Shown here: positions 1-64,000 of the stretch, piece after piece
Numbering within the stretch: position 1 is the stretch's first letter
Layout of the letters: the number at the start of each line of letters is the position of its first letter
Source of the DNA: a virus
Virus record (IMG/VR): IMGVR_UViG_3300028840_005768
Coordinates: 42,102 to 106,101 of that record
Reading direction: 5' to 3' (one strand)
Length of the DNA: 64,000 nt
Program-made: the position numbers and the translations under genes
The notes under the pieces: model-generated
The model's input: only the letters and a program-made list of their open reading frames with translations
Told to the model about the DNA's origin: nothing
Database searches by the model: none

Positions 1-446
1 TTGGTGTTCTTGATTTCTCCGTCTGCAAACAGACGTTCAGGATGCGGCGATGAGTAGACGGCATACGTGATCTGATCGAACCGCGGATCGGGACTGTCTC
101 CCGCACAGATCGACCGGCACGTCTGGAAACGGCCCCGTCCAGCCCACAGCTCGCCGTCTAAGAAGCAGGGCGGCAGATCGTCCAGGAACCAGTCAGGAGC
201 AATGATCGGGTTCCCATAGCGGCTCCAGAGGCCTGTAGCCGTGGGCTTGATCTTGGCCTTCCGGCCGCCCGTCTTGGGATCCGTGACCGACGCCCAGGGG
301 ACTTCGACCGTAGGGAGCCCGCGGGAGAGGCCGCCGTCCCAGAAGCATCTGGTCCCGTCGAGCTTCTCACTCAGGAACCAGCCGGCGATGTTCGATTTCT
401 CAGGATTGAACGTCTTTGCCAGTTGTAGGAATTCACGTCGTGCCAT
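1..446 (-). CDS. ATP-dependent DNA ligase, N-terminal part (runs off the left edge)
   Basis: This open frame begins at an ATG at 444-446 and is still open at base 1, so only about 148 N-terminal residues are present. Residues 26-31 read SEKLDG, the nucleotidyltransferase motif I in which Lys28 would be adenylated, followed by TRCFWDG. Further on DGELWAGR resembles ligase motif III. These are the hallmarks of phage ATP-dependent ligases that seal nicks during replication. A GAGGG ribosome site lies 5 nt before the ATG. It is probably the last gene of the minus-strand replication operon seen here. The C-terminal OB domain is outside the window. Confidence 0.85.
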   Translation of the reverse strand, partial: MARREFLQLAKTFNPEKSNIAGWFLSEKLDGTRCFWDGGLSRGLPTVEVPWASVTDPKTGGRKAKIKPTATGLWSRYGNPIIAPDWFLDDLPPCFLDGELWAGRGRFQTCRSICAGDSPDPRFDQITYAVYSSPHPERLFADGEIKNT

Positions 447-534
447 GGGTACCCTCGTTTCGAAACATGCAGTTGGCTTGTATCTATGTGTCTCTGAAAA
501 AGGGTGCTTTTGGTTGGCACAAAACGATATTTTC

Positions 535-1170
535 TCATGCGGCCTCTTGGAAACGCTCATAGAGTCGTTTTCGTAGGTGGGAGACGTGTTGTTGAGAACA
601 CTGAAGACGTTCGCCAATTTCGTGATCCCGATATCCTTGGAGCCGGAGAGAGATGATCTGTTGGTCCAGTGGATCCTCACAACACCCCTCAATTTTTTCT
701 AACAAGAAGACCACTTGAAAAGGGTCAGTAAGAGGTGGATCGACAGTGTCTATTGAGACAACATATGGGGGAATACACGTATCGCTATGTCTTTGTGTCC
801 TTGCGGGAACGGGAATCGTGTTTTCCTCTCTTGCATGGTCATTGATGCTGCAATAGATGCTCTCTCGCAGGAAGCCTGTTGGATTAGGTTCTTCGATGAC
901 ATCGGCTAGCGCCAGTTGATTCACCGCTTTGGTCAAAGCTAAGAAGCCCTCACTGATCAGATCGTCGCGTAGAAAATCTATGTACGGGTGCTCGTGCAAA
1001 TAAGCAGCCATTAAAACAATGACAAGAGCCATGTTCCCTTCGATCATCCGCCTCTTGGCATCAGGGTCACCTTGACGAACGCGCACGTACAGCGCGTCGT
1101 TCTCTTTGCGCGAACAGGGTTGAATCCCGCAGCGAACTGCTTGCTTGGAAATTGGGTTGTGTCGGTTCAT
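535..1170 (-). CDS. Phage RNA polymerase sigma factor-like protein
   Basis: A 211-residue protein. Its first half resembles sigma70 region 2 (DDLISEGFLALTKAVNQ, then a Phe-containing helix and NDHAREE). The C-terminal 50 residues (DPLDQQIISLRLQGYRDHEIGERL, then QQHVSHLRKRL) look like the region 4 helix-turn-helix that reads the -35 element. The frame extends upstream, but the ATG at 1168-1170 overlaps the upstream stop as ATGA and is preferred. It may direct polymerase to the conserved non-canonical promoters at 15.2, 21.0 and 51.4 kb; that link is inference. Moderately diverged sequence, so family assignment is good but subgroup is unknown. Confidence 0.75.
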   Translation of the reverse strand: MNRHNPISKQAVRCGIQPCSRKENDALYVRVRQGDPDAKRRMIEGNMALVIVLMAAYLHEHPYIDFLRDDLISEGFLALTKAVNQLALADVIEEPNPTGFLRESIYCSINDHAREENTIPVPARTQRHSDTCIPPYVVSIDTVDPPLTDPFQVVFLLEKIEGCCEDPLDQQIISLRLQGYRDHEIGERLQCSQQHVSHLRKRLYERFQEAA

Positions 1171-1652
1171 TTGATGTCGTTTCTTGTGAAAACCCAAAGT
1201 CGATTGCCATAGAACTTGTCGGCCTCGCACCTTTCTCGCGAGTATTGATAGGTCTCGCCGTCTGGATCGAAGATGTCCCCGTACCGGTAGTGGACCGCAT
1301 GATGACAACGCAGCCCACGGCCTTCGAGTACACCGAATGTGTTCTCGATGAACCAAGTGAAGCGAGCCCAGTTGTCTTCAAACCAGACACGTACTCTGTC
1401 AGCTCCCCTGCTTGCGCGAATGACAGGCGCCACTTCCACAGGTGTGCAAGCAAACCCGTGCTGCCATGCAGCGTGAATCAATTCCTGCGGATGGAACCCA
1501 CGCCGTTGCATCGGTTCCGCCAACTTCGGGAACGCAATCTCGCCGCCGTTATGCCCGATCTCGTCGATGAGTTGTTGCACCGGTATCCCGATCGCCATGG
1601 CGAATGCCGCCACTGAACAGGACCAGCGATTAGGTTTCCTCTGTAGCCTCAC
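1167..1652 (-). CDS. C39-like papain-fold cysteine peptidase
   Basis: 161 residues. The N-terminus NRWSCSVAAFAMAIGIP has the shape of the C39 peptidase active-site helix with Cys12. His118 in CHHAVHY followed by Asp129 in IFDPDG would complete a Cys-His-Asp triad. C39-like proteins cleave leader peptides or act as stand-alone proteases; the substrate here is unknown. The start ATG at 1650-1652 overlaps the upstream nuclease gene by 23 bases, and the stop overlaps the sigma-like gene as ATGA, so all three are translationally coupled. Assignment rests on motif spacing only. Confidence 0.55.
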   Translation of the reverse strand: MRLQRKPNRWSCSVAAFAMAIGIPVQQLIDEIGHNGGEIAFPKLAEPMQRRGFHPQELIHAAWQHGFACTPVEVAPVIRASRGADRVRVWFEDNWARFTWFIENTFGVLEGRGLRCHHAVHYRYGDIFDPDGETYQYSRERCEADKFYGNRLWVFTRNDIK

Positions 1653-2040
1653 GATTCAACTCCTCAAGCATGACATCGATGTCGTCAACAGTCGGCAGAT
1701 CCCAGGAGTCCTTCCAGTAATCACGCCAATTCGGCAGAGCGAAGAGCTTGTCGTACTCTTCCTGCGTGGCGGCGGTGAGAATCCAGATGCCGACGCCAAA
1801 ATGATCCCAGATGGGCCACTTCCGACGTTGAGCTTTGGTGAAGCTGTAGCTCTCAGGGTTCTTGCAATCGATCCACCGGCCGCCCCACTTGGGGTGGTGA
1901 ACCCATAAATCAGGAATGCCTTTCTGGAAGGCGTTCCCGTGCATCACTTCAACCAGCCATCCCCGGGCCTGTAGAAAAGCGATTACGTCTTTCTGAATGT
2001 GCCATTCGGGTCCATGCTTGGCTCGTCGTATCAATCCCAT
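1630..2040 (-). CDS. VRR-NUC / PD-(D/E)XK nuclease
   Basis: 136 residues. The core is GIPDLWVHHPKWGGRWIDCK, giving the D-(x)n-D/E-x-K pattern of the restriction-endonuclease-like fold, followed by SFTKAQRRKWPIW, a Gln-containing helix typical of VRR-NUC proteins. Such small phage nucleases act in Holliday junction or flap processing. The ATG at 2038-2040 is chosen over an upstream TTG at 2061 because a GGA element sits 8 nt before it and overlap with the upstream gene is smaller. It sits between DNA metabolism genes in the same operon. Confidence 0.75.
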   Translation of the reverse strand: MGLIRRAKHGPEWHIQKDVIAFLQARGWLVEVMHGNAFQKGIPDLWVHHPKWGGRWIDCKNPESYSFTKAQRRKWPIWDHFGVGIWILTAATQEEYDKLFALPNWRDYWKDSWDLPTVDDIDVMLEELNREATEET

Positions 2041-2336
2041 AGAAACTGTCCATTCTTCCAAACCAGATGATCACAACCTGGCTTTTGGTAACGTACCCAC
2101 ACGCGAGTCTCGCGAGACCGTTGGAATCGCCGTGCGTGGAAGAGCGCTCGATGTCTTGCTTCTTGTGCCGCATCCGTCTCGTTTGTGATGACCCAACGGC
2201 GCGTGGTCCAGGCGAAGCACAGGAAGCAATGTTTCTGGACGTGACGAGTGAACCGATACTTGGGACGGATCGAGAGCGTCAGTTGCCACAGACCGGTGTC
2301 TGGATTCTTGGTTTCAACCTCATAACGCAAAAGCAT
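2031..2336 (-). CDS. Hypothetical basic protein
   Basis: 101 residues starting at the ATG at 2334-2336; the frame extends further upstream but that part lies inside the sulfotransferase gene. The protein is rich in Arg, Trp and Phe (RPKYRFTRHVQKHCFLCFAW, then RHRALFHARRFQRSRETRVWV). It could bind nucleic acid, but no family is recognised. It sits 10 bases downstream of the sulfotransferase stop and overlaps the nuclease start by 10 bases, consistent with a coupled operon. Confidence 0.6.
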   Translation of the reverse strand: MLLRYEVETKNPDTGLWQLTLSIRPKYRFTRHVQKHCFLCFAWTTRRWVITNETDAAQEARHRALFHARRFQRSRETRVWVRYQKPGCDHLVWKNGQFLWD

Positions 2337-2346
2337 GGCTGCCCTT

Positions 2347-2883
2347 TCAGAAGCAGTAATCCAAATCAGCCAACTCTTGCCAAAACTGGGACGCCACCAG
2401 TTCACGCGTTTCATCATCGTAGAACTCACGATAGGGACGTCCTTCACGGAGATGCGAGACGTTCCACTGTTCAATGACGGTGGGCTCAACACCAATCTCT
2501 GCAAGGACTGCATCGAAGTCTGCTTGCAGGTTTTCAAATCGAAGAATTCGATTGGTCCATTGCAACCCACGAAAGGATCCCAAACGGACGTAATCGTTCG
2601 GGTTTTGAAAGAAGAGGGTGATCCAGTCCTTGAATGAACGCACCTGGCCGCCGAGCTTACGCTGGTAGTGGAAGTACCATGACACCATCAGGTCGAATGG
2701 ATTGCGGACAGTCGACATGATGATGCCGCCAGACTCGAGGATTGGTCTGCACCATTCTGGCAACTGCTCATGGTGACCACCCAGTTCTGTGGCACCCAAG
2801 CTTTCCAGCGTGCGCTTTGTAGCAATCGAGGCAGTCTTGGGGTGGGCAATGAAACCGAGGTTCTTCTTTTTCCAGACGTACAT
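2347..2883 (-). CDS. Sulfotransferase-family protein
   Basis: 178 residues. FIAHPKTAS near residues 11-19 matches the PAPS 5'-phosphosulfate loop (PKT motif), and TVRNPFDLMVSWYFHY at about 58-75 matches the 3'-phosphate binding segment with Arg and Ser. RFENLQADFDAVLAEIGV and YREFYDDETRELVASQFWQE are the usual C-terminal elements of sulfotransferase family domains, the latter being the YxxxYxxxxxxxV segment. The start ATG overlaps the PolA stop as TGATG. Phage sulfotransferases are uncommon; the substrate (a glycan, a nucleoside or a host molecule) cannot be told from sequence. Confidence 0.75.
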   Translation of the reverse strand: MYVWKKKNLGFIAHPKTASIATKRTLESLGATELGGHHEQLPEWCRPILESGGIIMSTVRNPFDLMVSWYFHYQRKLGGQVRSFKDWITLFFQNPNDYVRLGSFRGLQWTNRILRFENLQADFDAVLAEIGVEPTVIEQWNVSHLREGRPYREFYDDETRELVASQFWQELADLDYCF

Positions 2884-5333
2884 CAAATCATCTCCGGGGC
2901 TCGGATCTTCACAGGGTCCGCACCGCTCTTCTTTCCGGCCCAACTGTCCATCTCTTCGAACCACGTCATGCCAATCAAAGGCACCTGGGGCCGGAAGCTT
3001 TCAACGGTTGTGCGCACTTCTTCTGTGACGCGAGGCACGTAATCAGAGTGCGTGACTGTCATCAATTCGTCGTGGACGTTCATCGGGGCTACCATCAACT
3101 CATGGACACCGACCGGTTGGAGATCCCAGATGGTACGTTGGACGGCTTTGGTGATCTCGCCGCCAGGTGACTGGATCTCGTGATTGGCGGCAGCTCGCAT
3201 GTTGGCAGCCTGGAGGCCGAAGGCGGCCCCATAGAGCGCACTAGCAGCTGCGCCGCCGGCCGTCTGTACGCGGTTCCGTCGCCATACCTTCACGGGATGG
3301 TTACGCCATCCCTTGGGCGGCTTCTGGGCCAGCTCGAACATGGCTCGGCAGATGCGGTTCTCCAGGGTGAAGTAACGCTGAAAACCGAGGAATGACTGAA
3401 TATAGTCGGCCGGTTCATGCCAGATGACTTGTGTTCCTACGCCGCCTGGCTGCCTCATAGAGCAGAAAGCATCAAACGTCTTCTGGCGTGCGGTGGCTAC
3501 TCCGGGATATGCCGAGTTGAAATTCTCCATGGCGGCTTTGGCGATCTCTTCCGAGACGCCGATGTTCCGCACAAGGGTCTCCCACGTTCCACCATAGATC
3601 ATCCCAAAGACACCACGTTTACCCTGGTAGTACATATCATCCTGTGTCCCAGAGGATGCCAAGACTTCGGCATAGGTGTGGCCCGGGTACAGTGACATGC
3701 CGAACAGCCCGTGAAGCTTTTGACGCACCATGCCGTTCTCGTCACACTCACCGCATGATGCATCCTGGCAGAATGGGCACGGGATCTTCTTCACGAGCCC
3801 GGCACGCAAATGAGGATCGTTGTAGACGGCATCGGCCAAGGTCACCTCGAATGAATCGAAGTCACCGCCACAAAGCATGTAACCAGGCCATGCAAGTGGA
3901 AAGCAGCGACGAACATCCTTTGTCGCCTTGATGCCTTGGGCGTTCAGGCCACCGTCGCCGGACATGCGACTTGATTTCGTCCCAACCACCACGAAGCTTG
4001 CGTGGAAGCGTCCGGCCAAGAGGAGCTTGTTGTACAGCTCCACCTCTTTGGCAGCGATCTTGATGTTGAGAACTTCTTCCGCTCGCAAGGCAGCGGGATG
4101 CCTACCGGCTCTCAACACGCCCCCGTTGCAGCGCAAACACCCTTCGCCAAAGCACTTGGTACACTCTTCATCTGTTTCAACCTCCCAGTCACGGATCGCC
4201 TGCAACTTCGCTTTCTTGGTAGTCTCTTCGATGGTGAGCACCTCGGTGTCATCCATGACTTCGCTAAGGTACTGACGCACCTCAGAAGGCTTGTTTGTGT
4301 TGATGGGGCTGGCATCAACAATGGCTTTGGCCTTCGCACGCAAATCCTGCATCCCGCCTTTGTCAATGCGAAAGCCACGCCAGCGAATCACAGGAACCAT
4401 AGTGGCCAGAATAGAGTCGTTGTCACCCGGCTCAGGGTATTTGAAGTGTTCGTCCAAGGCACGGGTGTAGACGATGTCGTCCCGTGCGTACTCCCTCGCG
4501 GGCTTGTTGGTACCCCAGTGATCAATGAAGAGCTGAATCTGTGCCGGCCAAGTGTGACCCTCCAGCTTGGGCTCCTGCTTCTTCTTGTCATAGCCCCAGA
4601 CTTCCCACTTTGGTGGCTCAGAGATAGCCATAGCAAAGGGAGCGTAGCCCAGCTCCTTCGGATACCATGCTCGTGGCGGCTCAACATCCTCGTAGTGGTA
4701 CTTAGGCGCGTATCCCATGGCGTACTCGGCCAGGAACTTCAGGCCGCCGGCCGGAGCGAACCTGAGTACGACATCCTTGAAGTCGGGATCGATCGCACCG
4801 TCACGCTCACGGTCATAGACATGCCAACGAGGTGCCTCGGGATCTGCCTTCCGTGCGAAGAAGATGCCATCGATCTCGACCCGCTTCTCTAGCTCTTCCG
4901 CCAGGGCATAGGCCAAGGCAGTGGGCACCTTGCGGATGCGAACATCATCGCGAGCCATCAAGGCTTGATACGGACCCTTTCGACTGTGAAGCATCAGATC
5001 AAGAGCGCTGGCCGGCTTCACGCAGGGGCCATCCCGCCCCTCCGGCTCCTTCATCGCGATCTCAGGAATATGCTCTTGTGGGATCCAATCCGGGTTACAA
5101 AGGCGGAAGATCGTGTAGAGCTTGGCTACCATAAAATGGTCAAAGGCCAGGTTGAAACCGATGATGGTGTAATTACACCAGCTTTCAATTAGGGCAAGAG
5201 TTTTTCGAATTGGCTCTTTCCAAATGTCATAAAGCACAATGGGCCCATCCCCCTCCGCAAACTGGAAGAGAACAGGCATTGAATGCAGCCCACAAGTTTC
5301 CGAATCAAGGTACAAGCAGTTCTTACGCGACAT
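2883..5333 (-). CDS. Family A DNA polymerase with 3'-5' exonuclease domain
   Basis: 816 residues. The N-terminus has LYLDSETCG with Asp10 and Glu12 of the DEDD exonuclease. The polymerase palm motif A is GGDFDSFEVTL near residue 490, the O-helix motif B is KRGVFGMIYGG near 573, and motif C is NVHDELM near 754. No 5'-3' exonuclease domain is present, as in many phage replicative PolA enzymes. A cysteine-rich insert (CTKCFGEGCLRCNGG, and later CPFCQDASCGECDENG) suggests two structural zinc sites within the polymerase, which is unusual. It starts at ATG 5331-5333, overlapping the upstream HNH gene by 11 bases. It would be the main phage replicase. Confidence 0.92.
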   Translation of the reverse strand: MSRKNCLYLDSETCGLHSMPVLFQFAEGDGPIVLYDIWKEPIRKTLALIESWCNYTIIGFNLAFDHFMVAKLYTIFRLCNPDWIPQEHIPEIAMKEPEGRDGPCVKPASALDLMLHSRKGPYQALMARDDVRIRKVPTALAYALAEELEKRVEIDGIFFARKADPEAPRWHVYDRERDGAIDPDFKDVVLRFAPAGGLKFLAEYAMGYAPKYHYEDVEPPRAWYPKELGYAPFAMAISEPPKWEVWGYDKKKQEPKLEGHTWPAQIQLFIDHWGTNKPAREYARDDIVYTRALDEHFKYPEPGDNDSILATMVPVIRWRGFRIDKGGMQDLRAKAKAIVDASPINTNKPSEVRQYLSEVMDDTEVLTIEETTKKAKLQAIRDWEVETDEECTKCFGEGCLRCNGGVLRAGRHPAALRAEEVLNIKIAAKEVELYNKLLLAGRFHASFVVVGTKSSRMSGDGGLNAQGIKATKDVRRCFPLAWPGYMLCGGDFDSFEVTLADAVYNDPHLRAGLVKKIPCPFCQDASCGECDENGMVRQKLHGLFGMSLYPGHTYAEVLASSGTQDDMYYQGKRGVFGMIYGGTWETLVRNIGVSEEIAKAAMENFNSAYPGVATARQKTFDAFCSMRQPGGVGTQVIWHEPADYIQSFLGFQRYFTLENRICRAMFELAQKPPKGWRNHPVKVWRRNRVQTAGGAAASALYGAAFGLQAANMRAAANHEIQSPGGEITKAVQRTIWDLQPVGVHELMVAPMNVHDELMTVTHSDYVPRVTEEVRTTVESFRPQVPLIGMTWFEEMDSWAGKKSGADPVKIRAPEMI

Positions 5334-5955
5334 TCTTCCACGTTCTTCGGTTTACAATCATGCTGATGGTCGACTCAGAGACACCATGGCGTCTTGCCAA
5401 TTCACGACCAGATACACCAACCTCAGATGCTCGACGGATTTGACACACCTGTTGTGCAGTAAGCTGGCGGCGTACCGTCGGAGTACGCACATGCCTCCAA
5501 TTTGTGCCTTGTGCGGCGCTCTTGATTGTGCTGGCTGATACAGAATGCCTCCGTGCCAACTCACGATAGGTCGCATGTGATCGTCGGATTGCTCTGACAT
5601 CTTGCTCAGTTAGAATGGCCCGACTAGCATTCTCGCCGCATGCTTTGTTCTGTCGGCCCTTGCTCACCATATCCCGAGAATTGTCGGCTGCCGTACCCAG
5701 AAACAGATGACGAGGATTGCAGCAAGCCGGGTTGTCACAAGAATGGCAAACGATAAGAGATCCAGGCTGCTGTCTGGTCTTCAGGAAGAAGGATACACGA
5801 TGAGCAAGGAAACTCTCACAGCCTATTCCAATCCGTCCGTACCCTTTGCTCTGTCGGCATCCCAACCATTCCCAGCAATCATCTGGCCCGGCAACATTCA
5901 CCTTGGACCAGAAGCGCTCAATCTGCTTGTCAGTAGGTTCAGGGATCTGCTTCAT
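5323..5955 (-). CDS. HNH endonuclease with C-terminal helix-turn-helix repeats
   Basis: 210 residues. The HNH_3 core is clear: CWEWLGCRQSKGYGRIGIG, then LAHRVSFF, then VCHSCDNPACCNPRHLFLG, then DNSRDMVSKGR. After it come two resolvase-type helix-turn-helix units, YRELARRHSVSASTIKSAAQG and GRELARRHGVSESTISMIV, which may recognise the target site. The ATG at 5953-5955 has GGAG 6 nt upstream; the longer TTG start is rejected. It lies between tRNA-Thr and the DNA polymerase gene, a classic location for a free-standing homing endonuclease that spreads into polymerase loci. No intron is evident in the neighbouring gene. Confidence 0.85.
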   Translation of the reverse strand: MKQIPEPTDKQIERFWSKVNVAGPDDCWEWLGCRQSKGYGRIGIGCESFLAHRVSFFLKTRQQPGSLIVCHSCDNPACCNPRHLFLGTAADNSRDMVSKGRQNKACGENASRAILTEQDVRAIRRSHATYRELARRHSVSASTIKSAAQGTNWRHVRTPTVRRQLTAQQVCQIRRASEVGVSGRELARRHGVSESTISMIVNRRTWKNVA

Positions 5956-5970
5956 ACACTGCTCCAAAAG

Positions 5971-6043
5971 AGCCGCCGATAGGAATCGAACCTACAACCT
6001 GCTGATTACAAATCAGCTGCTCTGCCGGTTGAGCTACAGCGGC
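5971..6043 (-). tRNA. tRNA-Thr (anticodon TGT)
   Basis: Reading the minus strand, GCCGCTG at the 5' end pairs with CGGCGGC at the 3' end with one G-T pair. The D-arm, the T-loop GGTTCGATTCC and the anticodon loop TTTGTAA are all present. The anticodon is TGT, threonine. CCA is not encoded; the discriminator base is T. Its first base overlaps the stop codon of the preceding gene by one base and its 3' end is 15 bases from the HNH gene start, so it is embedded in the operon transcript. Confidence 0.93.
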
Positions 6044-6324
6044 TAGCAAGCCTGATAGCGCCAGCCATCTCCATAGATGGTGACACTGACGACGGGCTGT
6101 GTTTCCATCGCACAGTCTTGAAACTGCATTCGCATGGGTTTGGCTTCTTCAATCACTGAAAGCTGGGCGAAGACGTCAGCCGCAAGGCGACGATCCGTTG
6201 TTCGGACATAAACAACGCTGTGCTCGGGTATGGAGTTGATGAATTCGTAGATGACCCCATCACTGGTCTCCACCAGGAATCGAACGCCCTTTTTCTGTTG
6301 TGATACGTCTATTTGCGCGGGCAT
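6043..6324 (-). CDS. Hypothetical protein
   Basis: 93 residues with alternating beta-like segments (GVRFLVETSDGVIYEFINSI, VVYVRTTDRRLAADVFAQL, VVSVTIYGDGWRYQAC). The ATG at 6322-6324 has AGGAAG 7 nt upstream, even though it overlaps the end of the ParB-like gene by 65 bases. No family recognised. The stop codon shares a base with tRNA-Thr. Confidence 0.6.
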   Translation of the reverse strand: MPAQIDVSQQKKGVRFLVETSDGVIYEFINSIPEHSVVYVRTTDRRLAADVFAQLSVIEEAKPMRMQFQDCAMETQPVVSVTIYGDGWRYQAC

Positions 6325-7153
6325 AGCTCTGCTTCCTACGGTGTTTATGCGGTAAGGGGCATGGACGTGGGTTCAAGGTGTGAATTTGAGCGTACTCTTC
6401 GATGTCTGCTTCGATGTCCTTATCCGTGACGTAACCGGCCACCCAAGCAAGGAGCCGTGTTGCCAGTTCTTCTACGCCGAGATCCATCAGACGCATGATC
6501 ATCTGGCTGATCTGCTCTTTCGACCTACGTGCCTGAAATTTTCGTCGATGTGGGAGATGCCGCGTCTTCCCTTTCGCCTTTACTTTGGCGATGGCGTTTG
6601 CCGCCTTACGCTGTTCTACCGGGCTTTCCAGCTTGAGAATGGCTTCGAGATTCACCGCAGAGAGGAGTCCAGCTGCTGCCTTCTTTTGAATGGACTCCGG
6701 CAACTCAAGTAAACGTCGCCGAATATGGATCCACCGTGTAGGACGTTTCAGCTCCCGAGCCGCTTGACGTAACGAGATACCATCCGGGTACAGACTCCGC
6801 AGCGCCAAGGCCTCTTCCAGCATGTTCAGGTCTTTGCGCTCCAGATTCTCAGTGAGATTGAGGATGCGCGCCTGGTGCTCAGTCAGATCGTACCGAACGG
6901 AAGCGGGAATGGTCTCCCATTTGAGGAAGAGCGTACACGCTCGGAATCGTCGGTGGCCGGCAAGCAGGCGCCATGGATGCGAGCCTTGGTATGGCTGCAC
7001 GACGACCGGGAACTGTAACCCGCTCTGCTCGATGGAGTCTGCCAGATCCTTCACGGATTGAGCAGTAAATGCTCCGCGGCAATTGAAGCTGGAGTCATAA
7101 AGAATGTCTTGAACTGGTAGCTCGTAGACATCGTACTGTTCCAGCCGTTTCAT
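6260..7153 (-). CDS. ParB-like nuclease/partition domain protein (first of two)
   Basis: 297 residues. The N-terminal ParB/Srx fold is shown by YELPVQDILYDSSFNCRG, then VKDLADSIEQSGLQFPVVVQ and the signature LLAGHRRFRAC. A HTH domain follows (NLTENLERKDLNMLEEALAL and GISLRQAARELKRPTRWIHI). The C-terminus is very basic. The domain binds CTP in true ParB; phage versions regulate transcription or replication. The ATG at 7151-7153 overlaps the upstream stop as ATGA; a GTG further upstream is rejected. No ParA partner is seen. Confidence 0.82.
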   Translation of the reverse strand: MKRLEQYDVYELPVQDILYDSSFNCRGAFTAQSVKDLADSIEQSGLQFPVVVQPYQGSHPWRLLAGHRRFRACTLFLKWETIPASVRYDLTEHQARILNLTENLERKDLNMLEEALALRSLYPDGISLRQAARELKRPTRWIHIRRRLLELPESIQKKAAAGLLSAVNLEAILKLESPVEQRKAANAIAKVKAKGKTRHLPHRRKFQARRSKEQISQMIMRLMDLGVEELATRLLAWVAGYVTDKDIEADIEEYAQIHTLNPRPCPLPHKHRRKQSYARANRRITTEKGRSIPGGDQ

Positions 7154-7506
7154 TTGCCGTACATCCACAAGTGATCAAAGTTGTCACATGCCATCTCCGG
7201 CGAATCACCGAAAGCAGCAACGCCACTATAGACACATGTCCACTGTTTTCTGTCGTCATCAAAAAAGACCCAGGTATCCAGAAACTGACTTGGTCGACCT
7301 AACTGACGTTGCACTCGATTCATGGTTTGGGATTGTTGAATCTGCTCAACAAACCCCTGCTGCTGTTGCTCATATGCAAGCTGAGCCTGGCGACAGATAC
7401 AAGCAGCAGTTGCCTGTCGTAATTCAGCTTCAGCCTGGTCGGCTTGTACCTTTTTCAGTAAGGCCAGTTGAATCTGTGCTTGAATCTCACGTTCTGCATC
7501 GTCCAT
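7150..7506 (-). CDS. Hypothetical protein with N-terminal coiled coil
   Basis: 118 residues. The first 65 residues are Gln/Ala/Glu-rich and predicted to be helical coiled coil (IQAQIQLALLKKVQADQAEA, then AYEQQQQGFVEQIQQSQTM). The second half, FLDTWVFFDDDRKQWTCVY, looks like a small beta domain. A strong GGAGG lies before the ATG at 7504-7506. It begins right after tRNA-Asn on the transcript and couples to the ParB-like gene. Function unknown. Confidence 0.65.
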   Translation of the reverse strand: MDDAEREIQAQIQLALLKKVQADQAEAELRQATAACICRQAQLAYEQQQQGFVEQIQQSQTMNRVQRQLGRPSQFLDTWVFFDDDRKQWTCVYSGVAAFGDSPEMACDNFDHLWMYGK

Positions 7507-7520
7507 CGTTATCCTCCAAG

Positions 7521-7593
7521 CTGTGGCGGCAGGGTTCGAACCTGCGACCTACGGATTAACAATCCGGCGCTCTACCGGCTGAGCTACGCCACA
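7521..7593 (-). tRNA. tRNA-Asn (anticodon GTT)
   Basis: On the minus strand TGTGGCG pairs with CGCCACA to form a complete acceptor stem, followed by discriminator G. The T-arm GCAGGTTCGAACCCTGC is perfect and the anticodon loop is TTGTTAA, giving anticodon GTT. The top pair of the anticodon stem (C27-T43) is a mismatch. CCA is not encoded. Confidence 0.92.
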
Positions 7594-7601
7594 GGGATGA
7601 G

Positions 7602-7733
7602 TCATTCTTCCTGCAACGACTCCAAATAGGCACGAGCACTGCGTGCTTGCGGTCTGTTGGTTGACTCCTCTTCTCCACTTTCTTCCAACATGGGGCCATC
7701 CAACAGCTTCTCGGTGGCAGTCTTCTCGCACAT
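7602..7733 (-). CDS. Small acidic hypothetical protein
   Basis: A 43-residue frame (MCEKTATEKLLDGPMLEESG, then an acidic and Arg/Ala-rich tail ending YLESLQEE). The ATG at 7731-7733 is 3 bases past the stop of the phosphoesterase gene, and the GGAG that overlaps that stop is 8 nt from it. It fills the gap between the phosphoesterase and tRNA-Asn. No function can be assigned. Confidence 0.5.
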   Translation of the reverse strand: MCEKTATEKLLDGPMLEESGEEESTNRPQARSARAYLESLQEE

Positions 7734-7736
7734 GGT

Positions 7737-9002
7737 CTACTCCAATTCGATCTGGTATCGCTGGGGACCCCTCGCCTCTCGATCCGGGTCCTTCAATTTG
7801 ACATCCATGCGCCACGAGATTCCGTACTTCGGATTGACGCCATGCAGCCACTGGAACGGTTCGGTGTAGCTGGCAAGACCTTCATAAGCGAACGAGTCTG
7901 TTGCCAGCCAAGGGCCGTTCATGATCATCTCGCCGTCCAGCTCGCCGACGCATCCCTTCTGATGAAAGTGACCGACACAGAAGTACTTGATGCGGGGGCC
8001 ATTCTGGAGCGGTGCAAGAGCTTGAAGACGCTTCTGCCTCCGTTGCAGCCCATACCAGGGAATTCCCAGATTCGAGCGCACATCGTCTCCATGGGAGATA
8101 GCGAACCCGACGCCGTTGATGTCGAGATTGACCGAAAAGGAATTCGGGATCAGGAAGCTGACGTTCTCGATATCCTGGCAGTGAAGACGAGCGATTTCAG
8201 CAATCAAGTAGTCCCAATTGTCATGGGCTCCATGATAGTCCTTCCTCTTGGACCGGCGTCCATGGTTGCCGGGGACGTAGACCACGTTCACTTGCCCGAA
8301 GTGGGCAGCCAGATCCCGATACATCAAGGCATGTAGCTGCCCTGTCGCTAGGCAGTTGCGCATCATCTTGCGGAAGTAGCTCCGAGATGCATGCCCATGA
8401 ATCTCACCGCTTGTATGGTCCCCGTAACTCAGAACATTGAGTACCGGAAAGAAGAAATTGTTCCCGAGAATCTGCTGAGTCCATTGCAGCGTCGTCTCGA
8501 TGAGACGCTCGGCACGACAGCATGAAATCGGGAAATCGTAGTGCTCAAGCCCACCACTCTCCTCAAGCGTCACGATTTGATCATGATGACCATCACTCAG
8601 ATGAAGGCATGCATGCTCCTCGATTCGGCCCTTCCTCATAATGTGATTAGCTGGTGGAAGCGGTCGAACCGGCTTGATTCGATCATCCAGCTCGTCGACC
8701 ATTGCCGTGAACAAACCTTGTGTCTTGGCATTGGCCACAGCCCGCCGGCGCTCGCGGTTCCGCTCATCACGAAGATGAGCTACTTCAGCCTCCAATGCTT
8801 TGACCCGTTCATCGGTGGGGTCATACTCGGCGAGTTTTTTCTGGTATCCTCCCGGCCAAGGAACACTTTTGTGACTGCGCTCACACGCAATATCTGACAC
8901 CAGAGAGCGGCTCACCCCATACTTGGCCGCGATCTCTCGTTGTTTCATCTGGCCGGCAGCGATATCCGCCTTCAATGCAGCAGCAGTCTCAGTTGATATC
9001 AT
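7737..9002 (-). CDS. Metallophosphoesterase with N-terminal helix-turn-helix
   Basis: 421 residues. Residues 1-45 form a HTH (MKQREIAAKYGVSRSLVSDI), followed by a charged coiled-coil linker. The catalytic domain carries the calcineurin-like motifs in order: HLSDGHHD (D-x-H) near residue 135, LSYGDHTSGE, VPGNHGR, ISHGDD and VGHFHQKG. These residues bind two metal ions. Such phage proteins are related to DNA repair nucleases of the SbcD/Mre11 type or to phosphodiesterases. Fusion to a sequence-specific DNA-binding domain suggests a DNA substrate. The start overlaps the upstream protease stop as TGATG. Confidence 0.82.
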   Translation of the reverse strand: MISTETAAALKADIAAGQMKQREIAAKYGVSRSLVSDIACERSHKSVPWPGGYQKKLAEYDPTDERVKALEAEVAHLRDERNRERRRAVANAKTQGLFTAMVDELDDRIKPVRPLPPANHIMRKGRIEEHACLHLSDGHHDQIVTLEESGGLEHYDFPISCCRAERLIETTLQWTQQILGNNFFFPVLNVLSYGDHTSGEIHGHASRSYFRKMMRNCLATGQLHALMYRDLAAHFGQVNVVYVPGNHGRRSKRKDYHGAHDNWDYLIAEIARLHCQDIENVSFLIPNSFSVNLDINGVGFAISHGDDVRSNLGIPWYGLQRRQKRLQALAPLQNGPRIKYFCVGHFHQKGCVGELDGEMIMNGPWLATDSFAYEGLASYTEPFQWLHGVNPKYGISWRMDVKLKDPDREARGPQRYQIELE

Positions 9003-9892
9003 CAGGAGCCTCCCCAGCGTGCATCCACGTCACTTGTGTCTTGCTCTTCGATTTGGCGATTCAAGAGATCCCCTCGCCAAGGGACACGACTGGCCGGCAA
9101 CAGCACCTTGCGATCAAACGCCCACAGACAATCGTGCTTCTTCGCCCACTCAAAGATTTCGCGTGTTGGGACAATGAACTTGAAACCAGGGGCACGGCTA
9201 ATGATGTGGAGACCAATAATCCCGCCCGTTTCGGCATCGGCTAATGGGCCACCGGAACAGCCGGGGTACGCATTGATCGAAACCGAATCAGTGAAGAACG
9301 GCTTCAACTTGTAACGCACTTTCAAAAGCCGATGCACCCCCGCGATAGTACCAATCGAAAGAAACGGCCCATTCTGTGGTTCATAAGGATAACCGCAATG
9401 AATCACCTCTTGCCCGACCCGGATCTGATTGAAAGCTCGATAGAAATGAGCCGTCCCATGGAGACCCCCTTCGACCAGCTCCAGCAATGCACAATCAGCG
9501 TCAATCTTCTCATCGCCAGCTCGCAGGACTCTTGCAACTCCAGCGCGACTATTTTGAGTGATAGTGAATTCTGGGAAAGTACCGTCCGGCCGCATGTGTT
9601 TGTTGACCACATGCGCCGCTGTCCAAATGAAGGTGACCCCATTACGGGAAAACACCACACCTGACCCGTGACCGCCGCCATAAGACACCATAGCCGTGTT
9701 CGCGTAGACCTGCTCGATCACTGGAGTCTCACAGGCAACTCCAACCGGAATGGTCTGCACGCTTAACGAAACAGGATTACATACCGACTCAACCCGCTGC
9801 AACATGGTTGGGGCAACCATGCCGATCCCGATCGCACTGATTGCAAACGCAATAGCGAGGGTCCACAAAGCCACCTTCTTCAGAACTTTCAT
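9002..9892 (-). CDS. Membrane-anchored trypsin-like serine protease
   Basis: 296 residues. Residues 7-28 form a hydrophobic signal anchor or signal peptide. The S1-type triad is visible: His94 in WTAAHVV, Asp133 in DADCALLEL and Ser213 in PGCSGGPL. Paired cysteines suggest a periplasmic or extracellular location. The ATG at 9890-9892 has GGAGG 5 nt upstream; an upstream TTG is rejected. Proteases of this DegP/HtrA-like catalytic type without a PDZ domain are rare in phage replication regions. Possible roles are host envelope remodelling or superinfection exclusion; these are inference. Confidence 0.82.
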   Translation of the reverse strand: MKVLKKVALWTLAIAFAISAIGIGMVAPTMLQRVESVCNPVSLSVQTIPVGVACETPVIEQVYANTAMVSYGGGHGSGVVFSRNGVTFIWTAAHVVNKHMRPDGTFPEFTITQNSRAGVARVLRAGDEKIDADCALLELVEGGLHGTAHFYRAFNQIRVGQEVIHCGYPYEPQNGPFLSIGTIAGVHRLLKVRYKLKPFFTDSVSINAYPGCSGGPLADAETGGIIGLHIISRAPGFKFIVPTREIFEWAKKHDCLWAFDRKVLLPASRVPWRGDLLNRQIEEQDTSDVDARWGGS

Positions 9893-9904
9893 AAGAGCCT
9901 CCAA

Positions 9905-10198
9905 TCAAATAGCCTCAACCTCGACTTCCGAATCCGACTTGATGAATGGATCGAAACACACGAGTAATGCCCGGTGAATTGCATCACCCAGCGTCTCGGT
10001 GTCGCGGCCACCTTGTAGCACGGTAAACCGCACGCTTCGACCATCGACATGAATGGTTGGATCACGCTCTTGACAATCAGGATGCCACCCGTCACCTTGA
10101 CGAAGACACCCGATCAGCGCATCCTTCAACTGTTGAGGGCTCCCACGAATCACAGCACGAAGTGAGGGCGATAGATGGATGCTGAATTTCAATCTCAT
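9905..10198 (-). CDS. Hypothetical protein
   Basis: 97 residues, overlapping the SNF2 gene stop as ATGA. The middle (TIHVDGRSVRFTVLQGGRDT) is beta-rich and the end is acidic. No family recognised. Its coupling to the helicase suggests a helper role in DNA metabolism, but the sequence does not show one. Confidence 0.6.
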   Translation of the reverse strand: MRLKFSIHLSPSLRAVIRGSPQQLKDALIGCLRQGDGWHPDCQERDPTIHVDGRSVRFTVLQGGRDTETLGDAIHRALLVCFDPFIKSDSEVEVEAI

Positions 10199-12147
10199 GG
10201 TTGTTTCGCCCAGTTGATGTTCTGAACCACCTCACCCATCGTCATCAATTCGAGCTTCCGGTTCTCTCGGATGATCTCCAGCACGCGCTCGTCGGTGGGT
10301 AGGTGTATCAAATCGACGATGGTGCAACCGCGATTCTCATCCATGCCGGGACGATGCACTCGTGCTTCCGACTGGATGCGAAATTCCGGCTTGAAACTGT
10401 TGGACCAGAAGACTTCCATACGAGCTTCAACAAGAGTGAAGCTCATTCCACCTGATTCTGGGTGAGCAACGAAGGCAACTCGTAGATTGGCTGCCCGATC
10501 AGCCCAAAAGTCTAGTGGCTTTGCGTCGGTAAGTCGGCTTCCATCCGGGGCAATCACTTCGAACTGCTTACCGTCACAACGAACCACATGCCATTGCTCC
10601 TCACGACAGATCCGTATGACCCGTTCAAGGGAGCCTGTGAAGCCGGCGAAGATCACGATGCGCCCGGTCTCTTCGTTCTCTTCCAACAAATCGCGGAGCG
10701 CTCGATCCTTTGGGCAAGGAATCTCACGAGCAACCCGCTTTGTCTTCGGCCGCTCACCGGAGCCGCCACAAACCGGGCAAGGAGCCTTGCGCTTCTCGAG
10801 CTTTGCAACCAGCTCCTCATCAAGCATGTCGATCGCTTTGTACACGCGTCCCTCAGGATGAACCCACTCATCCACTTCCCCGCACGCCGCAGGACAGTGA
10901 TTGCACTTAGTCATCCCATCCGGTTCTTCGCGGTACTGGAACCCATCCGACAACTCACGAAGAAGCGTCATTGCCGTCATGGCATTTGGCGCCGAGTCGG
11001 CAATTGCCTTGGCCACACGAAGAACGGACGACGTCGGCTTACAGATCACCTGGCGGTAACGCTTCTCTGGCAAGTCCAAGCAATCCTTCTTGTGTTGAAT
11101 CAGCACTAAGCCTTTGAGACGTTCATACATGAACGCCACTTCATTCTTTGACGGCTTGAACGGGTGATAGTCATCATCCCCGTCTTCTTCCATGAAACTG
11201 TCACGTTGATGGCACGGTGCTGTATCGTATTCTCCGCAGGTGTCACACTTGTGCTCGTCGTCGCGCCAACCGATCCGATTCCAGAAGGTTCCCGAGTCAA
11301 AGCTCTTCTGGACCATGAACGCAAGACGCCGCTCCAAGGCCTTTGCGCTGCCTTCACGAAGAAAACCTGGCCAAGCAATCTCACATTGACTCCACCAGTC
11401 GGTCGGCTTCTTTGGCGACGGGGTGCCTGACATTTCGATGACGTACCCATCGAAGCCATAAGCCCCTCGGATTCGATCAGCCAGTAATTGGGCGGCTTTC
11501 GATCGTTGACTTTCCCAGTGCTTCAAACGCGAGGATTCATCAAAGATCACGCCTTGGGGAAGCGGGTTGCCTGGCTGCCATTCGTCCATGATCCGAACCA
11601 AACGTTCGTAAGTCATGAACTCCACTGTGGCCGCCGTCTCATCGAACTCCCACCTCCTGAATTCACGATCAATGTTTTGAAGGCTCCGTTTAGGACCAAC
11701 CCAGTACCAGTGATCAGCGACAGACTGTTCGATCACTTCTTGAGCAGACAGGGTCTTACCGAGACCCATCTCCGCACCCCAAATCTGATAATGGTACGTG
11801 AGCCCATGATCGGACATCGCTCGCTGATTGAGCATCAAGGGACGCGCATACTCATGCTGAACAAGCGGTCGATCAAACCACTCGTAGACATCCTTGCCCA
11901 TCAAGTAGCCGAGCTGAAACTGATTCCTAAAGCAGTCGAGGACGGACCATATCTTGCGCGGATTCGTTTCTTCGAAGCCGTGCCAGCGACTACCTCGCAT
12001 CGCCTTAATTTCGTCCTTCAGGGCGAAGGGGGATTTCAGGAACCAGATTCGACCATCAGCAAACTGGATACGTGCCGGACTCCTCACCAGAGTTCCGCCA
12101 CGGGTCTCATGGATCAGTTTGACGTCGAGTATCTTTGGATCAGACAT
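10195..12147 (-). CDS. SNF2-family superfamily 2 helicase/translocase with zinc knuckles
   Basis: 650 residues. Motif I is GAEMGLGKT (Lys131), motif II is VIFDESSRL near residue 200, motif III is MSGTPSPKK, and the C-terminal RecA lobe ends with motif VI RVHRPGMDENRG. Three cysteine clusters (CDTCGEYDTAPCH, CNHCPAACGEVDEW and CPVCGGSG) lie in the inter-lobe region and probably bind zinc; they are an unusual elaboration. Phage SNF2 proteins remodel protein-DNA complexes at replication or recombination sites. The ATG has GGGGA upstream. Confidence 0.88.
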   Translation of the reverse strand: MSDPKILDVKLIHETRGGTLVRSPARIQFADGRIWFLKSPFALKDEIKAMRGSRWHGFEETNPRKIWSVLDCFRNQFQLGYLMGKDVYEWFDRPLVQHEYARPLMLNQRAMSDHGLTYHYQIWGAEMGLGKTLSAQEVIEQSVADHWYWVGPKRSLQNIDREFRRWEFDETAATVEFMTYERLVRIMDEWQPGNPLPQGVIFDESSRLKHWESQRSKAAQLLADRIRGAYGFDGYVIEMSGTPSPKKPTDWWSQCEIAWPGFLREGSAKALERRLAFMVQKSFDSGTFWNRIGWRDDEHKCDTCGEYDTAPCHQRDSFMEEDGDDDYHPFKPSKNEVAFMYERLKGLVLIQHKKDCLDLPEKRYRQVICKPTSSVLRVAKAIADSAPNAMTAMTLLRELSDGFQYREEPDGMTKCNHCPAACGEVDEWVHPEGRVYKAIDMLDEELVAKLEKRKAPCPVCGGSGERPKTKRVAREIPCPKDRALRDLLEENEETGRIVIFAGFTGSLERVIRICREEQWHVVRCDGKQFEVIAPDGSRLTDAKPLDFWADRAANLRVAFVAHPESGGMSFTLVEARMEVFWSNSFKPEFRIQSEARVHRPGMDENRGCTIVDLIHLPTDERVLEIIRENRKLELMTMGEVVQNINWAKQP

Positions 12148-12351
12148 GCTTTCCCCATGAGATTTGATGCCACAGGCGTTCGTGCAAAATGAAGAGGACG
12201 GTCTTCACCAAGACGCAAGCAACCGAAAGTCCGATACTGACCGCAATGTCTGCAGTGAACAGAAACGTAATCCCGAGCGTGACCCAAACGAAAGCGTCTC
12301 CCAACTAATCGCCTTAGCGACAGAACGGCGCACCTTGCTCGGATCTTTCAT
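12140..12351 (-). pseudogene. DUF2061-type membrane protein interrupted by a frameshift
   Basis: From ATG 12349-12351 the frame reads RRSVAKAISWETLSF, matching the start of DUF2061 proteins. It then loses similarity, while the -1 frame continues VWVTLGITFLFTADIAVSIG, LSVACVLVKTVLFILHERLW and HQISWGKHV to a TGA at 12140-12142, matching the rest of the family. The switch lies at the TTT of CTTTCGTTTGGG near 12282; one missing T would restore a 70-residue two-helix membrane protein. It could be a sequencing error, a true null allele or recoding; no classical slippery heptamer is present. The start overlaps the upstream gene as ATGA, so the locus is a genuine operon member. Confidence 0.7.
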
Positions 12352-12869
12352 CGATGATCCTCCAGCAGGAATGTGACCGTGTCCGAGGCCGGTCGACGAA
12401 CACAATCCGACCAGACGTTCAGATTCACAGCTTCAAAGAGACTGAGCACCTTGTTGAACAGAGTGCGCACATTGAGTTCCATGTCTTGTTGACAGCCAGA
12501 TAGCACAGCATCACGCCATTGAGCGAGTGTGCCCGTGACCACAGCTATCTGAATGGGGCGTGAAAGCGTATCCGCGATCACAAATGGCATCCCGGCACAA
12601 CATTCCAAGATGTCTTGCATATCGCGTTCATCAGCCGCAATCAGAACACTGAAAGACACATGCGTTAGTAGGCGGGGTGACAATGCAACGGACGCATGAG
12701 GATCCTTCATTGCCGCCAGGCAACTCAGAAAACGTTCAGCCTCATTCAAGCTTCGATGACTCGCATCGGCAGCCGCCGCGGGACTGTAGCCCAACATCTG
12801 GTGGCTCAGTCCAATGAACGTGCTGAAATCGATCGCCGGTTGTTGGATAAGAATTGCATCAGTCGGCAT
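12348..12869 (-). CDS. Hypothetical protein
   Basis: 173 residues, mostly helical by composition, with cysteines scattered and no recognisable motif. Starts at ATG 12867-12869, directly downstream on the transcript of a hairpin at 12890-12925, and couples to the DUF2061-like gene by ATGA overlap. Function unknown. Confidence 0.6.
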   Translation of the reverse strand: MPTDAILIQQPAIDFSTFIGLSHQMLGYSPAAAADASHRSLNEAERFLSCLAAMKDPHASVALSPRLLTHVSFSVLIAADERDMQDILECCAGMPFVIADTLSRPIQIAVVTGTLAQWRDAVLSGCQQDMELNVRTLFNKVLSLFEAVNLNVWSDCVRRPASDTVTFLLEDHR

Positions 12870-12889
12870 GACACTGCCTCAAAAGACAG

Positions 12890-12925
12890 CGAGCCGATAG
12901 CAGCAGAATGGCCGCTACCGGCTCG
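12890..12925 (-). terminator. Hairpin, possible rho-independent terminator
   Basis: A 15-bp imperfect stem (12890-12904 with 12911-12925) closed by a 6-nt loop. On the minus strand it is followed by CTGTCTTTTGAGG, a short T-rich tract, so it could attenuate transcription between the small membrane gene at 13.2 kb and the gene at 12.87 kb. Confidence 0.4.
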
Positions 12926-13141
12926 CACGGGATGAGACCGGACAAGGTGGACCAAACAGAACAGCAGTCCACCCTGCATCACTCAGCCGCGGCTAAGCAA
13001 CATGCCTGCGTCCAGACATCCGGGTTGCCAGTTCCTAATCAGCCCTGACGACGGTTTGGTCTCCGGGCCTTTCGCCATAATCATCCGGCCACTTCCCCAC
13101 TGGCAGGCGTGTACCGGGCCCTAGCCTACACCGTAACTCGA

Positions 13142-13282
13142 CTAGGGGCTTCCTCCGCCGATCAACTGAAGGATCATCTGCGTCACCTGGTCCGCATAGA
13201 CACCACCACTCGCCAGTGCCACTGCGGCCAGCAGGATGACGTAGGTCCACTTGTTCTTCAGAAGCTTCTTCGCAGTTTCCAT
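13142..13282 (-). CDS. Small single-pass membrane protein
   Basis: A 46-residue frame with a lysine-rich start (METAKKLLKNK), one hydrophobic helix (WTYVILLAAVALASGGVYA) and an amphipathic end. GAGGAG lies 5 nt before the ATG at 13280-13282, which is strong support for translation. Size and topology would fit a small holin-like or regulatory membrane peptide, but no family is recognised. It is isolated, with 170-270 bases of non-coding DNA on each side. Confidence 0.6.
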   Translation of the reverse strand: METAKKLLKNKWTYVILLAAVALASGGVYADQVTQMILQLIGGGSP

Positions 13283-13369
13283 AGGCTCCTCATCGGGTTA
13301 GAGATAGAGTTACCCCTTGGGGTCCCCTTCACCTGAACGGTTGAGGCCGAGGCACACCTACCCCAAGTT

Positions 13370-13403
13370 CCCTCGGTCAGAATCGACCCTCGGTCAGAAT
13401 CGA
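13370..13403. repeat. Tandem 17-bp repeat, two exact copies
   Basis: The unit CCCTCGGTCAGAATCGA occurs at 13370-13386 and again at 13387-13403 without mismatch, in the leader between the 240-residue gene and the small membrane gene. It could be a paired protein-binding site. Confidence 0.6.
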
Positions 13404-13456
13404 TTCGGGTAACATCTTAGTATCTCCGAAACAACGCCCAAACGGTTGGCGCCTTT

Positions 13457-14179
13457 TCAGCGAGCCCGCCGTTTTCCGGCATCTTTCTCGTCGACTTTCT
13501 CGACGGTCGGCTCCTTCGGGTTGATGAAGTCCTGAACCTGCTTGACGATCACAGCAGGCATCGGGAGCTGCTGGAACGGCGTAGAGCACTTGATGACCAC
13601 CGGAGCATGCCAGGAGAACTTCTTCTTGATATACTTGACCCGCAACGTGACCGGCAGGGGACCATGCGGGTCCACACCATCAAGACCGCGGGCTTCAATG
13701 TCGCCCGGCGTCAGCGGGAGGAAGGGGTAAATCTTCTTCGCCTCGCTCCGCGTCGACTTCGTCCCGCAGAAGTACTCCAAGAAGCGACCGGTCGACCGCT
13801 CGATAACCAGGAAGCTCGGACCATACATGCAGCCGCTGTCCTTCCCTTGAGCGGCAGCCATGATCCGCTTGAACTCATCGGACTCCATATCGTAGGCCGC
13901 GATCACAGCATCCCGGTCATTCATGTCCAAAGCCTTCGGCCGGCGTGCCAACGGCAGGACGTCAATTGACTCACCCAGATCGGTGATGTCTTCAGCAGAC
14001 TCAGGAATCCCCCAATGACCAGGTGCAATCAACTGCTGATCCACAGCAGAGCCCTTCGAATAGAGCTGCAACCGTGCCAAGAAATCGCCGCCCTTGGCCA
14101 GATCGGCAAAGGCATCGTCCGAACCAAGCTGTGTCGAAGGAAGTTGTGACAGATCGACCGGGACCAATTCGTTACTCAT
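13457..14179 (-). CDS. Hypothetical protein, possible ssDNA-binding or replication accessory protein
   Basis: 240 residues. Notable segments are IPESAEDITDLGESIDVLPL, DSGCMYGPSFLVIERSTGRF and a lysine-rich end. The size, the acidic/basic C-terminal stretch (EPTVEKVDEKDAGKRRAR) and the position between two DNA-metabolism clusters would fit a single-stranded DNA-binding or recombination mediator, but no OB-fold signature is readable. Starts at ATG 14177-14179 with GAGG upstream. Treated as hypothetical. Confidence 0.6.
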   Translation of the reverse strand: MSNELVPVDLSQLPSTQLGSDDAFADLAKGGDFLARLQLYSKGSAVDQQLIAPGHWGIPESAEDITDLGESIDVLPLARRPKALDMNDRDAVIAAYDMESDEFKRIMAAAQGKDSGCMYGPSFLVIERSTGRFLEYFCGTKSTRSEAKKIYPFLPLTPGDIEARGLDGVDPHGPLPVTLRVKYIKKKFSWHAPVVIKCSTPFQQLPMPAVIVKQVQDFINPKEPTVEKVDEKDAGKRRAR

Positions 14180-14250
14180 GTGTTGTGAACCTCATTTGAA
14201 ATCAGACAGAAGAAACAGGACAGAGCACTCTCAGACAGACATCACTTCAT

Positions 14251-15138
14251 TCACACACCTCCTCTTTGCGACCAGCGTTTACGGGCTCTCCCTCGAACGG
14301 CTTCCTCTTGCTCTCTCACGCTGTTTTCATCAAGATGCATTGCCCACTTCAACGCCGCCATCCAACCGTCTAACGGTGTCTGGCAGCCTTCCGCCGAAAG
14401 AATCAGCGGTCCTTCGCATGGGCGTTGAACTTCAGCTTCAACCGCTTTCACCGGACGCAAATACGCTTGTGGCTGAAATTCCTCAGTGAAGATTGCATCC
14501 AACCGTCCCTGTCGCACCGCTTCGCGATATTGCTTAATGAACGCTGCGACTAATGCCTTGAAGTCCTTTGACGGCATTGTCTTGGCACGTTGGACATAAT
14601 CCCCTCGGAAACGGGTTGGCAGCTTGCTCAGCATGTAACCATTGCTCAAGCAAATCTCACCACGGTCAATCGCCTTCTGAGTCCGCGGATCAAGTTTCAG
14701 TAACCCCAATTGATGCTGGATCCACTGCGGGCTCTTGCTGACCATCACCGCCAGTTCTGCCAAGGTCATATCCGACTTGGTTTTCTGGATGCGCTGCAGT
14801 TGTTTGGCAAACTCGCAAGGCTTCGTATCCGGCCGAATAGCGTTTGCCTGAATCTGTAGCGCAAGCACATCATCATCACTGATGCCGTGCTTGATGATGG
14901 TCGGGATACTTGGCAATCCCAATTCCTTGGCGCACGTCCAGCGCCACATGCCATCAATGACTTCGTACGATTCAAGCCGCCGGGGGCTCGGGCGAGCAGC
15001 AATTGAATTGAGGAATCCTTTGGCCTCAATCGAGTCGCGCATCTCCAGATACACGACGGAATCTCGAAGAACCGGCCTCAGAAGAACCCAGGGTTCAGTG
15101 AGTTGGTCGATAGGTAGATCGCGAAATTGATCATCCAT
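14251..15138 (-). CDS. ParB-like protein (second of two)
   Basis: 295 residues. A ParB/Srx-type N-terminus (LPIDQLTEPWVLLRPV, VYLEMRDSIEAKGFLNSIAA, then YEVIDGMWRWTCAKELGL in place of GxHRxxA) is followed by a HTH region (MTLAELAVMVSKSPQWIQHQ). The frame is open to a GTG at 15177, but that codon lies on the -10 region of the conserved promoter, so the ATG at 15136-15138 with GGTGAG upstream is chosen. It is the first gene behind that promoter and could be a transcription regulator. Only weakly similar to the first ParB-like protein. Confidence 0.72.
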   Translation of the reverse strand: MDDQFRDLPIDQLTEPWVLLRPVLRDSVVYLEMRDSIEAKGFLNSIAARPSPRRLESYEVIDGMWRWTCAKELGLPSIPTIIKHGISDDDVLALQIQANAIRPDTKPCEFAKQLQRIQKTKSDMTLAELAVMVSKSPQWIQHQLGLLKLDPRTQKAIDRGEICLSNGYMLSKLPTRFRGDYVQRAKTMPSKDFKALVAAFIKQYREAVRQGRLDAIFTEEFQPQAYLRPVKAVEAEVQRPCEGPLILSAEGCQTPLDGWMAALKWAMHLDENSVREQEEAVRGRARKRWSQRGGV

Positions 15139-15176
15139 CTCACCGCCGGAGAAGAGATTTGCCTGCTCGATACACA

Positions 15177-15208
15177 CATACTATAGGCGAATCGGTAGAT
15201 TTTACGCC
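15177..15208 (-). promoter_or_regulatory. Conserved phage promoter, copy 1
   Basis: On the minus strand GGCGTAAAA is followed by 13 nt and CTATAGTATG. The same two blocks with the same spacing occur at 21.0 and 51.4 kb, each before the first gene of a minus-strand operon. Here it precedes the second ParB-like gene with a leader of about 35 nt. Confidence 0.75.
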
Positions 15209-15233
15209 AAACAACGGGGATTTCTTTTAGGGC

Positions 15234-15662
15234 CTATTCAACAGGGACGCGCTGCTCACAGGAGTCGCACTTCTCGCTTGTAACCATCTTCTGTGACCTC
15301 ATACAGAAGGCGATCACATCGATGCATTGGCAGCTCTCATGGAGAACGGTTGAATGCATCCGCAACGCGCATGGTGTCCAGACCGGGCGGAAGAGCCATG
15401 AGTTCTCGCCATCCAGCACGTATCCATCAATCGGCCGGGGTGGCTCCCAGTCATCTGGTCCCCTCTGGTATTCAATCGAACCATCATCGTGAAAGGTTAC
15501 GCGCCCATACCCTGGAGGCAAGGTGAACCGCATCATGGCGAGATGGTTCTCGTGGCTCCCGCCGGAGTAAACGACCCAGCCAGGACCGTTTGGCCTGGGG
15601 CCTGATTCTGCCGTGGGTTGAGATATCGTGGCAGGATGCTGTAGGCAGTCTTTGCATGTCAT
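15234..15662 (-). CDS. Hypothetical zinc-ribbon protein, paralogue A
   Basis: 142 residues. N-terminal MTCKDCLQH and C-terminal SEKCDSCEQRVPVE each hold a CxxC pair that may form one zinc site. The middle contains VTFHDDGSIEYQRG and DWEPPRPIDGYV, which recur in the next gene upstream, so the two are tandem duplicates. No function known. The start overlaps that gene's stop as ATGA. Confidence 0.6.
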   Translation of the reverse strand: MTCKDCLQHPATISQPTAESGPRPNGPGWVVYSGGSHENHLAMMRFTLPPGYGRVTFHDDGSIEYQRGPDDWEPPRPIDGYVLDGENSWLFRPVWTPCALRMHSTVLHESCQCIDVIAFCMRSQKMVTSEKCDSCEQRVPVE

Positions 15663-16126
15663 GAGTCAATCTCCCGGCAGCTCTGACAGCGTTGACCTTG
15701 AATCTCGCCATGTTGCTTACACTGATAAGTAATCTGAGCTGCGCCGCAGGCTGAGTAAGTGATGTTGCGTATTCGTTGATCACAGACAGGGAGAATGGGG
15801 ATGAAGACCCATGCATCCGGGCTTTGCAGATTCTGAGATTTGCGTTGGTATCCATCAGGTACCGGCGGCGGTTCCCAACCTCGCTTTGGAAAAGCAATGA
15901 CTCCATCATCAAGGAGGCGGGGTCGAGCGTGAGTTGTTGGTGGGTTCACAGTTCGCATCTCTACGGTCGTGGAGCCATCACGCACAGAACATTGAGCGCA
16001 CGTCTCTGGCTCGACTCGTTTCTTGTAGGAAGCCGCCCGCTCATTGTGGCAAATGAAGATAATCGTGTGTCCACCTTTGCGGGCCTCCAGCCGTCGTGCG
16101 CAAGGAAGAATCTCGATCTCATTCAT
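15659..16126 (-). CDS. Hypothetical zinc-ribbon protein, paralogue B
   Basis: 155 residues from ATG 16124-16126 (longer starts would overlap deeply with the upstream gene). It shares with its neighbour the blocks LLDDGVIAFPKRGWEPPPVP, DGY, a Trp-x-Phe-x-Pro segment, a following Cys/Arg pattern and a terminal CQSC pair. ICHNERAASYKKRVEPETCA-type pairs may add a second zinc site. Function unknown. Confidence 0.6.
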   Translation of the reverse strand: MNEIEILPCARRLEARKGGHTIIFICHNERAASYKKRVEPETCAQCSVRDGSTTVEMRTVNPPTTHARPRLLDDGVIAFPKRGWEPPPVPDGYQRKSQNLQSPDAWVFIPILPVCDQRIRNITYSACGAAQITYQCKQHGEIQGQRCQSCREIDS

Positions 16127-16841
16127 TTGGCGTACAACAGTCAGCAAAAGTTGTACTGATTCGGATGATCCAATCACATGATCCCCAATCGGCAATCCTT
16201 GCTTCTGCCCTGGCAATGGCTGCTTCGCAGTAGTTGTCGCATGAAGAGCAGTGGACATGGGCTCCCCAGTAGGGATAAAACATATCGTCGCCCGTGTAGA
16301 TGATGGTTCCTTCACAGGAAATCAGACCGCTGGCCTTGACATAGGAATTGGGCGAGTAGTTTTCGACAGGCAATCGAACCAGACTCCACCGACGATCCTC
16401 GACACCGGGTTTCCCGATTTCCATTCCGTGGATCATGTCGGCCAGGGGGATTGGATCCGGGCTTTGACGTCCGAAGCAATTGGAGTAGACAATAGCTGGG
16501 TAGCTGGCCAATTCGATCTCGACCCCATCTTCCTCATGGAGGAACTCCTCGTCGCAACAGTTGCACCAGGCCTCCGACATGGCCGCTTCGATCTGATCGA
16601 TGGGGCCGGGCGCCCAGAGCCTCAGTTCTTCACTGAAGCTGATGTCGGGGCAGGTCTCGATCAGTTTGTCGCGCACGGCTTGGATATCATCGACTGACCA
16701 TCGATGTGGATCGGACACCTCGTCGAGAGGGTCAATGGGGTCACAGCCATCATCAGGATTCTGGAGGATGTCATTGACATCCCGGATCAGCTGATTCCAG
16801 TCGTCGATAGAGAACGGACGATTGAGGTCGTAGTATGCCAT
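16119..16841 (-). CDS. Hypothetical cysteine-rich acidic protein
   Basis: 240 residues, acidic, with eleven cysteines including AWCNCCDEEF, CSSCDNYCEAA and a terminal DCCTPNE. The cysteine pairs suggest metal binding. It lies 3 bases after the exonuclease gene and overlaps the downstream zinc-ribbon paralogue by 8 bases. No family recognised. Confidence 0.6.
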   Translation of the reverse strand: MAYYDLNRPFSIDDWNQLIRDVNDILQNPDDGCDPIDPLDEVSDPHRWSVDDIQAVRDKLIETCPDISFSEELRLWAPGPIDQIEAAMSEAWCNCCDEEFLHEEDGVEIELASYPAIVYSNCFGRQSPDPIPLADMIHGMEIGKPGVEDRRWSLVRLPVENYSPNSYVKASGLISCEGTIIYTGDDMFYPYWGAHVHCSSCDNYCEAAIARAEARIADWGSCDWIIRISTTFADCCTPNE

Positions 16842-16843
16842 GA

Positions 16844-17458
16844 TTACAGGTCGTACTTGATCAAGGCACGATACACCTCCGCTTCAGCCATGGCGTCGTG
16901 GAGCGCGTCGTGCGGTTTGTCGTTGGTGATCCCGAGCTTCTTGCAGAGCGCCCCCAAGCCGACTCGCGGGAAGGGGATCTTCTCGCTGGCGAAGAGTGCC
17001 CTGTCGTTGAGCGCAAGGGCATATCGCATGCCGTCTCTTGCATGCCCGTGGAAGAGATGCTCGAAGAGATCGTCGCCCAACCAGGCCCGGCCGAAAGACC
17101 GTTCGAATTCCCAGTTGTGGGCGAGCGGCATGAGCTTCTTTGCTTGGGGCAGATCGATCTGCTCAAACCATTCGATGAGGAGATCCGAGACCCGCATGGC
17201 GGAGGGAGCATTGAGCATCAAGTCTTCGAGGTTGAGCCCATGCACCTGTTGAGCACCATGGGCGGCTCGCTCAGGATGCTCGGGCGCCACGTTATGGTAG
17301 AAGACAGGCAGCTCTGGGTGCGGCCTCAAGTCGGAATTCAGCGGGACGAGGGCCACTTGGATGATCTCGTGCCAACCAGCACGGAGGCCAGTTGTCTCAA
17401 AATCGATGGAGACCAGGAGGTGACCATTGAGATGCATCATGCCGGGATGGGTTTTCAT
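16844..17458 (-). CDS. DnaQ-like 3'-5' exonuclease (DEDDh)
   Basis: 204 residues. Motif Exo I is VSIDFETTGL (Asp19, Glu21), Exo II lies in LAHNWEFERSF and Exo III is HDALHDAMAEAEVYRAL, which supplies the catalytic His and Asp. This is the RNase T/DnaQ fold. It could proofread, trim ends or degrade host RNA or DNA. Overlaps the dNMP kinase stop as ATGA, so both are made from the same mRNA. Confidence 0.85.
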   Translation of the reverse strand: MKTHPGMMHLNGHLLVSIDFETTGLRAGWHEIIQVALVPLNSDLRPHPELPVFYHNVAPEHPERAAHGAQQVHGLNLEDLMLNAPSAMRVSDLLIEWFEQIDLPQAKKLMPLAHNWEFERSFGRAWLGDDLFEHLFHGHARDGMRYALALNDRALFASEKIPFPRVGLGALCKKLGITNDKPHDALHDAMAEAEVYRALIKYDL

Positions 17459-18180
17459 GCGGCATTCTCCGTAGAGGTGAGGCCGGCTTGAGCAAAGATA
17501 CGCTGGATGGCTGCTTTGTCAGGTAGCTCCTGAACTGCTAGAGCGGCTTGAATTTCGACCGGCTCACGCTGCAGGAGATGCAAACCTTGACCTTGCACAA
17601 TATGCTGAGCGTACTGATCAGCCCATTGCTTGAGATTCTCGATCCCGTCAACCCCTTCGGGTCGATCGCCGATCACGTTATCCCAGCTGGTGCAATGGAT
17701 GAGCGCCAAGTCGGCGACAGTCATCTTAGGCCCATAGCCATTGCGCACAATCTTGATCAGGTGGCCACCGACCTGGTGAATGGCTTCCATCTCGTTGGGA
17801 AAGCGCACATCAGAAATCACCATGACATCAAGATCAAAGTCTGTCTTCAGCAGGTAGTCCACCCAGGTCCCACTGTAGACTTGGTTGCGCACCGCTTTCG
17901 TGCCGAAATCGACCCACACTTCAACGGGTGTCTTACCAAGGACTGGCAGCACAACATCACGTTCGTGCTCATGGGCAGGATCATTGTAGTAGGCCTCATT
18001 TCCTAGCCCAGCCCAACCATAGAGTTCATGTGTGATCTCTTTGAGCTTCGTAGCAAAGCTCTTTCGTGCAACCCTGAGTTCAGGGTTAAATCGGTAGAGA
18101 CTTTGCAGAAGCGCATTGGCGAAGGTGTCCTTGCCAGTCCGCGAATAGTGGCCTAGTCCAATGATGATGGGTTGACTCAT
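17455..18180 (-). CDS. Deoxynucleoside monophosphate kinase
   Basis: 241 residues. The P-loop GLGHYSRTGKDT spans residues 8-19, and DVMVISDVRFPNEMEAIHQ, followed by LIKIVRNGYG, matches the phage dNMP kinase core, in which the Arg-Phe-Pro-Asn-Glu segment follows strand 4. It would phosphorylate dNMPs, possibly including modified ones, to support replication. The ATG at 18178-18180 has AAAGG upstream. Confidence 0.82.
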   Translation of the reverse strand: MSQPIIIGLGHYSRTGKDTFANALLQSLYRFNPELRVARKSFATKLKEITHELYGWAGLGNEAYYNDPAHEHERDVVLPVLGKTPVEVWVDFGTKAVRNQVYSGTWVDYLLKTDFDLDVMVISDVRFPNEMEAIHQVGGHLIKIVRNGYGPKMTVADLALIHCTSWDNVIGDRPEGVDGIENLKQWADQYAQHIVQGQGLHLLQREPVEIQAALAVQELPDKAAIQRIFAQAGLTSTENAA

Positions 18181-18229
18181 GCAGTGTGCCTTTCAAAGGT
18201 CAAAGGTGTCGTAACATCAGGGCACAAGA

Positions 18230-20950
18230 TCAGGGCTCTTCTTGGCGTAGTCTCCCGTCGATGCAGATATAGGGTATGGCCCTTTTCGAGACAGTGACCG
18301 GTTCCAAAGAGATGTTGCCAATGAACTTCTTATTGTCGGTACCTGCCCCTGACGGTAAATCAGAAGGCAGTTCTCGGGAGACTTTGATCTTACTCCACCG
18401 ACTCTTCTCGTCATTATCGAGCCACCTATGAAAGCGTTCGAAGAATTCGGTGAAAAGGACCTTATGCCCCGGTGCCAAATGACACTCGTCACGAAGGAAT
18501 ATCTCAAGAGCTGACCGACTCAAATCTTCCGATCGTTTCTTCTTGTGTGTATCCACCACGGGTAACCGTAATCGACCGTGAACTTGCGGCAACTCCATGT
18601 TCATGAGGGTGTACATGAAGTGAGGCGCCTCCTCCTCAAGACGTGCTGTTAGGATTGACTTCGGAATATCTTCGATGAGGTCAGGTACCTCAACGACAGT
18701 GATTCGTGTATCCCCTGGGAATATGGGGCAGGCACCTTGCTCATTTGCACACATGATGAAGTGCAAACTGTTAGGTTGCTTGTAGGCATCCGTTCGCATG
18801 CGCCGGATCCAAATATCGCGGCTTGTTACCCAATCCTTGATGCGGTTGTATGCTTGCGGGTCCTGAGAAATTGTCTTCTCTTCAATGACGGCGAGGACAC
18901 CGTTAGCCAATTCGCCATTGAAGTCATTGTTGTTTGTGAGGGCTCGATCAGCGCGAACAACACCCCCAGTCACCAGGAGACTGATTGCCTCGTGCAGGAT
19001 CGATTTCCCGCAATTCTGAGAGCCGAAGAGAAAAAGGAAAGGCAATGGTTCGAATGGATCACGTAGGCAGCATGCAATCCAGGCTAAACCATACTGTGCG
19101 CCAGTACGGATGTTCGCCTTTTGTGCCCATTCCAGATCCTTCAGCGCGTTCGTCAAGTCACAGAAGCAATGCTGGAGGATACGATCCCAATGCGGATGCT
19201 TTACGTTTGCTTCGTCCAACTGTTGTGGCGGTTTATGGCGAAACTGCGGACTGTTGAAATTCCATCGCCGGCCACCAGGTTCTTCAGATTGAAAAGGCAT
19301 GCTGACAAGTTCCCACGGTTTACCGACGCAATCGCCGAGGATCATTTCTGCTTCGGTTTTCGGGTGCCCACACTGTTGCAACCAGTTCTTACATTCGGTA
19401 AGCCCGCACCGAGTCCATGGCCCCTTGCTCGAACGAATGAACCATCCAGCCAAGTCTCCTGTCGTAGTGACCAAACGACGGAGATCATTGTCATATTCAG
19501 CGGCTCCCTGCGTATCTTCTGTCGCATCCGTGCGAATGCTAAAAACCTTTTCCCACCAACCACCGCGGATTTCCGCCCAACCAGAATCTGGTTTTGCGTC
19601 ACTATCCTCACGCTTAATACGCATGACTAACCGACCATCCTTTTGAGTTCGGACAGTGGTTTGGCGTTCAAGGAATTTGCCATCGAGGTCGATCTTTTCG
19701 CCAAGCGCTTCGGCGACCTTGAGTGCGGGTTCAGCACCTTCGAACTGAAAGCCTTTATTGTCGGCCAATTCTGCGCCGCCCATGACGCGGGCAGCCATCT
19801 TTAGGTCCGGGTCATGGTTGAAGTAGCATGTCGTCCATCCTTCGCCGTCCTGCTCCCATGTTTCTGCTTCCGAGATGCCAGGACTGAAGCGGTAAACTTT
19901 CCAAGCTCCATCTGGCAAGGGGAACATGAAACAGTTTGGTGTTGCTGGATCTGAACCGGGTGAGTTGGTTTTGAAGAAGCCGCGAAGGGCCAACGCATCA
20001 CGAGATTCATCCATCAACCTCTGCAGGGCGACGGTATGCGTTTGGACCAGGTGATGGTCTGAGACCCAGACCGTAGAGAAACCGCTACCGGCCAGCTCGT
20101 CGATGATCGCCTTGTGGGTAGCATCAAGTGGGACGTTGAGGCGCGCAGCCGCAAGGATGTCGAAAGGATCCTGGGCCTCGTCGCCGAGCCCGGGAAGTCG
20201 GACTTTATGGCGGCGACGAGTAACGACCTCGATGTGATCCTTCCAGTTGGCGGGAAGAAGCTCCGCAGTGAGAATCTGCTCCGCTGGCTTGAGAAGCTCC
20301 AACCCGCGATTGTCCAGGGTCATCTTGCGGTGCCAGATCCACATGACCCCACCGCAGCAATCGATCTGGGAGGCGAAGTCGAACCCCGTCTCTGAAGACA
20401 TCATTCCCAGAATGCATCGCGCCAGGGCGGCATGCTCGGTGTGATTGGCGGTCGGAATGGCATCGAGATGCACGTAGAGGTGGATTCCCTTCCCACCAGT
20501 CGACCGGCGCACCTCAACGTAGGGGCGCCCCTCTGCAGCTCGGCGGACTTCCTTGAGCTTCTCTTCGTCAATTCCGACACCAACGGCATGAGTGGTAAGA
20601 GCGTCAAAATCGAACCCAAGCCACCGACTGCACTGATTCTTCCAATCCCACCCTGTGGTCCCAATCCCCTCCGCGTGCTTCTCAAGGGGCCAGGAGAGCT
20701 TGTAGTCCTTGAATTCAGGTTTATCCCAGGCCTTCTTGGGGATGCGTAGATTCCACCACTGCTGAACCCCATCGGTCCAGGTAGCTCGCTTCCCAGCCAC
20801 AGGTTCACCATCTCCAGCCGCCACATTGACTTGGGTCTCCAGTGCGGTCCCGTAAGCCAGGTACCGGTCCAGCAAGTCTTGCCCCGGGTGCTGCTCGCGG
20901 TGGGCGGCAAGGAAATCGACAATGGCAGCCGTCACAAGCTTCTTGGCCAT
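18230..20950 (-). CDS. Primase-helicase: AEP-type prim/pol plus D5-like SF3 helicase
   Basis: 906 residues. The N-terminal archaeo-eukaryotic primase domain has WLGFDFDALTT (Asp114, Asp116) and VEVRRSTGGKGIHLYV with His157, the metal-binding and nucleotide-binding motifs. The C-terminal helicase has Walker A FGSQNCGKS near residue 646, Walker B LAVIEEKT near 688, and a sensor-like segment ending in an Arg-rich region. It probably lays primers and unwinds DNA at the fork with the PolA enzyme. GAGGAG is 6 nt from the ATG. Transcribed from the conserved promoter at 21.0 kb. Confidence 0.88.
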   Translation of the reverse strand: MAKKLVTAAIVDFLAAHREQHPGQDLLDRYLAYGTALETQVNVAAGDGEPVAGKRATWTDGVQQWWNLRIPKKAWDKPEFKDYKLSWPLEKHAEGIGTTGWDWKNQCSRWLGFDFDALTTHAVGVGIDEEKLKEVRRAAEGRPYVEVRRSTGGKGIHLYVHLDAIPTANHTEHAALARCILGMMSSETGFDFASQIDCCGGVMWIWHRKMTLDNRGLELLKPAEQILTAELLPANWKDHIEVVTRRRHKVRLPGLGDEAQDPFDILAAARLNVPLDATHKAIIDELAGSGFSTVWVSDHHLVQTHTVALQRLMDESRDALALRGFFKTNSPGSDPATPNCFMFPLPDGAWKVYRFSPGISEAETWEQDGEGWTTCYFNHDPDLKMAARVMGGAELADNKGFQFEGAEPALKVAEALGEKIDLDGKFLERQTTVRTQKDGRLVMRIKREDSDAKPDSGWAEIRGGWWEKVFSIRTDATEDTQGAAEYDNDLRRLVTTTGDLAGWFIRSSKGPWTRCGLTECKNWLQQCGHPKTEAEMILGDCVGKPWELVSMPFQSEEPGGRRWNFNSPQFRHKPPQQLDEANVKHPHWDRILQHCFCDLTNALKDLEWAQKANIRTGAQYGLAWIACCLRDPFEPLPFLFLFGSQNCGKSILHEAISLLVTGGVVRADRALTNNNDFNGELANGVLAVIEEKTISQDPQAYNRIKDWVTSRDIWIRRMRTDAYKQPNSLHFIMCANEQGACPIFPGDTRITVVEVPDLIEDIPKSILTARLEEEAPHFMYTLMNMELPQVHGRLRLPVVDTHKKKRSEDLSRSALEIFLRDECHLAPGHKVLFTEFFERFHRWLDNDEKSRWSKIKVSRELPSDLPSGAGTDNKKFIGNISLEPVTVSKRAIPYICIDGRLRQEEP

Positions 20951-20972
20951 AGGTACTCCTCAGGGAATGCCA

Positions 20973-20987
20973 GACGCAGAAAGCGTC
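20973..20987 (-). promoter_or_regulatory. Small hairpin in the primase leader
   Basis: GACGC, AGAAA, GCGTC forms a 5-bp stem with a 5-nt loop between the promoter and the primase-helicase ribosome site. It may stabilise or modulate the mRNA leader. Confidence 0.35.
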
Positions 20988-21010
20988 AGAAGAGGCATGG
21001 TCGATACGTC

Positions 21011-21042
21011 CATACTATAGGCAAGCTGGCAGGTTTTACGCC
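21011..21042 (-). promoter_or_regulatory. Conserved phage promoter, copy 2
   Basis: Minus strand GGCGTAAAA, 13 nt, CTATAGTATG, identical in blocks and spacing to the copies at 15.2 and 51.4 kb. It drives the primase-helicase, dNMP kinase, exonuclease and zinc-ribbon genes and lies just past the terminator of the structural operon. Confidence 0.78.
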
Positions 21043-21064
21043 GTTCTTTTGGATTTATGAACAA

Positions 21065-21101
21065 AACACCCGACCCGGCCCTTGAGGACGGATCGGGTGT
21101 T
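21065..21101 (-). terminator. Rho-independent terminator of the structural operon
   Basis: On the minus strand AACACCCGATCC pairs with GGGTCGGGTGTT around a short loop and is followed by TTTGTTC. It sits 6 bases after the last structural gene and just before the next promoter. Confidence 0.8.
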
Positions 21102-21106
21102 CTCGT

Positions 21107-23917
21107 TTACGAACCCTTCAAGAACGCAGTTCCTGCCCCCATCTTCCCGCCGTCGCCATCGTAGCGGAAGTCGAACTCCTTCCCGTCAGGCTGCTCCGAA
21201 TTGCCGAACTGGGCATTGTCTCCATCCACCACAAGTTTCTTCGCCTGGTTCACCTTCTTGAAGAAACTAGCCAGTGGCGCACTGGCATCATTGTTCTGGG
21301 AATCCACGACCATGGTGTCATGTAAATCGATCGTGAACGGCTTTCCAGCGGGCAATCCCAGCAACTCCGGCGGCTCGAGCGGATCAACATAGTTGAGCGT
21401 CAAGTCCGGGTCAGGCGCCTCAGCGACCACCAGCTCCGCGTAGGTCGACGTGAGAATGACGTTCTGAGGCGTGAAGTCCAAGTCGCTTGGTGAACGATCG
21501 CCCCAGTCGGCGTGGCCTTTGAACAAGACATTCGGCCCGCCGACCCAGACGACGCCACTGCCCCAATCCGACAAGTCCGTGAACCCGATTGGCAGCTGAC
21601 CTGTGGCATTCTGGCCGATACCGTCGCCCCCTGCCAACCCTGCTTCCTGCTCCTCCGTTGTCGGAAACTCCCAATCCGCGCTCACCTGGCTCGGCCAGAA
21701 GAACTTATACGCCTCCATGGTCCCCGCCTTCACTGGTGTCCGCACGATGAAGTCGATCGTCTGATTCGCCGAATTGTAGTTTGCCTGCTCGACGATGGTC
21801 TTGACCGAACTGGTCGCCACGTACGCCTGGGACCCGAAATCCAGAGTCACCGTGTCGAACGTCTCAAGATTCAGCTTCTGGAGGAACGTCGTGAAGCGAA
21901 CCTTCTTCCACGTATTGCTCAATCGAATCAGCCAGAATGTCGCGACCTTCAACACGATGTCCGGCTGATTGAAGCAATAGAAGTCAAACTCGCGCTGTTG
22001 AGTCCCGTACTTTTTCACGTTGTGGCGCAAGATGAGCTTGTTCGGGTCCTCCGCCCAACTGATCCTCCAACTGACCACCATCTTGGTCACCAAGTCTTCC
22101 GTAGGCGTCAGCTCCACGGCCACCCCGGCCTCCGCATCAACGTCGCTGACCGTGATCGTGCTGTCGCTAGCCGGCTCTTCGGGAAGATACTTTATGTGGA
22201 AGACGCCGTTAGAAATCCACAACGCACATCGCGCCTGGAACGCGATTTCCTGCAGCACCTCGAGAGTGTTCTTCCTGTTGAGAATCGGAAAGTTCATCGG
22301 GAACGAAGTCAGCTTCGACTTGACTGCATTGAAGGTCGTGGTGTCAAAGCTGAGATCCGTGTAGTTGTTGATGATGTGCTCAAGGATATCGACCGTGTTT
22401 GGGCCGACGTCCGACTCGAACGTCACGTAGAGATCATCACTCCAGCCCTGGCCCTCAATCGCACTCAACGGGCGGCTGAGAACAACCTGAACAGCCGTAA
22501 TCGGGCCATAGTTCTTGGTCTCCACACGCCACAAGTCAGTCGGTACGTTGACAAGACGCCGCTCGCCACCTTCAAACGTCTTGTAAGCCTTCACTGCCAG
22601 CACGGTCCCCGGGATAATAGAGACCACATACGTGATCTCTTCATCACCGTAGATCGTCACCCGGGCGCCGGCATCAATCCACAACTGCTCAGCAACGTGA
22701 TCCTGGTTGGGGCGAGATTTATCCACCTCCGTAGGAATGATGTAGCCGTGATTCCGACACCGGCAACTGTTCTCTTGTGCAGAATAACCACAAGGTACTT
22801 CAATTGAGAAATCAAAGCTCTGCAATTGGGGCACACTTGCACATTGCTGCAGCAGCGCTGCATTATATCGATCTTCCGCCTTCTGCTCCTTCTGTAAATG
22901 ACGAATTGAGGTGACAGTGAATTGATCTCCATTAAAAGCACCATACACAATCGCCCCGCCAATCTGCAGACTCAACTGCTTCTGTTGGGGAAAATCTTCA
23001 CCACCCAAAATTCGTACAGGGTTGCACCCGGTTTCAGAGGCTCGATCTAACGTTGCCTGACGCTGCTCTGTACCACACTGAATTTGACTATTCTTTTGAG
23101 CCTGAGACCGAGTAATATTCTCCTGGATCTGATTGATCCGATCCTGACATTCCTGTGCCTGTGCATAATACTGAGCCGCCAGTTCAGGGTCATGCAAAGC
23201 ATGAGTCGCTGCGTTGCTAAATGCACTCGCCGCACATCGCAAAGTGTTCATCTGCCAAGATTGCATCGCGAGATTCACACCCCATGATGCATCGTTCCCA
23301 CCAAGGGGCATCTGTGTGTGATAGTCCGCACCGATAACGGTTCCGATCGAACAGAGCGTTGTTCCCGTGACGGCTTTGTTGAACTGTAGGGCGGGTACAT
23401 CCTGCACCTTCCCGAAGACCATCGGCCATGCCTTCCCGATGAGATCCTTAGGAATCCACGGAAAATCGCCCTCTTCTGCCGAGAAACCAATCTCCTTGTC
23501 CTCTATTTGGGAGATGATCGTGAAGGAGACGGATCGGTCGCGCTCGTTCCAAGTGATGGGGGAGCTGATCTTACCTGAGAAGAGCATGAAGCGGTCGGTA
23601 AGGTCCAACCCTTCAAACCACTGATATACACGCGCGGTGCGTTTGTGAATGTCGTGCGAATCGAGGATCGCTTTGATGCTTCCATTTGTGTCATCCAAGG
23701 TGATTGTGATTTCCTGTGCGCCATCGCCATCCGTTACATTGATCACATTGTCCAGGTTGCCAACCTCAAGGATTGCGCCCGGAATGGTGCCAATGGTTCG
23801 ATCAGCATAGAGACTTGACGGCGCACCCTCAACCCAGTCAACCTCGAGGATGACCACCGGCTCGGTGCCGAGCTTCGTGGCAATCTTCGTGAGGGCTGAT
23901 GCCGAAAGACTCCTCAT
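21107..23917 (-). CDS. Large tail protein (putative tail hub / distal tip)
   Basis: 936 residues, the last gene of the structural operon and downstream of several fibres and the tape measure. The N-terminus (VVILEVDWVEGAPSSLYADR, then a domain with ITITLDDTNGSIKAIL) resembles siphophage tail-tip proteins that begin with a tail-attachment beta domain. Residues about 270-340 form a Gln/Glu-rich helical insert, and a Cys-rich stretch (CGYSAQENSCRCRNHG) follows, which may bind a metal. Beta-rich segments fill the rest. It is likely to contact the host or plug the tail. Confidence 0.65.
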   Translation of the reverse strand: MRSLSASALTKIATKLGTEPVVILEVDWVEGAPSSLYADRTIGTIPGAILEVGNLDNVINVTDGDGAQEITITLDDTNGSIKAILDSHDIHKRTARVYQWFEGLDLTDRFMLFSGKISSPITWNERDRSVSFTIISQIEDKEIGFSAEEGDFPWIPKDLIGKAWPMVFGKVQDVPALQFNKAVTGTTLCSIGTVIGADYHTQMPLGGNDASWGVNLAMQSWQMNTLRCAASAFSNAATHALHDPELAAQYYAQAQECQDRINQIQENITRSQAQKNSQIQCGTEQRQATLDRASETGCNPVRILGGEDFPQQKQLSLQIGGAIVYGAFNGDQFTVTSIRHLQKEQKAEDRYNAALLQQCASVPQLQSFDFSIEVPCGYSAQENSCRCRNHGYIIPTEVDKSRPNQDHVAEQLWIDAGARVTIYGDEEITYVVSIIPGTVLAVKAYKTFEGGERRLVNVPTDLWRVETKNYGPITAVQVVLSRPLSAIEGQGWSDDLYVTFESDVGPNTVDILEHIINNYTDLSFDTTTFNAVKSKLTSFPMNFPILNRKNTLEVLQEIAFQARCALWISNGVFHIKYLPEEPASDSTITVSDVDAEAGVAVELTPTEDLVTKMVVSWRISWAEDPNKLILRHNVKKYGTQQREFDFYCFNQPDIVLKVATFWLIRLSNTWKKVRFTTFLQKLNLETFDTVTLDFGSQAYVATSSVKTIVEQANYNSANQTIDFIVRTPVKAGTMEAYKFFWPSQVSADWEFPTTEEQEAGLAGGDGIGQNATGQLPIGFTDLSDWGSGVVWVGGPNVLFKGHADWGDRSPSDLDFTPQNVILTSTYAELVVAEAPDPDLTLNYVDPLEPPELLGLPAGKPFTIDLHDTMVVDSQNNDASAPLASFFKKVNQAKKLVVDGDNAQFGNSEQPDGKEFDFRYDGDGGKMGAGTAFLKGS

Positions 23918-24312
23918 GATACCTCTTCTCCCTCAAACTGAATGGTAATTGTCTGAGACTCGCCGCGTGGCATCGGAGAAATTGCGGGAGCCGCTCGGTG
24001 GGGAGTGTCAAACTCGAAAGGGTTGTTGATGAAGTTCCCCACCCACACCCGGCCCGTATGATCCTTCACGAAAATCTTTGAAGCGAAGTAGGAAAGAAGA
24101 AACTCCCGCAGTTCCAAAGCCTTATTCCGCGTCAAACGGAACGTCCATTGTAGCCCGCGCCGCCCCTTTGTCTTGATATAGGTGTAAAGCGTTCCATCCA
24201 TGGTTCGCCGGACACTCATATCAGTCAACAAGTTCTCTCCGTCCCCGAACAGGGGATTGGGGAGAACCGTCGTGGTCTGTAGAGAAGGATGTGGCGCCTG
24301 CAAAGTGAACAT
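23914..24312 (-). CDS. Hypothetical tail-associated protein
   Basis: 132 residues. DGTLYTYIKTKGRRGLQWTF, then KALELREFLLSYFASKIFV and GRVWVGNFINNPFEFDTP look like a compact beta-sandwich of the kind found in tail-tip assembly. The ATG at 24310-24312 touches the upstream stop as TGATG; the preceding GTG is rejected. Couples by overlap to the tail hub gene. Confidence 0.6.
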   Translation of the reverse strand: MFTLQAPHPSLQTTTVLPNPLFGDGENLLTDMSVRRTMDGTLYTYIKTKGRRGLQWTFRLTRNKALELREFLLSYFASKIFVKDHTGRVWVGNFINNPFEFDTPHRAAPAISPMPRGESQTITIQFEGEEVS

Positions 24313-24830
24313 CACACAATCCCCAACTGAGTCCTCACGTCGTCCAACTGTGCCGGCAAGAGTGCCCTCTCATCTTCCAGCAACGCCCGTTCAGCCTCCA
24401 GTGCAGCCTTCTGGGCTTCCAAAACGGGTACCTCCTCAGGATCCGCCACATCAATCTGCCCCTCCAGTCGGGCAATCTCACGGTTCAAACGACGAATCTC
24501 CCTCGTCAACTCTTCAATCCGCGTGACCAGGAGATGCTCATGTAGCATCAAAGCAGATGCTCGAACCATCTGTCGAACGGCAGTGTCCAGCAAGGGGACC
24601 CGCTGCATCTCTGCCCCCAATTGCTGAATCACACAGCCAGTCGCAGGCTGATCCGCCGTCAGCACCTCACCGGATGCATGATCGTAGTTGTTGGCGCCAA
24701 TAGCCATGTGCGCACCGTTACCAGGGAGATAACGAAGACGAATCCCGCTGACAAAAAGATCGCCAAAGGTCTTTTCATTCCTGGCAGGCACTGTCACGGG
24801 AGACGGTGAAGGAATCTGTGGCCAAGCCAT
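24312..24830 (-). CDS. Tail-associated protein with C-terminal coiled coil
   Basis: 172 residues. The first 70 residues are beta-like (KTFGDLFVSGIRLRYLPGNG), and residues 95-165 form a long heptad-rich coiled coil (EELTREIRRLNREIARLEGQ and ALEAERALLEDERALLPAQL), likely a trimeric stalk or a spacer. Sits between the repeat-rich fibre and the tail hub. Confidence 0.6.
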   Translation of the reverse strand: MAWPQIPSPSPVTVPARNEKTFGDLFVSGIRLRYLPGNGAHMAIGANNYDHASGEVLTADQPATGCVIQQLGAEMQRVPLLDTAVRQMVRASALMLHEHLLVTRIEELTREIRRLNREIARLEGQIDVADPEEVPVLEAQKAALEAERALLEDERALLPAQLDDVRTQLGIV

Positions 24831-24833
24831 GTC

Positions 24834-26921
24834 TTACCCATTCACTTGAGTTAGTTCGATTCGTGCCACCCAACGGATGGTCGTCGAGGCCACGCCGGTG
24901 ACCGCGATCTTCAAAGAGTCATTGGTATCATCGGCGGACACCGTGCAGGAACCAAATGGCGTGCCGCTAGGTCCCCACGAGTTAGATGAGCTGTTCACTA
25001 GGGTCGTAGTTGAGCCTGTCCGTTCAATCACCCCCTTAGTCTCATACGCACAACTGCGCTGCGATCCATTTGTCTCGCGTGCGACGACATTGATGGTGAA
25101 GAACCAAGTATCACCATCGTTCAGCGTCATCCGCGCAGAACTTCCGTTCAGGAATAGCTCCGTGCTCGTTGCAGCATCAGTAGTGCTATTACGGGCAACC
25201 AGCACAGAAGTCTGAGCATCACCCATAGCGGCAAAACGACCAGACGCATGAGCTACTTGGCCATACAAGCCGGCCTTCCCATAGTAGCCACCAGGCACCG
25301 TGGCAACATCAGCAGTGACTTCATTCCCGTACCCGCCGCCGATAAAAACGTAATCAGCACTTGCTGTATGTTGGTACCCGCCGCCTATACAGACATAGCC
25401 TGCACCTGAAGAGACTGTGTGATCATAGCCTCCAGCAATCACACTATGGGTTCCAGCAATGCTGTGACCTTGACCGCTGCCAATGAATCCATAATCAGCA
25501 GAAACAACATTCTGATAGCCCGACCCTATAAAGCAACGATCTGCGGATATGTCATTGTCGTATCCTGTACCAATGGCACTCTCATCACCAGAGATTTCAT
25601 TGTAACTGCCGCACAGAACCCCAGAGTAATTACCCTTTGATGCGGAATTCAGAATCTTGTTATACCGACCAGCGCCTACAAAAGCATAGAGGCAGTTCGT
25701 CGATTGAATCTCGTTGTTCCGACCACCACCAATCACACCCGCGTATCCAGCAACTATATTATTTCTCCCAGCACCAATGAAGGTATAATAAGCGGATACG
25801 GTGTTGAGATAGCCTGCAGCAATGCCAGCAGATTGAACGCTGCTGGAAACAGTATTCGTGTTGCCGGCTCCAATGAACGAGTAAGACCCGCTAATGGTAT
25901 TGGTTGTGCCCGCCACAATTCCCGACAAGCCGGCATTTATTGTGTTGTCACCACCTGCAAGAATACCTGCATAATCGGAAGCATTCAATTCATTCCGTAG
26001 CCCAGCAACCACAGCCGAGTAATCACAATCCGAATCGATGTCTCCTTGGTAGCCGGTGACTATGCCGCATTCATAGCCGGCATTCACATTTTCTTCACCA
26101 GCAATGATCGCACCACGTCCCCCGGATTGAACATTACTTACCCCTGTGATAATAACTGCAAAGCTCCCACTAGCAGTATTGTTGTACCCTCCAATTATGA
26201 CAGAACAAGTTCCGCTAGCACATTGTGCATCCGTAGTACGAGATCGTTGAATATCACACGCCTTGTTCCCGTATGCCGTAGTCCCCTCGTCAAGGACAAA
26301 GATCGCACCTTCACCGTTGGGTGCAATTTGAATATTGCCGTCTGTTACAGACGTCGTGATCTTCTTCCCATTGACATCCAGGTTACCACCCAGCTTAATT
26401 GTGCCGCCGGCATCCAGAAAAATGTTGCCAGTTGCATCAACAACGGCATCCGTTCCATCAGAGAAGAGATCCATGTCACCCTGAGTCGCGCCTAAGCAAA
26501 TCTTTTGATTGTCAGCAGCGACGGTGATTGAACCCGTGGTAGAGAAGTTATCCGCAGCATTGGTCCAGTCAATGTGCTCATTTGCAACAAAATCACTGAA
26601 CCCATCATGAAAGGCACCGCCAGCCATTGCAGCACCGGCAGCGGCAACATTCGTAGCATCGGTCACATCAGCTCCAGCCTCAATGCCGTCAAGCTTCGCG
26701 CCATCAACAGACAAGTCCCTGCCGTCAATCAGGATGCCGACGTCAACAGTCAAATTCCCTGACAGGTTTCGAGAACCATCAGCGCGAAGATACTGCGTGT
26801 GGTCATCGTCTCCGAGACCAGTCAGCCCGCCGTGATCAACAATGGACGGATCAAGAGCATCTCCCGACTGCAGCTGCTCGATCTGCCCGGCATTCATCAC
26901 AAGAGGTTTTCGTTCAGCCAT
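24834..26921 (-). CDS. Tail fibre with YadA/hemagglutinin-like repeats
   Basis: 695 residues. The N-terminal attachment module contains VDHGGLTGLGDDDHTQYLRA, common in phage fibres. The middle holds more than a dozen units of about 15-20 residues of the form G-G-x-N-x-V-S-x-x-Y-x-F-I-G-A-G (for example YSFIGAGNTNTVSS, YTFIGAGRNNIVAG, YVCIGGGYQHTASA), matching the left-handed beta-roll of YadA-like heads. The C-terminus is a beta-domain that probably trimerises or binds receptor. The ATG at 26919-26921 has AGAGGA 6 nt upstream; the longer start is rejected. Confidence 0.78.
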   Translation of the reverse strand: MAERKPLVMNAGQIEQLQSGDALDPSIVDHGGLTGLGDDDHTQYLRADGSRNLSGNLTVDVGILIDGRDLSVDGAKLDGIEAGADVTDATNVAAAGAAMAGGAFHDGFSDFVANEHIDWTNAADNFSTTGSITVAADNQKICLGATQGDMDLFSDGTDAVVDATGNIFLDAGGTIKLGGNLDVNGKKITTSVTDGNIQIAPNGEGAIFVLDEGTTAYGNKACDIQRSRTTDAQCASGTCSVIIGGYNNTASGSFAVIITGVSNVQSGGRGAIIAGEENVNAGYECGIVTGYQGDIDSDCDYSAVVAGLRNELNASDYAGILAGGDNTINAGLSGIVAGTTNTISGSYSFIGAGNTNTVSSSVQSAGIAAGYLNTVSAYYTFIGAGRNNIVAGYAGVIGGGRNNEIQSTNCLYAFVGAGRYNKILNSASKGNYSGVLCGSYNEISGDESAIGTGYDNDISADRCFIGSGYQNVVSADYGFIGSGQGHSIAGTHSVIAGGYDHTVSSGAGYVCIGGGYQHTASADYVFIGGGYGNEVTADVATVPGGYYGKAGLYGQVAHASGRFAAMGDAQTSVLVARNSTTDAATSTELFLNGSSARMTLNDGDTWFFTINVVARETNGSQRSCAYETKGVIERTGSTTTLVNSSSNSWGPSGTPFGSCTVSADDTNDSLKIAVTGVASTTIRWVARIELTQVNG

Positions 26922-26931
26922 GGGAATCCTC

Positions 26932-29103
26932 TTAGAGTCGAACAGGTAGTTCGATTTCAATATCCAAGGTCTCGGCATCCAACGCGCGGCCAACCCGAAC
27001 GACATACTGGCCGACAGTAGTCGGGGCGGTTGCCGTCAAGAGGCCGGCTGTGGTCGAACTGAGAAAGTAGGTGATGCCGGGTGTTAGAGCAGTGGTGCCG
27101 ATAACCTCAGTCCAATCCGACCGCGTGACCTTACCCTCAGTGATGTATTTCACAGTCGATGCCGCTGCAGCATCCGACAAAGCCACACCGGCAACCTGTA
27201 CGGAACTCGCCCCGTTTGCCTGGGCCAGGTCCGCGTGACCATTGCTCTTGATGTAGAGAGCGTGGCCGATCTTGATTTGTGAATCTGCAACCGCCTCGCT
27301 GTAGTCAGCCTCGGAAGTCACAGGAGGCTCCGCCTCAACAGGAACATAGTAGCCATCCACCTGCTCCGAGCGAGTTGCCGAGTAACGGTACGTTGGAGGC
27401 ACGACCTGCGGATTCCAGGTGGGGTCCAGCTCACCCTGGAATTCAAAGCTCGCCGAGTAGGAATCAAAGCGATCCTCGATGATCGGCTCGGCCGGCGACG
27501 TGATCACGCCTTTCCAATAGCGGTGCTCCCAGTCGATCAGGCCGACCTCTTGCCCGGGATGGGCCTCCATGAAATCCAACAACGCCTGAGCCTCCACACG
27601 GAACAGGCCGGAGAATTGCAGTACGAGCGTTTGAACCTTCGGCCAAATGGGATCCGCGAAGACAATCAGCGTCCCACCGCGCGTTTCCCGCTGAATTCGA
27701 TTGAAGGCCAAACGATCCTTGTTCCCCAAATTGGGCGCCCGAAGTGAGACGCTATCAGTCACCGTGCCAGTAGCCGGGTACACCAGCTGAAAGTCCACCT
27801 GGATACCCGACATCGGCCCCTGCAGCTCCGTTGGGGGCGGGGTCGGGGCATCAGGATCCGTGTTCTCACCAACGAACGGCGTGTACTGATACAGCGATGA
27901 GCCGGAAACGATGACAAAGGCTGCAGCTTGCGACAGATTCAAGGTCGAACCGAGCGCGGGTCCCCGCTCAATGACAACAGTAGCCGCTTGTGTCAGAGTT
28001 AAGTCGCTGCCAAAGTACTCACCAGTCTTAACCGAATCAGACAACGAGAGCGACGAACTCGCACTCTCCACCTGATGGAGTGCTTGGCTCAGCGACAAGG
28101 TATTCGAAGCAGAGTGCGAAGACGCAGACGCTTTGATCAGAATGACGGAGACCGCCTGACCGAGGGATAGGGTCTGATCATCCGTGGGCGGGCTGAAATC
28201 CCCTTCCAGGTCAACACTCTGCGTCAGACCGGTCTCAACCTCAATCAGCGAATTGGTCGCCGTATCATACCATATTTCCGTCTCCACCAACGGCGACGTC
28301 GCACTGACATAGATCGGCCCGGCAACATGGACGCTCTGCGCCAACGCCAGTTCAGTGGTAGCCGTACCGGTCAAGAAGTTACTCTTGACCGATTGGGCCA
28401 GGGCGAGTTGTGTGGTAACAGCAAGCGGCAGAGGGGCCGCATGAACGTCTTGACTCAGCGAAAGGATATTACTGACGGAAAGCGGAACAGCCCCTAACTT
28501 GACAGACTGAGTCAAAGCCAAAGTGCTCGTTACCAGCTTGCCGTGCGTTACCACGACCGCCTGACTAAGAGACAATGCGCTCGTCAGGTAACGGTACTTG
28601 ATGATGTTGTCAGCAATCTGCTCCAGATCGAGCGTATTGCTGGCAGACAGGTTTCTGTCCCCACTGGGGACCACTTCTTGTGCCAGGTAAATGTCTGAAG
28701 ACGCTGAGACTTCAAACACTTCCGGCTCGCGCACTGAACTGGTCAGCTCAAGCGTATTGGTCACAAAGAGCGGTTTCGGCCCAACATAACTCAGGTCTTG
28801 ACTCAGTGACAACTGGCTATGCATGTAGAAAGTAGGAACGAAATCCGCAGCATCACTGAGAGACAGCGTGCTAGTGACACTTTCGGTATGGAGATTCTTC
28901 GCTGCCGATTGGGTCAATGAGAGCGTCGACTCCACGCTCCTCTCGATAATTGGATACGGACGAAGAATCTCCACCGCTTGCCGCGTAACACGCAGCTCAC
29001 TAGATACTGGGTGCAGCACTTCGACAGCCTGCCGAGTGACGCGAAGCTCGCTGTCTACCTCGTGCAGTGCTTCGACTGCTTGTCGCGTAACACGAAGTGC
29101 CAT
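26932..29103 (-). CDS. Tail fibre/adhesin with LRVTRQ and LSLSQAV repeats
   Basis: 723 residues from ATG 29101-29103. Residues 1-50 are three copies of a 17-residue unit (LRVTRQAVEALHEVDSE and variants), shared with the gene at 30.2 kb. Residues about 60-410 hold some fifteen copies of an S-x-L-x-L-S-Q-A-V motif every 20-30 residues, a regular beta-like array. Then a Pro-rich linker and a domain with LIDWEHRYWKGVIT that resembles tail adaptor modules, and a final domain (KIGHALYIKSNGHADLAQAN) of the fibre-decoration type. Probably a long side fibre. Confidence 0.68.
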   Translation of the reverse strand: MALRVTRQAVEALHEVDSELRVTRQAVEVLHPVSSELRVTRQAVEILRPYPIIERSVESTLSLTQSAAKNLHTESVTSTLSLSDAADFVPTFYMHSQLSLSQDLSYVGPKPLFVTNTLELTSSVREPEVFEVSASSDIYLAQEVVPSGDRNLSASNTLDLEQIADNIIKYRYLTSALSLSQAVVVTHGKLVTSTLALTQSVKLGAVPLSVSNILSLSQDVHAAPLPLAVTTQLALAQSVKSNFLTGTATTELALAQSVHVAGPIYVSATSPLVETEIWYDTATNSLIEVETGLTQSVDLEGDFSPPTDDQTLSLGQAVSVILIKASASSHSASNTLSLSQALHQVESASSSLSLSDSVKTGEYFGSDLTLTQAATVVIERGPALGSTLNLSQAAAFVIVSGSSLYQYTPFVGENTDPDAPTPPPTELQGPMSGIQVDFQLVYPATGTVTDSVSLRAPNLGNKDRLAFNRIQRETRGGTLIVFADPIWPKVQTLVLQFSGLFRVEAQALLDFMEAHPGQEVGLIDWEHRYWKGVITSPAEPIIEDRFDSYSASFEFQGELDPTWNPQVVPPTYRYSATRSEQVDGYYVPVEAEPPVTSEADYSEAVADSQIKIGHALYIKSNGHADLAQANGASSVQVAGVALSDAAAASTVKYITEGKVTRSDWTEVIGTTALTPGITYFLSSTTAGLLTATAPTTVGQYVVRVGRALDAETLDIEIELPVRL

Positions 29104-29116
29104 CAATTCTCTCCCA

Positions 29117-29152
29117 CCTACCCGGCCTACCCGACCTACCCGGCCTACCCGA
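29117..29152. repeat. Four tandem 9-bp repeats at a gene junction
   Basis: CCTACCCGR occurs four times in a row. The array contains the TAG stop of the LamG-like gene and supplies GGTAGGTGGGAG, the likely ribosome site, for the next gene. Confidence 0.6.
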
Positions 29153-30191
29153 CCTTCACGCCAAACTGTGCCGCATTGATGCCAGCCGCCGTCCACGCAG
29201 AGCTGGTATCAGGATCCTGTTCCATAATCCGCCCTTGACCAACAAAGGACGTACTACCAATCGAGACACCAGCATCCTCATCAACTGTCGTATTCGACTT
29301 GCAGGAAGTGATCAATGTCTTGCTCTGAGCATCCGTCACCCGAGCGATGGTGTTGATTTGGATTCCTTTGATGCCAGTGATTCCGGTGTCAATGTTCTCA
29401 TAGTCATAGAGATCACGGTCACCAGAAGTGCCGGATTCCACGTACGTGGTGTCACCATCCGGCGGCTCTTCATCAACCAGGGCATAATGATCGGTTCCCG
29501 TCGAGCATGTGAAATCCTTTTCACCAGTCACATCACCATTCGGAACAATGCCGGTGACCTTCATGTCGCCAAGGAAGTCGTTGTTCGTGCTCCCAGTGCT
29601 GTCACAAACGTAGATGTCATCCCATGTAGTCAAGGCATACTGATCCCCATAGAAAATGAGCCTGTCTGCTGACGCATTCGACGACGCTTGTGTGTCAACA
29701 CTTGATCCACTCATCACCGCTGTTCCATTGAAGCGAACTACATAGGAACCGGTCGTATTGTGGATGGTAACCTTAACTTCGACGTAAACCCACTGATTTG
29801 TAGATAAGCCATAGGTATCAAGGACCGTTGTGTTACGTTTAAGACGCAGAGTAGCGCCTTCACGATCTAACACAATCTGATTTGTTGGGCCGGCCGAATC
29901 GATAATCTGCAGCCAGTTACCACCGTTTGAATAGGAAGAGGGGAGCTTGACGGCAAAACCAATAATCCAGGTTGCTTGAGAATCCAAATCAACCCGAATA
30001 CTGTGGTGATAAGCCCCACCGCCCCATTCAATCCCTAGACCAGAACCACGACCAGCAACAATCTCACCATCATCACCACCTGCTGTGGTATTGGCTTCAT
30101 CGTATTTCTGTTGTAGCGCGGTCTCGAGCGTGGACCCCGTAGTCCCCGAGGCACCAAACGTCTCGAAACCCTCAATCCAGCGAAGTGCCAT
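29145..30191 (-). CDS. Fibre/structural protein with LamG (concanavalin A)-like domain
   Basis: 348 residues from ATG 30189-30191, which has GAGGAGG upstream. MALRWIEGFETFG and the following jelly-roll pattern (SIRVDLDSQATWIIGFAVKL, LRLKRNTTVLDTYGLSTNQW, VYVEVKVTIHNTTGSYVVRF) fit the LamG-like beta-sandwich found in phage structural proteins. It then has DDIYVCDSTGSTNNDFLGDM, a usual conserved block of these proteins. It may bind a surface glycan or decorate the tail. Confidence 0.7.
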   Translation of the reverse strand: MALRWIEGFETFGASGTTGSTLETALQQKYDEANTTAGGDDGEIVAGRGSGLGIEWGGGAYHHSIRVDLDSQATWIIGFAVKLPSSYSNGGNWLQIIDSAGPTNQIVLDREGATLRLKRNTTVLDTYGLSTNQWVYVEVKVTIHNTTGSYVVRFNGTAVMSGSSVDTQASSNASADRLIFYGDQYALTTWDDIYVCDSTGSTNNDFLGDMKVTGIVPNGDVTGEKDFTCSTGTDHYALVDEEPPDGDTTYVESGTSGDRDLYDYENIDTGITGIKGIQINTIARVTDAQSKTLITSCKSNTTVDEDAGVSIGSTSFVGQGRIMEQDPDTSSAWTAAGINAAQFGVKVG

Positions 30192-30210
30192 AGGAACCTC
30201 CTCATAGTAC

Positions 30211-30705
30211 CTAGTTAACTCGCAATCCAAACACCCGGCGAACCAGTTGATTGGCAGTTGATGGATAGACTCTCTCAAGATAAGTCAATACATCCCGGTA
30301 TCGATTGAATCCAGAAAGAATCGGATCAATCGTACTCACAAGCCTCAAGATCAAATAGACAATGCCGGCATCACCTTGAGAATCGGCATTCAAACCCAAT
30401 TCAGAGATGATCAATTCAGCATAGTTCTCTTGAATACTCGCCGTTGATGATTGAAACAACGTGAACGTTGACTCAACACTCTCCTCAACCACTGGATACA
30501 ACGGACAAAGGATCTCTACGGCTTGGCGAGTGACGCGCAGTGTGCTAGACACCGGATGCAACACTTCGACAGCCTGCCGTGTGACGCAAAGCTCACTAGC
30601 CACTGCATACTCATGCAGTACTTCGACAACTTGCCGAGTGACGCGAAGCTCGCTGTCAACTTCGTGCAGTGCTTCGACTGTTTGCCGTGTAACGCGAAGT
30701 GCCAT
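30211..30705 (-). CDS. Structural protein with N-terminal LRVTRQ repeats
   Basis: 164 residues. The first 70 residues are four copies of the 17-residue LRVTRQ-V-E-x-LH unit, almost identical to those starting the 723-residue fibre. The C-terminus is unique and helical (GIVYLILRLVSTIDPILSGF, then YRDVLTYLERVYP). The shared module suggests a common docking partner or a recent duplication. No strong ribosome site precedes the ATG, and a terminator hairpin lies 22 bases upstream. Confidence 0.6.
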   Translation of the reverse strand: MALRVTRQTVEALHEVDSELRVTRQVVEVLHEYAVASELCVTRQAVEVLHPVSSTLRVTRQAVEILCPLYPVVEESVESTFTLFQSSTASIQENYAELIISELGLNADSQGDAGIVYLILRLVSTIDPILSGFNRYRDVLTYLERVYPSTANQLVRRVFGLRVN

Positions 30706-30726
30706 AGGAAATCAAAAGATGGCCGA

Positions 30727-30750
30727 GCCGGGCCGCAGCCCGAGCCCGGC
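30727..30750 (-). terminator. GC-rich hairpin terminator
   Basis: GCCGGGC and GCCCGGC form a 7-bp stem. On the minus strand the hairpin is followed by TCGGCCATCTTTTG, a weak T-tract, between the structural genes at 30.8 and 30.7 kb. It may reduce read-through. Confidence 0.5.
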
Positions 30751-30785
30751 CACCACGAGGGAGAGAATCAAAACGGCGTCCGCGA

Positions 30786-31349
30786 TTACGCGCTCACCGT
30801 GTACGTGATCTTCAGCTGATCGCTGACCGCCACCGTGACCGTCGAGGCAAAGAGAGCCGTTGCCCAGAGGCAGTGAGCTGTGCCGGCAGTATGGTCGCCT
30901 TTGGTAGCCGCATTGGTACCAGCACACAGAAACACGCCGCGCACCGCACCGGCCGAAGAAATGGTGAAGGTGGCAACCGCCGAATTCGAGATTGACTGAC
31001 CCGAAGCAGCGTCCTCCGGCCAGGTCACACGATTGGCCTCGGAGTAGCCGGTGAACTCGTCCCAGTCATGACCCGCCTGATCAATGTCGTCATACTTGTC
31101 AGTAGCCTGGACCCCAGTGCCACCATAGTTGTTGTTGTCAATCAGGCCGAGATACCAGGTAGTGTGAGCCGAGGTACCATGGAACATCACGTCAAAGAGA
31201 CGATTCTTCCCCTCATTCGTGATGCCATTCGTGATATTGTACTCAGCGATCTTCTCGCCCTCCCGCCAATGCTCAATGACCAGGCGGCCTTTGAGAGGCA
31301 ACAGGTTGGCCGGGAGCGGAGCGGCAGGGGCGCATGCATTGTCGTTCAT
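30786..31349 (-). CDS. Structural protein, tail or decoration type
   Basis: 187 residues. KIAEYNITNGITNEGKNRLF, then HTTWYLGLIDNN and a C-terminal beta region (AVATFTISSAGAVRGVFLCA, VTVAVSDQLKITYTVSA) match a family of small phage structural proteins common near tail-fibre genes. Flanked by two hairpin terminators, so its dose may be set separately from its neighbours. Confidence 0.6.
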   Translation of the reverse strand: MNDNACAPAAPLPANLLPLKGRLVIEHWREGEKIAEYNITNGITNEGKNRLFDVMFHGTSAHTTWYLGLIDNNNYGGTGVQATDKYDDIDQAGHDWDEFTGYSEANRVTWPEDAASGQSISNSAVATFTISSAGAVRGVFLCAGTNAATKGDHTAGTAHCLWATALFASTVTVAVSDQLKITYTVSA

Positions 31350-31386
31350 CTACGAAGTCTCCACAGAAAGGGTGTCAAGAAATGGC

Positions 31387-31409
31387 AGACGCCACCTCAG
31401 GTGGCGTCT
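31387..31409 (-). terminator. Perfect 10-bp hairpin after the tape measure gene
   Basis: AGACGCCACC, TCA, GGTGGCGTCT. On the minus strand it is followed by GCCATTTCTTG. Located 24 bases beyond the tape measure stop. Confidence 0.6.
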
Positions 31410-31433
31410 TACCGAGCTGTCCAGAACAAACGC

Positions 31434-34400
31434 TTAGAAGGGGCGGAGTGTCCGCTTACGAAGCTCGCGTTGAAGACTTCGTCCCACCTCACGACCAGTC
31501 AGTTGCGGAGTTTTCGACTCATTGACTGTGACCGAAATGTCTCCGATGTTTGTGACCGAGCCGCCAGATTCACGATATACCGGCTTCACGCCCGCATTCA
31601 TTGCTTGGAGCTGAGGGAAGAACTGATGAGCCGATCGGGCATTCACCACAAACTCACCCTTCGACAACCAAGCAGGAATCACATCCGTGCCCCGGCCGCC
31701 CGCAGCGAAGTACTGCCCCTTGGCCGCCGTTTGTGCCGTAGGCGCCGTCAACGGTGCGGCAAGCCTTGCTGCATTACCGATCTCCGTCTGCAGGAGTCGA
31801 TACTGGCCCACCATGGCAGCAACCTTGTTCGTCCCTGCATCAACTGCCTCATTCAGTTGTTGCTGGGTCGTTACCGACTTCAACTCCTCTTGCCACCGTT
31901 CCCCAGCCTTCCGTTTGATGGCATCAAGGATCGGCAACATCTGACGAGCCTTCTCCGCCGCCTCGTCCCCTCCTTCAAAAAACTGGCTGAACGGATTCTG
32001 CTTCAGCTCCCCCATCTGCCCATAAGCTTCAGTGATGCGGTTGAGAGCACCTGCCATCACGTCGACTTCATGACGCATTTTTGGAGCGAATGCTTTTTGC
32101 CACCCTGTCTGAAGATAGTCTTCCCGGAAAGCCCGACCTAATTGGGATACACGATTGATCTCCTCTTGTGTTGGTATCCCTTGTGTCAACCCGATCAGAG
32201 CGCCACGAAGCTGATTAAAGGCAACAGCCCTTTGGTCAATTTCCGTAGACATCCCCATCTCATCCATATAGACACTTTCTTCAGTCCGTCGCCCGATGTC
32301 CGCCAACAACCGACCTGCCGTAGCCATGCTGGTGTTGTAACTATCAAGAGCCAGGGTCGCTTTCTGATATTGCTCAGGGGCAGTTTCCATTGACGTCTGC
32401 ATCGCCCGCTCAGCCCTCATGAGGGTTGCTGCATCGCCGATATTGATTCCCTGTACCTTTGCGACAGCCTCGATCTCCACCTGGAAAGGATGTTGATCAA
32501 AGAAAGTCTGAAACGCGCCCTGTGTCTCCTGGAACACTCTGTCCAGATTAGCCGGCATCGATACAAGCGTTTGGAATTCAAGCCCTTTCCCCGGCTTGGC
32601 AATGCGTTCGAAGAGCTGCTGAACAAAGGGTTGACCTTCAAGGCCGAAATGCTTCTGACCTTCATCAAGCAGCGCGTAGAAACGCTTGATCTCCGTCTCC
32701 ATCGTGGCACGATTCTTCTGCCATTCCTCGGCCGGAAGAACCTTGTCACCATCGAAGACTGTTGCCAGTTCCTCGATCTTCTTGGCGCTAACCTCCAGTG
32801 TTTGCATCCAAGCTGCCGTGTCCCTGGCGTTGGCTTCCAAACCCTTGCTGGCTGTTGTCAAAGACGACTGATGCGCACGCTCTGCCCGCATCATGCGACC
32901 ATACATGCTCTCTGCTTGCTCAGTGAGTTTGTTGGCCCAAACCTGTTCTTGATTTGATTGAGCAAGCGAATATGCCTGCTCATTCAAGGCAACCGCTCGC
33001 TGGTGTGCCTGTTGTGCCAACTGGACTTGCTCTTCCGTGACCGCCTTCCTCAGCAATTCAGCCGCTCGATAAGATTCTCGTTGAGCCCGATCAAACAAGG
33101 CACCCAACTTGAACTGATCCGGCAGCTGTTCAAGACCACGCGCAAAGAGCGTGTCCGACAACTCCCGCTTCAAGTCACGAGCCCGATCCGTTGAGGCATC
33201 AAAAAGCTCGTCCATGCCATTGACGGCAGCCTGAATTGCTTGAACGGCCTTCTTCCGAGAATCCAGGACCTGTCGCAGAGCCCATTTCGTGCTGCCAACA
33301 AGAGCATCATTCTTGACAGCAATCGCGTCCGTCGCCTCAAAGTACTTCTTGCGAGTCTCTGCAACCTCCTCGTTGTAGAGCTTCAGGATCTGCTTGACTT
33401 TGTCCTTCTCAAGCTGTGTCTCTCTGGCGACCTTCTTCTTCCGCTCCTCAAGCAGTCGATCCATGGCCTTCTTTGTAGCCTCGACTTCGGCATCCCATCC
33501 CGCGCGAATTGTGCGCCCGATATAGTCCCCAGCCATATAGGCGGCCAAGGCAAGACCAACAACGGAAATGGCACCCTTCATCGAGAGTGCCGACGCCGCG
33601 GCAGCATTCTGCGCATTGGCCAGAGACCACGCTCGAACTTCCGCCACACCCATCGCGATGGCAAACACTCCAAATGATGCCGCCAAAGCAGGAATAGTTG
33701 CCCCCAAGGAACGAAAGAGACGAATCAAAGTGTCCGCGCCACCCATGACATCGAATATCTGGTGCGAAGCGGCAATGATCTCTTCCCCGAACTCCCGGGT
33801 GAAGAAATTCTTCAATCGATTCAGCTCGCGTGTGACCCGCTCGACATCCGTTTCAATGAACATCTTGTATTCGCGATCAAAGGCCTCAGCCGCTTCCTTC
33901 TCGATCTCATCGAGATTGGCAGCGAACTTCTTCGCCCCATCGGCGCTCAAGATCAGCTCACCGACGATACCGCGAATACGAGGAAAGAGTTTGGCGATTG
34001 CTGCTGTCGAACCGTCCGTGTGCTCGGTTACCTCGAGCAGTGCTTCGCCAAGGGTCTTAGTCGCCAGAAGTTGCTCCGCCGACTCATACCCCAAATCACG
34101 AAGAGTATCCTTCATCGCCTTGCTCGGCTTGATGAAGGCCTGCATCACGCCGCGCAACTGGGTGGCGGCCTTGTTGGTATCGATCCCAGCGATCGTCACC
34201 GTCGCAAAAGCAGCCTGCAACTCCTCCATCTCGACACCAAGCTGTGCCGCCAACGGCGCCACAGTACCGAAGGAATTGGCCAACTGATCGGCTCGGGTAC
34301 GTCCTAGCTCGATCGTCTTGAAGAACTTGGCCGAGACATCCTCCGCCTCAGTGACATCCTTCCCGTAAGCGTTCAATGTCCCCGAGATCAGGTTGACGCC

Positions 34401-34958
34401 TGTATCGATATCGGTGACCGCAACCTTGGAGAACTTCGCAATGCTGCTGGTGAACGACTCCACGTCACCAACCGACTTGGCGACCTGATTCGACAACGTC
34501 TGATAGAACGCTTCGGTTGTGGACGCCAGCCCGACATTGAACTCATCCGATACCCCTTGAATGGCATCCTTCAAATGATCGAGATTCTTGACCGGAGAAA
34601 TCGTACGGACTTCGGCGACTTTTCTCTGAAACTCAGCAGCATCCGCCACTGCCGCATTGAGCGCATTCCGCAAGGTGCTCAACGAACGGACAATCGCCTG
34701 GGTGGTCACAATCCTGACCATCGTCTTCCAGTCGACAGTCAAGCGTTGGACTTTCTTACTAGCGTCTTTCAAGCCGTCATTTGTCTGGCCCAATCCTTGA
34801 GCGACTTGGGCTCCGTTCTGATTGAACTGGCCCATCATCTCTGCCGTGCTCTTGAGGCGATCCTCAAGCTTGGCAAAGTGTTGATCCAACTTGCGCAAAG
34901 TGTCTAAGGCTTGTGCGGCTGAGAATCCCAGTTCTTGTCTGATTTCGTCAGCCATCAT
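31434..34958 (-). CDS. Tail tape measure protein
   Basis: 1174 residues, the longest structural gene. The N-terminal third matches the TP901-type tape measure domain (VRTISPVKNLDHLKDAIQGV, KFSKVAVTDIDTGVNLISGT, LGVEMEELQAAFATVTIAGI, ATQLRGVMQAF). A hydrophobic region around residues 430-490 is the usual membrane-interacting part, and the rest is alpha-helical coiled coil. Length sets tail length; by analogy with about 1.5 Angstrom per residue the tail would be of medium length, consistent with a siphovirus. Two adjacent ATG codons (34956 and 34953) precede the frame. Confidence 0.9.
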   Translation of the reverse strand: MMADEIRQELGFSAAQALDTLRKLDQHFAKLEDRLKSTAEMMGQFNQNGAQVAQGLGQTNDGLKDASKKVQRLTVDWKTMVRIVTTQAIVRSLSTLRNALNAAVADAAEFQRKVAEVRTISPVKNLDHLKDAIQGVSDEFNVGLASTTEAFYQTLSNQVAKSVGDVESFTSSIAKFSKVAVTDIDTGVNLISGTLNAYGKDVTEAEDVSAKFFKTIELGRTRADQLANSFGTVAPLAAQLGVEMEELQAAFATVTIAGIDTNKAATQLRGVMQAFIKPSKAMKDTLRDLGYESAEQLLATKTLGEALLEVTEHTDGSTAAIAKLFPRIRGIVGELILSADGAKKFAANLDEIEKEAAEAFDREYKMFIETDVERVTRELNRLKNFFTREFGEEIIAASHQIFDVMGGADTLIRLFRSLGATIPALAASFGVFAIAMGVAEVRAWSLANAQNAAAASALSMKGAISVVGLALAAYMAGDYIGRTIRAGWDAEVEATKKAMDRLLEERKKKVARETQLEKDKVKQILKLYNEEVAETRKKYFEATDAIAVKNDALVGSTKWALRQVLDSRKKAVQAIQAAVNGMDELFDASTDRARDLKRELSDTLFARGLEQLPDQFKLGALFDRAQRESYRAAELLRKAVTEEQVQLAQQAHQRAVALNEQAYSLAQSNQEQVWANKLTEQAESMYGRMMRAERAHQSSLTTASKGLEANARDTAAWMQTLEVSAKKIEELATVFDGDKVLPAEEWQKNRATMETEIKRFYALLDEGQKHFGLEGQPFVQQLFERIAKPGKGLEFQTLVSMPANLDRVFQETQGAFQTFFDQHPFQVEIEAVAKVQGINIGDAATLMRAERAMQTSMETAPEQYQKATLALDSYNTSMATAGRLLADIGRRTEESVYMDEMGMSTEIDQRAVAFNQLRGALIGLTQGIPTQEEINRVSQLGRAFREDYLQTGWQKAFAPKMRHEVDVMAGALNRITEAYGQMGELKQNPFSQFFEGGDEAAEKARQMLPILDAIKRKAGERWQEELKSVTTQQQLNEAVDAGTNKVAAMVGQYRLLQTEIGNAARLAAPLTAPTAQTAAKGQYFAAGGRGTDVIPAWLSKGEFVVNARSAHQFFPQLQAMNAGVKPVYRESGGSVTNIGDISVTVNESKTPQLTGREVGRSLQRELRKRTLRPF

Positions 34959-34959
34959 G

Positions 34960-35460
34960 TCACACCCTGTATGTACGAATCTTCAAAGCTCTCCACGGCG
35001 ACGGTAGACGCACACCCGCCGCGTAGCGTTCGAAGGCCATCCGCCCTTTCTGCTGGAAGTAGTAAGGGCCGGGACGGATCAAGCGATGAAACAGATCAGG
35101 ATCAGGATCTGCATTCGCGTTGTGAAACTCGTTGTAGATCAGATGAGTCAGTGTCGTCTGATAGCGAAACAGGTAGAGGCCTTGCTGTGGATCAGTGACC
35201 ACCTCACCATCACCCTGCCGTTGCCCATACGAGATGCGACTCAACGCGGACGGTGCAATCGAAAGGTGGTATCCAACCTCTCTTGCAAGCCGGAGGAACG
35301 TTGCGTGTGAAGCACCGCTCCACACAGGGATCTCGCTCAGCACTGCTTCCAACCAGACAAAAGCTGCATGAGCAATCGCATCCGATAGATGCTCATGCAG
35401 CTGTTGTTGATACTTGCCGAGTTGGATGCGCGGTGCGCGGAACTTGGCCTTGAACTTCAT
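34960..35460 (-). CDS. Minor tail or tail-assembly protein
   Basis: 166 residues located between the tail chaperone and tape measure genes. LSDAIAHAAFVWLEAVLSEI and PVWSGASHATFLRLAREVG resemble the helix and Trp-Ser-Gly segment of HK97 gp10-like proteins that join tail and head. The remainder, YQTTLTHLIYNEF, is typical of the same group. Assignment by context and local similarity. Confidence 0.55.
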   Translation of the reverse strand: MKFKAKFRAPRIQLGKYQQQLHEHLSDAIAHAAFVWLEAVLSEIPVWSGASHATFLRLAREVGYHLSIAPSALSRISYGQRQGDGEVVTDPQQGLYLFRYQTTLTHLIYNEFHNANADPDPDLFHRLIRPGPYYFQQKGRMAFERYAAGVRLPSPWRALKIRTYRV

Positions 35461-35472
35461 GGTCAGCAGCCC

Positions 35473-36161
35473 TCAACGCTTTCTGGGCAGGCGCGGAGTA
35501 CCCGCTTTCAGCATTGCGGCCTGCTCTTCCGACTCATCATGCTCACACGTCTGGTCGAATGCCAAAATCAGAGCTTGCGTGTGAACACCGCAATCGTCCC
35601 AGGATTCCTTGACCCCGGGCGGGCGAACTCCTACTCTTCGACAGGCCCGCCAGATTGCGTAGTCGTGGCTCCGGTGGCTTGGCCAGAGAATTCGCTTGGC
35701 ACCGGCTGCTGACCAAGTACAAAAACCTCGCGCGCCTTCGCCAGCTTCGCCTCATCCAGGCAGTTGGCCTGAAAGACCAGCCCCATCACGCGATTGCATT
35801 CCACCTGTGTCATACCGGCGTTCTTGAGATCCCCGTCCCAATTGAGCCAGGTGGAAGGATTGTCGGGATCGACGGTATCCCACTCGATCTCGCTTGGCTC
35901 GAGAGACTTGATCACCATCCAAGCCAGGCGCTTGCTGTCGTAGGCGTCCTTCAACGACTTGTAGCCAGGATCATCCTTGTTAGGGACCCAACCTTCACTC
36001 GGCACCAGCTTCCCAGGTGGCTTCGGCTCCGGGCACAACTTCAAGAACTCGTCGTAGTCAGGGACCCCTGTCGCGCGAAAGACGATCTGCTGATCCCCAC
36101 GAGGTAGAACAAGAATCTCCTCGATGGGAAGAGTAGACGGATCAACTCCACCAATCTTCAT
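35473..36161 (-). CDS. Tail assembly chaperone, long form made by -1 frameshift (G-T type)
   Basis: The 176-residue frame 35631-36161 is followed in the -1 frame by an open stretch ending at a TGA at 35473-35475. It encodes HDYAIWRACRRVGVRPPGVK, ESWDDCGVHTQALILAFDQT and CEHDESEEQAAMLKAG, which resembles the second domain of phage tail chaperones. That frame has no usable start codon and is closed upstream by a TGA near 35755, so a -1 shift between about 35755 and 35632 is required. GGTTTTT at 35721-35727 (codons GTT TTT) is the best candidate slip site. Position just before the tape measure gene is classical. Confidence 0.7.
35631..36161 (-). CDS. Tail assembly chaperone, short form (G type)
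   Basis: 176 residues. PVDPSTLPIEEILVLPRGDQ-like start, VPDYDEFLKLCPEPKPPGKL and RLAWMVIKSLEPSEIEWDTV are typical of proteins that load onto the tape measure before tube polymerisation. The end (QATGATTTQSGGPVEE) looks unstructured. Most ribosomes should make this form; a minority should shift to the longer product. The gene follows a terminator hairpin after the tail-tube genes. Confidence 0.72.
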   Translation of the reverse strand: MKIGGVDPSTLPIEEILVLPRGDQQIVFRATGVPDYDEFLKLCPEPKPPGKLVPSEGWVPNKDDPGYKSLKDAYDSKRLAWMVIKSLEPSEIEWDTVDPDNPSTWLNWDGDLKNAGMTQVECNRVMGLVFQANCLDEAKLAKAREVFVLGQQPVPSEFSGQATGATTTQSGGPVEE

Positions 36162-36192
36162 GTGTTAGTCTCCCTCAGAACAAAGAAAAGAA

Positions 36193-36223
36193 AGGCCCGG
36201 AATGGGGTGGCCATCCCGGGCCT
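36193..36223 (-). terminator. Rho-independent terminator after the tail-tube gene
   Basis: AGGCCCGG pairs with CCGGGCCT around an inner short stem. The minus-strand continuation TTTCTTTTCTTTG is T-rich. It would stop part of the transcription coming from the capsid and tail-tube genes and so lower expression of the tail chaperone and tape measure. Confidence 0.78.
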
Positions 36224-36244
36224 GAAACAGACTTCACCACACGC

Positions 36245-37273
36245 TTATGTGCGCGTCACAGTCGGCTCGGTAGCGTTGCACCGGCCGGAAACCGAAACAG
36301 CCGCTTCACCAAGATCCACTTCCTTGGAATCAGGACGAAACTCAGGGAAAAGCGTCGTTTCTGTTTGAGCGCTCCCACAAGGCGGGTTATGCACCACCTC
36401 AATATCGATGCAGTAAGGCTCGCAAGGATCAGCCGAGGCGCTCACCCAGGCCGACGCGCCGCCCTTCTGCTTGAGAGCATCCATCGGCGTGATCGCTTCA
36501 CTGGTCCCGGTCGTGATGAACTCGTACACAAAGTCGAGGTTCACCTCCATAGGAGCCTGATCACCCTCCCGCACCGTATCCAACTGACCACGATCCAGCT
36601 CGTAATCATAGTTGGTATTCTCAGTGTAGGTCAGGTTGCCATCGCCGATCTTGATCTCGATCTGTGCCGGAAGGAACGTGATGTCGTCATCATCACTGGG
36701 CAAACTACCAGACTGGAGAGCAGGGCTGAAAGTCAACTTCCAAGTGGTGGCACCAGCATGCTCCACCGTGACATCAGCAGACGGCGTGGTACCTGTCAAG
36801 GAACCACCATCAGCTGTCATCGTCACCACGTTCTGACCGACATAGGTGCCCTTGAACTCGACTGTCCAAGGACCACCCGCAGAGCCAGTGACTTCCACGT
36901 CGCCTGAGCTGATGTTCGACAAGCCTTCCAGCGCTGTCTGCACATCATTTGCTGACGCATCATAGGCAATCGCAGACGTTGGGCCCTCACCGTCCCAGCT
37001 CAAAGTGAACGTGCCACCAGAAGCACCTGTCAAAGTGACTACTTGCTGCTCGTTATTGTTCACTCCAGTCACCGTGAACGTAGTCCCAGAAACCGTATTA
37101 ATCGTGAAACGGACACCAACAGGCACCGTCGTCATCGAATGAGGAAAGCCCGCCAGCGTGTCAATCTCCAACGTCGTATCGGAGGCCGAAATGGAGGTAT
37201 CATCGACCTTAGCCGTTCCACCGAAACCATCCTTGAATCGGATGGTACAGTGCTTCAATTCGATTCGCGCCAT
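36245..37273 (-). CDS. Major tail (tube) protein, paralogue with inserted beta-domain
   Basis: 342 residues. It shares with its neighbour the start MARIELKHC, the block IKIGDGNLTYTENTNYDYEL and DRGQLDTVREGDQAPMEVN, FVYEFITTGTSEAITPMDAL and the end FRPDSKEVDLGEAAVSVSGR. A segment of about 90 residues (from VVTLTGASGGTFTLSWDGEG to EFKGTYVGQNVVTMTAD) is absent from the shorter paralogue and matches the repeats of the 401-residue protein at 42.4 kb. The extra domain probably projects from the tube surface. Two tube paralogues in tandem are uncommon. Confidence 0.78.
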   Translation of the reverse strand: MARIELKHCTIRFKDGFGGTAKVDDTSISASDTTLEIDTLAGFPHSMTTVPVGVRFTINTVSGTTFTVTGVNNNEQQVVTLTGASGGTFTLSWDGEGPTSAIAYDASANDVQTALEGLSNISSGDVEVTGSAGGPWTVEFKGTYVGQNVVTMTADGGSLTGTTPSADVTVEHAGATTWKLTFSPALQSGSLPSDDDDITFLPAQIEIKIGDGNLTYTENTNYDYELDRGQLDTVREGDQAPMEVNLDFVYEFITTGTSEAITPMDALKQKGGASAWVSASADPCEPYCIDIEVVHNPPCGSAQTETTLFPEFRPDSKEVDLGEAAVSVSGRCNATEPTVTRT

Positions 37274-37284
37274 GAGTCACCCCC

Positions 37285-38037
37285 TTACGACTGGCTGGTA
37301 CGAGTGACAGTCGGCTCGACAGCATTGCAGCGGCCAGAAATGGAAATCTGGGCCTCACCGAGATCCACTTCCTTGGAATCCGGGCGGAAGTCCGGGAAGA
37401 GAGTCGTCTCGATTTGCGCACCGCCACACGAAGGCGTATAAACCACCTCGATGTCGACACAATAGGGTTCGCAAGGATCACTCGACGAGCTGACCCACTC
37501 CGAGGCATTCCCTTTCTGCTTGAGAGCGTCCATCGGCGTAATCGACTCATTCGTGCCGGTGGTGATGAACTCGTAGACGAAGTCGATGTTCACTTCCATG
37601 GGAGCTTCATCGCCTTCACGGACCGCATCCAACTGGCCCTTATCGAGTTCGTACTCGTAGTTCTTGTTCTCGGTGTACGTGCAGTTACCGTCACCGATCT
37701 TGATATCAAGCTGCTGAGATTGAAACGTGACAACACCATCGTCGGCATACGAACCAGGCCCAAGAGCCGGAGAAAACTCGATATTGGTTGTCGGACTCGT
37801 AGCCGATGGTGTACGAGCCGTCACAACATGAACTTGAGTTGAATTAGTCTCACCGGCAACCGTGAACCGAGCACCAATCGGAATCAAATCAGTGTCGACA
37901 GTGTTGAGCGAGATCGTATCCACATCGAACGAGGTATCATTTTCCGCGGGTGCGGTTGTCGGCTCATTGATCTTAGCCGAACCGCTAAGGCCATCCTTCA
38001 AACGGATGACACAATGCTTCAATTCGATTCGTGCCAT
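37285..38037 (-). CDS. Major tail (tube) protein, short paralogue
   Basis: 250 residues with the same framework as the longer paralogue but without the inserted domain. Starts MARIELKHCVIRLKDGLSGS. Gene order portal, coat, connectors, this gene, chaperone and tape measure makes it a tail-tube subunit. A terminator after the longer copy follows both. Two proteins of this kind could form mixed tubes, or one could cap the tube. Confidence 0.78.
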   Translation of the reverse strand: MARIELKHCVIRLKDGLSGSAKINEPTTAPAENDTSFDVDTISLNTVDTDLIPIGARFTVAGETNSTQVHVVTARTPSATSPTTNIEFSPALGPGSYADDGVVTFQSQQLDIKIGDGNCTYTENKNYEYELDKGQLDAVREGDEAPMEVNIDFVYEFITTGTNESITPMDALKQKGNASEWVSSSSDPCEPYCVDIEVVYTPSCGGAQIETTLFPDFRPDSKEVDLGEAQISISGRCNAVEPTVTRTSQS

Positions 38038-38049
38038 AGGGCAAGTCTC

Positions 38050-38541
38050 CTAGTTGTCTTCGAGGTACATCACGTAGCGGGCATCCACAGCAGATTGTCG
38101 AAGCTTGTCCGTTAGATCCACTTGCCCGAAATGGATCACCCGAACTGAGTCATTCCGTCCAGAACGAGGACGTAAGCAACCAAGGAACGAGTCATCGTCA
38201 CCCGGTTCGTTGCCATACCGATGGATGTTGATGACTGTGTCCATTGCCTCCTGGAAGAGGCCCGCGTTTTTCAGGAGCGCGTACCTGTTTTTTGCTGCAC
38301 CGTCATAACGACTGGTCAGAATCACATTGACGTCCATGTAAACACGGAAGTAGCCTTTGCTCTCTTCCGTTACAAACGGGCCGGTGATACGAATCTCCAC
38401 CCGTTCGGAAGCCTGCATGAAATCATCAGTCCGGTCATCCATACCTTCAACGATCGCGGGAATGCTCGCATCGGTTGCCACCTGCTTCAAATAGGTGGCC
38501 ACAGATGCAAACATCCAACGTGCCCAATTTGAATTTGCCAT
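38050..38541 (-). CDS. Tail terminator / tail completion protein
   Basis: 163 residues just upstream of the tail-tube genes. RVEIRITGPFVTEESKGYFR, VYMDVNVILTSRYDGAAKNR and VIHFGQVDLTDKLRQSAV look like a beta-sheet protein of the tail terminator type, which caps the tail and joins it to the head. The start overlaps the upstream stop as TAATG. Called by context. Confidence 0.55.
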   Translation of the reverse strand: MANSNWARWMFASVATYLKQVATDASIPAIVEGMDDRTDDFMQASERVEIRITGPFVTEESKGYFRVYMDVNVILTSRYDGAAKNRYALLKNAGLFQEAMDTVINIHRYGNEPGDDDSFLGCLRPRSGRNDSVRVIHFGQVDLTDKLRQSAVDARYVMYLEDN

Positions 38542-39041
38542 TACGTCGCCTCCCCGTTTGAGGACAGGCCCAACAGGCTGTCCGCACTGAGAAGGTGAAT
38601 CTGTTCAGGCACCTCGCCAACAAGCTCGCGGGCAGTGATAAGCCACCCTGCTTCAAACTCGAATTCCTGAAACTCCTTGATCTCGTACTTGCGCCCCCGA
38701 TAGACAAGGTAATCGTCTGTGGTCAATTGCAGATCGTCTTCAACATCGTCTCGATCCACAATGAACAGACGCTGACCAGCATCATACGTCCCGCCAACAA
38801 CAAACATCTTGTTTGCTGAGATTTGCGAAATGCTCTTCCGCACCTCGCGACCAATCCGCACAGGTAAAACAACAGCACGATCAACATGCACGACCGTCTT
38901 GTTGGTCGTAACTTCACCGGTCTTCGGGTCCGTGTTGGAACTGACCAGGTGATAAAGATCGATCTCGCCGCCATATTGACGCTTCAGCATGTAAAGCGTC
39001 TGTCGGATCGCCCGATTCAATGTGCGCTCGGCAGGGTACAT
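38541..39041 (-). CDS. Head-tail connector protein
   Basis: 166 residues from ATG 39039-39041 with GAGG 5 nt upstream; the longer TTG start overlaps the holin-like gene. A beta-rich protein (GEIDLYHLVSSNTDPKTGEV, VLPVRIGREVRKSISQI, RLFIVDRDDVEDDLQLTTDD, YLVYRGRKYEIKEFQEFEFE) resembling head-closure or neck proteins. Gene order supports it. Confidence 0.55.
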   Translation of the reverse strand: MYPAERTLNRAIRQTLYMLKRQYGGEIDLYHLVSSNTDPKTGEVTTNKTVVHVDRAVVLPVRIGREVRKSISQISANKMFVVGGTYDAGQRLFIVDRDDVEDDLQLTTDDYLVYRGRKYEIKEFQEFEFEAGWLITARELVGEVPEQIHLLSADSLLGLSSNGEAT

Positions 39042-39054
39042 GGCGGCCTCACTC

Positions 39055-39336
39055 TCAACGACCAGCGCGGTCAAGAACTGTCTCCAAACGGGTCATCACC
39101 TCAGTATTCTGTCGCATGACGTCAGTATTCTGAGTGATGACTTTGGTGCATTCCTGCACCAACGGTAAGATGACCTTGCGCTGCTCATCCTCGAGTTCGT
39201 TGATTCGTTGCGACAAACGGTCTTCGCGTCGATAGTCGCGCCAGACAAAGAAGATGACCGCCAGAAAGAGTGGTCCGAAGTTCTTCAAAACCCACACTAG
39301 ATCGACAAGGTCACCCATAGCAAACAGACAATCCAT
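39055..39336 (-). CDS. Holin-like single-pass membrane protein
   Basis: 93 residues from ATG 39334-39336 with GAGGAGG upstream. One hydrophobic helix at residues 13-32 (LVWVLKNFGPLFLAVIFFVW) is followed by RDYRREDRLSQRINELEDEQ, a basic then coiled-coil region. This layout matches small BhlA/UviB-type holin-like proteins with an N-terminal helix and charged tail. No endolysin is next to it; its place between coat and connector genes is unusual for lysis genes, so a membrane role in assembly is possible. Confidence 0.5.
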   Translation of the reverse strand: MDCLFAMGDLVDLVWVLKNFGPLFLAVIFFVWRDYRREDRLSQRINELEDEQRKVILPLVQECTKVITQNTDVMRQNTEVMTRLETVLDRAGR

Positions 39337-39412
39337 GACTACCTCCTCTGGCGAAACAGAAGGTTGCCCACCCGTGGATGACCACGGGTGAGCAAACCTG
39401 GAATGGCTGAGA

Positions 39413-40852
39413 TTAGCCAAGCAGCACGACCGCCAGATTGGTGTCCAGCTCCTTGATGCCGGCGAGCATGTCGCAGTTCACGACAGTCCCACCCGCATCG
39501 ATGTCGTACTGCATACTGACACGCATGCCGACATCGTTGTAGGAACCGACGCCGGAAAGCACGCCCATTCGATTGTTGGGCACAGCCAGCGGACGGGTGA
39601 CCAAAGCAATGGCCTCGCGATGCAGCGCCAGGTTCAGCGAACCAGCAGGACCGGGAAAGACCGACACACCGTCAGCAAGAGCGGCCTCAAGCGGACGATC
39701 AAGCATCACCTTGCAAGAAGTTGTGGTCACCGCTTCCGACTCGATGATCGTATACGTGTACCGAGTCGAAGTACCGATCGACAGCAACTGGCCAACCTGC
39801 GGATGCTTATTGGCAGTATACCCGTCAAGGATGATCTGCTCATCGTAGCCAACCGCATACTCAGTACCAGACTGCGCGGAAGCATCGACAGTGGCCGGAT
39901 CGTAAACAGTCACGACCGCATTGTCGAGAACAGCATACTTGAGAGCCTCACTAAGCGTAATGCCAGTCGGAGTCGAACCGCCAGTCGAACCAGTCGCCCA
40001 AGTCGGTTGATCGTTCCCGGCAACATTCACATAGGAACCAGCAGTGATCGCTGCCGACAGACCATCCACCGTCAGCTCAGTCGCCGTCCCAGCCGGGTAG
40101 CCAGTAGCATTGTTGATGGCACCGGCAACAGTGTCAGCACCCAGCGAATTGCAGTACGGTACGTTCTGGGCGAGGAACGTATTGAAGCCCAAGATCCGGC
40201 CCAAACGGGCATTCTCAAGAGCCTCACCACCATCGCCACGCTCGTTGGCCTTCAAGAACATGTCGTTCTTGAGCAAGGCGGTCTCGCTCATCGAAGAGAG
40301 AAGCAGGCTGCGAGCAGCATCCAGCGGAGCGTTGTTGCTGTTGAGCTTCTCGCGCGCCTCAAGAACAACCTCATGACTCGAAGCAGCCAAGAGATTCTGC
40401 AGACGGCCAACACGAGCCGTGGGGGCCGACCCCAGGAACCGATGGACGTGGCCCAGCAACGCGCGATCCACCGAACGAGCAATCGTCCGCATCGACGGAA
40501 CCAGATACACGTCAACCAGGTCCTGGAAGCTCATGCTCTGCTCGCCGTCCTTGATGACGAACGAATTGTAGAACCACTGGTTCAGCTTGACCGGAACATT
40601 GGTCGACGTCGCGTCCTGCTTGTCCAGGCTGGTCGTCGAGTCGCTCTTCCGGCGAACCTTGAACTCACCAGGGCGCCGAGTATTGACGGTGTCGCCATAC
40701 TGCGCGACCGCATCCTCGAAATCACGGTGAACCAAGGCGGCCGCGACCATCTGCTCCTCGAGCTGCATCAGGCCTTCAAGAGCCCACTGCTCAGGGATGA
40801 ACGCATCGTTGTCATTGGCGTAACACGCCACTTCAGGAAAAGCACAGTACAT
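39413..40852 (-). CDS. Major capsid protein (P22 coat-like)
   Basis: 479 residues. IPEQWALEGLMQLEEQMVAA, YGDTVNTRRPGEFKVRRKSD, SFQDLVDVYLVPSMRTIARS and the ending SLNLALHREAIALVTRPLAV, GMRVSMQYDIDAGG are the conserved blocks of the P22 gp5-like coat family. A beta-rich insert in the middle (EALKYAVLDNAVVTVYDPAT) is the usual accessory domain. It follows the scaffold gene. Several hundred copies would form the head. Confidence 0.88.
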   Translation of the reverse strand: MYCAFPEVACYANDNDAFIPEQWALEGLMQLEEQMVAAALVHRDFEDAVAQYGDTVNTRRPGEFKVRRKSDSTTSLDKQDATSTNVPVKLNQWFYNSFVIKDGEQSMSFQDLVDVYLVPSMRTIARSVDRALLGHVHRFLGSAPTARVGRLQNLLAASSHEVVLEAREKLNSNNAPLDAARSLLLSSMSETALLKNDMFLKANERGDGGEALENARLGRILGFNTFLAQNVPYCNSLGADTVAGAINNATGYPAGTATELTVDGLSAAITAGSYVNVAGNDQPTWATGSTGGSTPTGITLSEALKYAVLDNAVVTVYDPATVDASAQSGTEYAVGYDEQIILDGYTANKHPQVGQLLSIGTSTRYTYTIIESEAVTTTSCKVMLDRPLEAALADGVSVFPGPAGSLNLALHREAIALVTRPLAVPNNRMGVLSGVGSYNDVGMRVSMQYDIDAGGTVVNCDMLAGIKELDTNLAVVLLG

Positions 40853-40911
40853 GGATGTTTCTCCAAACGGAAGGTGTCAATCAAACCCACACAACACCCC
40901 CGAAATGGTGG

Positions 40912-41781
40912 TCATGCCTTCTTCGCACGAAGGCCGAGAAGCTCGGGGTTCTCTTTTCGGAGTTTTGCGTACTGCTCAGCAGGTAGTTTCTTGATCTGCT
41001 GAGGAGTAAGACGACCACCAGAACCCGGTGACATGCCACCGGTAGCACTGTTTGCACCAACTCCCGAAACGACGTTCGCCTTGAAGAGATTGGCGTATTC
41101 CCCCAATTCCTTCATTCGCTTGACCGTCTCCTCGGGGCTGCGTTGCGCCACAAAAGACTCGCCCTTGTCATCCACGTCGGGGAAGTCGATCATCGTCTTC
41201 CACTGACCAGTCGGCTTGCCGTCAGCGGAGAGATCCTCCACCAACTTGGTCATCGGACGCAGCAAGCTGACGACCTGGGATGGGCTGTAAGCGTCATTCG
41301 CCACGGCAGCATCCTGCAGTGACCGATCCACAGTCGACTGACGGAATAGCGCTTCCCACCGCTGTGCTTGCTGATCCTTCTCTGCCAACTTCGTTTCGAA
41401 CTCCTCACGCAGCTGCTTGAGTTCCGTCGCAGCCTCTGTCTCCTTGGCCCGGAAGCGTTTCTTTACGTCTTCCAGATTCTCCTCCAGCCGATTTCGCTCC
41501 TCCTGCGAAAGGCTCTGGTTCTGAAGCAGTTCCTCATACTTCTTGGCCAATTCCTGATTGTCCGCCTCACGCGCCTTACGATCCCGAGCGAGACGCTCTT
41601 GAACGATGCGATTGACATCGGTCTCCGTGAACGTCTTGTCAGCACCAGCGCCACCGGCACCATCGCCACCAGCACCATCGCCACCGGCACCATCGCCACC
41701 AGCACCATCGCCACCGGCACCATCGCCGTCGCCGTCGAAGCAAACAACTTGAGAAAGGGACAGATACAACTCGTCAAACAT
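40912..41781 (-). CDS. Capsid scaffolding protein with Gly/Asp repeats
   Basis: 289 residues from ATG 41779-41781. Residues 16-50 are repeats of GAGGD. The centre is a long charged coiled coil (AREADNQELAKKYEELLQNQ and KQLREEFETKLAEKDQQAQR), then a compact helical end (LTPQQIKKLPAEQYAKLRKE). This is the common phage scaffold layout and it lies directly before the coat gene. The repeat is encoded by a 30-bp DNA repeat (41647-41733) likely to be length-variable. Confidence 0.8.
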   Translation of the reverse strand: MFDELYLSLSQVVCFDGDGDGAGGDGAGGDGAGGDGAGGDGAGGAGADKTFTETDVNRIVQERLARDRKAREADNQELAKKYEELLQNQSLSQEERNRLEENLEDVKKRFRAKETEAATELKQLREEFETKLAEKDQQAQRWEALFRQSTVDRSLQDAAVANDAYSPSQVVSLLRPMTKLVEDLSADGKPTGQWKTMIDFPDVDDKGESFVAQRSPEETVKRMKELGEYANLFKANVVSGVGANSATGGMSPGSGGRLTPQQIKKLPAEQYAKLRKENPELLGLRAKKA

Positions 41782-41806
41782 GGATGTTCTCCACAATACC
41801 CGCACA

Positions 41807-41843
41807 AAAAAATCCATACCGGTAGCGGTGTTCCTCGGTATGG
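41807..41843 (-). terminator. Strong rho-independent terminator upstream of the scaffold gene
   Basis: CCATACCG pairs with CGGTATGG and the minus strand continues ATTTTTTTG. It follows the connector gene at 41.9 kb and would set the dose of portal-side against capsid genes unless antiterminated. Confidence 0.82.
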
Positions 41844-41877
41844 CGTGAGAACCTGGCGCTACGCAGCCAGTAACAGA

Positions 41878-42399
41878 TTAGGAAACTCTTGCGAGTTTGA
41901 TCGCGTCATCATCACGTAGAAACGGCTTCAACCATCGCCACGCTTGCGGACTCGGGATACCGTTGATGATGTGTTCGATGGGGACCTGATTGCGATTGTA
42001 CGTAGTCCTCACCGAAGAATATCCTTGGCTCGTGATGCCAAGGTTTTCAAGTTCCAACTCGGGATCCTTCCCATCAAGTAGAGCATGCGCAATCTCGTAG
42101 CATGCCCACCGAATCGTCTCCGGGACTTCTTCATCCTCACCACGCGGAAACTCCAGTGCTTGATCCACTTCAGCTTCACGAATCTCCTCGTCCGTGGCGT
42201 TCGGGTAATCGTACAGCAACTCCCACACCGTGCTCTTCATACCTTTGAAGTTGAGAGCATCAATGATCTGCGTGGCCGCCCAAAGAGCCTTCGGCCGATC
42301 GGCCGGCTTCGCTTTCGTCCAAGCTCGCTCATGAAGACGAAGAGCAAAGTACTCAGTGGCCTCCTGGACCGTCCCATAGTATTCATGGGTGATCGCCAC
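41878..42399 (-). CDS. Head-tail adaptor / head completion protein
   Basis: 173 residues, alpha-helical, starting at a GTG with a near-perfect GGAGGTGA ribosome site. YGTVQEATEYFALRLHERAW, ALWAATQIIDALNFKGMKS, ELLYDYPNATDEEIREAEVD and WACYEIAHALLDG are typical of phage adaptor proteins that bind the portal ring. It lies between the portal-associated genes and the scaffold. Confidence 0.6.
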   Translation of the reverse strand: MAITHEYYGTVQEATEYFALRLHERAWTKAKPADRPKALWAATQIIDALNFKGMKSTVWELLYDYPNATDEEIREAEVDQALEFPRGEDEEVPETIRWACYEIAHALLDGKDPELELENLGITSQGYSSVRTTYNRNQVPIEHIINGIPSPQAWRWLKPFLRDDDAIKLARVS

Positions 42400-42410
42400 A
42401 GGTCACCTCC

Positions 42411-43616
42411 TTACTGGCCGATCCAACAATACTGACTCGCCGCGCCCGCATCCTGGGATTGGGTAACCGTAACCGTGCAGGCATTCCCAGCTTGTGTCTC
42501 ACTGACGCCAATGACCGCAGTGACTCCGGCTTGCGTCTCGGTGATCGTCACCGTTGTGCTTCCACCGACGAGAGCAGTACCATCACCGGTCATCGGATTC
42601 AAGTCTTGATTACCCAAAGTCCCTTTGAACTCAACAACCCAATCAGTTGTTGGACCCGGGCCACCGGTGACATCAACATTGCCGCTCCCGACCGTACTGA
42701 GTGCTTCCAAAGCTGCCTTGACATCAGCAGCAGAAGCATTATGGGCAATCTCACCGGTTGTCTGAGCTTCATACGTCAGATGGAGATGTCCACTTGTGGT
42801 AGCATTATCAATACTGACCGTCTGCTTCTCATTGCGACCAGCACCCGATCCATCACCGGTCAAAGCATTGAGATCCGTACGAGCCAGAGATCCAACAAAC
42901 TCCACAACCCAATCTGTACTTGGACCAGGGCCGCCGGTCACTGACACATTGCCAGAACCGATAGTCGACAAGGCTTCTAGCGCAGACTCAACATCTGCAG
43001 CTATTGCATCGTAGTCAAGAGGAACAGTCGTTTGTGATTCGTAAGTCAATGTGAACGTGCCATTGTCAGCAGTACTCGTGATAGAGACTGTCTGCTTCTC
43101 GTTACGACCAGCCTCGGAAACAGTCATCAATGGTTGATTGACTTTCTGATACTGGCCCGTCCACTCCACGACCCAATCGGTACCGGGACCAGGTCCGCCC
43201 GTAACCCCAACGTCTGCGGCAGCCACACTAGACAAGGCTTCCAGAGCTGATTCGACTGCTGCGGCGTCCGCATTTTGAGCAATCGCTGCCGTCGTCTCAC
43301 CTTTGAAGGTCAACTTGAACGTATCACCAGCCCCCGAGCCGGAGATGGAAACCGTCTGCTTCTGGTTTTGGGAGGGGCTTGAAATCACAGAGATTTTGGA
43401 CGGATCATCAATCTCAACGAACACTTCATCACCCGCATCCAACTCAAACCCTGTTGTCACCGCAACCGTGGACGGGCCCACAAATACACTTAACGTATTG
43501 GTAGACATCGCCTTGACACGAACCCCCTTAAGCAGACGGCGTGAGTTGCCAAGGGCTCGGGCAAGAGCATCAGCTGAACCCCAACCAGTAAAGAATTCAG
43601 AAACCGATTCGATCAT
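42411..43616 (-). CDS. Virion protein with three tandem beta-domains
   Basis: 401 residues. After a 90-residue start come three repeats of about 85 residues, each of the form KQTVSI, G-T-F-x-L-T-Y, A-x-D-V-x-x-ALEALSxxGSGNV, VTGGPGPxTDWVVEF. The same domain is inserted in the longer tail-tube protein. The repeats are similar at DNA level too, so recombination could change their number. Sited just after the portal gene, so it is probably a head decoration or connector-exposed protein. Ends with a Cys-containing low-complexity tail. Confidence 0.65.
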   Translation of the reverse strand: MIESVSEFFTGWGSADALARALGNSRRLLKGVRVKAMSTNTLSVFVGPSTVAVTTGFELDAGDEVFVEIDDPSKISVISSPSQNQKQTVSISGSGAGDTFKLTFKGETTAAIAQNADAAAVESALEALSSVAAADVGVTGGPGPGTDWVVEWTGQYQKVNQPLMTVSEAGRNEKQTVSITSTADNGTFTLTYESQTTVPLDYDAIAADVESALEALSTIGSGNVSVTGGPGPSTDWVVEFVGSLARTDLNALTGDGSGAGRNEKQTVSIDNATTSGHLHLTYEAQTTGEIAHNASAADVKAALEALSTVGSGNVDVTGGPGPTTDWVVEFKGTLGNQDLNPMTGDGTALVGGSTTVTITETQAGVTAVIGVSETQAGNACTVTVTQSQDAGAASQYCWIGQ

Positions 43617-45397
43617 TGCTTATCCCTTCCTTCACCGCGAGTGCGGTCTTTGGTGTTCTCACGTAAGGTTGTGTCGCGGCTTGCCGCCTTTTCATCTTTG
43701 CCTGACTGTGGATTGTCATCCAAATCCACCACGCCACGCGAAGCGGGGTGAGCAGGTGCTTTGTCAACCCCTTGTGCCTCGGCGATTCGTTGAATGCGAG
43801 CTAAGTGATCTTCACGCGCTCGCTTGTACTCATCATCATCGAAGCCCAAAGCAAGCGAGGCGGTTTTGTCCCCACAGATTCCGGCTTCCTTGGACTCAAT
43901 AATGGTACGCGGATCCGCCGTCGTGAATGGAGCCTCATCGATCTCTCGATTGATTCGCGCGATCGTATCAGGATTCACCTTCCCCGCCAGTAAGTTGGCG
44001 ACATTCGTTTTCCAGAGTTCCTTCTGTGCCGAACGGCTCGGCGTCTTCTGGATGACTCCCGTCAGCTTCTCCGCTTCATCGATACGGTCCTCATCGCTCT
44101 TCAGACTGTATCGATCCGGGTACTTGATCGTAGCGACCTGTCGCAGTTTCGGAGCACTCTCCTCATATGCAGCCCAGTGTTCAACGATCTGACGTTCAGC
44201 ACTCTCCAGCACCAAACCAATAAAGGACAGCCCTGCTTCCAACCCCTGATTGTCCAGCTCTTTCGATTCGGCCGATGCGCGAGTTGCCAGCGTCTCGACG
44301 GCAAGATTGACCAACCGGCGGATATCCTTCTCCAGCTTCTCCTGAAGCCCAATCGATGCCTTCAGTGGTTCACTCGACGGATGAATGAAACCAGGTCGTT
44401 GCATACCTTTGGCATAAGCACGACCTTGAGTCGCACCAGTTCTGATCTCATTATCGTGAGCACCTTGTCCACCTTGAGTCGCGGTACCATCAGGATTCGC
44501 GGCCGGCTTGAGGTGGCCACCCATCGCACGACCATCCCTTTGCTCTGTGTAGAACGGGAAATTGGCCTGCAAGGCATAGTTCACATCGCTGGAGACCAGG
44601 TTGAGTAAGGCAATCTGATACTCACAGATGTCCTTCATCAAGCTGTCGCCGATGTCCAGCAGAATGAAAGGAATTCGCACCAACTCAAGTTGTTGGGGAC
44701 CGCTCGGATTCCCCTCGCGATCAATCGGAATACCATCCGCATCATAGAACTGAATTTGAACAAGCCCGTTTTCAGTCCATAGATGCCGATATCGCGTCAC
44801 AACCTCACTCGGAAGACCTGTAGCTCCGTCATAGACGGTCACATCATCCCGCAAGAGAAGTGACTCAAACTCCGAAGGTTCTTCCTGATTCGCACATGCA
44901 TACGACAGGATGTTCTCAAGTTTGTAGGAGTAGACATATGGACGAAAACCATCCACATCCGCCAAGGTGCTAACTGGGGAAACAGAGGGGGCGTCAACAA
45001 ATACACCCACCTTGCCCATGACGAGAAGCTCCTCCAGCACCTTCCGCCCGATGAAGGCATTCATGCTGGCGCCGCGCCGATCGACACCCATATCATTGCC
45101 GGCCACAGCACGATGATACGCCTCACTGCCACCACGACGAACGATATCAGTCATCCGTTGGAAGATGGAATTGCGGATATCGTTGATTGCTGCCTTAGCA
45201 AAACTGGGAATTGGGGTCATTGATTCGCGCAGATTGAAATCCGATGTCTCCTCGCGCGCACTGAACTCACGAAGGTACTGACCTCGAAACGCTTCCCCAC
45301 CTTGATAGGTAAGCCGCCACTTCTGCCAATCGGCTTGACTTGTCAAGTAGTTTGGCAAGCGGAAGTCGATGATCTTCTTCGTTGTCTGACTTACCAT
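43613..45397 (-). CDS. Portal protein
   Basis: 594 residues from ATG 45395-45397. SFAKAAINDIRNSIFQRMTD, RKVLEELLVMGKVGVFVDAP, YVYSYKLENILSYACANQEE and LALNLVSSDVNYALQANFPF-like blocks with LDIGDSLMKDICEYQIALL match the DUF4055-type portal family. It follows the terminase and precedes the decoration protein. The C-terminus is charged and low-complexity (SGKDEKAASRDTTLRENTKD), possibly a scaffold or terminase contact. Confidence 0.85.
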   Translation of the reverse strand: MVSQTTKKIIDFRLPNYLTSQADWQKWRLTYQGGEAFRGQYLREFSAREETSDFNLRESMTPIPSFAKAAINDIRNSIFQRMTDIVRRGGSEAYHRAVAGNDMGVDRRGASMNAFIGRKVLEELLVMGKVGVFVDAPSVSPVSTLADVDGFRPYVYSYKLENILSYACANQEEPSEFESLLLRDDVTVYDGATGLPSEVVTRYRHLWTENGLVQIQFYDADGIPIDREGNPSGPQQLELVRIPFILLDIGDSLMKDICEYQIALLNLVSSDVNYALQANFPFYTEQRDGRAMGGHLKPAANPDGTATQGGQGAHDNEIRTGATQGRAYAKGMQRPGFIHPSSEPLKASIGLQEKLEKDIRRLVNLAVETLATRASAESKELDNQGLEAGLSFIGLVLESAERQIVEHWAAYEESAPKLRQVATIKYPDRYSLKSDEDRIDEAEKLTGVIQKTPSRSAQKELWKTNVANLLAGKVNPDTIARINREIDEAPFTTADPRTIIESKEAGICGDKTASLALGFDDDEYKRAREDHLARIQRIAEAQGVDKAPAHPASRGVVDLDDNPQSGKDEKAASRDTTLRENTKDRTRGEGRDKQ

Positions 45398-45404
45398 CTG
45401 ACCC

Positions 45405-47072
45405 TCACAGGAACTTTCCAATGTCCTCGCCAGTGTTGATCACTGCTGCGAGCGGAAGAGCGATCTCACTGTAGACCCGTGACAAGGCAAAGTGATCGGG
45501 ACCCGTGCTGATGTATGTTGCGACCGGGTTACCGTTCTCATCTTTGACGTACGTGCGCACCGGGGCTTGAATATGATCCTGATACTCCCGGGACACATCA
45601 CGCGGAAGCATGATTCGTCTTGGTTGTCGAAACCGCCCCAAAGCGGCACTGAACCAGTTCGTCCGATCTACCGTCAAGATCGGCGCCCCATCACCATCGT
45701 CGGTTTCCGTGATTTCCTTGGCTGTGACACCTCGGCGAAAACGACACAACCACACGTAACTCGGGAAACGTCGAGCAAAGCGACGGGCTTCCATGATCTG
45801 AGGATCCGCGTCAATGACACAAGCCAGTACTTGCCACTCACGCATCAACTCATCCAGAAGGTGCCAATCCTCTTCATGGAACTTGAACTCATACAGAACC
45901 TTGGCCGTTGCCGCCACATTCAAATCATTGGAATACTGATCGAAGAACCATTCGGTCACCTCAACGTAGTTCCACTTACCTTGGTCCACACCCATCGTGA
46001 TCACCCGTTGACCACCGATCGTTGGGCGCGGGCCATCCTTGGTATGGTTCTTCACGCAAGCAGCAACGTCATCCTCAGTGACCTTTGCCCCGTCGCCGAT
46101 GTACGGGAGGCCGAGTTTGGAGTTGTGAAACTCAACCGCAGCGGCTTCATCACCCAAGCCACGGAAGTAGGCGACAACCAATTCGCCTGGCGTCACCGTG
46201 AAGGAGTACAGCTGCGAAATGACAAAGCCGCGGATATCAGGATTCGCGTTCTGAGCCGTTACCTGCCACTTCGCTTTGCCCAACCAATCCGGCTTCGTCT
46301 GATGATCGAGCTTACCTCCGCATTCCTTGCACTTGAGGAATGATTCCGCACAACGGGGGTCTTTCACATGCTCCCCGATGATCTCCACACAATCAGGCCA
46401 GATCAATTCTGTCTGGCGTCCGCAGCAAGGGCACTCAAACACGAAGTGTTCTTGCGTTGAGTCCTGAATCAGCTTATGGATGCCATGATTCGGAACCGTT
46501 GGTGTCGAGATGCCCCACACCGTCTTCTTCAGTTGCCCGGACAATCGCTCCAACGCCAGCCAAATCGCCTTCTGATCCATCTCGTCAATTTCATCGAGAA
46601 GCAATACAGAGACGGGGATTGACTTCAGATTGGAGTTGCCACGGCTTCCCCGGATGTACAGTGTGTTCGCGCCCGCCTGCTTCAATTCAATCGAATTGGT
46701 GTCCGTGAAGATCGAATTGAGGTACGAGCTGTTCTTGAGTGCCGTGTTGAAACGGGCCTTGGAGAAATCACTCGCGTTCTTCGACGTTGGCAGCACGTAC
46801 AGGACGTCACGGTGCAATTGATCCAACGTGTAGAACGCCAGGTTGATCAAGACTTCCGTCACACCAAGCTGAGCCCCCTTCATTGCATAGTTGAAGGGGG
46901 CTTGGCTGTTATGCATCCCCAGAACCCACGGGTGATACTTCGCGGAATAGGCTCCCGGGAAAGGTTCACCCATGACCCGGCGCTTGCGCGCCCACCGAAA
47001 ACAACTCGTAAGCGTGTGGCTCTGGAGACCATCCGCAATCGATAGAGTCATCTCGGTGAGAAGATCATGCAT
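45405..47072 (-). CDS. Terminase large subunit, lambda GpA type
   Basis: 555 residues. The ATPase has AMKGAQLGVTEVLINLAFYT, the deviant Walker A of GpA-type terminases, and Walker B VSVLLLDEIDEMDQ. A zinc module (CPCCGRQ and CKECGG) follows, as in this group, and the nuclease half contains VITMGVDQGKWNYVEVTEW and VLACVIDADPQIMEARRF. It cuts and packages concatemeric DNA. Being GpA-type suggests cos-type ends, but the end type cannot be read here. Confidence 0.9.
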   Translation of the reverse strand: MHDLLTEMTLSIADGLQSHTLTSCFRWARKRRVMGEPFPGAYSAKYHPWVLGMHNSQAPFNYAMKGAQLGVTEVLINLAFYTLDQLHRDVLYVLPTSKNASDFSKARFNTALKNSSYLNSIFTDTNSIELKQAGANTLYIRGSRGNSNLKSIPVSVLLLDEIDEMDQKAIWLALERLSGQLKKTVWGISTPTVPNHGIHKLIQDSTQEHFVFECPCCGRQTELIWPDCVEIIGEHVKDPRCAESFLKCKECGGKLDHQTKPDWLGKAKWQVTAQNANPDIRGFVISQLYSFTVTPGELVVAYFRGLGDEAAAVEFHNSKLGLPYIGDGAKVTEDDVAACVKNHTKDGPRPTIGGQRVITMGVDQGKWNYVEVTEWFFDQYSNDLNVAATAKVLYEFKFHEEDWHLLDELMREWQVLACVIDADPQIMEARRFARRFPSYVWLCRFRRGVTAKEITETDDGDGAPILTVDRTNWFSAALGRFRQPRRIMLPRDVSREYQDHIQAPVRTYVKDENGNPVATYISTGPDHFALSRVYSEIALPLAAVINTGEDIGKFL

Positions 47073-47086
47073 AGCTGCTTCTCAAC

Positions 47087-47467
47087 CTACGGACCAGATT
47101 CGTCTTCGTCTTCGTCTTCGTCTTCGTCTTCGTCTTCGTCTTCGTCGACTTCGTCTTCGTCTTCGTCTTCGTCGACTTCGTCTTCGTCGACTTCGTCTTC
47201 GTCTTCGTCGACTTCCTCAGGCTCGACTTCCTCAGGCTCGATGGTCAGCGGCTCTTGAAGCACCAATCGTTCCCCTTGCTGCTCGCCGCGGCCATCCTCG
47301 AACCAGGCAACAATGCGTACCTCGCGTTCATCAATGGTCTCAGGAAGAGGAACATCAAGAACCTCGAACATCCCTGGAACACAGTTGGCATGCACCGTGC
47401 CTCCGCCGGGAGTCGTCAACTGAAACTGGACAACATCATGTTGTGATTGGGGTACACGAATCTGCAT
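47087..47467 (-). CDS. Protein with highly acidic Glu/Asp repeat tail
   Basis: 126 residues from ATG 47465-47467. The first 80 residues form a small beta-domain (VVQFQLTTPGGGTVHANCVP, VRIVAWFEDGRGEQQGERLV). The last 45 are almost entirely Glu, Asp and Val, encoded by repeats of a TCTTCG hexamer on the plus strand (47100-47215). Acidic tails of this type mimic DNA or bind basic proteins. Expression position is directly before the terminase. Function unknown. Confidence 0.65.
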   Translation of the reverse strand: MQIRVPQSQHDVVQFQLTTPGGGTVHANCVPGMFEVLDVPLPETIDEREVRIVAWFEDGRGEQQGERLVLQEPLTIEPEEVEPEEVDEDEDEVDEDEVDEDEDEDEVDEDEDEDEDEDEDEDESGP

Positions 47468-47475
47468 GGGATACC

Positions 47476-47853
47476 TCACAAAGAATGAATGGAGGAATCT
47501 GTAAAATCACCATCACAAATCACTTTGACAAGCATGGAGACGAGAAGATCAATGTCATCGGTACGATGCGTCTCGGTGCCGTCTTGAAGAATCACATAGA
47601 CCGGCAAACGGTGGATACGGTATTTCTGTACCAACCGCGGATGCTTGTCAAAATCAACCTCCGTGACATTTACACCACACTTACAAATCTCCTCCAACTG
47701 AGAATGATCACGTCGACAGGCACCACACCACGTCGCCGTGAAAGCCAACACTTCAACCTTTGGCTCACTGGATTGCCCCATCTTGGCGACACTTACCGAA
47801 ACAACAGCAAACATGAGCGCCACGAGGCAGAAGATGAAGAAAGGTGATTTCAT
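47476..47853 (-). CDS. Secreted thioredoxin-like protein
   Basis: 125 residues. Residues 1-23 form a signal peptide (MKSPFFIFCLVALMFAVVSV). The thioredoxin active site is FTATWCGACRRDH with Cys43 and Cys46, and the later cis-Pro is in HRLPVYVILQDG. CKCGVNVTEVDFDKHP may add a disulfide. An exported oxidoreductase could help fold disulfide-bonded virion or host proteins in the periplasm. Sited in the late operon between a papain-like protein and the terminase. Confidence 0.8.
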   Translation of the reverse strand: MKSPFFIFCLVALMFAVVSVSVAKMGQSSEPKVEVLAFTATWCGACRRDHSQLEEICKCGVNVTEVDFDKHPRLVQKYRIHRLPVYVILQDGTETHRTDDIDLLVSMLVKVICDGDFTDSSIHSL

Positions 47854-48803
47854 AGGATCCCCGGATCTGGTTCGCTTGGTTCGCCTTCAAAGTCAAAATA
47901 GGCGTAGATTTCGCATTCATCATTCCTGATTTCCCTCTCAAGATCCTCAGCAAGATTCCATGCCCCACCAGGGGTCTCACCGTTCAGCGGCTCTCCATGG
48001 GCGTCAGGACCCCATTGGTTTTGCCGTCGAAATGCCACGAATGGATCGTACATCACATCCGTGATATGCATCTGGTGATACCAGACGCCACTCGGCACAA
48101 AGACCTGGAACCCTTTGTAGAGTCTCGGCGCATCCTTGAAACCTCGTGAAGACGCAATCGTGATCATCTTGCCGGCCTCAAGGCAATCGATCATTTGCTG
48201 AACTTCAGTAAGACGGGCGACCACGATCTTGTTGTCGCTGGCTTCTTCGAAGAACTCCTGGTATTCAGGACGCCGCCCCGCATTCCGACGATGACCCCAA
48301 CGGTCGCTGTAACCCCCGTAGGGCGGAACATTCGGATCGTCTGAGAACAGAACACCGTATGTGCTGACGGCTTCTGCGCCCCAAGCACCCGTTGATCCGG
48401 CACCCTTCATACCGCCGCCCACCTGATTTCGGCTAACGGCATAAATCCAAGGGATGTACCATTCTCGGAATGTCTCCTCCTCCCGCCCAAGCGAGAGTTC
48501 GATCACATGCCTCTTTTCACCAGCTTGTGCCAATGCTGCAGCAACACAATTCCCTGTGTCTTGCACGGTCGTGGGAATAAGGGGCCAGGGGAGCTTTCCT
48601 TCGCTATGCAAAGACCGTTCCAAATCCCATGTGAAGGGGCGCTTCTCAGAGCCCCATGGAAAATCGAGCGAAACCTCATGCATTTCCTTTGCAAGGCCAC
48701 ATTTGAACAGGCCATCCAATGCTCGACGTTCGGTGTCAATCCCAAGCCAACCGAAATCGGACCTAGATCGCCGGCGACTGCGTCTATTCCTTCGGTGTCT
48801 CAC
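47850..48803 (-). CDS. Papain-like cysteine protease
   Basis: 317 residues from a GTG at 48801-48803 with GGAGG upstream. VQDTGNCVAAALA gives Gln81 (oxyanion hole) and Cys86; YHQMHITDVMYD gives His246; RQNQWGPDAHG gives Asn262 with the following Trp-Gly, as in the NSWG motif of papain. A basic start (MRHRRNRRSRRRSRSDF) could bind DNA or head. It may be a prohead or entry protease. The start overlaps the upstream stop as TAGTG. Confidence 0.65.
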   Translation of the reverse strand: MRHRRNRRSRRRSRSDFGWLGIDTERRALDGLFKCGLAKEMHEVSLDFPWGSEKRPFTWDLERSLHSEGKLPWPLIPTTVQDTGNCVAAALAQAGEKRHVIELSLGREEETFREWYIPWIYAVSRNQVGGGMKGAGSTGAWGAEAVSTYGVLFSDDPNVPPYGGYSDRWGHRRNAGRRPEYQEFFEEASDNKIVVARLTEVQQMIDCLEAGKMITIASSRGFKDAPRLYKGFQVFVPSGVWYHQMHITDVMYDPFVAFRRQNQWGPDAHGEPLNGETPGGAWNLAEDLEREIRNDECEIYAYFDFEGEPSEPDPGIL

Positions 48804-49516
48804 TAGTGAACCTCCTTGAGCCCTGCAGCAATTTCGGTGTACAACTGCTTCAGAGTTTTCTTGTTCTCAATATCAAATTCACCCTGACTGCGTAGTACAT
48901 CAAGTTCGTTTGTCAACAGCGAATCGAAATGCTGATTCCACACTGCCCAAGCATTTTCTCCTAATGCCTTGCGGTTGTTCTGGCGCAAAGCAATTCGAAG
49001 ATGTTGAGCTGTTTTGAAGGAGTCCGATGCAGCAACGGTCGCCTCCATTGCTTCAGCCAGCAAAAGTGCCCGCTCCCGGCGACCCTCTGATGGTACGACT
49101 CTTTCGACTGTTTCCTTGGTCCACTTTGCCCAACCATCCAATGGAGAAGGCGAAGGCGAAGGCTCGGGCGATTCACCAACGATGATTTCCTTGAGTGCCC
49201 ATGCACTCTTGCCCTCGGAATTCACATCGAAGATAAGCGTGTGGATCCCACATTCACTCGGACGAAAGAACACATAGGGTTCACGTTGCTTCGAAAGTGC
49301 GTCATAGATCAAACAGACCTTGACTTCCGCTTTCCTGGATAGCGGGATACAAGCCCACCGAGCCTGGAGAATATCGGCTTCTTCCATTCCCCGTATCGAG
49401 TAGAAGCACGATACGTCGGCCGGCAAATGATCTGGACCATCAAGGTAGACCTTTGCACCAAAGAGCTGCGAAACCAGCACGAAGAACAACAGAATCGAAA
49501 GACAGAGTTTCTTCAT
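48803..49516 (-). CDS. Secreted protein of unknown function
   Basis: 237 residues with a signal peptide at 1-20 (MKKLCLSILLFFVLVSQLFG). After it comes a beta-domain (YLDGPDHLPADVSCFYSIRG and YVFFRPSECGIHTLIFDVN) resembling an immunoglobulin-like fold with one disulfide, a Ser-Pro-rich linker and a helical end (LKQLYTEIAAGLKEVH). Position in the late operon next to secreted and protease genes suggests an envelope-facing job. Confidence 0.6.
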   Translation of the reverse strand: MKKLCLSILLFFVLVSQLFGAKVYLDGPDHLPADVSCFYSIRGMEEADILQARWACIPLSRKAEVKVCLIYDALSKQREPYVFFRPSECGIHTLIFDVNSEGKSAWALKEIIVGESPEPSPSPSPLDGWAKWTKETVERVVPSEGRRERALLLAEAMEATVAASDSFKTAQHLRIALRQNNRKALGENAWAVWNQHFDSLLTNELDVLRSQGEFDIENKKTLKQLYTEIAAGLKEVH

Positions 49517-49582
49517 GGATACTCCAATCCAATGTTAACGATCTCTCCCACTTTGTGGCTGAAGCATCAAAGCATGTAGGAC

Positions 49583-49852
49583 TCAAATGAAGAGAGGAAG
49601 CAACTTTGCGAGAATCTCGGCAATCTGCATGATGATCTCAAGAATCTTCTCCCAGTCCAGATCCTGGACAACCTGATCACCAACGACATCCTTGGACTGG
49701 ATGACAGAGGCAAGCACGAGACGCGCTTCTTCTTGAACCTGATCATCCTCGGAGAGTAGACGGGCCGCAAATTCACGCGGCGTCAAATCCATCTCCCTGG
49801 CAGCGGCACGAAATGCACGGCGAGCAACACGACGACGTTCAAAGACTTTCAT
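49583..49852 (-). CDS. Hypothetical small protein with C-terminal hydrophobic helix
   Basis: 89 residues. A basic start (MKVFERRRVARRAFRAAARE), an acidic middle and a hydrophobic amphipathic end (WEKILEIIMQIAEILAKLLP). The arrangement could insert into membranes, in the manner of holins or antimicrobial peptides. A perfect 12-bp palindrome (TGTGATATCACA, 49916-49927) lies upstream. No family recognised. Confidence 0.5.
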   Translation of the reverse strand: MKVFERRRVARRAFRAAAREMDLTPREFAARLLSEDDQVQEEARLVLASVIQSKDVVGDQVVQDLDWEKILEIIMQIAEILAKLLPLFI

Positions 49853-49915
49853 GACGGACTCCTGTTGGCGTCTACTAGCCGACGCAAAGGCTCTTCACAA
49901 ACACAGTAATCAGCA

Positions 49916-49927
49916 TGTGATATCACA
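49916..49927. promoter_or_regulatory. Perfect 12-bp palindrome
   Basis: TGTGATATCACA, in the 85-base gap before the 89-residue gene. Possible operator for a dimeric regulator. Confidence 0.35.
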
Positions 49928-49937
49928 CGCTGCCAAC

Positions 49938-50507
49938 CTACCTGAGACGCCGCGGTCTTCGCAAAATGCATTGCCGGCGCTCATAACGGACGAAGAGGTT
50001 CGGACTCCACCGACTCACATTGGCTGTCAAGAGCAGGCCGATCTGGTTGTGGGCGGCCGCGCACAGCTCGGAGCAGAAGATGAAGCGGAGATCCTCTTGG
50101 TGCAGGAGCGACTCGAGCCAACTGAAGCCAACGCCGCCGGCTCGAAGGGCCCCGATGTAGTCATAGTCCTTGCCGATGTGATCGAGCAGGAACCCATTCA
50201 GCCGGTCTTCCTCATGCGGGTAAAGCGGCCGGTAGAGCGGATAATGCCAAACCCGGCCTGGGTATAGCTTCAGGCGATCAGCCAAACGAACTGCTTGAAC
50301 GCCCCGGACGCATTGGCCTTGAATCACGCAGGGTAGATCAGAGAGCGTTGTGGATTCGAAGAGAAGCTGCTCGCCCTGGTGCTCGCCGATGATGCCGACG
50401 TGGGAAATGCTGCGAAATGGAATGCCGTATGTGCCGCAGTTGATCAACGTGCTCAGCCAGTTACGACCGGAGAAGCCGATGATGTCTCCCGTCTTGATCT
50501 TGCACAT
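49938..50507 (-). CDS. Circularly permuted NlpC/P60-type cysteine peptidase or acyltransferase
   Basis: 189 residues from ATG 50505-50507. IKTGDIIGFSG and RSISHVGII place His36 early, and FIFCSELCAAA places Cys145 late, followed by Glu147. This order, His before Cys, marks the circularly permuted (YiiX/YaeF, LRAT-like) members of the NlpC/P60 superfamily. They may cleave peptidoglycan peptides or act on lipids. In the late operon it could be a lysin or entry enzyme, though no signal peptide is present. Confidence 0.7.
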   Translation of the reverse strand: MCKIKTGDIIGFSGRNWLSTLINCGTYGIPFRSISHVGIIGEHQGEQLLFESTTLSDLPCVIQGQCVRGVQAVRLADRLKLYPGRVWHYPLYRPLYPHEEDRLNGFLLDHIGKDYDYIGALRAGGVGFSWLESLLHQEDLRFIFCSELCAAAHNQIGLLLTANVSRWSPNLFVRYERRQCILRRPRRLR

Positions 50508-50658
50508 GGTCTGGTTCCAATGAAGTATCAACACGCTGACTACACCCGGAATAGCGGGCACTGTCTAGCGCGAAACAATCTTCGCAGCGGTCCTCATTCG
50601 CGTAGCGGATCAAATTGCCGCAGGCGCACCAGCGAGGGTGATCCAAAGCGAACCTCAC
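50461..50658 (-). CDS. Small zinc-ribbon protein
   Basis: 65 residues with WCACGNLIRYANEDRCEDCF, a four-cysteine ribbon. The start would be a GTG at 50656-50658 with no good ribosome site, and it overlaps the peptidase gene by 47 bases. The conserved cysteine pattern supports it, the start does not. Confidence 0.45.
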   Translation of the reverse strand: MRFALDHPRWCACGNLIRYANEDRCEDCFALDSARYSGCSQRVDTSLEPDHVQDQDGRHHRLLRS

Positions 50659-50743
50659 GATCAGAAGCGCGGCGCATGCAGGGAGTCGTGCTCCGGCCGT
50701 TCGGCCTCAGCCAGTTCGCCGAGACCGCAGATCGCCGCTCGAA

Positions 50744-51325
50744 CTAGAACGGTTCGTGAGTGAGAGTTTGGAGAGGAGATGACTGGATGGCTTGATTGTT
50801 GCTGCCTTGAACCACGGCAATCAGACGAGCAGTGATTCGGTCAACGATCGCTTCGTAATCGTCGATGCCTTCTAACTCATCAACGATGATCTGCACCATT
50901 GCCTGGGCAAGGCCGAGGACTGCATGTTTCGCCAGCAACAGACCGAGGTTCTGCTCGATCTTGTGACACGAAGAGACCAAACGCTCCATGTTCTGAAGCA
51001 TCTGATTCAAGGGGCCACATGCGGCCAGAAGCTCCGCATCGTTCTTGATCAGATTGAACCGACGCTCGATCAGCATGTGTAGCAGAGCGATGGATTCGCG
51101 TAGCTCTTTGACCGGTTCCAACTCATCAGCGATCCCTGCCAAACGAGACCGATCTTCCGCTTTCGCCAACAGGTAGCCGCGCAGCTCTTCCCGCTCTGCC
51201 GTACTCCGCCCACCGCAGGCCCGACAATACTCGGAGCCGTGCTCAGCCCGATTCATGCACTGGTTCCCATCTCTCGCGGGCCCCTTGCAGCGGTTGGGAT
51301 CGGCTGGATCTGTGACTCGCTGCAT
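50744..51325 (-). CDS. Zinc-finger protein, candidate terminase small subunit
   Basis: 193 residues. The N-terminus RCKGPARDGNQCMNRAEHGS, then EYCRACGG, is a four-cysteine finger common at the start of phage terminase small subunits and other phage DNA-binding proteins. The rest is helical. It is the first gene of the late operon behind the conserved promoter, and the large terminase lies 4 kb downstream, so the packaging role is only a proposal. Confidence 0.5.
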   Translation of the reverse strand: MQRVTDPADPNRCKGPARDGNQCMNRAEHGSEYCRACGGRSTAEREELRGYLLAKAEDRSRLAGIADELEPVKELRESIALLHMLIERRFNLIKNDAELLAACGPLNQMLQNMERLVSSCHKIEQNLGLLLAKHAVLGLAQAMVQIIVDELEGIDDYEAIVDRITARLIAVVQGSNNQAIQSSPLQTLTHEPF

Positions 51326-51374
51326 GAGACCACCGCGTCAACTGAGAAGGGAAAGAGAGCGTCTCCCATACACA

Positions 51375-51405
51375 CATACTATAGGCAAAATCCGACATTT
51401 TACGC
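51375..51405 (-). promoter_or_regulatory. Conserved phage promoter, copy 3 (late operon)
   Basis: Minus strand GCGTAAAA, 13 nt, CTATAGTATG, the same as copies at 15.2 and 21.0 kb. It lies about 50 bases before the first structural-operon gene and would drive the 30-kb late operon. Confidence 0.8.
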
Positions 51406-51482
51406 TGAATTCCCGGGATTTCGCCAACCAAAAGCCATCTTTTCGGAGATTCTAAGATGTCCACCGAACCCAGGAGACTTCC

Positions 51483-51728
51483 ATGCGACAGTACCAGATC
51501 CTCTACCGTAAGCCCGAGACCGATTGGGTCCAGCTCGAGCCCCACATCCACAGCCGCATCTACGATCGGCCCGAAATCAACGCGTCAATTGAGTACATGA
51601 AGGAGAACTGCCGTGTCGAGGGGATGGCGATCCGGTTGGAAGCGGAACTCTTCAACCTCATTGCCTGCGACAAACCCAAACTGGAGCTGAACTCCTTCCC
51701 CATGGAGGCGGCGGATGCGACGACGTAG
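51483..51728 (+). CDS. Hypothetical protein opening the plus-strand cassette
   Basis: 81 residues. MRQYQILYRKPETDWVQLEP, then an alpha-helical middle (INASIEYMKENCRVEGMAIR). An AGGAG ribosome site lies 6 nt before the ATG. It lies next to the divergent late promoter. No plus-strand promoter is clear. Function unknown. Confidence 0.6.
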   Translation: MRQYQILYRKPETDWVQLEPHIHSRIYDRPEINASIEYMKENCRVEGMAIRLEAELFNLIACDKPKLELNSFPMEAADATT

Positions 51729-52227
51729 ACGTACCCCCAAGCCGGCGCCCAAGCCTGCGGCCAAACCGCAGCTCCGCATGCAGATCACCTACGAGTGTCG
51801 GGTCCATCATCAAGACCTGGAGGCATTCTTGGCCCAAGTCTACGGGACCGTTGGCTACGACGTCCTCCGGGCCACAGGTGTTTCCCGCGGCATGATCCCT
51901 GAATTCATCGTAACCGGAACCCTTCCGCCAGCCACCAACATTGAACAGCAGGCCGACGCAATCCGGCGGGGGCGGAGAACACAGAATCTCCACCTGGTCT
52001 TGAACGTCCTCTGCCAGGACGGGTTCATTCCCGCCGGCAAGTATGTGATCGACACCACCAAACGTGAAAGTCCGATCGTCGTTTACACGCGACTGCTCAA
52101 TACGACCCATGACCCGAATCACCCCCGATGTCTCGCCTTCAAACGCAAACATCAGGGCAACACTCAGTTTATGAAACGCGCCGCCATTCTCGATCGCAGA
52201 GCCAACCAGGAACAAAGGGATGTATGA
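51715..52227 (+). CDS. Hypothetical basic protein
   Basis: 170 residues. Residues 1-20 are very basic (MRRRRRTPKPAPKPAAKPQL), followed by a domain with TGVSRGMIPEFIVTGTLPPA and KYVIDTTKRESPIVVYTRLL. The start overlaps the upstream stop by 14 bases and the end overlaps the SufU-like gene by 8. May bind nucleic acid. No family recognised. Confidence 0.6.
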   Translation: MRRRRRTPKPAPKPAAKPQLRMQITYECRVHHQDLEAFLAQVYGTVGYDVLRATGVSRGMIPEFIVTGTLPPATNIEQQADAIRRGRRTQNLHLVLNVLCQDGFIPAGKYVIDTTKRESPIVVYTRLLNTTHDPNHPRCLAFKRKHQGNTQFMKRAAILDRRANQEQRDV

Positions 52228-52573
52228 AGAACACGTCCTTGGCCACTACCAAGTACCATATCACCGCGGCCGTCTATACAAACCGACCCATCGTGGCACC
52301 GCGGTCAGCACAGTCTGTGGAGATCACGTAACCATAGAACTTCACATTGCCAATGACCAAATTGGCAGTATTGCGTGGGATGGGTATGGCTGCTGTTTCT
52401 CACAAGCAGCCGCCTCGATGCTCGTCAAGCATCTCCATGGAAGGGAGTCTTCCACCATTGATCAACTCAATGAAGCGGACATGTTCCGACTCTTTCAAGC
52501 TGATGTCCCCGATGTTCGGAGACAATGTGTCCTTGTTGCTTATCACGCCTTGAAGAACCTGGAGACAGTCTGA
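52220..52573 (+). CDS. IscU/SufU-like Fe-S cluster scaffold protein
   Basis: 117 residues. MYEEHVLGHYQVPYHRG matches the family start. The three cluster ligands and the Asp are in place: Cys33 and Asp35 in STVCGDHVTIEL, Cys58 in WDGYGCCFSQAAASMLVKHL, and Cys103 in RRQCVLVAYHALK. IscU/SufU proteins assemble [2Fe-2S] or sulfur transfer intermediates for apo-enzymes. Its overlap with and closeness to the radical SAM gene suggest it supplies that enzyme's [4Fe-4S] cluster. No cysteine desulfurase or transfer partner is seen, so host SufS/IscS would be needed. Confidence 0.82.
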   Translation: MYEEHVLGHYQVPYHRGRLYKPTHRGTAVSTVCGDHVTIELHIANDQIGSIAWDGYGCCFSQAAASMLVKHLHGRESSTIDQLNEADMFRLFQADVPDVRRQCVLVAYHALKNLETV

Positions 52574-52881
52574 TGAGCATCCAGACACCAGACGACTGGT
52601 GGAACCTTGTTGATCAAAACTGGGATTACCTGGTCAGCATCATCGGGCATCTGATGGTTCTTGGATTCCCGGCCTTCGAGACACCAGGTGATTCCGAATC
52701 GCCAGCGACCGGTCGCAGCATCCGGGAAGAGATCGTCCACCTGAAAGAGACTCGCAATCAGAAGCTCGCTCGCTATTTCCATGCAGCCTGGGGACTGGCC
52801 TCAGACGCTTACGCCTGGAGCGTCCCTGGTTGGGGCGCTCTCTGTGATCTTTGTTCCGAGGAATGGGTATTTCATCAATGA
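52573..52881 (+). CDS. Hypothetical Trp-rich protein
   Basis: 102 residues from ATG 52573-52575, overlapping the SufU stop as TGATG. DDWWNLVDQNWDYLVSIIGH, KLARYFHAAWGLASDAYAWS and WGALCDLCSEEWVFHQ show many Trp residues and one CDLC pair. It lies between SufU and the radical SAM gene and could be a partner of either. Function unknown. Confidence 0.6.
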   Translation: MSIQTPDDWWNLVDQNWDYLVSIIGHLMVLGFPAFETPGDSESPATGRSIREEIVHLKETRNQKLARYFHAAWGLASDAYAWSVPGWGALCDLCSEEWVFHQ

Positions 52882-53732
52882 AGACGCACACCTTCTCCAT
52901 CGTCGTTGGCACAGCCGCTTGCAACGCCGACTGTCCGTACTGCGTCAGCAAAATGACGCGAACGGCGGCCGGCAGACTGGACGTGAATTGGCGCCGCTTC
53001 CGCACTGCCTGCAACATGGTCTGCCACGCAAGCGACGGGTTGATCAGCGTCCTTCTGACCGGGAAGGGTGAACCATTGCTCTTCCCAGAATTGATCAGTG
53101 ATTACTTGCGGGAAATGCAAGCGTACGCTTTCCCGTTGATTGATCTGCAGACAAACGGCATTCTCATCGAGCACAGCCACGAGCAGCTCAAGCATTGGAG
53201 AGATCAGGGTCTCACTCTTGTCTGCATCTCCATCTGTGACTACGACCCGGCGATCAGCCGTCGCTTGATGCGGATCAAAGAGGAATTCAACTTCTGGTCC
53301 GCTGTCGAACGAATCCACAACGCCGGCCTGGCCGTGCGTCTCAACTGCACAATGCTGAATGACGGGATCTCGACACCGGAGCAAGTGGAACACCTCATCG
53401 ATCGCTGTGTTTGCCATGGGGTCGAGCAACTCACCTTACGTGAAGTCGCACGACCCAGCCTGCCCATCGAACACCCCGCCGTTCAGTTTGTCGACGAACA
53501 GAAGCCGCATGACGCCGCCCGCCGGCTGTATCACTACTTGGAAATGAACAACGCCTTCAAACTCCTCGAATTGCCGCACGGCGGCCTCGTCTATGACTAC
53601 CGCAGACAGAACGTCTGCATCGGCAACTGCCTGACCAGTACCACCGATCCCAACGACATCCGACAGATCATCTTCTTCCCGGACGGACGAATCACGTACG
53701 ACTGGAACCACCTTGGAGCAAGACTGTTATGA
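52878..53732 (+). CDS. Radical SAM protein
   Basis: 284 residues from ATG 52878-52880. The [4Fe-4S] motif is AACNADCPYCVSKMT with Cys15, Cys19 and Cys22 (CxxxCxxC). A SAM-binding GE pair is in LLTGKGEPLLFPELI, followed by IDLQTNGILIE. The C-terminus holds NVCIGNCL and IIFFPDGRITYDWNH, like the substrate-end of many small-molecule radical SAM enzymes. The start overlaps the upstream stop as ATGA and the end overlaps DeoC. The substrate is unknown; a nucleobase or nucleoside is suggested by the neighbours. Confidence 0.82.
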   Translation: MKTHTFSIVVGTAACNADCPYCVSKMTRTAAGRLDVNWRRFRTACNMVCHASDGLISVLLTGKGEPLLFPELISDYLREMQAYAFPLIDLQTNGILIEHSHEQLKHWRDQGLTLVCISICDYDPAISRRLMRIKEEFNFWSAVERIHNAGLAVRLNCTMLNDGISTPEQVEHLIDRCVCHGVEQLTLREVARPSLPIEHPAVQFVDEQKPHDAARRLYHYLEMNNAFKLLELPHGGLVYDYRRQNVCIGNCLTSTTDPNDIRQIIFFPDGRITYDWNHLGARLL

Positions 53733-54379
53733 ATTACACCAAAGAGGACATCGCTGCCGCCCTGGACCTGGCCGTTCTCAAGCCAACTGCCACGATGGAA
53801 GATGTGAGATGCGCTTGTGCCTTGGCCAATAAACACGGCATCAAGAGTGTCTGTGTTGCACCTGTCTACATTTGGCTGGCTGCCAGCATGCATGACAACG
53901 TGTCAACGGTCATTGCCTTCCCGCATGGTAACACGGTACCCAATGCAAAACTCGAGGAAGCCTACCTCGCAATGACCAACGGTGCCCGTGAACTCGACGT
54001 TGTCGTCAACTACGGACGATTCCTGGATGGCGACCATGACATCGTGTTTGCCGAGCTGAAGCCCATTATCACCCGTGCCAGACGGTATGGTGCCAAGGTC
54101 AAGGCCATCCTAGAGACCTGCTACTACACACCTGCACAACTCGTGGATGCCTGCAATCGTTGCATTGAAGCAGGTGTCGACTTCCTGAAGACATCCACCG
54201 GCTTCGGACGTGAAGGAGCTGATCCAAAGCGTGTCAACCTCATGCTCAATGCCGCTGAAGGTACCGACGTTGAGGTGAAGGCGTCCGGCGGCATCCGAGC
54301 TTACGCCGATGCAGAACGCTACCTCGACATGGGCTGTACCCGCCTTGGCTCTTCTCACTTCTTGGAGTTGCTACCGTGA
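53729..54379 (+). CDS. deoC: Deoxyribose-phosphate aldolase
   Basis: 216 residues of the class I aldolase fold. DFLKTSTGFG places the Schiff-base Lys154, VKASGGIR gives the second lysine Lys184, and GARELDVVVNYG gives Asp90. The enzyme interconverts 2-deoxyribose 5-phosphate with acetaldehyde plus glyceraldehyde 3-phosphate. It starts ATGA-overlapped with the radical SAM gene. It could recycle sugar from broken host DNA or remove deoxyribose phosphate made by base exchange. Confidence 0.9.
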   Translation: MNYTKEDIAAALDLAVLKPTATMEDVRCACALANKHGIKSVCVAPVYIWLAASMHDNVSTVIAFPHGNTVPNAKLEEAYLAMTNGARELDVVVNYGRFLDGDHDIVFAELKPIITRARRYGAKVKAILETCYYTPAQLVDACNRCIEAGVDFLKTSTGFGREGADPKRVNLMLNAAEGTDVEVKASGGIRAYADAERYLDMGCTRLGSSHFLELLP

Positions 54380-54915
54380 ACAGACTTGCAGGCATGCGTG
54401 GCTACTTGTGTGGCGCCATGGACCGTGTCGACGACGGCGGCATCGGTTGGCGTCGGCGTCTCAAGCATGAGCTTGAAGACCTGAATGTTCATTGGTTGGA
54501 TCCCACACGAAAGCCCATCGATATCGGCATCGAAGACTTGGAAAATCGCCAGTTACGCCGTGACAACAAACATCAAGGCGACTTCGACTCTGTCCGTCGA
54601 GAGATGAAAATTGTCCGGTGTGTTGATCTACGAATGGTTGACATCTGTGACTTCATGCCGGTGCGCATCGATCTGGATGTCCATGCCTGTGGCACCTACG
54701 AAGAGATCACGACGGCGAACCGACAGAAGAAGCCGATCCTCGCGCATGTTGTCCAAGGAAAGGAAAACGCCCCCGACTGGCTCTTTGGGATGCTCCCGCA
54801 CGAATTGATCTTCTCAACAGAAGATGAAGTGTGCGCCTACCTCCGACACATCGCCCACACCCCCGACATCAACACTCTCAACCGCTGGTACTTCTTCAAC
54901 TTCTGTGGTGAATGA
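54376..54915 (+). CDS. Nucleoside 2-deoxyribosyltransferase-like protein
   Basis: 179 residues from GTG 54376. MRGYLCGAMDRVDDGGIGWR is the nucleotide-binding start and VHACGTYEEITTANRQKKPI holds the Gly-Thr-x-x-Glu catalytic segment of this superfamily. IGIEDLENRQLRRDNKHQGD and VVDICDFMPV-like parts follow the fold. It may move a base between deoxyribosides or hydrolyse a nucleotide. The overlap with DeoC, as GTGA, supports a joint nucleoside pathway. Confidence 0.75.
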   Translation: MNRLAGMRGYLCGAMDRVDDGGIGWRRRLKHELEDLNVHWLDPTRKPIDIGIEDLENRQLRRDNKHQGDFDSVRREMKIVRCVDLRMVDICDFMPVRIDLDVHACGTYEEITTANRQKKPILAHVVQGKENAPDWLFGMLPHELIFSTEDEVCAYLRHIAHTPDINTLNRWYFFNFCGE

Positions 54916-55418
54916 TGAAGAACACTTGGTTCACCGCAGACACCCACTTCGATCACGAAGGCATCTTCGAGCATATCCCCGAGCGCGTCACCGCCTTCCA
55001 TGACGTGCTTGAAATGGGAACGGCATTCGTCGATGGGATCAATGCTTACGTGAAGCGAGGCGATCGATTGATCCACCTCGGGGACTTCTGTTGGAGAGCA
55101 CATCGCGCCGGACACTGGAGACAACGCCTCAACGTCCGCGAACTGTGGGTCTGCCAAGGAAATCACGACGCCTCATCCCTGCGACGGCATGTCTCACGGA
55201 TGGAGTTGATGATCTTCTTCCAGAACTTGCACCTCAGCCACTACCCGTTGGCCTGCTGGCACAAGAAGTACACAGGTGGGCTCCATCTGCACGGACACAG
55301 CCACGGTCGGATGCAAACGATACCAGGTCGGCTCGACGTCGGCATCGATCCGATCTTCCGGCTGACAGGCGAGTGGCGGCCGATCCATCTTGACGAGGTT
55401 CTCGAACAATGCCGATGA
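54912..55418 (+). CDS. Calcineurin-like metallophosphoesterase
   Basis: 168 residues. The metal-binding motifs are FTADTHFDH (DxH), LGDFCWRA (GD), CQGNHDAS (GNHD), LSHYPL and LHGHSHGR. This short form is common in phages and may remove phosphates from nucleotides or 2',3'-cyclic phosphates. Two adjacent ATG codons (54912 and 54915) are possible starts. Overlaps the deoxyribosyltransferase-like stop, so it is a cassette member and perhaps dephosphorylates nucleotide intermediates. Confidence 0.85.
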   Translation: MMKNTWFTADTHFDHEGIFEHIPERVTAFHDVLEMGTAFVDGINAYVKRGDRLIHLGDFCWRAHRAGHWRQRLNVRELWVCQGNHDASSLRRHVSRMELMIFFQNLHLSHYPLACWHKKYTGGLHLHGHSHGRMQTIPGRLDVGIDPIFRLTGEWRPIHLDEVLEQCR

Positions 55419-55780
55419 AGCGATGCCCAAGCTGCAGGGCAGAACACGGCGCCCGCAAGCTCGTCTGTGACTGCGGCCACGACTTCGGATGCAAACGAGC
55501 GACCAAACGGCACCCGCTCTATCCCGAGCCAGGTGGCTGGGTACTCGACCAGGTCCGTGGCCTGCCCGAACTGCCGCCGCCGGATCCACTCCCGCGCGGC
55601 CCTGTCAGTGCTTCTGCCGTGAAAGAACACGTCTCGTTTGAAGGCCTTGGCTTCTGCATCTACTCCTACATCCCGGCGGATCGAATCACGGACGCCAAGC
55701 TGAAGAGATTGTGGACCAAGGCGCGAGCCGCCATGCAAGAGATCGTTGAGTACCTGGAGACTGTTGACTATGACGCTTGA
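55409..55780 (+). CDS. Hypothetical protein with N-terminal zinc ribbon
   Basis: 123 residues. RCPSCRAEHGARKLVCDCGH forms a four-cysteine ribbon at the start; a Pro-rich linker and a helical end (DAKLKRLWTKARAAMQEIVE) follow. Overlaps the phosphoesterase gene by 10 bases. No function assigned. Confidence 0.62.
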   Translation: MPMKRCPSCRAEHGARKLVCDCGHDFGCKRATKRHPLYPEPGGWVLDQVRGLPELPPPDPLPRGPVSASAVKEHVSFEGLGFCIYSYIPADRITDAKLKRLWTKARAAMQEIVEYLETVDYDA

Positions 55781-56087
55781 ACAAGCCATCCGAGAAATGC
55801 GCAACCACACCGACCTGTGGCCATGGTACTGGCTCAGCTACGGCGAAAAGTGCTACGCCTTCGCCACAGTCGAAGCATTCCCAGCCGTCGAAGGGGACCC
55901 GTTCCCGGAGCCAGGCACAGAACTCCGGCCGGATACCGAAGGGGAATGGATCGGAGAGAACGGCACGAAGATGATCATCAACGAGACGATCGCCGAGATC
56001 GAGCGTCAGAACGGTGACACCATCTGCCGGTTCCTTGCGACGGCGCACGCAAGACTGGTGAAGCCAGTAACAGGAGGCGGAGAATGA
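55770..56087 (+). CDS. Hypothetical protein
   Basis: 105 residues from ATG 55770-55772. LEQAIREMRNHTDLWPWYWL, SYGEKCYAFATVEAFPAVEG and a helix NETIAEIERQNGDTICRFLA. Overlaps both neighbours. No family recognised. Confidence 0.58.
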   Translation: MTLEQAIREMRNHTDLWPWYWLSYGEKCYAFATVEAFPAVEGDPFPEPGTELRPDTEGEWIGENGTKMIINETIAEIERQNGDTICRFLATAHARLVKPVTGGGE

Positions 56088-56278
56088 CTAATGCACTGGT
56101 CACAGAATTGAAAACCCAGATCGCCAATCAGCAAAGAGTGATCGACGCAATGCTGAGCGAGATCACCGACATCACTCGAAGAATCGGCCCAGCTCGGCAG
56201 GTGGGCGGCATTCGAGAAGAACTGGAGGCATTCTGCTTCAAATATCGTTACAGACAAAGAAGCGGGGAACCATCCTAG
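56084..56278 (+). CDS. Small coiled-coil protein closing the plus-strand cassette
   Basis: 64 residues, ATGA-overlapped with its neighbour. LVTELKTQIANQQRVIDAML is a heptad helix, then a charged end (GIREELEAFCFKYRYRQRSG). A terminator follows 30 bases later. Function unknown. Confidence 0.55.
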   Translation: MTNALVTELKTQIANQQRVIDAMLSEITDITRRIGPARQVGGIREELEAFCFKYRYRQRSGEPS

Positions 56279-56306
56279 CTCCCCGCCCGCGCTCCTGAAC
56301 GATCAG

Positions 56307-56338
56307 AAGGGCTCGCCGTCAATCGCGGCGGGCCTTTT
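56307..56338 (+). terminator. Rho-independent terminator of the plus-strand cassette
   Basis: AAGGGCTCGCCG pairs with CGGCGGGCCTT, leaving a small internal bulge, and is followed by TTGAC. It ends 9 bases before the convergent gene at 56347, so it separates the two transcripts. Confidence 0.72.
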
Positions 56339-56346
56339 GACTTGTG

Positions 56347-56610
56347 TCACCCACTTGCCAATTCATTCGCGACCTTTTCAATCTCGGCTAACATGGCACC
56401 CATCGCAGCGTGCCAGATACGGGCATCCGTTGGTCGAAACTTGTCTTGCGGTGCCACACCGCGAAAGGAGATCCATACCTCTCGCCTCTGCCCCGGCGGC
56501 GGCTTGTGAATGTCTGCCTGGATCGTCAAATGCTTATGCCGCTTCGTATGGAACGGGGCTATGATCAGTTGTACACCCCAATCCTGGTCCGTCCGTTCAA
56601 TCGTCGACAT
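56347..56610 (-). CDS. Hypothetical protein
   Basis: 87 residues. A beta-hairpin rich start (DWGVQLIIAPFHTKRHKHLT) and a helical end (IWHAAMGAMLAEIEKVANEL). Overlaps the TadE-like gene by 14 bases and is the last gene of the SprT operon. No function recognised. Confidence 0.58.
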   Translation of the reverse strand: MSTIERTDQDWGVQLIIAPFHTKRHKHLTIQADIHKPPPGQRREVWISFRGVAPQDKFRPTDARIWHAAMGAMLAEIEKVANELASG

Positions 56611-57001
56611 TGCCGGGCTCCTTGAACATGGTCGTTCGCCCGGTCATCATTGTATCAATCCAGAATGGGGTCATCCAGGCGACCTCCTCGAAATTGACTG
56701 ACGCGCTAACTGTCACCCGGTCGTCCAGCTCCTCAATGACGACATGCAGACGCTTGGTACCAATGACATTGGACCACTGGAGACCGGCTTCCGGGTCCTC
56801 AAGCCCCCAGAAACAGGCATTTGCCGCCAAATCAACCTGAGAGGATCCGCTGGATGCATAACGAGCCCCGACCGCGGAAGCGGTCGTCAGCTTCTGCTGT
56901 ACCTGGATCATCCGACCGAACTCGATCGTGCCCAGAAGCAAGAGCAAGAACAACGGCAACGTCACGGCAAATTCAACAGTAGCTGCACCTCGTCTCTTCA
57001 T
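56597..57001 (-). CDS. TadE-like pseudopilin
   Basis: 134 residues. MKRRGAATVEFAVTLPLFLL, then LLLGTIEFGRMIQVQQKLTT and ASAVGARYA match TadE-family pseudopilins closely: a short Arg-rich leader, Glu at position 5 after the processing Gly and a hydrophobic helix. The C-terminal half (LHVVIEELDDRVTVSASVNF) is the usual beta domain. TadE is part of the tight-adherence (Tad/Flp) pilus of bacteria and is very unusual in a phage. No Flp, TadA or prepilin peptidase is visible nearby, so it is an isolated moron-like gene. Confidence 0.8.
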   Translation of the reverse strand: MKRRGAATVEFAVTLPLFLLLLLGTIEFGRMIQVQQKLTTASAVGARYASSGSSQVDLAANACFWGLEDPEAGLQWSNVIGTKRLHVVIEELDDRVTVSASVNFEEVAWMTPFWIDTMMTGRTTMFKEPGNVDD

Positions 57002-57564
57002 TCAACTGCCTTCATCTTGGTGCCACAGGCACAGGTCGGGGTACCCACCTCGATCCACCGTCGTGACATCCGGCAGATGCACCCGCAGTTCGGGCACTCC
57101 ACCTTCATTTGACGGCAGCTCTGCTTGGGCTTGGAATCAAAAGACACCTTCCCATGAGGATAGGGACCCAGACGTGCCGTCAGCTCTTCCAGGCGATCTC
57201 TCAATGCAGGGCCGGCGTGCGTAGCCGTCATCTTGCCTTCAAGTCCGATTGCTGTCGCAGCACGGCGGAAGGGGGCCCGGTGACCATGGCTCGTACCCAC
57301 GGCGGCATGAACCAGCTCATGTACGAGCGTCTCGCCCACTTCCAGTGGATCAGAAAGAACCGGCGAGACAAACAGCTCATGATGCTCATCTTCCGAGCTA
57401 CTACTCGACCAGCATTCACCAATTCGCCTCTGCTTCCGAGCTTTCCCAGATTGACTCGGCCAGCCACATGATGCTCGAACCTTCTCCGGGATCTCGGCCC
57501 CGGCCTCCAGGAAATCGGGACGAAGCTTGTCAATCAACTGGTTGAGCCAGGCCTCACGAGTCAT
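56998..57564 (-). CDS. SprT-like zinc metalloprotease
   Basis: 188 residues from ATG 57562-57564 with GAGGAG 7 nt upstream. The active site is ETLVHELVHAAVGTSHGHRA with HELVH at 82-86 and a third His near 95. A C-terminal four-cysteine zinc ribbon (VECPNCGCICRMSRRW and TPTCACGTKM) follows, as in SprT/Spartan-type proteins that cleave DNA-bound protein crosslinks. It overlaps the TadE gene as ATGA and is read from a clear sigma70-like promoter. Confidence 0.8.
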   Translation of the reverse strand: MTREAWLNQLIDKLRPDFLEAGAEIPEKVRASCGWPSQSGKARKQRRIGECWSSSSSEDEHHELFVSPVLSDPLEVGETLVHELVHAAVGTSHGHRAPFRRAATAIGLEGKMTATHAGPALRDRLEELTARLGPYPHGKVSFDSKPKQSCRQMKVECPNCGCICRMSRRWIEVGTPTCACGTKMKAVE

Positions 57565-57596
57565 TAGGTGTCTCCTCAAAGGTAGCATCATCTTCA

Positions 57597-57625
57597 AGTA
57601 TAGGTTGCCAGTGACGTCATGTCAA
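57597..57625 (-). promoter_or_regulatory. Sigma70-type promoter for the SprT-TadE operon
   Basis: On the minus strand TTGACA, a 17-nt spacer and TATACT. The -35 is consensus. It is divergent from the promoter of the gene at 57.7 kb. Confidence 0.8.
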
Positions 57626-57634
57626 GTGAGCACC

Positions 57635-57662
57635 TTTTCATGGTACGCAAGAATGTTATAAT
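57635..57662 (+). promoter_or_regulatory. Extended -10 promoter for the 143-residue gene
   Basis: TGTTATAAT, an extended -10 with a perfect TATAAT, is preceded 16 nt upstream by TTTTCA. It overlaps no gene and precedes an AGGAGG ribosome site. Confidence 0.65.
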
Positions 57663-57697
57663 TCGAATATCCGATTCACATCAGGAGGGCAGTCCTA

Positions 57698-58129
57698 ATG
57701 GATCAGATCGTCGCCGAATTCGTCGCCAGCTACCTCACCGACCGAGGAACGGTGAACCCCTGGTTCACGCGCCGGCTCAAAGAACAGCCTGCGATCGTGC
57801 AGAAAGCAGTGAAACAAGAACTCCGGGAGCAGGGGCTCCTGAATGACTGGCTCACTGGAGATGACTGGGTCAGGCTCACCGAACTCGTGATCGCCGACCT
57901 CGATCCCAAGAAGGATCTTGTCCAACGATGCAATGAGCTACTAGTAGAAATACATCCAGAACCAAAGAAACGGGTTACAGCCCGAAACATTCATCCCATG
58001 ATTGACCATATACATGGAATGTGGATTGAGTACAAGCAGCTCAAGAATCAGCCCACTCGCGAGCAGCTCCTGGCCGAAATAGGCGCCGAAGAGCTGATGG
58101 TAGAAATCGGACGACGTCTTGCTAGATGA
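57698..58129 (+). CDS. Hypothetical helical protein
   Basis: 143 residues, highly charged and predicted alpha-helical (VQKAVKQELREQGLLNDWLT, DPKKDLVQRCNELLVEIHPE, and a final REQLLAEIGAEELMVEIGRR). AGGAGG lies 8 nt before the ATG. Convergent with the small HTH gene, overlapping it by 8 bases. No function recognised; as a probable early gene it may be a host-takeover protein. Confidence 0.62.
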   Translation: MDQIVAEFVASYLTDRGTVNPWFTRRLKEQPAIVQKAVKQELREQGLLNDWLTGDDWVRLTELVIADLDPKKDLVQRCNELLVEIHPEPKKRVTARNIHPMIDHIHGMWIEYKQLKNQPTREQLLAEIGAEELMVEIGRRLAR

Positions 58130-58448
58130 GACGATGCCGCTTCAAGACGAGAGCCGTCGCGACCCCGTTCTCGCTGCCGGCGACCGCCTTCCGCCATTTG
58201 CGGACCAAACTGAAAGGGACGCTCCAGTGGTCGCTGATATCACCGATTGACTCGCAGCAGACCGCCTTCACCAAGTCGCCTGTCAAGATGGGGATCTCTC
58301 CCAACGGGTTGGGACCTTTCCGCGGCGGTTCGTCACACAATGGCCAGCGATTCTCATCCCGCCCGACGACGCGGACCGGGCCCAGCATCTTGTCCCGCAG
58401 GATCGATCCGATCCGGCATTTCGGAGGATGATAGGGGCCGCCGATCAT
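58122..58448 (-). CDS. Small DNA-binding-like protein next to the recombinase
   Basis: 108 residues. ILTGDLVKAVCCESIGDISD, then HWSVPFSLVRKWRKAVAG, is a helix-turn-helix-like segment of a type I associate with Planctomycetota genomes (inference, not verified). The start overlaps the recombinase gene stop as ATGA. Might be an excisionase or regulator for the recombinase. Confidence 0.5.
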   Translation of the reverse strand: MIGGPYHPPKCRIGSILRDKMLGPVRVVGRDENRWPLCDEPPRKGPNPLGEIPILTGDLVKAVCCESIGDISDHWSVPFSLVRKWRKAVAGSENGVATALVLKRHRLI

Positions 58449-59140
58449 GCTCTAGGCCCTCCACCTACTATCTCGCCGGTGTCCCGCTCGTGGCGGCGGA
58501 TGATCCGCATTATCGCGACGTCGGTGTATGGCTTCCCGCGCTGCGTCGTCAATCCCTCCCCGTTAAATTGGTTGACAATGTCCCGGTAAGCGGCCCCTTG
58601 TCGCCGCATCGCAATGATTCGCGGTATCACGAAGGCGTAATAGTCTTGAGTCCGCTGCATCCGCACCTTAGCGGCAGCCTTCGTCCCCGCAAGGTTGCCC
58701 CGCAAATGCTCCCGATTCTTCCAATGACCGGGCCGAGCTGAGCCGAGCAGCATCCCATTCCTCTTCGCCTCTGCAAGACGTTCCTTCGTCCTCCGTGAAT
58801 TCTCGATCGCATCCTCCTCCGCAACCGCGGCCAGAATACCGATTGTCTCGGAATTGAAGTGAGGATCATCGACCGCCAAAAAGGTGATTCCGGCGTCCAC
58901 CAATCGAGATGTGAACGCGCGGCTCTTGGACAGCAGGCCCACGCGAGCCAGGAGCAGGGTCAACCTGTGCTTCCGGCAATAGGCGATTGCCGAGTCCAGC
59001 TGAGGCCACCGGGGCTCGGTATCCGTGAACCGCTTCACGATCTCCATCTCATTAGCGCCAGTGAAGCTCTTCACCCGGGCCCGCTGCTGCTTCAGATCAG
59101 GGCGTGCAGGGGTCGCACGGAAGTGAACCACAACTTGCAT
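58445..59140 (-). CDS. Serine recombinase-like protein lacking the canonical catalytic serine
   Basis: 231 residues. RPDLKQQRARVKSF, LTLLLARVGLLSKSRAFTSR, LVDAGITFLAVDDPHFN and GILAAVAEEDAIENSRRTKE follow the resolvase/invertase fold, and the end is a recombinase HTH region. The usual Y-x-R-V-S-T start is VVHFRATPARPD, so the nucleophilic Ser is replaced by Thr or Ala. It may be inactive and serve only to bind DNA, or use another residue. AAGGAGG precedes the ATG and a sigma70-like promoter lies upstream. Confidence 0.72.
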   Translation of the reverse strand: MQVVVHFRATPARPDLKQQRARVKSFTGANEMEIVKRFTDTEPRWPQLDSAIAYCRKHRLTLLLARVGLLSKSRAFTSRLVDAGITFLAVDDPHFNSETIGILAAVAEEDAIENSRRTKERLAEAKRNGMLLGSARPGHWKNREHLRGNLAGTKAAAKVRMQRTQDYYAFVIPRIIAMRRQGAAYRDIVNQFNGEGLTTQRGKPYTDVAIMRIIRRHERDTGEIVGGGPRA

Positions 59141-59181
59141 GTTGCCTCCTTAAACGGGTCAATGATGATGTAGCTACCTCA

Positions 59182-59209
59182 AGAATACCCTGAAGATGTG
59201 GAAAGTCAA
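59182..59209 (-). promoter_or_regulatory. Sigma70-like promoter for the recombinase-like gene
   Basis: Minus strand TTGACT, a 16-nt spacer and TATTCT, 42 bases before the ATG. Confidence 0.6.
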
Positions 59210-59309
59210 ACGGTTTCGGCACCAGAGCCGACAGAATCAACACACAGGTCAGGTCCGATAACACATACATGACAAAACAGGATCAGTTTCGAAAATCACC
59301 GTTTTGAGC

Positions 59310-59338
59310 ATGACATAACGATACCTTTGAACTAGAAT
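59310..59338 (+). promoter_or_regulatory. Sigma70-like promoter for the 135-residue gene
   Basis: ATGACA, a 17-nt spacer and TAGAAT, 40 bases before the ATG of the gene at 59378. Confidence 0.55.
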
Positions 59339-59377
59339 GATAATGAACACACCAAGCACACGGATCAGTAAATCACA

Positions 59378-59785
59378 ATGAAGATCGACATTTACAGCGA
59401 CCAGATGCAGGCCGCCTGGCAAGAAGGCGCCAACGCCTACATCCCCACGCACGATATCCCGCTCGCCCCGGAGGCTAGCCTATACGAGGCCTCCGAGGCG
59501 AACCTCATCCAGCTCCTAGGTGCCGGGCTGCAGATCCGCCGGTTCCTGGCCGGACCGAATCAGGGTGTGCTGGCCGAGTTCGCCGATGGGGCCCGGTACC
59601 TGGCGACGGGGTTCGGCTGGGGCTACGAGGGGAACGAGGTGGCCGCCTTCGCGCGGGTCTGCTGCGTGGCCGGCTTCGGCACGCAAGAGGACGTCTTCTA
59701 CTTCCTCGCCAGCCTGCCTCGAGAGTTGACCGGGGAGATCCCCTTGGACGACATTCCGCCAGCGCCCTCGGAACCCCTCAACTAG
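59378..59785 (+). CDS. Hypothetical protein
   Basis: 135 residues, acidic and Ala/Gly-rich (EASEANLIQLLGAGLQIRRF, FADGARYLATGFGWGYEGNE, VAAFARVCCVAGFGTQEDVF). It has its own promoter and terminator. GC content is higher than in the adjoining repeat region. No family recognised. Confidence 0.62.
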   Translation: MKIDIYSDQMQAAWQEGANAYIPTHDIPLAPEASLYEASEANLIQLLGAGLQIRRFLAGPNQGVLAEFADGARYLATGFGWGYEGNEVAAFARVCCVAGFGTQEDVFYFLASLPRELTGEIPLDDIPPAPSEPLN

Positions 59786-59830
59786 GGGTGCCCGTGTAGC
59801 CGATACTGGGGATAGACACTGATGACTTGG

Positions 59831-59866
59831 CGTCGGGCGGCCCTTTTGATATGAGGCCGCCCGGCG
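59831..59866 (+). terminator. Strong hairpin terminator
   Basis: CGTCGGGCGGCC pairs with GGCCGCCCGGCG with one mismatch and is followed by TCATTTCTTG, 45 bases after the stop at 59785. Confidence 0.75.
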
Positions 59867-59897
59867 TCATTTCTTGCGCGGTGCCCGGCCCCGGGCT

Positions 59898-59915
59898 GTT
59901 CACTACGTAGTGAAC
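59898..59915. promoter_or_regulatory. Perfect 18-bp palindrome
   Basis: GTTCACTACGTAGTGAAC has twofold symmetry with no mismatch. A likely operator or recombination/resolution site at the edge of the iteron-like region. Confidence 0.5.
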
Positions 59916-59962
59916 ATGGCTGATGCGGTGAACACGCGAGGCCGGTGGCCGGGTCGTCAGGA

Positions 59963-60327
59963 ATTACCCTTTTCTTCAGACGGGTAATCTGACGCGTTGC
60001 GCCTAACTTGTTGTCAGCAAGGCAGTTACGTCAAACGTCTCCGGCGGCAATTACCGATTAAGTACTCATTTTTCAAAAGGGTAATGGACTTAACCTGTTA
60101 TCTCATAAGGAGTTAAGGTGGTTGAATTACCGAATTACTCATTTGGCCCATATCCTCTTATAGCGCTTTTTCTTTCCCCTTCTGAAGTACTTTTCTTCTA
60201 ACTACATGTTTGGCAAAGAGTAATGAGTAATTCAGTAATCTAATATACGGAAGTGTAATTCACGTAACGACTTAAGTGAATTACTAATGTATTTTCGAGA
60301 CCATTACCCAATTACCCATTTGGCCGA
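59963..60327. repeat. Cluster of 13 ATTAC/GTAAT motifs, AT-rich
   Basis: ATTAC or its reverse GTAAT occurs at 59963, 59984, 60050, 60081, 60126, 60134, 60220, 60227, 60235, 60255, 60280, 60303 and 60311. The stretch ATTACYCATTTGGCC is present twice (60134 and 60311). The region is AT-rich between GC-rich neighbours, with several TTTTT and CTTTT tracts. Fits iterated protein-binding sites of an origin or a regulatory region. No gene is seen in it. Confidence 0.6.
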
Positions 60328-60790
60328 AATCAGCTCAGATCCGCCTCGACGACCTCGAATTTGTACCGCCCGAGAGGGGCGTGTACCACCCATTGGCCCG
60401 GGTATCGGATCCGGCCGGCTCGCGGGTTCGAGCCTCGATTTTACCTCTTGTGAGGGATTTTGCCCTCACAAGAGGGAGTTCTGACACCCATTGGTGGGGC
60501 GAATTTGAGCGATGGGACCCACGTCAGCGCCCTCGATCTGACCCACCAGGGTACCCCTCGACGCGTCGGTCCTCCATCTGGCTGCACTGAGCGTGTCGAA
60601 AGGGCAGCGGGTTGTGAGGGTGGGAGGGGTGGTGTCATCGGTGTCGAATTTAACCCCGCCGGGCCGGCCACCCCTCGGTACCACCCCTACGATCGGTACA
60701 GACCGACCATCAAGGTCGGGTTGTGTTGGAGCTGAGGATTCCTCGGCTCACGACCAGCTAGGATACCCATTCTGAGGGGTGTCAGACCGC
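60328..60790. other. GC-rich stretch without a convincing gene
   Basis: Short frames here lack ribosome sites and have unlike composition. It contains hairpins (60417-60434 GGCTCG/CGAGCC, 60444-60475), and CACTGAGCGTGTCGAAAGGG at 60583-60602, a sequence type common as a dispersed repeat in several bacterial genomes. Confidence 0.5.
60444..60475. repeat. Perfect 13-bp inverted repeat with 6-nt loop
   Basis: CCTCTTGTGAGGG, ATTTTG, CCCTCACAAGAGG. No mismatch. On either strand a strong hairpin, but no following T-run. Confidence 0.6.
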
Positions 60791-60820
60791 GGTGTCCGAT
60801 AGCCTATGTTATCGGACACC
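60791..60820. repeat. Perfect 11-bp inverted repeat at the start of the heptamer arrays
   Basis: GGTGTCCGATA, 8 nt, TATCGGACACC. Its right arm includes the first heptamer (GGACACC), so a mirrored heptamer precedes the array. Confidence 0.6.
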
Positions 60821-60903
60821 GGGAGCCGGTCGCGGTCCGCTCGTCACCGGGAGCCGGGAGCCGGTCGCGGTCCGCCGGGAGCCGGTCGCGCGGTCCGGTG
60901 TCC
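60814..60903. repeat. Heptamer repeat array 1
   Basis: Units GACACCG and GGAGCCG interspersed with GTCGCGGTCCGCTCGTCACCG, a 21-bp block equal to three heptamers, so the 7-bp phase is kept. Confidence 0.75.
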
Positions 60904-61028
60904 GCTATTGTTACAATGCGCCCCATAATGTATCGAATCGGCCGCGCTTCCTAACCGCGCGCTGGTCGACGGCCCTAAGTTGTTACCCTACAATAGTTTA
61001 CGGTTCTGTTTACGTACACTTGTAATTG

Positions 61029-61672
<644 letters not shown>

Positions 61673-61880
61673 ATATTTTCTCTCAGAATTTTGTAACGAT
61701 TGCCCTAATTATTCACCCTAATCCCTCGCTAGGGTGTCTTATTCTGCAATCGCGACACCGCGCGCCCCGATTCTAGGCGAGAATCCGGCCGGATTCCTCA
61801 TATATAGGGGCGTTTCCGCGCTTGCAGATACGACATTACTCGCAACCCCTTGTGTCATATAGGTTTACAATTCATTGACA
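61673..61880. repeat. Leader repeat copy A (about 200 bp)
   Basis: Shares long exact blocks with 62131-62356: GCTTGCAGATAC, CTAGGCGAGAATCCGGCCGG, CATATATAGGGGCGTTTCCG and others. It holds the palindrome GAATCCGGCCGGATTC and a CACCCTA/TAGGGTG hairpin and runs into a consensus promoter. Confidence 0.8.
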
Positions 61881-61903
61881 AATGGTTGCGGGTGGTGTAG
61901 AAT
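61875..61903 (+). promoter_or_regulatory. Consensus sigma70-type promoter A
   Basis: TTGACA, 17 nt, TAGAAT. Followed 20 nt later by AGGAGG and ATG of the 52-residue gene. Confidence 0.85.
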
Positions 61904-61922
61904 TGAATAGGAGGAAACACCT

Positions 61923-62081
61923 ATGTCTGACTACACTAATCTTGCGGCGATTCGGTATTATTTTGAAGCCCCTCCGCACGGGCGTAAGGTCACTATTGAT
62001 GAGTTAGTGGCTCTTAGCCCTGTTGAGTTAGCCGAATTGGCATATCTGGTGTGCTGTGAGATACTGCCCCAGGAGACATAA
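61923..62081 (+). CDS. Small protein in the repeat region
   Basis: 52 residues (MSDYTNLAAIRYYFEAPPHG, then RKVTIDELVALSPVELAELA and YLVCCEILPQET). Strong promoter and AGGAGG, so well expressed. The layout resembles small early phage proteins with a basic start and helical acidic end. Ends 5 bases before heptamer array 3. Confidence 0.72.
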   Translation: MSDYTNLAAIRYYFEAPPHGRKVTIDELVALSPVELAELAYLVCCEILPQET

Positions 62082-62085
62082 TGAT

Positions 62086-62130
62086 ACCAGACACCGGACA
62101 CCGGACACCGGACACCAGACACCAGACACC
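62086..62130. repeat. Heptamer repeat array 3 (short)
   Basis: Six units of GACACCG/GACACCA between the 52-residue gene and leader copy B. Confidence 0.75.
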
Positions 62131-62356
62131 GCGCCCATTTTCTCACTAAATTCTGTAGCGACTCTATCGGTTATTCACTCTAATCCCCTCGCTAGGATGT
62201 ATTATTCTGCAATCGTGACAACCCGCGCCCCGATTCTAGGCGAGAATCCGGCCGGATTCCGCGCCGATACCTCATATATAGGGGCGTTTCCGCGCTTGCA
62301 GATACTACACTGCTTGCAACCCCATTGCCTATAACAGTTTACGTCTAATTGACACC
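62131..62356. repeat. Leader repeat copy B
   Basis: Second copy of the leader, with an extra CGCCGATAC near 62264 and scattered changes. Palindrome GAATCCGGCCGGATTC and the ATATAGGGGCG block are unchanged, so these parts are under constraint. Confidence 0.8.
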
Positions 62357-62377
62357 CCGTTGCCAGTAATGTAAACT
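62349..62377 (+). promoter_or_regulatory. Sigma70-type promoter B
   Basis: TTGACA, 17 nt, TAAACT, at the same place in leader copy B as promoter A in copy A. It drives the three following genes. Confidence 0.78.
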
Positions 62378-62416
62378 AGAGTAGAGACATAATCCTATTA
62401 CCTATGGGGGTTACCT

Positions 62417-62509
62417 ATGTTCGCTTTTGCCGCTTTACTGCTTGTCGCGGTCGGATTCGGCATTGCTGCGCTTGCTACCTCAGGCGCAGGAATCGGGGGG
62501 CGTTTCTAA
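62417..62509 (+). CDS. 30-residue single-pass membrane peptide
   Basis: MFAFAALLLVAVGFGIAALA then TSGAGIGGRF. Almost all hydrophobic, with a GGGGG element before the ATG and a TAATG overlap with the next gene. Could be a membrane-anchored peptide or leader. Confidence 0.6.
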   Translation: MFAFAALLLVAVGFGIAALATSGAGIGGRF

Positions 62510-62655
62510 TGGGAGGTAGAATCCGCAAGCTTGACGTAGTTAGACACCCTATGCTGATTATCCGGGGTTTCGGCTTTCGGGTATTCATGCGGTGTCTACT
62601 GGCAAAACAGGGTGAGACGTTTCTCGGAATTCTCGCGAAAGAACACAGAATCTAG
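62509..62655 (+). CDS. Small basic protein
   Basis: 48 residues (MGGRIRKLDVVRHPMLIIRG, then FGFRVFMRCLLAKQGETFLG). The ATG overlaps the previous stop as TAATG. The frame can be extended upstream but that part is in the membrane peptide gene. Function unknown. Confidence 0.58.
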   Translation: MGGRIRKLDVVRHPMLIIRGFGFRVFMRCLLAKQGETFLGILAKEHRI

Positions 62656-62681
62656 GCTTTACAACTTGGGAGGATTACACC

Positions 62682-63935
62682 ATGCAACGTATTGATTGTG
62701 GCGAACAAATCGATCTTACGCTTCCCACCGGAGTTATCAGTCAATCCGGTCGCCGCGAAATTAACACCTATTTGCAATCCTTGGGTTTGCCCAGATTGCC
62801 GGTTTGGTGGGAATGGATTAGTCGTAAGGGGGGTAGGGGTGAGTACGTGGGAAGCTTCCCTAAGCGCGTCGCCAAGTATTACTATCAAACCGTATCGTTC
62901 AAGTTGGACCCCGCCCAACTAGGGCATATCGGCAGTATGGTATCGCGCCACACAAACCGGGAGAATTGGTATTGTATCGACTTTACTGATTCTTTCGATT
63001 GGCAGGATGGTGACTTCGGTGACGATGATTCCTGTTTTTGGGGTGGTCGGAGTCAGGCACGGTCTGACTTAGAATCCGCTGGCGCGCTTGCTATCCGATT
63101 TTACAATGCTGACGGTTATGGCATCGGTCGCGCTTGGATGCTTGACAAGGGCCCCTATTGGGCGGTTTTCAATGGGTATGGCGTGGAAACCCCCGATTGT
63201 GCTCGGATTCTCGCCTATCATCTTGGGTTGTCATATCGCAAGGTTAGTTGTGACAATCGGGGCGATTCTACCGGTTTGATCTATGTAAACGGTGGCGCCG
63301 GTTATATCGTGGGGCCTGAGGAAAACGTCAATGGTGTCGATTATGTCGACCTTGACGTTGACACCAACGAAACCGTCTGTTGTGTTTGTGGCGAGTGTGT
63401 CGACGAAGACGGTGGTATCTACTCGTACGATAATGACTATTATTGCGAGTCGTGCTATTACGACCGATTCTCGCATTGTGAGGATTGCAGCGAAACGTAC
63501 CCCTCTGACGATTTTGTCGAAGTGACAAATCATAGGGGTTATGCTCAGTATGTCTGCGAATACTGCGCTGACAATTACCCGGAATGTGAGGATTGTAACA
63601 GGCGGTTCGCGACCGATTGTATGAACGAGATTGACGGTCGCGCCGTCTGTGACGACTGTGCTTCCGAGTATCCGACTTGTGAGGATTGCGGAGACTGGTG
63701 CAATACTCGTCAATCTGACGGTCGTGTCATCTGTGATGACTGTTGGGGCAAGTATATCGTTTGTGAGGAATGTAACACCTATTCCGATTACTTGACCGAT
63801 CTTGACGGTCGTGCGGTTTGTGTGGCCTGTTCGGTCCGCTTACGGTCCGCCGGACACCAGACACCGGACACCGGGAGCCGGGAGCCGGTCCGCCGGGAGC
63901 CGGTCCGCCGGGAGCCGGTCGCGGTTTGCCAATAG
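62682..63935 (+). CDS. Cys-rich protein with repeated zinc-binding CxxC units; 3' end made of heptamer repeats
   Basis: 417 residues. Residues 1-225 form a unique domain (WEWISRKGGRGEYVGSFPKR, WYCIDFTDSFDWQDGDFGDD, YWAVFNGYGVETPDCARILA). Residues about 228-385 hold some five zinc-ribbon-like units (CCVCGECVDEDGG, CESCYYDRFSHCEDC, CEYCADNYPECEDC, CDDCASEYPTCEDC, CDDCWGKYIVCEECN, CVAC). From residue about 390 the frame runs into heptamer array 4 and reads repeats ending in a chance stop, so the natural end has probably been lost or replaced. GGAGG precedes the ATG. Possibly an RNA- or DNA-binding protein. Confidence 0.68.
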   Translation: MQRIDCGEQIDLTLPTGVISQSGRREINTYLQSLGLPRLPVWWEWISRKGGRGEYVGSFPKRVAKYYYQTVSFKLDPAQLGHIGSMVSRHTNRENWYCIDFTDSFDWQDGDFGDDDSCFWGGRSQARSDLESAGALAIRFYNADGYGIGRAWMLDKGPYWAVFNGYGVETPDCARILAYHLGLSYRKVSCDNRGDSTGLIYVNGGAGYIVGPEENVNGVDYVDLDVDTNETVCCVCGECVDEDGGIYSYDNDYYCESCYYDRFSHCEDCSETYPSDDFVEVTNHRGYAQYVCEYCADNYPECEDCNRRFATDCMNEIDGRAVCDDCASEYPTCEDCGDWCNTRQSDGRVICDDCWGKYIVCEECNTYSDYLTDLDGRAVCVACSVRLRSAGHQTPDTGSREPVRREPVRREPVAVCQ

Positions 63936-64000
63936 ACACCAGACACCGGGAGCCGGACACCGCGCCGGGAGCCGGACACCGCGCCGGGAGCCGGGAGCCG
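63850..64000. repeat. Heptamer repeat array 4, continuing past the right edge
   Basis: GACACCA/GACACCG/GGAGCCG units plus 14-bp GTCCGCCGGGAGCCG runs. It starts inside the coding frame of the Cys-rich gene and runs to the window edge. Confidence 0.8.

Follow-up and report, generated by a model that had tools for sequence, protein, structure and literature searches.

A run of overlapping genes in this 64,000-nucleotide stretch of viral DNA (the window; bases 42102-106101 of a 106,101-base IMG/VR record) is read here, with evenly balanced confidence, as a tailed-phage metabolic operon that has accreted from separate modules: a core pair, DeoC and an NDT-like protein, that would cleave deoxynucleosides or deoxynucleotides, an NAD-linked radical enzyme (rSAM1), an Fe-S supply and a general phosphoesterase. 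The source record is that of a tailed phage, encoding a terminase, a portal, a major head protein, a tape measure, integrases and ParB-like proteins. Its replication and nucleic-acid genes include a DNA polymerase A, a primase/helicase, a DNA ligase and an RNA ligase.

Nine overlapping genes in one operon

Between window positions 51715 and 56087, nine genes on the same strand each overlap the next, a run that is not due to chance. They are listed below, together with a kinase gene elsewhere in the window.

51715..52227, + strand: ORF170, first gene of the run; no Pfam, NCBIfam or usable PHROG match
52220..52573, + strand: NifU_N/IscU-like Fe-S scaffold or sulfur-transfer protein, 117 aa (PF01592 1e-18; phrog_8429 2.5e-19)
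52573..52881, + strand: small ORF, 102 aa, with its ATG at 52573 (start from the TGATG overlap); no family in Pfam, NCBIfam or PHROG
52878..53732, + strand: rSAM1, predicted radical SAM enzyme, 284 aa, with its better start at ATG 52878 (PF04055 3e-11; CX3CX2C)
53729..54379, + strand: DeoC, predicted deoxyribose-phosphate aldolase (TIGR00126 3e-54; 183.6 bits versus a cut-off of 117.3)
54376..54915, + strand: NDT-like protein, predicted member of the nucleoside 2-deoxyribosyltransferase/DNPH1 superfamily (AF2 model, Foldseek, family alignment)
54912..55418, + strand: calcineurin-like metallophosphoesterase (phrog_547 2e-34)
55409..55780, + strand: ORF123 (phrog_17752 5e-7; N terminus zinc-ribbon-like by eye)
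55746..56087, + strand: ORF113, end of the run; no Pfam, NCBIfam or PHROG family
17455..18180, - strand: deoxynucleoside monophosphate (dNMP) kinase (PF21448 3e-6; phrog_139 4e-27)

The NifU-like gene and the small ORF share 1 base within a TGATG overlap, and 4 bases (ATGA or GTGA) are shared at the junctions of the small ORF with rSAM1, rSAM1 with DeoC, DeoC with the NDT-like gene and the NDT-like gene with the phosphoesterase gene. A preliminary description had proposed a tightly overlapping cassette reaching from the NifU-like gene to the phosphoesterase gene, and every gene lies where it was placed, within one operon. The overlapping run extends past the proposed cassette at both ends, where ORF170 overlaps the NifU-like gene by 8 bases and ORF123 overlaps the phosphoesterase gene by 10 bases, making the operon longer than first reported. 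The same description's radical SAM, DeoC and phosphoesterase assignments agree with the family scores listed above, and the dNMP kinase that it noted near 17.5 kb is present; the record also encodes a thymidylate-kinase-like AAA_28 protein. The small ORF is not conserved, and a different gene occupies its place in L021, a phage fragment that carries a homologue of ORF170 (57% identity) directly upstream of its NifU gene. Because the phosphoesterase family is so widespread among phages (193 phage records), we rejected this gene as a linked member of the cassette.

DeoC and the NDT-like protein recur as a pair

Its score above the TIGR00126 cut-off and its catalytic motifs, ELDVVVN (Asp), KTSTG (Schiff-base Lys) and KASGG (second Lys), identify DeoC as a genuine member of its family, and it matches DERA in the PDB (4e-38). 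A regular expression found the catalytic motifs kept in 24 of 29 sequences. The NDT-like protein falls below the PF05014 cut-off by sequence (15.2 versus 28.8 bits, E 0.024). Its AF2 model (pLDDT 89) was matched by Foldseek to NDT (7e-6), DNPH1 (3e-4), BcmB (9e-4) and YtoQ, with a probability of 1.00 and TM scores of 0.5-0.6; the predicted fold is nearest to the nucleoside 2-deoxyribosyltransferases, followed by DNPH1, CMP N-glycosidase and YtoQ. The deoxyribosyltransferase of the preliminary description is thus supported as a predicted member of the NDT/DNPH1 superfamily by fold, and not by the Pfam score. Residue Glu110, which we equate with the catalytic Glu of NDT and DNPH1 by motif only, is invariant in 37 sequences of the family aligned from viral contigs. 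When its motifs were compared for a nucleoside (NDT) or a nucleotide (DNPH1) substrate, the sequence could not separate a transferase from a nucleotide hydrolase.

The pairing of these two genes was followed through a viral scan seeded with rSAM2, a second radical-SAM-like gene of the record, which gave 80 loci. DeoC is present at 28 of these loci and the NDT-like gene at 28, with both at 27; the two genes lie within 30 bases of each other at 19 of the 27 loci and within 702 bases at all 27. Most of these 27 loci come from one group of related phages, and some are near-duplicates. The pair is retained even though the surrounding genes shift. In one relative (L056) the rSAM2 gene stands between the two, and in two further relatives (L058 and L059) a canonical NDT does. 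DeoC-NDT is therefore a conserved, recurring phage module. Where marine phages have the NDT family but no true DeoC, its neighbors include SSB, dUTPase, dCMP deaminase, MazG and IMPDH/GMP reductase, which fits work on the nucleotide pool. A weakly DeoC-like protein, without a Pfam match and with its Schiff-base Lys replaced, is encoded nearby at 12 of 33 non-redundant NDT loci. Neighboring genes at the compared loci were called with a simple ORF picker, and the records may be fragments. Scans of the viral data with the single rSAM1 or DeoC protein returned no matches, and alignments were required. DeoC and SufS matches in named phage records were left uncounted, as these are mostly unannotated contigs labelled Listeria, Enterococcus or Salmonella phages and are probably host DNA.

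rSAM1 homologues are located among NAD genes

The radical SAM motif CX3CX2C of rSAM1 (Cys15/19/22) is invariant in 67 sequences, a GKGEP motif is present, and the protein scores 44.1 bits against the PF04055 cut-off of 29.5, which places it in the radical SAM superfamily. Its AF2 model (pLDDT 94.8) has MoaA as its best Foldseek match (3e-11), with BlsE and viperin also matched. Structure prediction and remote homology, which the preliminary description had recommended for both enzymes, thus point to nucleotide-acting folds in rSAM1 (MoaA, BlsE, viperin) and in the NDT-like protein (NDT, DNPH1). Identification of rSAM1 as MoaA (45.3 versus 284 bits) or as viperin (29.8 versus 180 bits) was rejected at the NCBIfam equivalog cut-offs. 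Judged by motif, score and model, rSAM1 is predicted to be an enzyme of an undescribed MoaA/viperin-like radical SAM family.

Homologues of rSAM1, at roughly 26-60% identity, are found in phages, DPANN archaea and CPR bacteria, with most genome members at about 31-43% identity over the full length. Clustering of the neighboring proteins revealed NadE, NAPRT (PncB), nicotinamidase (PncA), NadM, NadD and NadK around rSAM1, and Pfam and NCBIfam confirmed these identities for representatives. Within 5 kb of rSAM1, 33 of 54 genome loci have at least one NAD gene, 24 have at least two and 17 have at least three. By our own estimate, six such genes in a genome of ~0.8 Mb would yield about 0.1 per locus by chance, and the proximity is consequently not a chance one. 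At 19 of the 54 loci a PLP aminotransferase-like gene is present, usually directly after rSAM1. Six viral loci, some of them near-duplicates, also have NAD genes at rSAM1, for example in the order PncA-rSAM1-PncB-NadD-NadE. NAPRT is found in 10 of 34 rSAM1 records and NadE likewise in 10 of 34, compared to NadE in 0 of 16 NDT-only records (Fisher p 0.02, with genome size uncontrolled).

Because rSAM1 is located inside NAD synthesis and salvage operons in DPANN and CPR genomes and in some phages, NAD metabolism is its best-supported link. In the family tree the window's rSAM1 branches among the other members, and of the 49 columns conserved in NAD-linked members it has 43. A search of its own record found neither NAPRT nor NadE, so that rSAM1 stands here without its usual partners, and in most phages it is found alone. 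We tentatively suggest, at less than even confidence, that rSAM1 may be an unrecognized enzyme of NAD(P) metabolism common to DPANN, CPR and phages, encoded beside PncA, PncB, NadD/M, NadE and NadK, frequently with the gene of a PLP aminotransferase-like protein adjacent to it, and placed here with its own Fe-S supply in an operon with the deoxynucleotide-cleaving DeoC-NDT pair. The literature searched held nothing relevant on radical SAM enzymes with NAD salvage.

Predicted components for Fe-S clusters

The NifU-like protein has Cys33, Cys58, Cys103 and Asp35, exceeds the Pfam NifU_N cut-off (68.2 versus 22 bits) and matches IscU and SufU in the PDB; by score and residues, it is assigned to the NifU_N/IscU superfamily. 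The preliminary description had called it SufU: the scaffold family stands, and SufU itself was rejected at the TIGR01994 cut-off (68.3 versus 92.5 bits). The sole match of a viral scan with this protein was the L021 record, whose homologue is 47-50% identical and has the same motifs.

The idea of a phage-borne Fe-S supply is stronger than proposed, as the same record encodes a SufS-family cysteine desulfurase. Its PLP Lys loop (SGHKM) and Cys loop (RAGTHCA) align to SufS structures, and TIGR01979 is its best-scoring family, although it falls below that cut-off (408 versus 475 bits). The desulfurase gene adjoins rSAM2, which is located at 32.8-33.6 kb of the record, outside the window and about 60 kb from the cassette; the SufS and NifU-like genes are likewise about 60 kb apart. 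With a CX3CX2C motif and, toward its C terminus, four cysteines, the 256-aa rSAM2 protein is putatively radical-SAM-like by motif only; Pfam, NCBIfam and PHROG gave no match for it. An Aminotran_5 gene was found in none of 39 other rSAM2 records, with the own record positive as a control; a search for the SufS protein among 50 records, which had no positive control, found none. NifU_N is weakly matched in three of 39 rSAM2 records.

The cassette is not repeated in the other records searched

The preliminary description had combined five genes into a single pathway. The conserved DeoC-NDT pair, usually near a radical-SAM-like gene, agrees with part of that claim, but the enzyme that recurs with the pair is rSAM2, while rSAM1 is tied to NAD genes and the phosphoesterase is common. 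The complete five-gene set is seen only in its own record among the records searched, and a conserved cassette was rejected since no other record repeats the order. Among the 26 DeoC-NDT-bearing rSAM2 records searched, rSAM1 is present in a single one, and a search among 39 rSAM2 records found no rSAM1 in those with DeoC-NDT. Among 50 records, rSAM2 is present in 4, all four with DeoC (Fisher p 3e-4, with relatedness uncontrolled). Two records (G006 and G009) carry both rSAM1 and DeoC-NDT, 9-15 kb apart. The NifU-rSAM1 arrangement recurs in L021, a 13-kb fragment (record G005); just 132 bases of this contig follow rSAM1, and any DeoC-NDT pair farther on would be out of view.

Proposed explanation and alternatives

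Building on the observed gene overlaps, families, folds, conserved pairing and NAD neighborhoods, we infer the following roles. The NDT-like enzyme would break the bond between base and deoxyribose in a deoxynucleotide or deoxynucleoside, leaving deoxyribose 5-phosphate for DeoC to cleave to acetaldehyde and glyceraldehyde 3-phosphate. Together, the pair may remove or salvage particular deoxynucleotides during infection, as a form of pool editing or salvage. As an added radical enzyme, rSAM1 may take part in the metabolism of NAD(P) or related nucleotides, while the NifU-like protein and the SufS encoded elsewhere in the record could supply or repair the Fe-S clusters needed by rSAM1 and rSAM2; the phosphoesterase would be a general phage enzyme. 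The DeoC reaction is reversible and may run in either direction, a point against this explanation. Also counted against it are the missing NAPRT and NadE, a sequence that fits a transferase as well as a nucleotide hydrolase, the modest fold scores (TM 0.5-0.6), the distance between SufS and NifU and the relatedness of most of the 27 paired loci.

The operon might instead hold no single pathway, its auxiliary genes being independent and each useful alone. The restriction of the complete set to its own record, the solitary rSAM1 of most phages, the NDT of most marine phages without a true DeoC and the unlinked phosphoesterase and small ORF would all agree with this, but DeoC and NDT stay paired through rearrangements at 27 loci, and the NifU-rSAM1 arrangement is seen again in L021; we consider complete independence rather unlikely. 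By analogy with NARP1, rSAM1 and its partners could act in counter-defense, rebuilding or protecting pools of NAD or nucleotides that host defense has depleted. NAD depletion and phage NAD reconstitution have been described (PMC12774641), and rSAM1 homologues are located within phage NAD operons, but the own record has neither NAPRT nor NadE and this role appears improbable.

In the pathway of the preliminary description, which no result here specifically favors, radical SAM enzyme, NDT and DeoC would together produce an unusual deoxynucleoside, or exchange one, and the dNMP kinase would activate it for use in phage DNA. Both rSAM1 and the NDT-like protein have folds in nucleotide-acting groups, rSAM2 recurs with DeoC-NDT, and the dNMP kinase and the thymidylate-kinase-like AAA_28 protein are encoded in the record. 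Set against this, a scan of 37 non-structural proteins detected none of the thymidylate-synthase-like, hydroxymethylase, 7-deazaguanine or RNR kinds, rSAM1 is nearly absent from the searched rSAM2 records with DeoC-NDT, and the usual direction of DeoC breaks the sugar down and builds no nucleoside. Neither these 37 proteins, scanned with Pfam, nor the best 25 of 53 PHROG families included a known base-hypermodification enzyme. We regard such a pathway as quite improbable.

If the accreted operon is correctly read, a phage that breaks down deoxynucleotides with an N-glycosidase and an aldolase would be controlling the nucleotide pool in an unusual way; no description of this was found in the literature searched, which also held nothing relevant on DeoC with a deoxyribosyltransferase in a phage. 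Through the rSAM1 family, a missing or additional step of NAD metabolism could be sought by direct test in the reduced CPR and DPANN lineages and in phages. That one phage encodes both SufS and a NifU-like protein suggests that, in some phages, the virus itself provides support for its Fe-S enzymes.

Comparison with known systems

The phage NDT-like protein shares with DNPH1/RCL and NDT the same predicted fold (Foldseek 7e-6 to 1e-3), an invariant Glu in a GTxxE motif and a YLxG start motif. It differs in falling below the PF05014 cut-off and in having its own W25R26, QGK and RW motifs; what we take to be the phosphate-binding Ser and Arg positions of RCL are unmatched in it. The phage DeoC is like bacterial DeoC in exceeding the TIGR00126 cut-off and in having all catalytic motifs. 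Bacterial DeoC stands with nucleoside phosphorylases, whereas the phage gene overlaps the NDT-like gene.

MoaA (GTP 3',8-cyclase), BlsE and viperin share the predicted radical SAM fold of rSAM1 and are its best structural matches (TM 0.60-0.67). In contrast, rSAM1 scores far below both the MoaA and viperin cut-offs, its homologues stand in NAD-gene neighborhoods, and the three-cysteine C-terminal cluster that we presume typical of MoaA is missing. As in SufS-SufU systems, a SufS-family enzyme and a NifU_N protein are encoded in one phage record, but the two genes are unlinked and the NifU-like protein does not reach the score required for SufU. Its spacing of 45 residues between Cys58 and Cys103 is closer to IscU than to SufU, by reference spacings that we assume.

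Two previous reports touch on parts of this gene set, and neither describes it as a whole: phage NAD reconstitution is known (PMC12774641), and nifU in marine viruses has been reported as an auxiliary metabolic gene, filed under Fe-S assembly (PMC8940887). Unlike those viral NifU genes, the one described here shares its operon with a radical SAM gene, and its record also encodes SufS.

rSAM2 and genes for a possible Fe-S supply

Outside the window, a cysteine desulfurase gene adjoins the gene for rSAM2, a protein that is radical-SAM-like by motif only (G000, the whole record; L003, a stretch of it):

G000 32805-33575 (L003:12805-13575), minus strand: rSAM2, with family members in L218-L297
G000 33603-34748 (L003:13603-14748), minus strand: SufS-family cysteine desulfurase

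The phage has both a SufS-family desulfurase and the NifU-like gene of the window operon, which may constitute its minimal Fe-S assembly pair. Record G034 contains a tandem pair of diverged, mutually overlapping NifU_N proteins (L210:3081-3515 and 3508-3897), the second of which has lost the first ligand-cysteine motif.

The rSAM2 proteins form a large phage family, confirmed in 99 contig stretches, that combines a CX3CX2C motif with four C-terminal cysteines and has no match in Pfam, NCBIfam or PHROG. DeoC-NDT recurrently lies close to its genes. L003 also encodes an N6/N4 DNA methyltransferase (11449-12240) that shares with its homologues (L056-L059, L209-L211) the catalytic motif DPPD, in place of the usual DPPY.

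Within the window, a low-complexity repeat of the SGVWCPVSGVRC type, with several frames open, occupies 60988-61776, and one further gene lies close to the terminase gene:

47476-47853, minus strand: thioredoxin-like protein whose N terminus is signal-like

rSAM1 and DeoC relatives in other genomes

Radical SAM genes of the rSAM1 family, to which the window operon's own gene belongs, are found in NAD synthesis/salvage operons of DPANN and CPR genomes (L108-L161) and of phages (L029, L037-L041, L051), often followed by a PLP aminotransferase-like gene; this NAD-operon family is undescribed. In the 735-kb phage LR756501, a NUDIX hydrolase gene (L005:7305-7829) is immediately upstream of the rSAM1 homologue.

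Marine phages encode a weakly DeoC-similar protein close to an NDT-like gene (L072, L081, L084, L085, L090, L095, L099, L101); its Schiff-base lysine is substituted, with PASGF replacing KTSTG.

Follow-up and report, generated by a model that had tools for sequence, protein, structure and literature searches.

Does a phage that encodes a small U-type iron–sulfur (Fe–S) protein depend on the sulfur donor of its host, or does it bring a donor of its own? The question is raised by a 117-aa protein encoded in a 64,000-nucleotide stretch of viral DNA (hereafter the window, C1:42102-106101), which is part of a 106,101-base IMG/VR record (C1). An earlier note on the window had described this protein as an IscU/SufU-like Fe–S scaffold and had expected the phage to tap the sulfur donor of the host. 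The record is that of a genuine phage, given that it encodes a GpA terminase, a P22-type coat protein, a DNA polymerase A, and a portal protein. The terminase is 71% identical to one encoded in the Planctomycetota MAG MB_PLM_2 (G051), and this similarity points to Planctomycetota as the probable host phylum. In the Planctomycetota prophage with the 71% identical terminase (L099), no SufU homologue was found within 10 kb of the terminase gene.

Sequence and Predicted Structure of the Phage SufU

Residues 1–112 of the protein match the NifU_N model (PF01592; E=1e-18, 68.2 bits, cut-off 22) and residues 1–87 match phrog_8429, annotated as "NifU-like Fe-S cluster assembly protein" (2.5e-19); the family assignment is therefore far above chance. 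The best NCBIfam model is that of SufU (TIGR01994, 6.6e-19), with a score of 68.3 bits that lies under the equivalog cut-off of 92.5 bits, and the IscU model TIGR01999 gives 37.4 bits against a cut-off of 192.4. An AlphaFold2 model built from five aligned sequences has a mean pLDDT of 94.4 and matches Archaeoglobus fulgidus IscU (Z 18.9), Aquifex aeolicus IscU with a bound [2Fe-2S] cluster (Z 16.9), Bacillus subtilis SufU (Z 16.6), and Mycobacterium tuberculosis SufU (Z 15.4) in the PDB, the alignments spanning nearly the full chain. The predicted fold is thus U-type, with Z scores of 15–19 to IscU and SufU structures. A Foldseek search of BFVD returned no significant viral match.

The three cluster cysteines and the conserved aspartate claimed in the earlier note are present: Cys33, Asp35, Cys58, and Cys103 occupy the ligand positions of the family, are invariant in this phage, three related phages, and the reference proteins, and form a predicted zinc/sulfur site. 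The four phage proteins also have in common Arg100, the motifs PYH and GCCF, and a further cysteine, Cys59, that adjoins Cys58. The C-terminal part, which the note had considered right for the family, fits neither canonical subfamily. The insertion that SufU proteins carry between the second and third cysteines is absent from the four phage proteins and from the Planctomycetota proteins of loci L112-L116, and the IscU signature, an LPPVK motif and a histidine before the third cysteine, is also missing from the phage SufU, which has DVPDVRRQC there. Judged by its sequence and its partner, the phage SufU appears closer to the SufU side, that of a zinc sulfurtransferase, than to the IscU scaffold. 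What stands of the earlier description is a U-type protein of the NifU_N fold, with all four ligands and from a genuine phage; the scaffold role gives way to a probable sulfurtransferase role.

Gene Neighborhood of the Phage SufU

The genes from SufU through the phosphoesterase overlap by 1–4 bases (table 1), an arrangement that resembles a translationally coupled operon. The upstream 170-aa protein is kept in all four SufU phages, with 42–58% identity in the relatives, and the radical SAM enzyme is 48–60% identical across the SufU-carrying relatives. The slot of gene X is filled in the three relatives by proteins of 228–263 aa that are mutually alike and unlike the 102-aa protein found here. 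DeoC has both catalytic-type lysines (FLKTSTG and VKASGG) and is conserved in the relatives G003 and G039; its search against PHROGs gave no significant match. The 179-aa protein has a 57% identical homologue in G003.

Table 1. Genes of the SufU neighborhood (positions in the window) and the SufS gene (positions in record C1)
Gene product	Position	Strand	Family match or remark
170-aa protein	51715..52227	+	No family; 8-base overlap with SufU
Short SufU-type (NifU_N) protein, 117 aa	52220..52573	+	ATG to TGA; PF01592, phrog_8429
Gene X, 102 aa	52573..52881	+	No family found
Radical SAM enzyme, 284 aa	52878..53732	+	PF04055 E=3e-11; CX3CX2C (CNADCPYC)
Deoxyribose-phosphate aldolase DeoC	53729..54379	+	TIGR00126 183.6 bits, cut-off 117.3
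179-aa protein, weakly nucleoside 2-deoxyribosyltransferase-like	54376..54915	+	PF05014 E=0.024, under cut-off
Phosphoesterase	54912..55418	+	phrog_547 E=2e-34; kept in relatives
SufS cysteine desulfurase, 381 aa	C1:33603-34748 (outside window)	-	TIGR01979 E=3.2e-122

Elsewhere in the window, a gene for a TadE-like pilus protein (56597-57001, minus strand; PF07811 E=2.8e-17) adjoins one for a SprT-like zinc protein (56998-57597), and a protein that has a thioredoxin domain, a CGAC motif, and an apparent signal peptide is encoded upstream of the terminase gene (47476-47853, minus strand). Short repeated units at 60988-61776 and near 63900 give rise to long low-complexity open reading frames on both strands (GSREPVAVR, TPDTGHRTPDT).

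A Cysteine Desulfurase Encoded in the Same Record

The statement of the earlier note that no desulfurase is present holds for the window, but the full record encodes a SufS. Its score against TIGR01979 (408.2 bits) is under the cut-off of 475.1 bits, yet this is the top-scoring family; PF00266 is matched above its cut-off (397 bits), and B. subtilis SufS (5xt5) is matched with 314 bits. The PLP lysine, Lys204, lies in SGHKMHG and the catalytic Cys340 in RAGTHCA. Both residues are conserved in the two phage SufS sequences, this one and that of G003, together with the His319/His321 pair of the HxHD motif, which reads HPHD here and HSHD in G003. By residue count, His321 aligns with B. subtilis His342, which we take to be the zinc-swapping histidine of that enzyme. 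In the M. tuberculosis complex, the corresponding His354 of SufS takes over the zinc position of SufU Cys40, which turns to the SufS cysteine (PMC10216065).

We scored 37 Planctomycetota SufS loci for a SufU within the fetched stretch and found one near 21 of the 23 SufS genes with HxHD and near 1 of the 14 without it (Fisher p=3.8e-7). Because HxHD marks SufS loci with SufU and is present in the phage enzyme, the phage SufS is, by its sequence, of the SufU-dependent kind. The expected reliance on a host sulfur donor is consequently not supported, since the phage carries its own SufS with the SufU-docking motif. The PHROGs family phrog_12787, listed as "unknown function," matches the phage SufS (L003:13606-14748) over its full length (5e-101) and is therefore a cysteine desulfurase-like family. 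SufB/D was not found in the phage record and is present in the three closest host-type genomes (G051, G218, and G325).

Directly after SufS, the minus strand encodes a 256-aa protein (C1:32805-33575; L003:12805-13575) with a CX3CX2C motif (CPIGCGEC) near its start, a conserved C-terminal CxxCxNCETYYWQT, and relatives in five IMG/VR contigs. The protein, which is possibly a divergent radical SAM protein, has no match in Pfam, PHROGs, or NCBIfam, its single-sequence AlphaFold model has a pLDDT of 31, and its gene is absent at the corresponding place in G003. One gene downstream of SufS, G003 has a 1464-aa open reading frame with 40 cysteines (L096:2628-7022, minus strand).

Distribution among Related Phages

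The terminase search yielded 74 related loci, and the check for NifU_N covered 50 records (45 terminase relatives and 5 relatives of the gene after SufS). NifU_N was found in three of these records: G001 (13 kb), G039 (52 kb), and G003 (101 kb). All four SufU phages share the order 170-aa protein, SufU, X, radical SAM enzyme, with DeoC and the phosphoesterase following wherever the record extends far enough. G003, the sole long record of the three, is the only SufU-carrying relative in which SufS was found. Its SufU and SufS lie at the same places as here, and SufS is likewise flanked by exonuclease, kinase, and RNA ligase genes on one side and MazG and methylase genes on the other. SufS was not found in G001 and G039, which counts against a pairing of the two genes, both records being fragments. 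Both SufU and SufS are absent from the other records of at least 80 kb (G011, G025, G027, G032, G040, and G046).

A radical SAM gene accompanies SufU in all four SufU phages. The same gene occurs in the related records G030 and G027 without SufU, so the enzyme does not need SufU everywhere, and this counts against an obligate SufU client. The two genes are thus strongly linked only in the direction from SufU to the radical SAM gene.

Scans of viral contigs that started from the single SufU or SufS sequence gave nothing; alignment-based scans were needed to detect viral relatives of either protein. NifU_N is matched in none of 50 further viral records that carry distant SufS/IscS-like genes. 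The annotated public phage records with SufS and SufU, MaAM05 and ISU935, were set aside because the genes lie inside whole suf operons, and the remaining public matches were set aside as unverified, unannotated contigs.

Shared Ancestry with a Planctomycetota sufU–sufS Operon

Our analysis of ancestry was confined to a sample of 294 Planctomycetota genomes. Within it, the phage SufU and SufS share the genomes of their top cellular matches, G218 and G051 (for SufS also G325), and in both of these sufU adjoins sufS. Short SufU proteins without the insertion are chromosomally encoded in some Planctomycetota (L112-L116); of the five loci fetched, four have the gene beside SufS, and the coordinates place the two side by side in G218 as well. 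In G051, the neighbors of the pair, which we named by eye, are presumably Obg and MnmE. The four phage SufU sequences form one clade (100/98) on long branches, nested in a short-SufU clade whose support (93/97) is just under the starred level, and the two phage SufS sequences form a clade (100/99) next to the SufS of G051, G218, G325, and G256 (97/86). Together, the two trees and the shared best genomes point to common ancestry of both phage genes with a Planctomycetota sufU–sufS operon, which would later have been split in the phage.

The pairs of MB_PLM_2 and G218 resemble the phage pair in their SufU, which lacks the insertion and has the PYH and GCC motifs, and in their HxHD SufS. Identity to the phage SufU is 42% (G051) and 39% (G218), and identity to the phage SufS is 48%. 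Whereas the Planctomycetota genes are adjacent, the phage genes are ~60 kb apart on opposite strands, with SufU in the radical SAM–DeoC operon, a separation that counts against their working as a pair.

Proposed Mechanism and Alternatives

We propose, with a probability of about 0.6, that the phage carries the sulfur-donor arm of a SUF system, in which SufS and SufU would deliver sulfur to the SufBCD of the host. The phage SufS would use PLP bound to Lys204 to remove sulfur from cysteine, keeping it as a Cys340 persulfide. The short SufU, carrying zinc on Cys33, Asp35, Cys58, and Cys103, would dock on SufS, where His321 would replace Cys33 on the zinc and the freed Cys33 would accept the persulfide. 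We infer that SufU would then pass the sulfur on to SufBCD, the scaffold of the host, since the phage itself lacks SufB/D. The likeliest recipient of the additional [4Fe-4S] clusters would be the radical SAM enzyme, whose gene is the second after SufU and which belongs to a type of enzyme that depends on such clusters; we put forward this role as client tentatively, and other Fe–S proteins might perhaps also be supplied during infection. The scores of SufU and SufS under their family cut-offs and the missing SufU insertion count against the donor-arm reading.

Alternatively, the phage SufU might be a true scaffold, in which SufS-fed [2Fe-2S] or [4Fe-4S] clusters would be built on Cys33, Cys58, and Cys103 (with Asp35 and perhaps Cys59) and passed straight to the radical SAM enzyme without the SufBCD of the host. 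Its fold is closest to insertion-less IscU structures, including the cluster-bound A. aeolicus protein, M. tuberculosis SufU has a solved structure in a [2Fe-2S] form (9dcl), Cys59 is invariant next to Cys58, and the phage has no SufBD. Such a scaffold nevertheless seems unlikely to us, as the LPPVK motif and the histidine of IscU are missing, the partner is a SufS-type enzyme with HxHD rather than an IscS, and the scan of the encoded proteins, as far as it went, recognized neither an A-type carrier nor a chaperone or ferredoxin. We offer as a long shot that the insertion-less Cys58-Cys59 SufU represents a distinct cluster-building subclass, present in some Planctomycetota and phages, which together with the phage SufS would form a minimal, SufBCD-independent Fe–S factory devoted to a radical SAM pathway of the phage. 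It is similarly improbable that the SufS–SufU arm feeds an acceptor other than Fe–S clusters, for example in thiolation of tRNA or of nucleotides handled by the DeoC/deoxyribosyltransferase cassette. Desulfurases in general supply several thiolation pathways, according to a review (PMC8300815), and SufU shares an operon with nucleotide-type enzymes, but the scanned proteins, which represent part of the record, include no recognizable thiolase, sulfurtransferase, or PAPS-reductase-like protein.

SufU might also act on the host, competing with or replacing the host SufU and redirecting sulfur during infection, while the phage SufS would serve another purpose. Although the phage protein is a diverged relative of the host-type SufU and SufS was not found in the two fragmentary relatives, the SufU-docking motif is kept in the phage SufS and the origin of both genes from the same kind of operon points to a pair, making this very improbable. 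We give almost no weight to host contamination or a misassembled contig. Most public "phage" SufS and SufU pairs do lie on unannotated contigs or in complete suf operons; here, however, SufU (in G003, G039, and G001) and SufS (in G003) recur within syntenic phage clusters of independent IMG/VR records, both proteins form phage-only clades, and the record contains no SufBD.

Relation to Known Viral and Cellular Systems

The earlier note had regarded U-type scaffolds as rarer in phages; they are uncommon, but had already been reported. IscU has been described in six marine viral genomes, with radical SAM genes noted in such genomes (PMC5332604), iscU occurs in HMO-2011-type phages (PMC9038755), viral contigs sampled in the Cariaco Basin and the eastern tropical North Pacific carry nifU (PMC7785012; PMC8940887), Phage C48C1 has an annotated NifU-like gene, and phrog_8429 matches the phage SufU, although its annotation is by similarity only and no paired SufS is recorded for it. 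The marine phage proteins (those of the six genomes, C48C1, and L102-L107) are U-type NifU_N proteins like the one described here; however, the sequences we examined are IscU proper with LPPVK and the histidine (C48C1 scores 223 bits against TIGR01999, over its cut-off) and are about 22–24% identical to the phage SufU. No desulfurase partner is noted for them in the available text, unlike in the SufS-carrying phage. The SufS–SufU systems of B. subtilis and M. tuberculosis share with the phage pair the Cys/Asp/Cys/Cys ligands of SufU and the zinc-swapping histidine and catalytic cysteine of SufS (PMC10216065), but their SufU proteins have the insertion that the phage SufU lacks and are 20–28% identical to it over the aligned structures. 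Our search of the open-access literature revealed neither a matched SufS and SufU pair in a phage nor such a short SufU. We therefore regard the pair and the insertion-less phage SufU as new, phage U-type scaffolds having been known before.

The earlier reports cited here present viral Fe–S assembly genes as parts that cooperate with the machinery of the host. The phage described here brings a sulfur-making enzyme and its probable specific acceptor, both from one type of host operon, together with a likely consumer, and would thus offer a testable case of a virus that itself provides the cofactor of a radical SAM enzyme. Its SufU, which naturally lacks the insertion that separates SufU from IscU, may also be useful for probing the role of that insertion.
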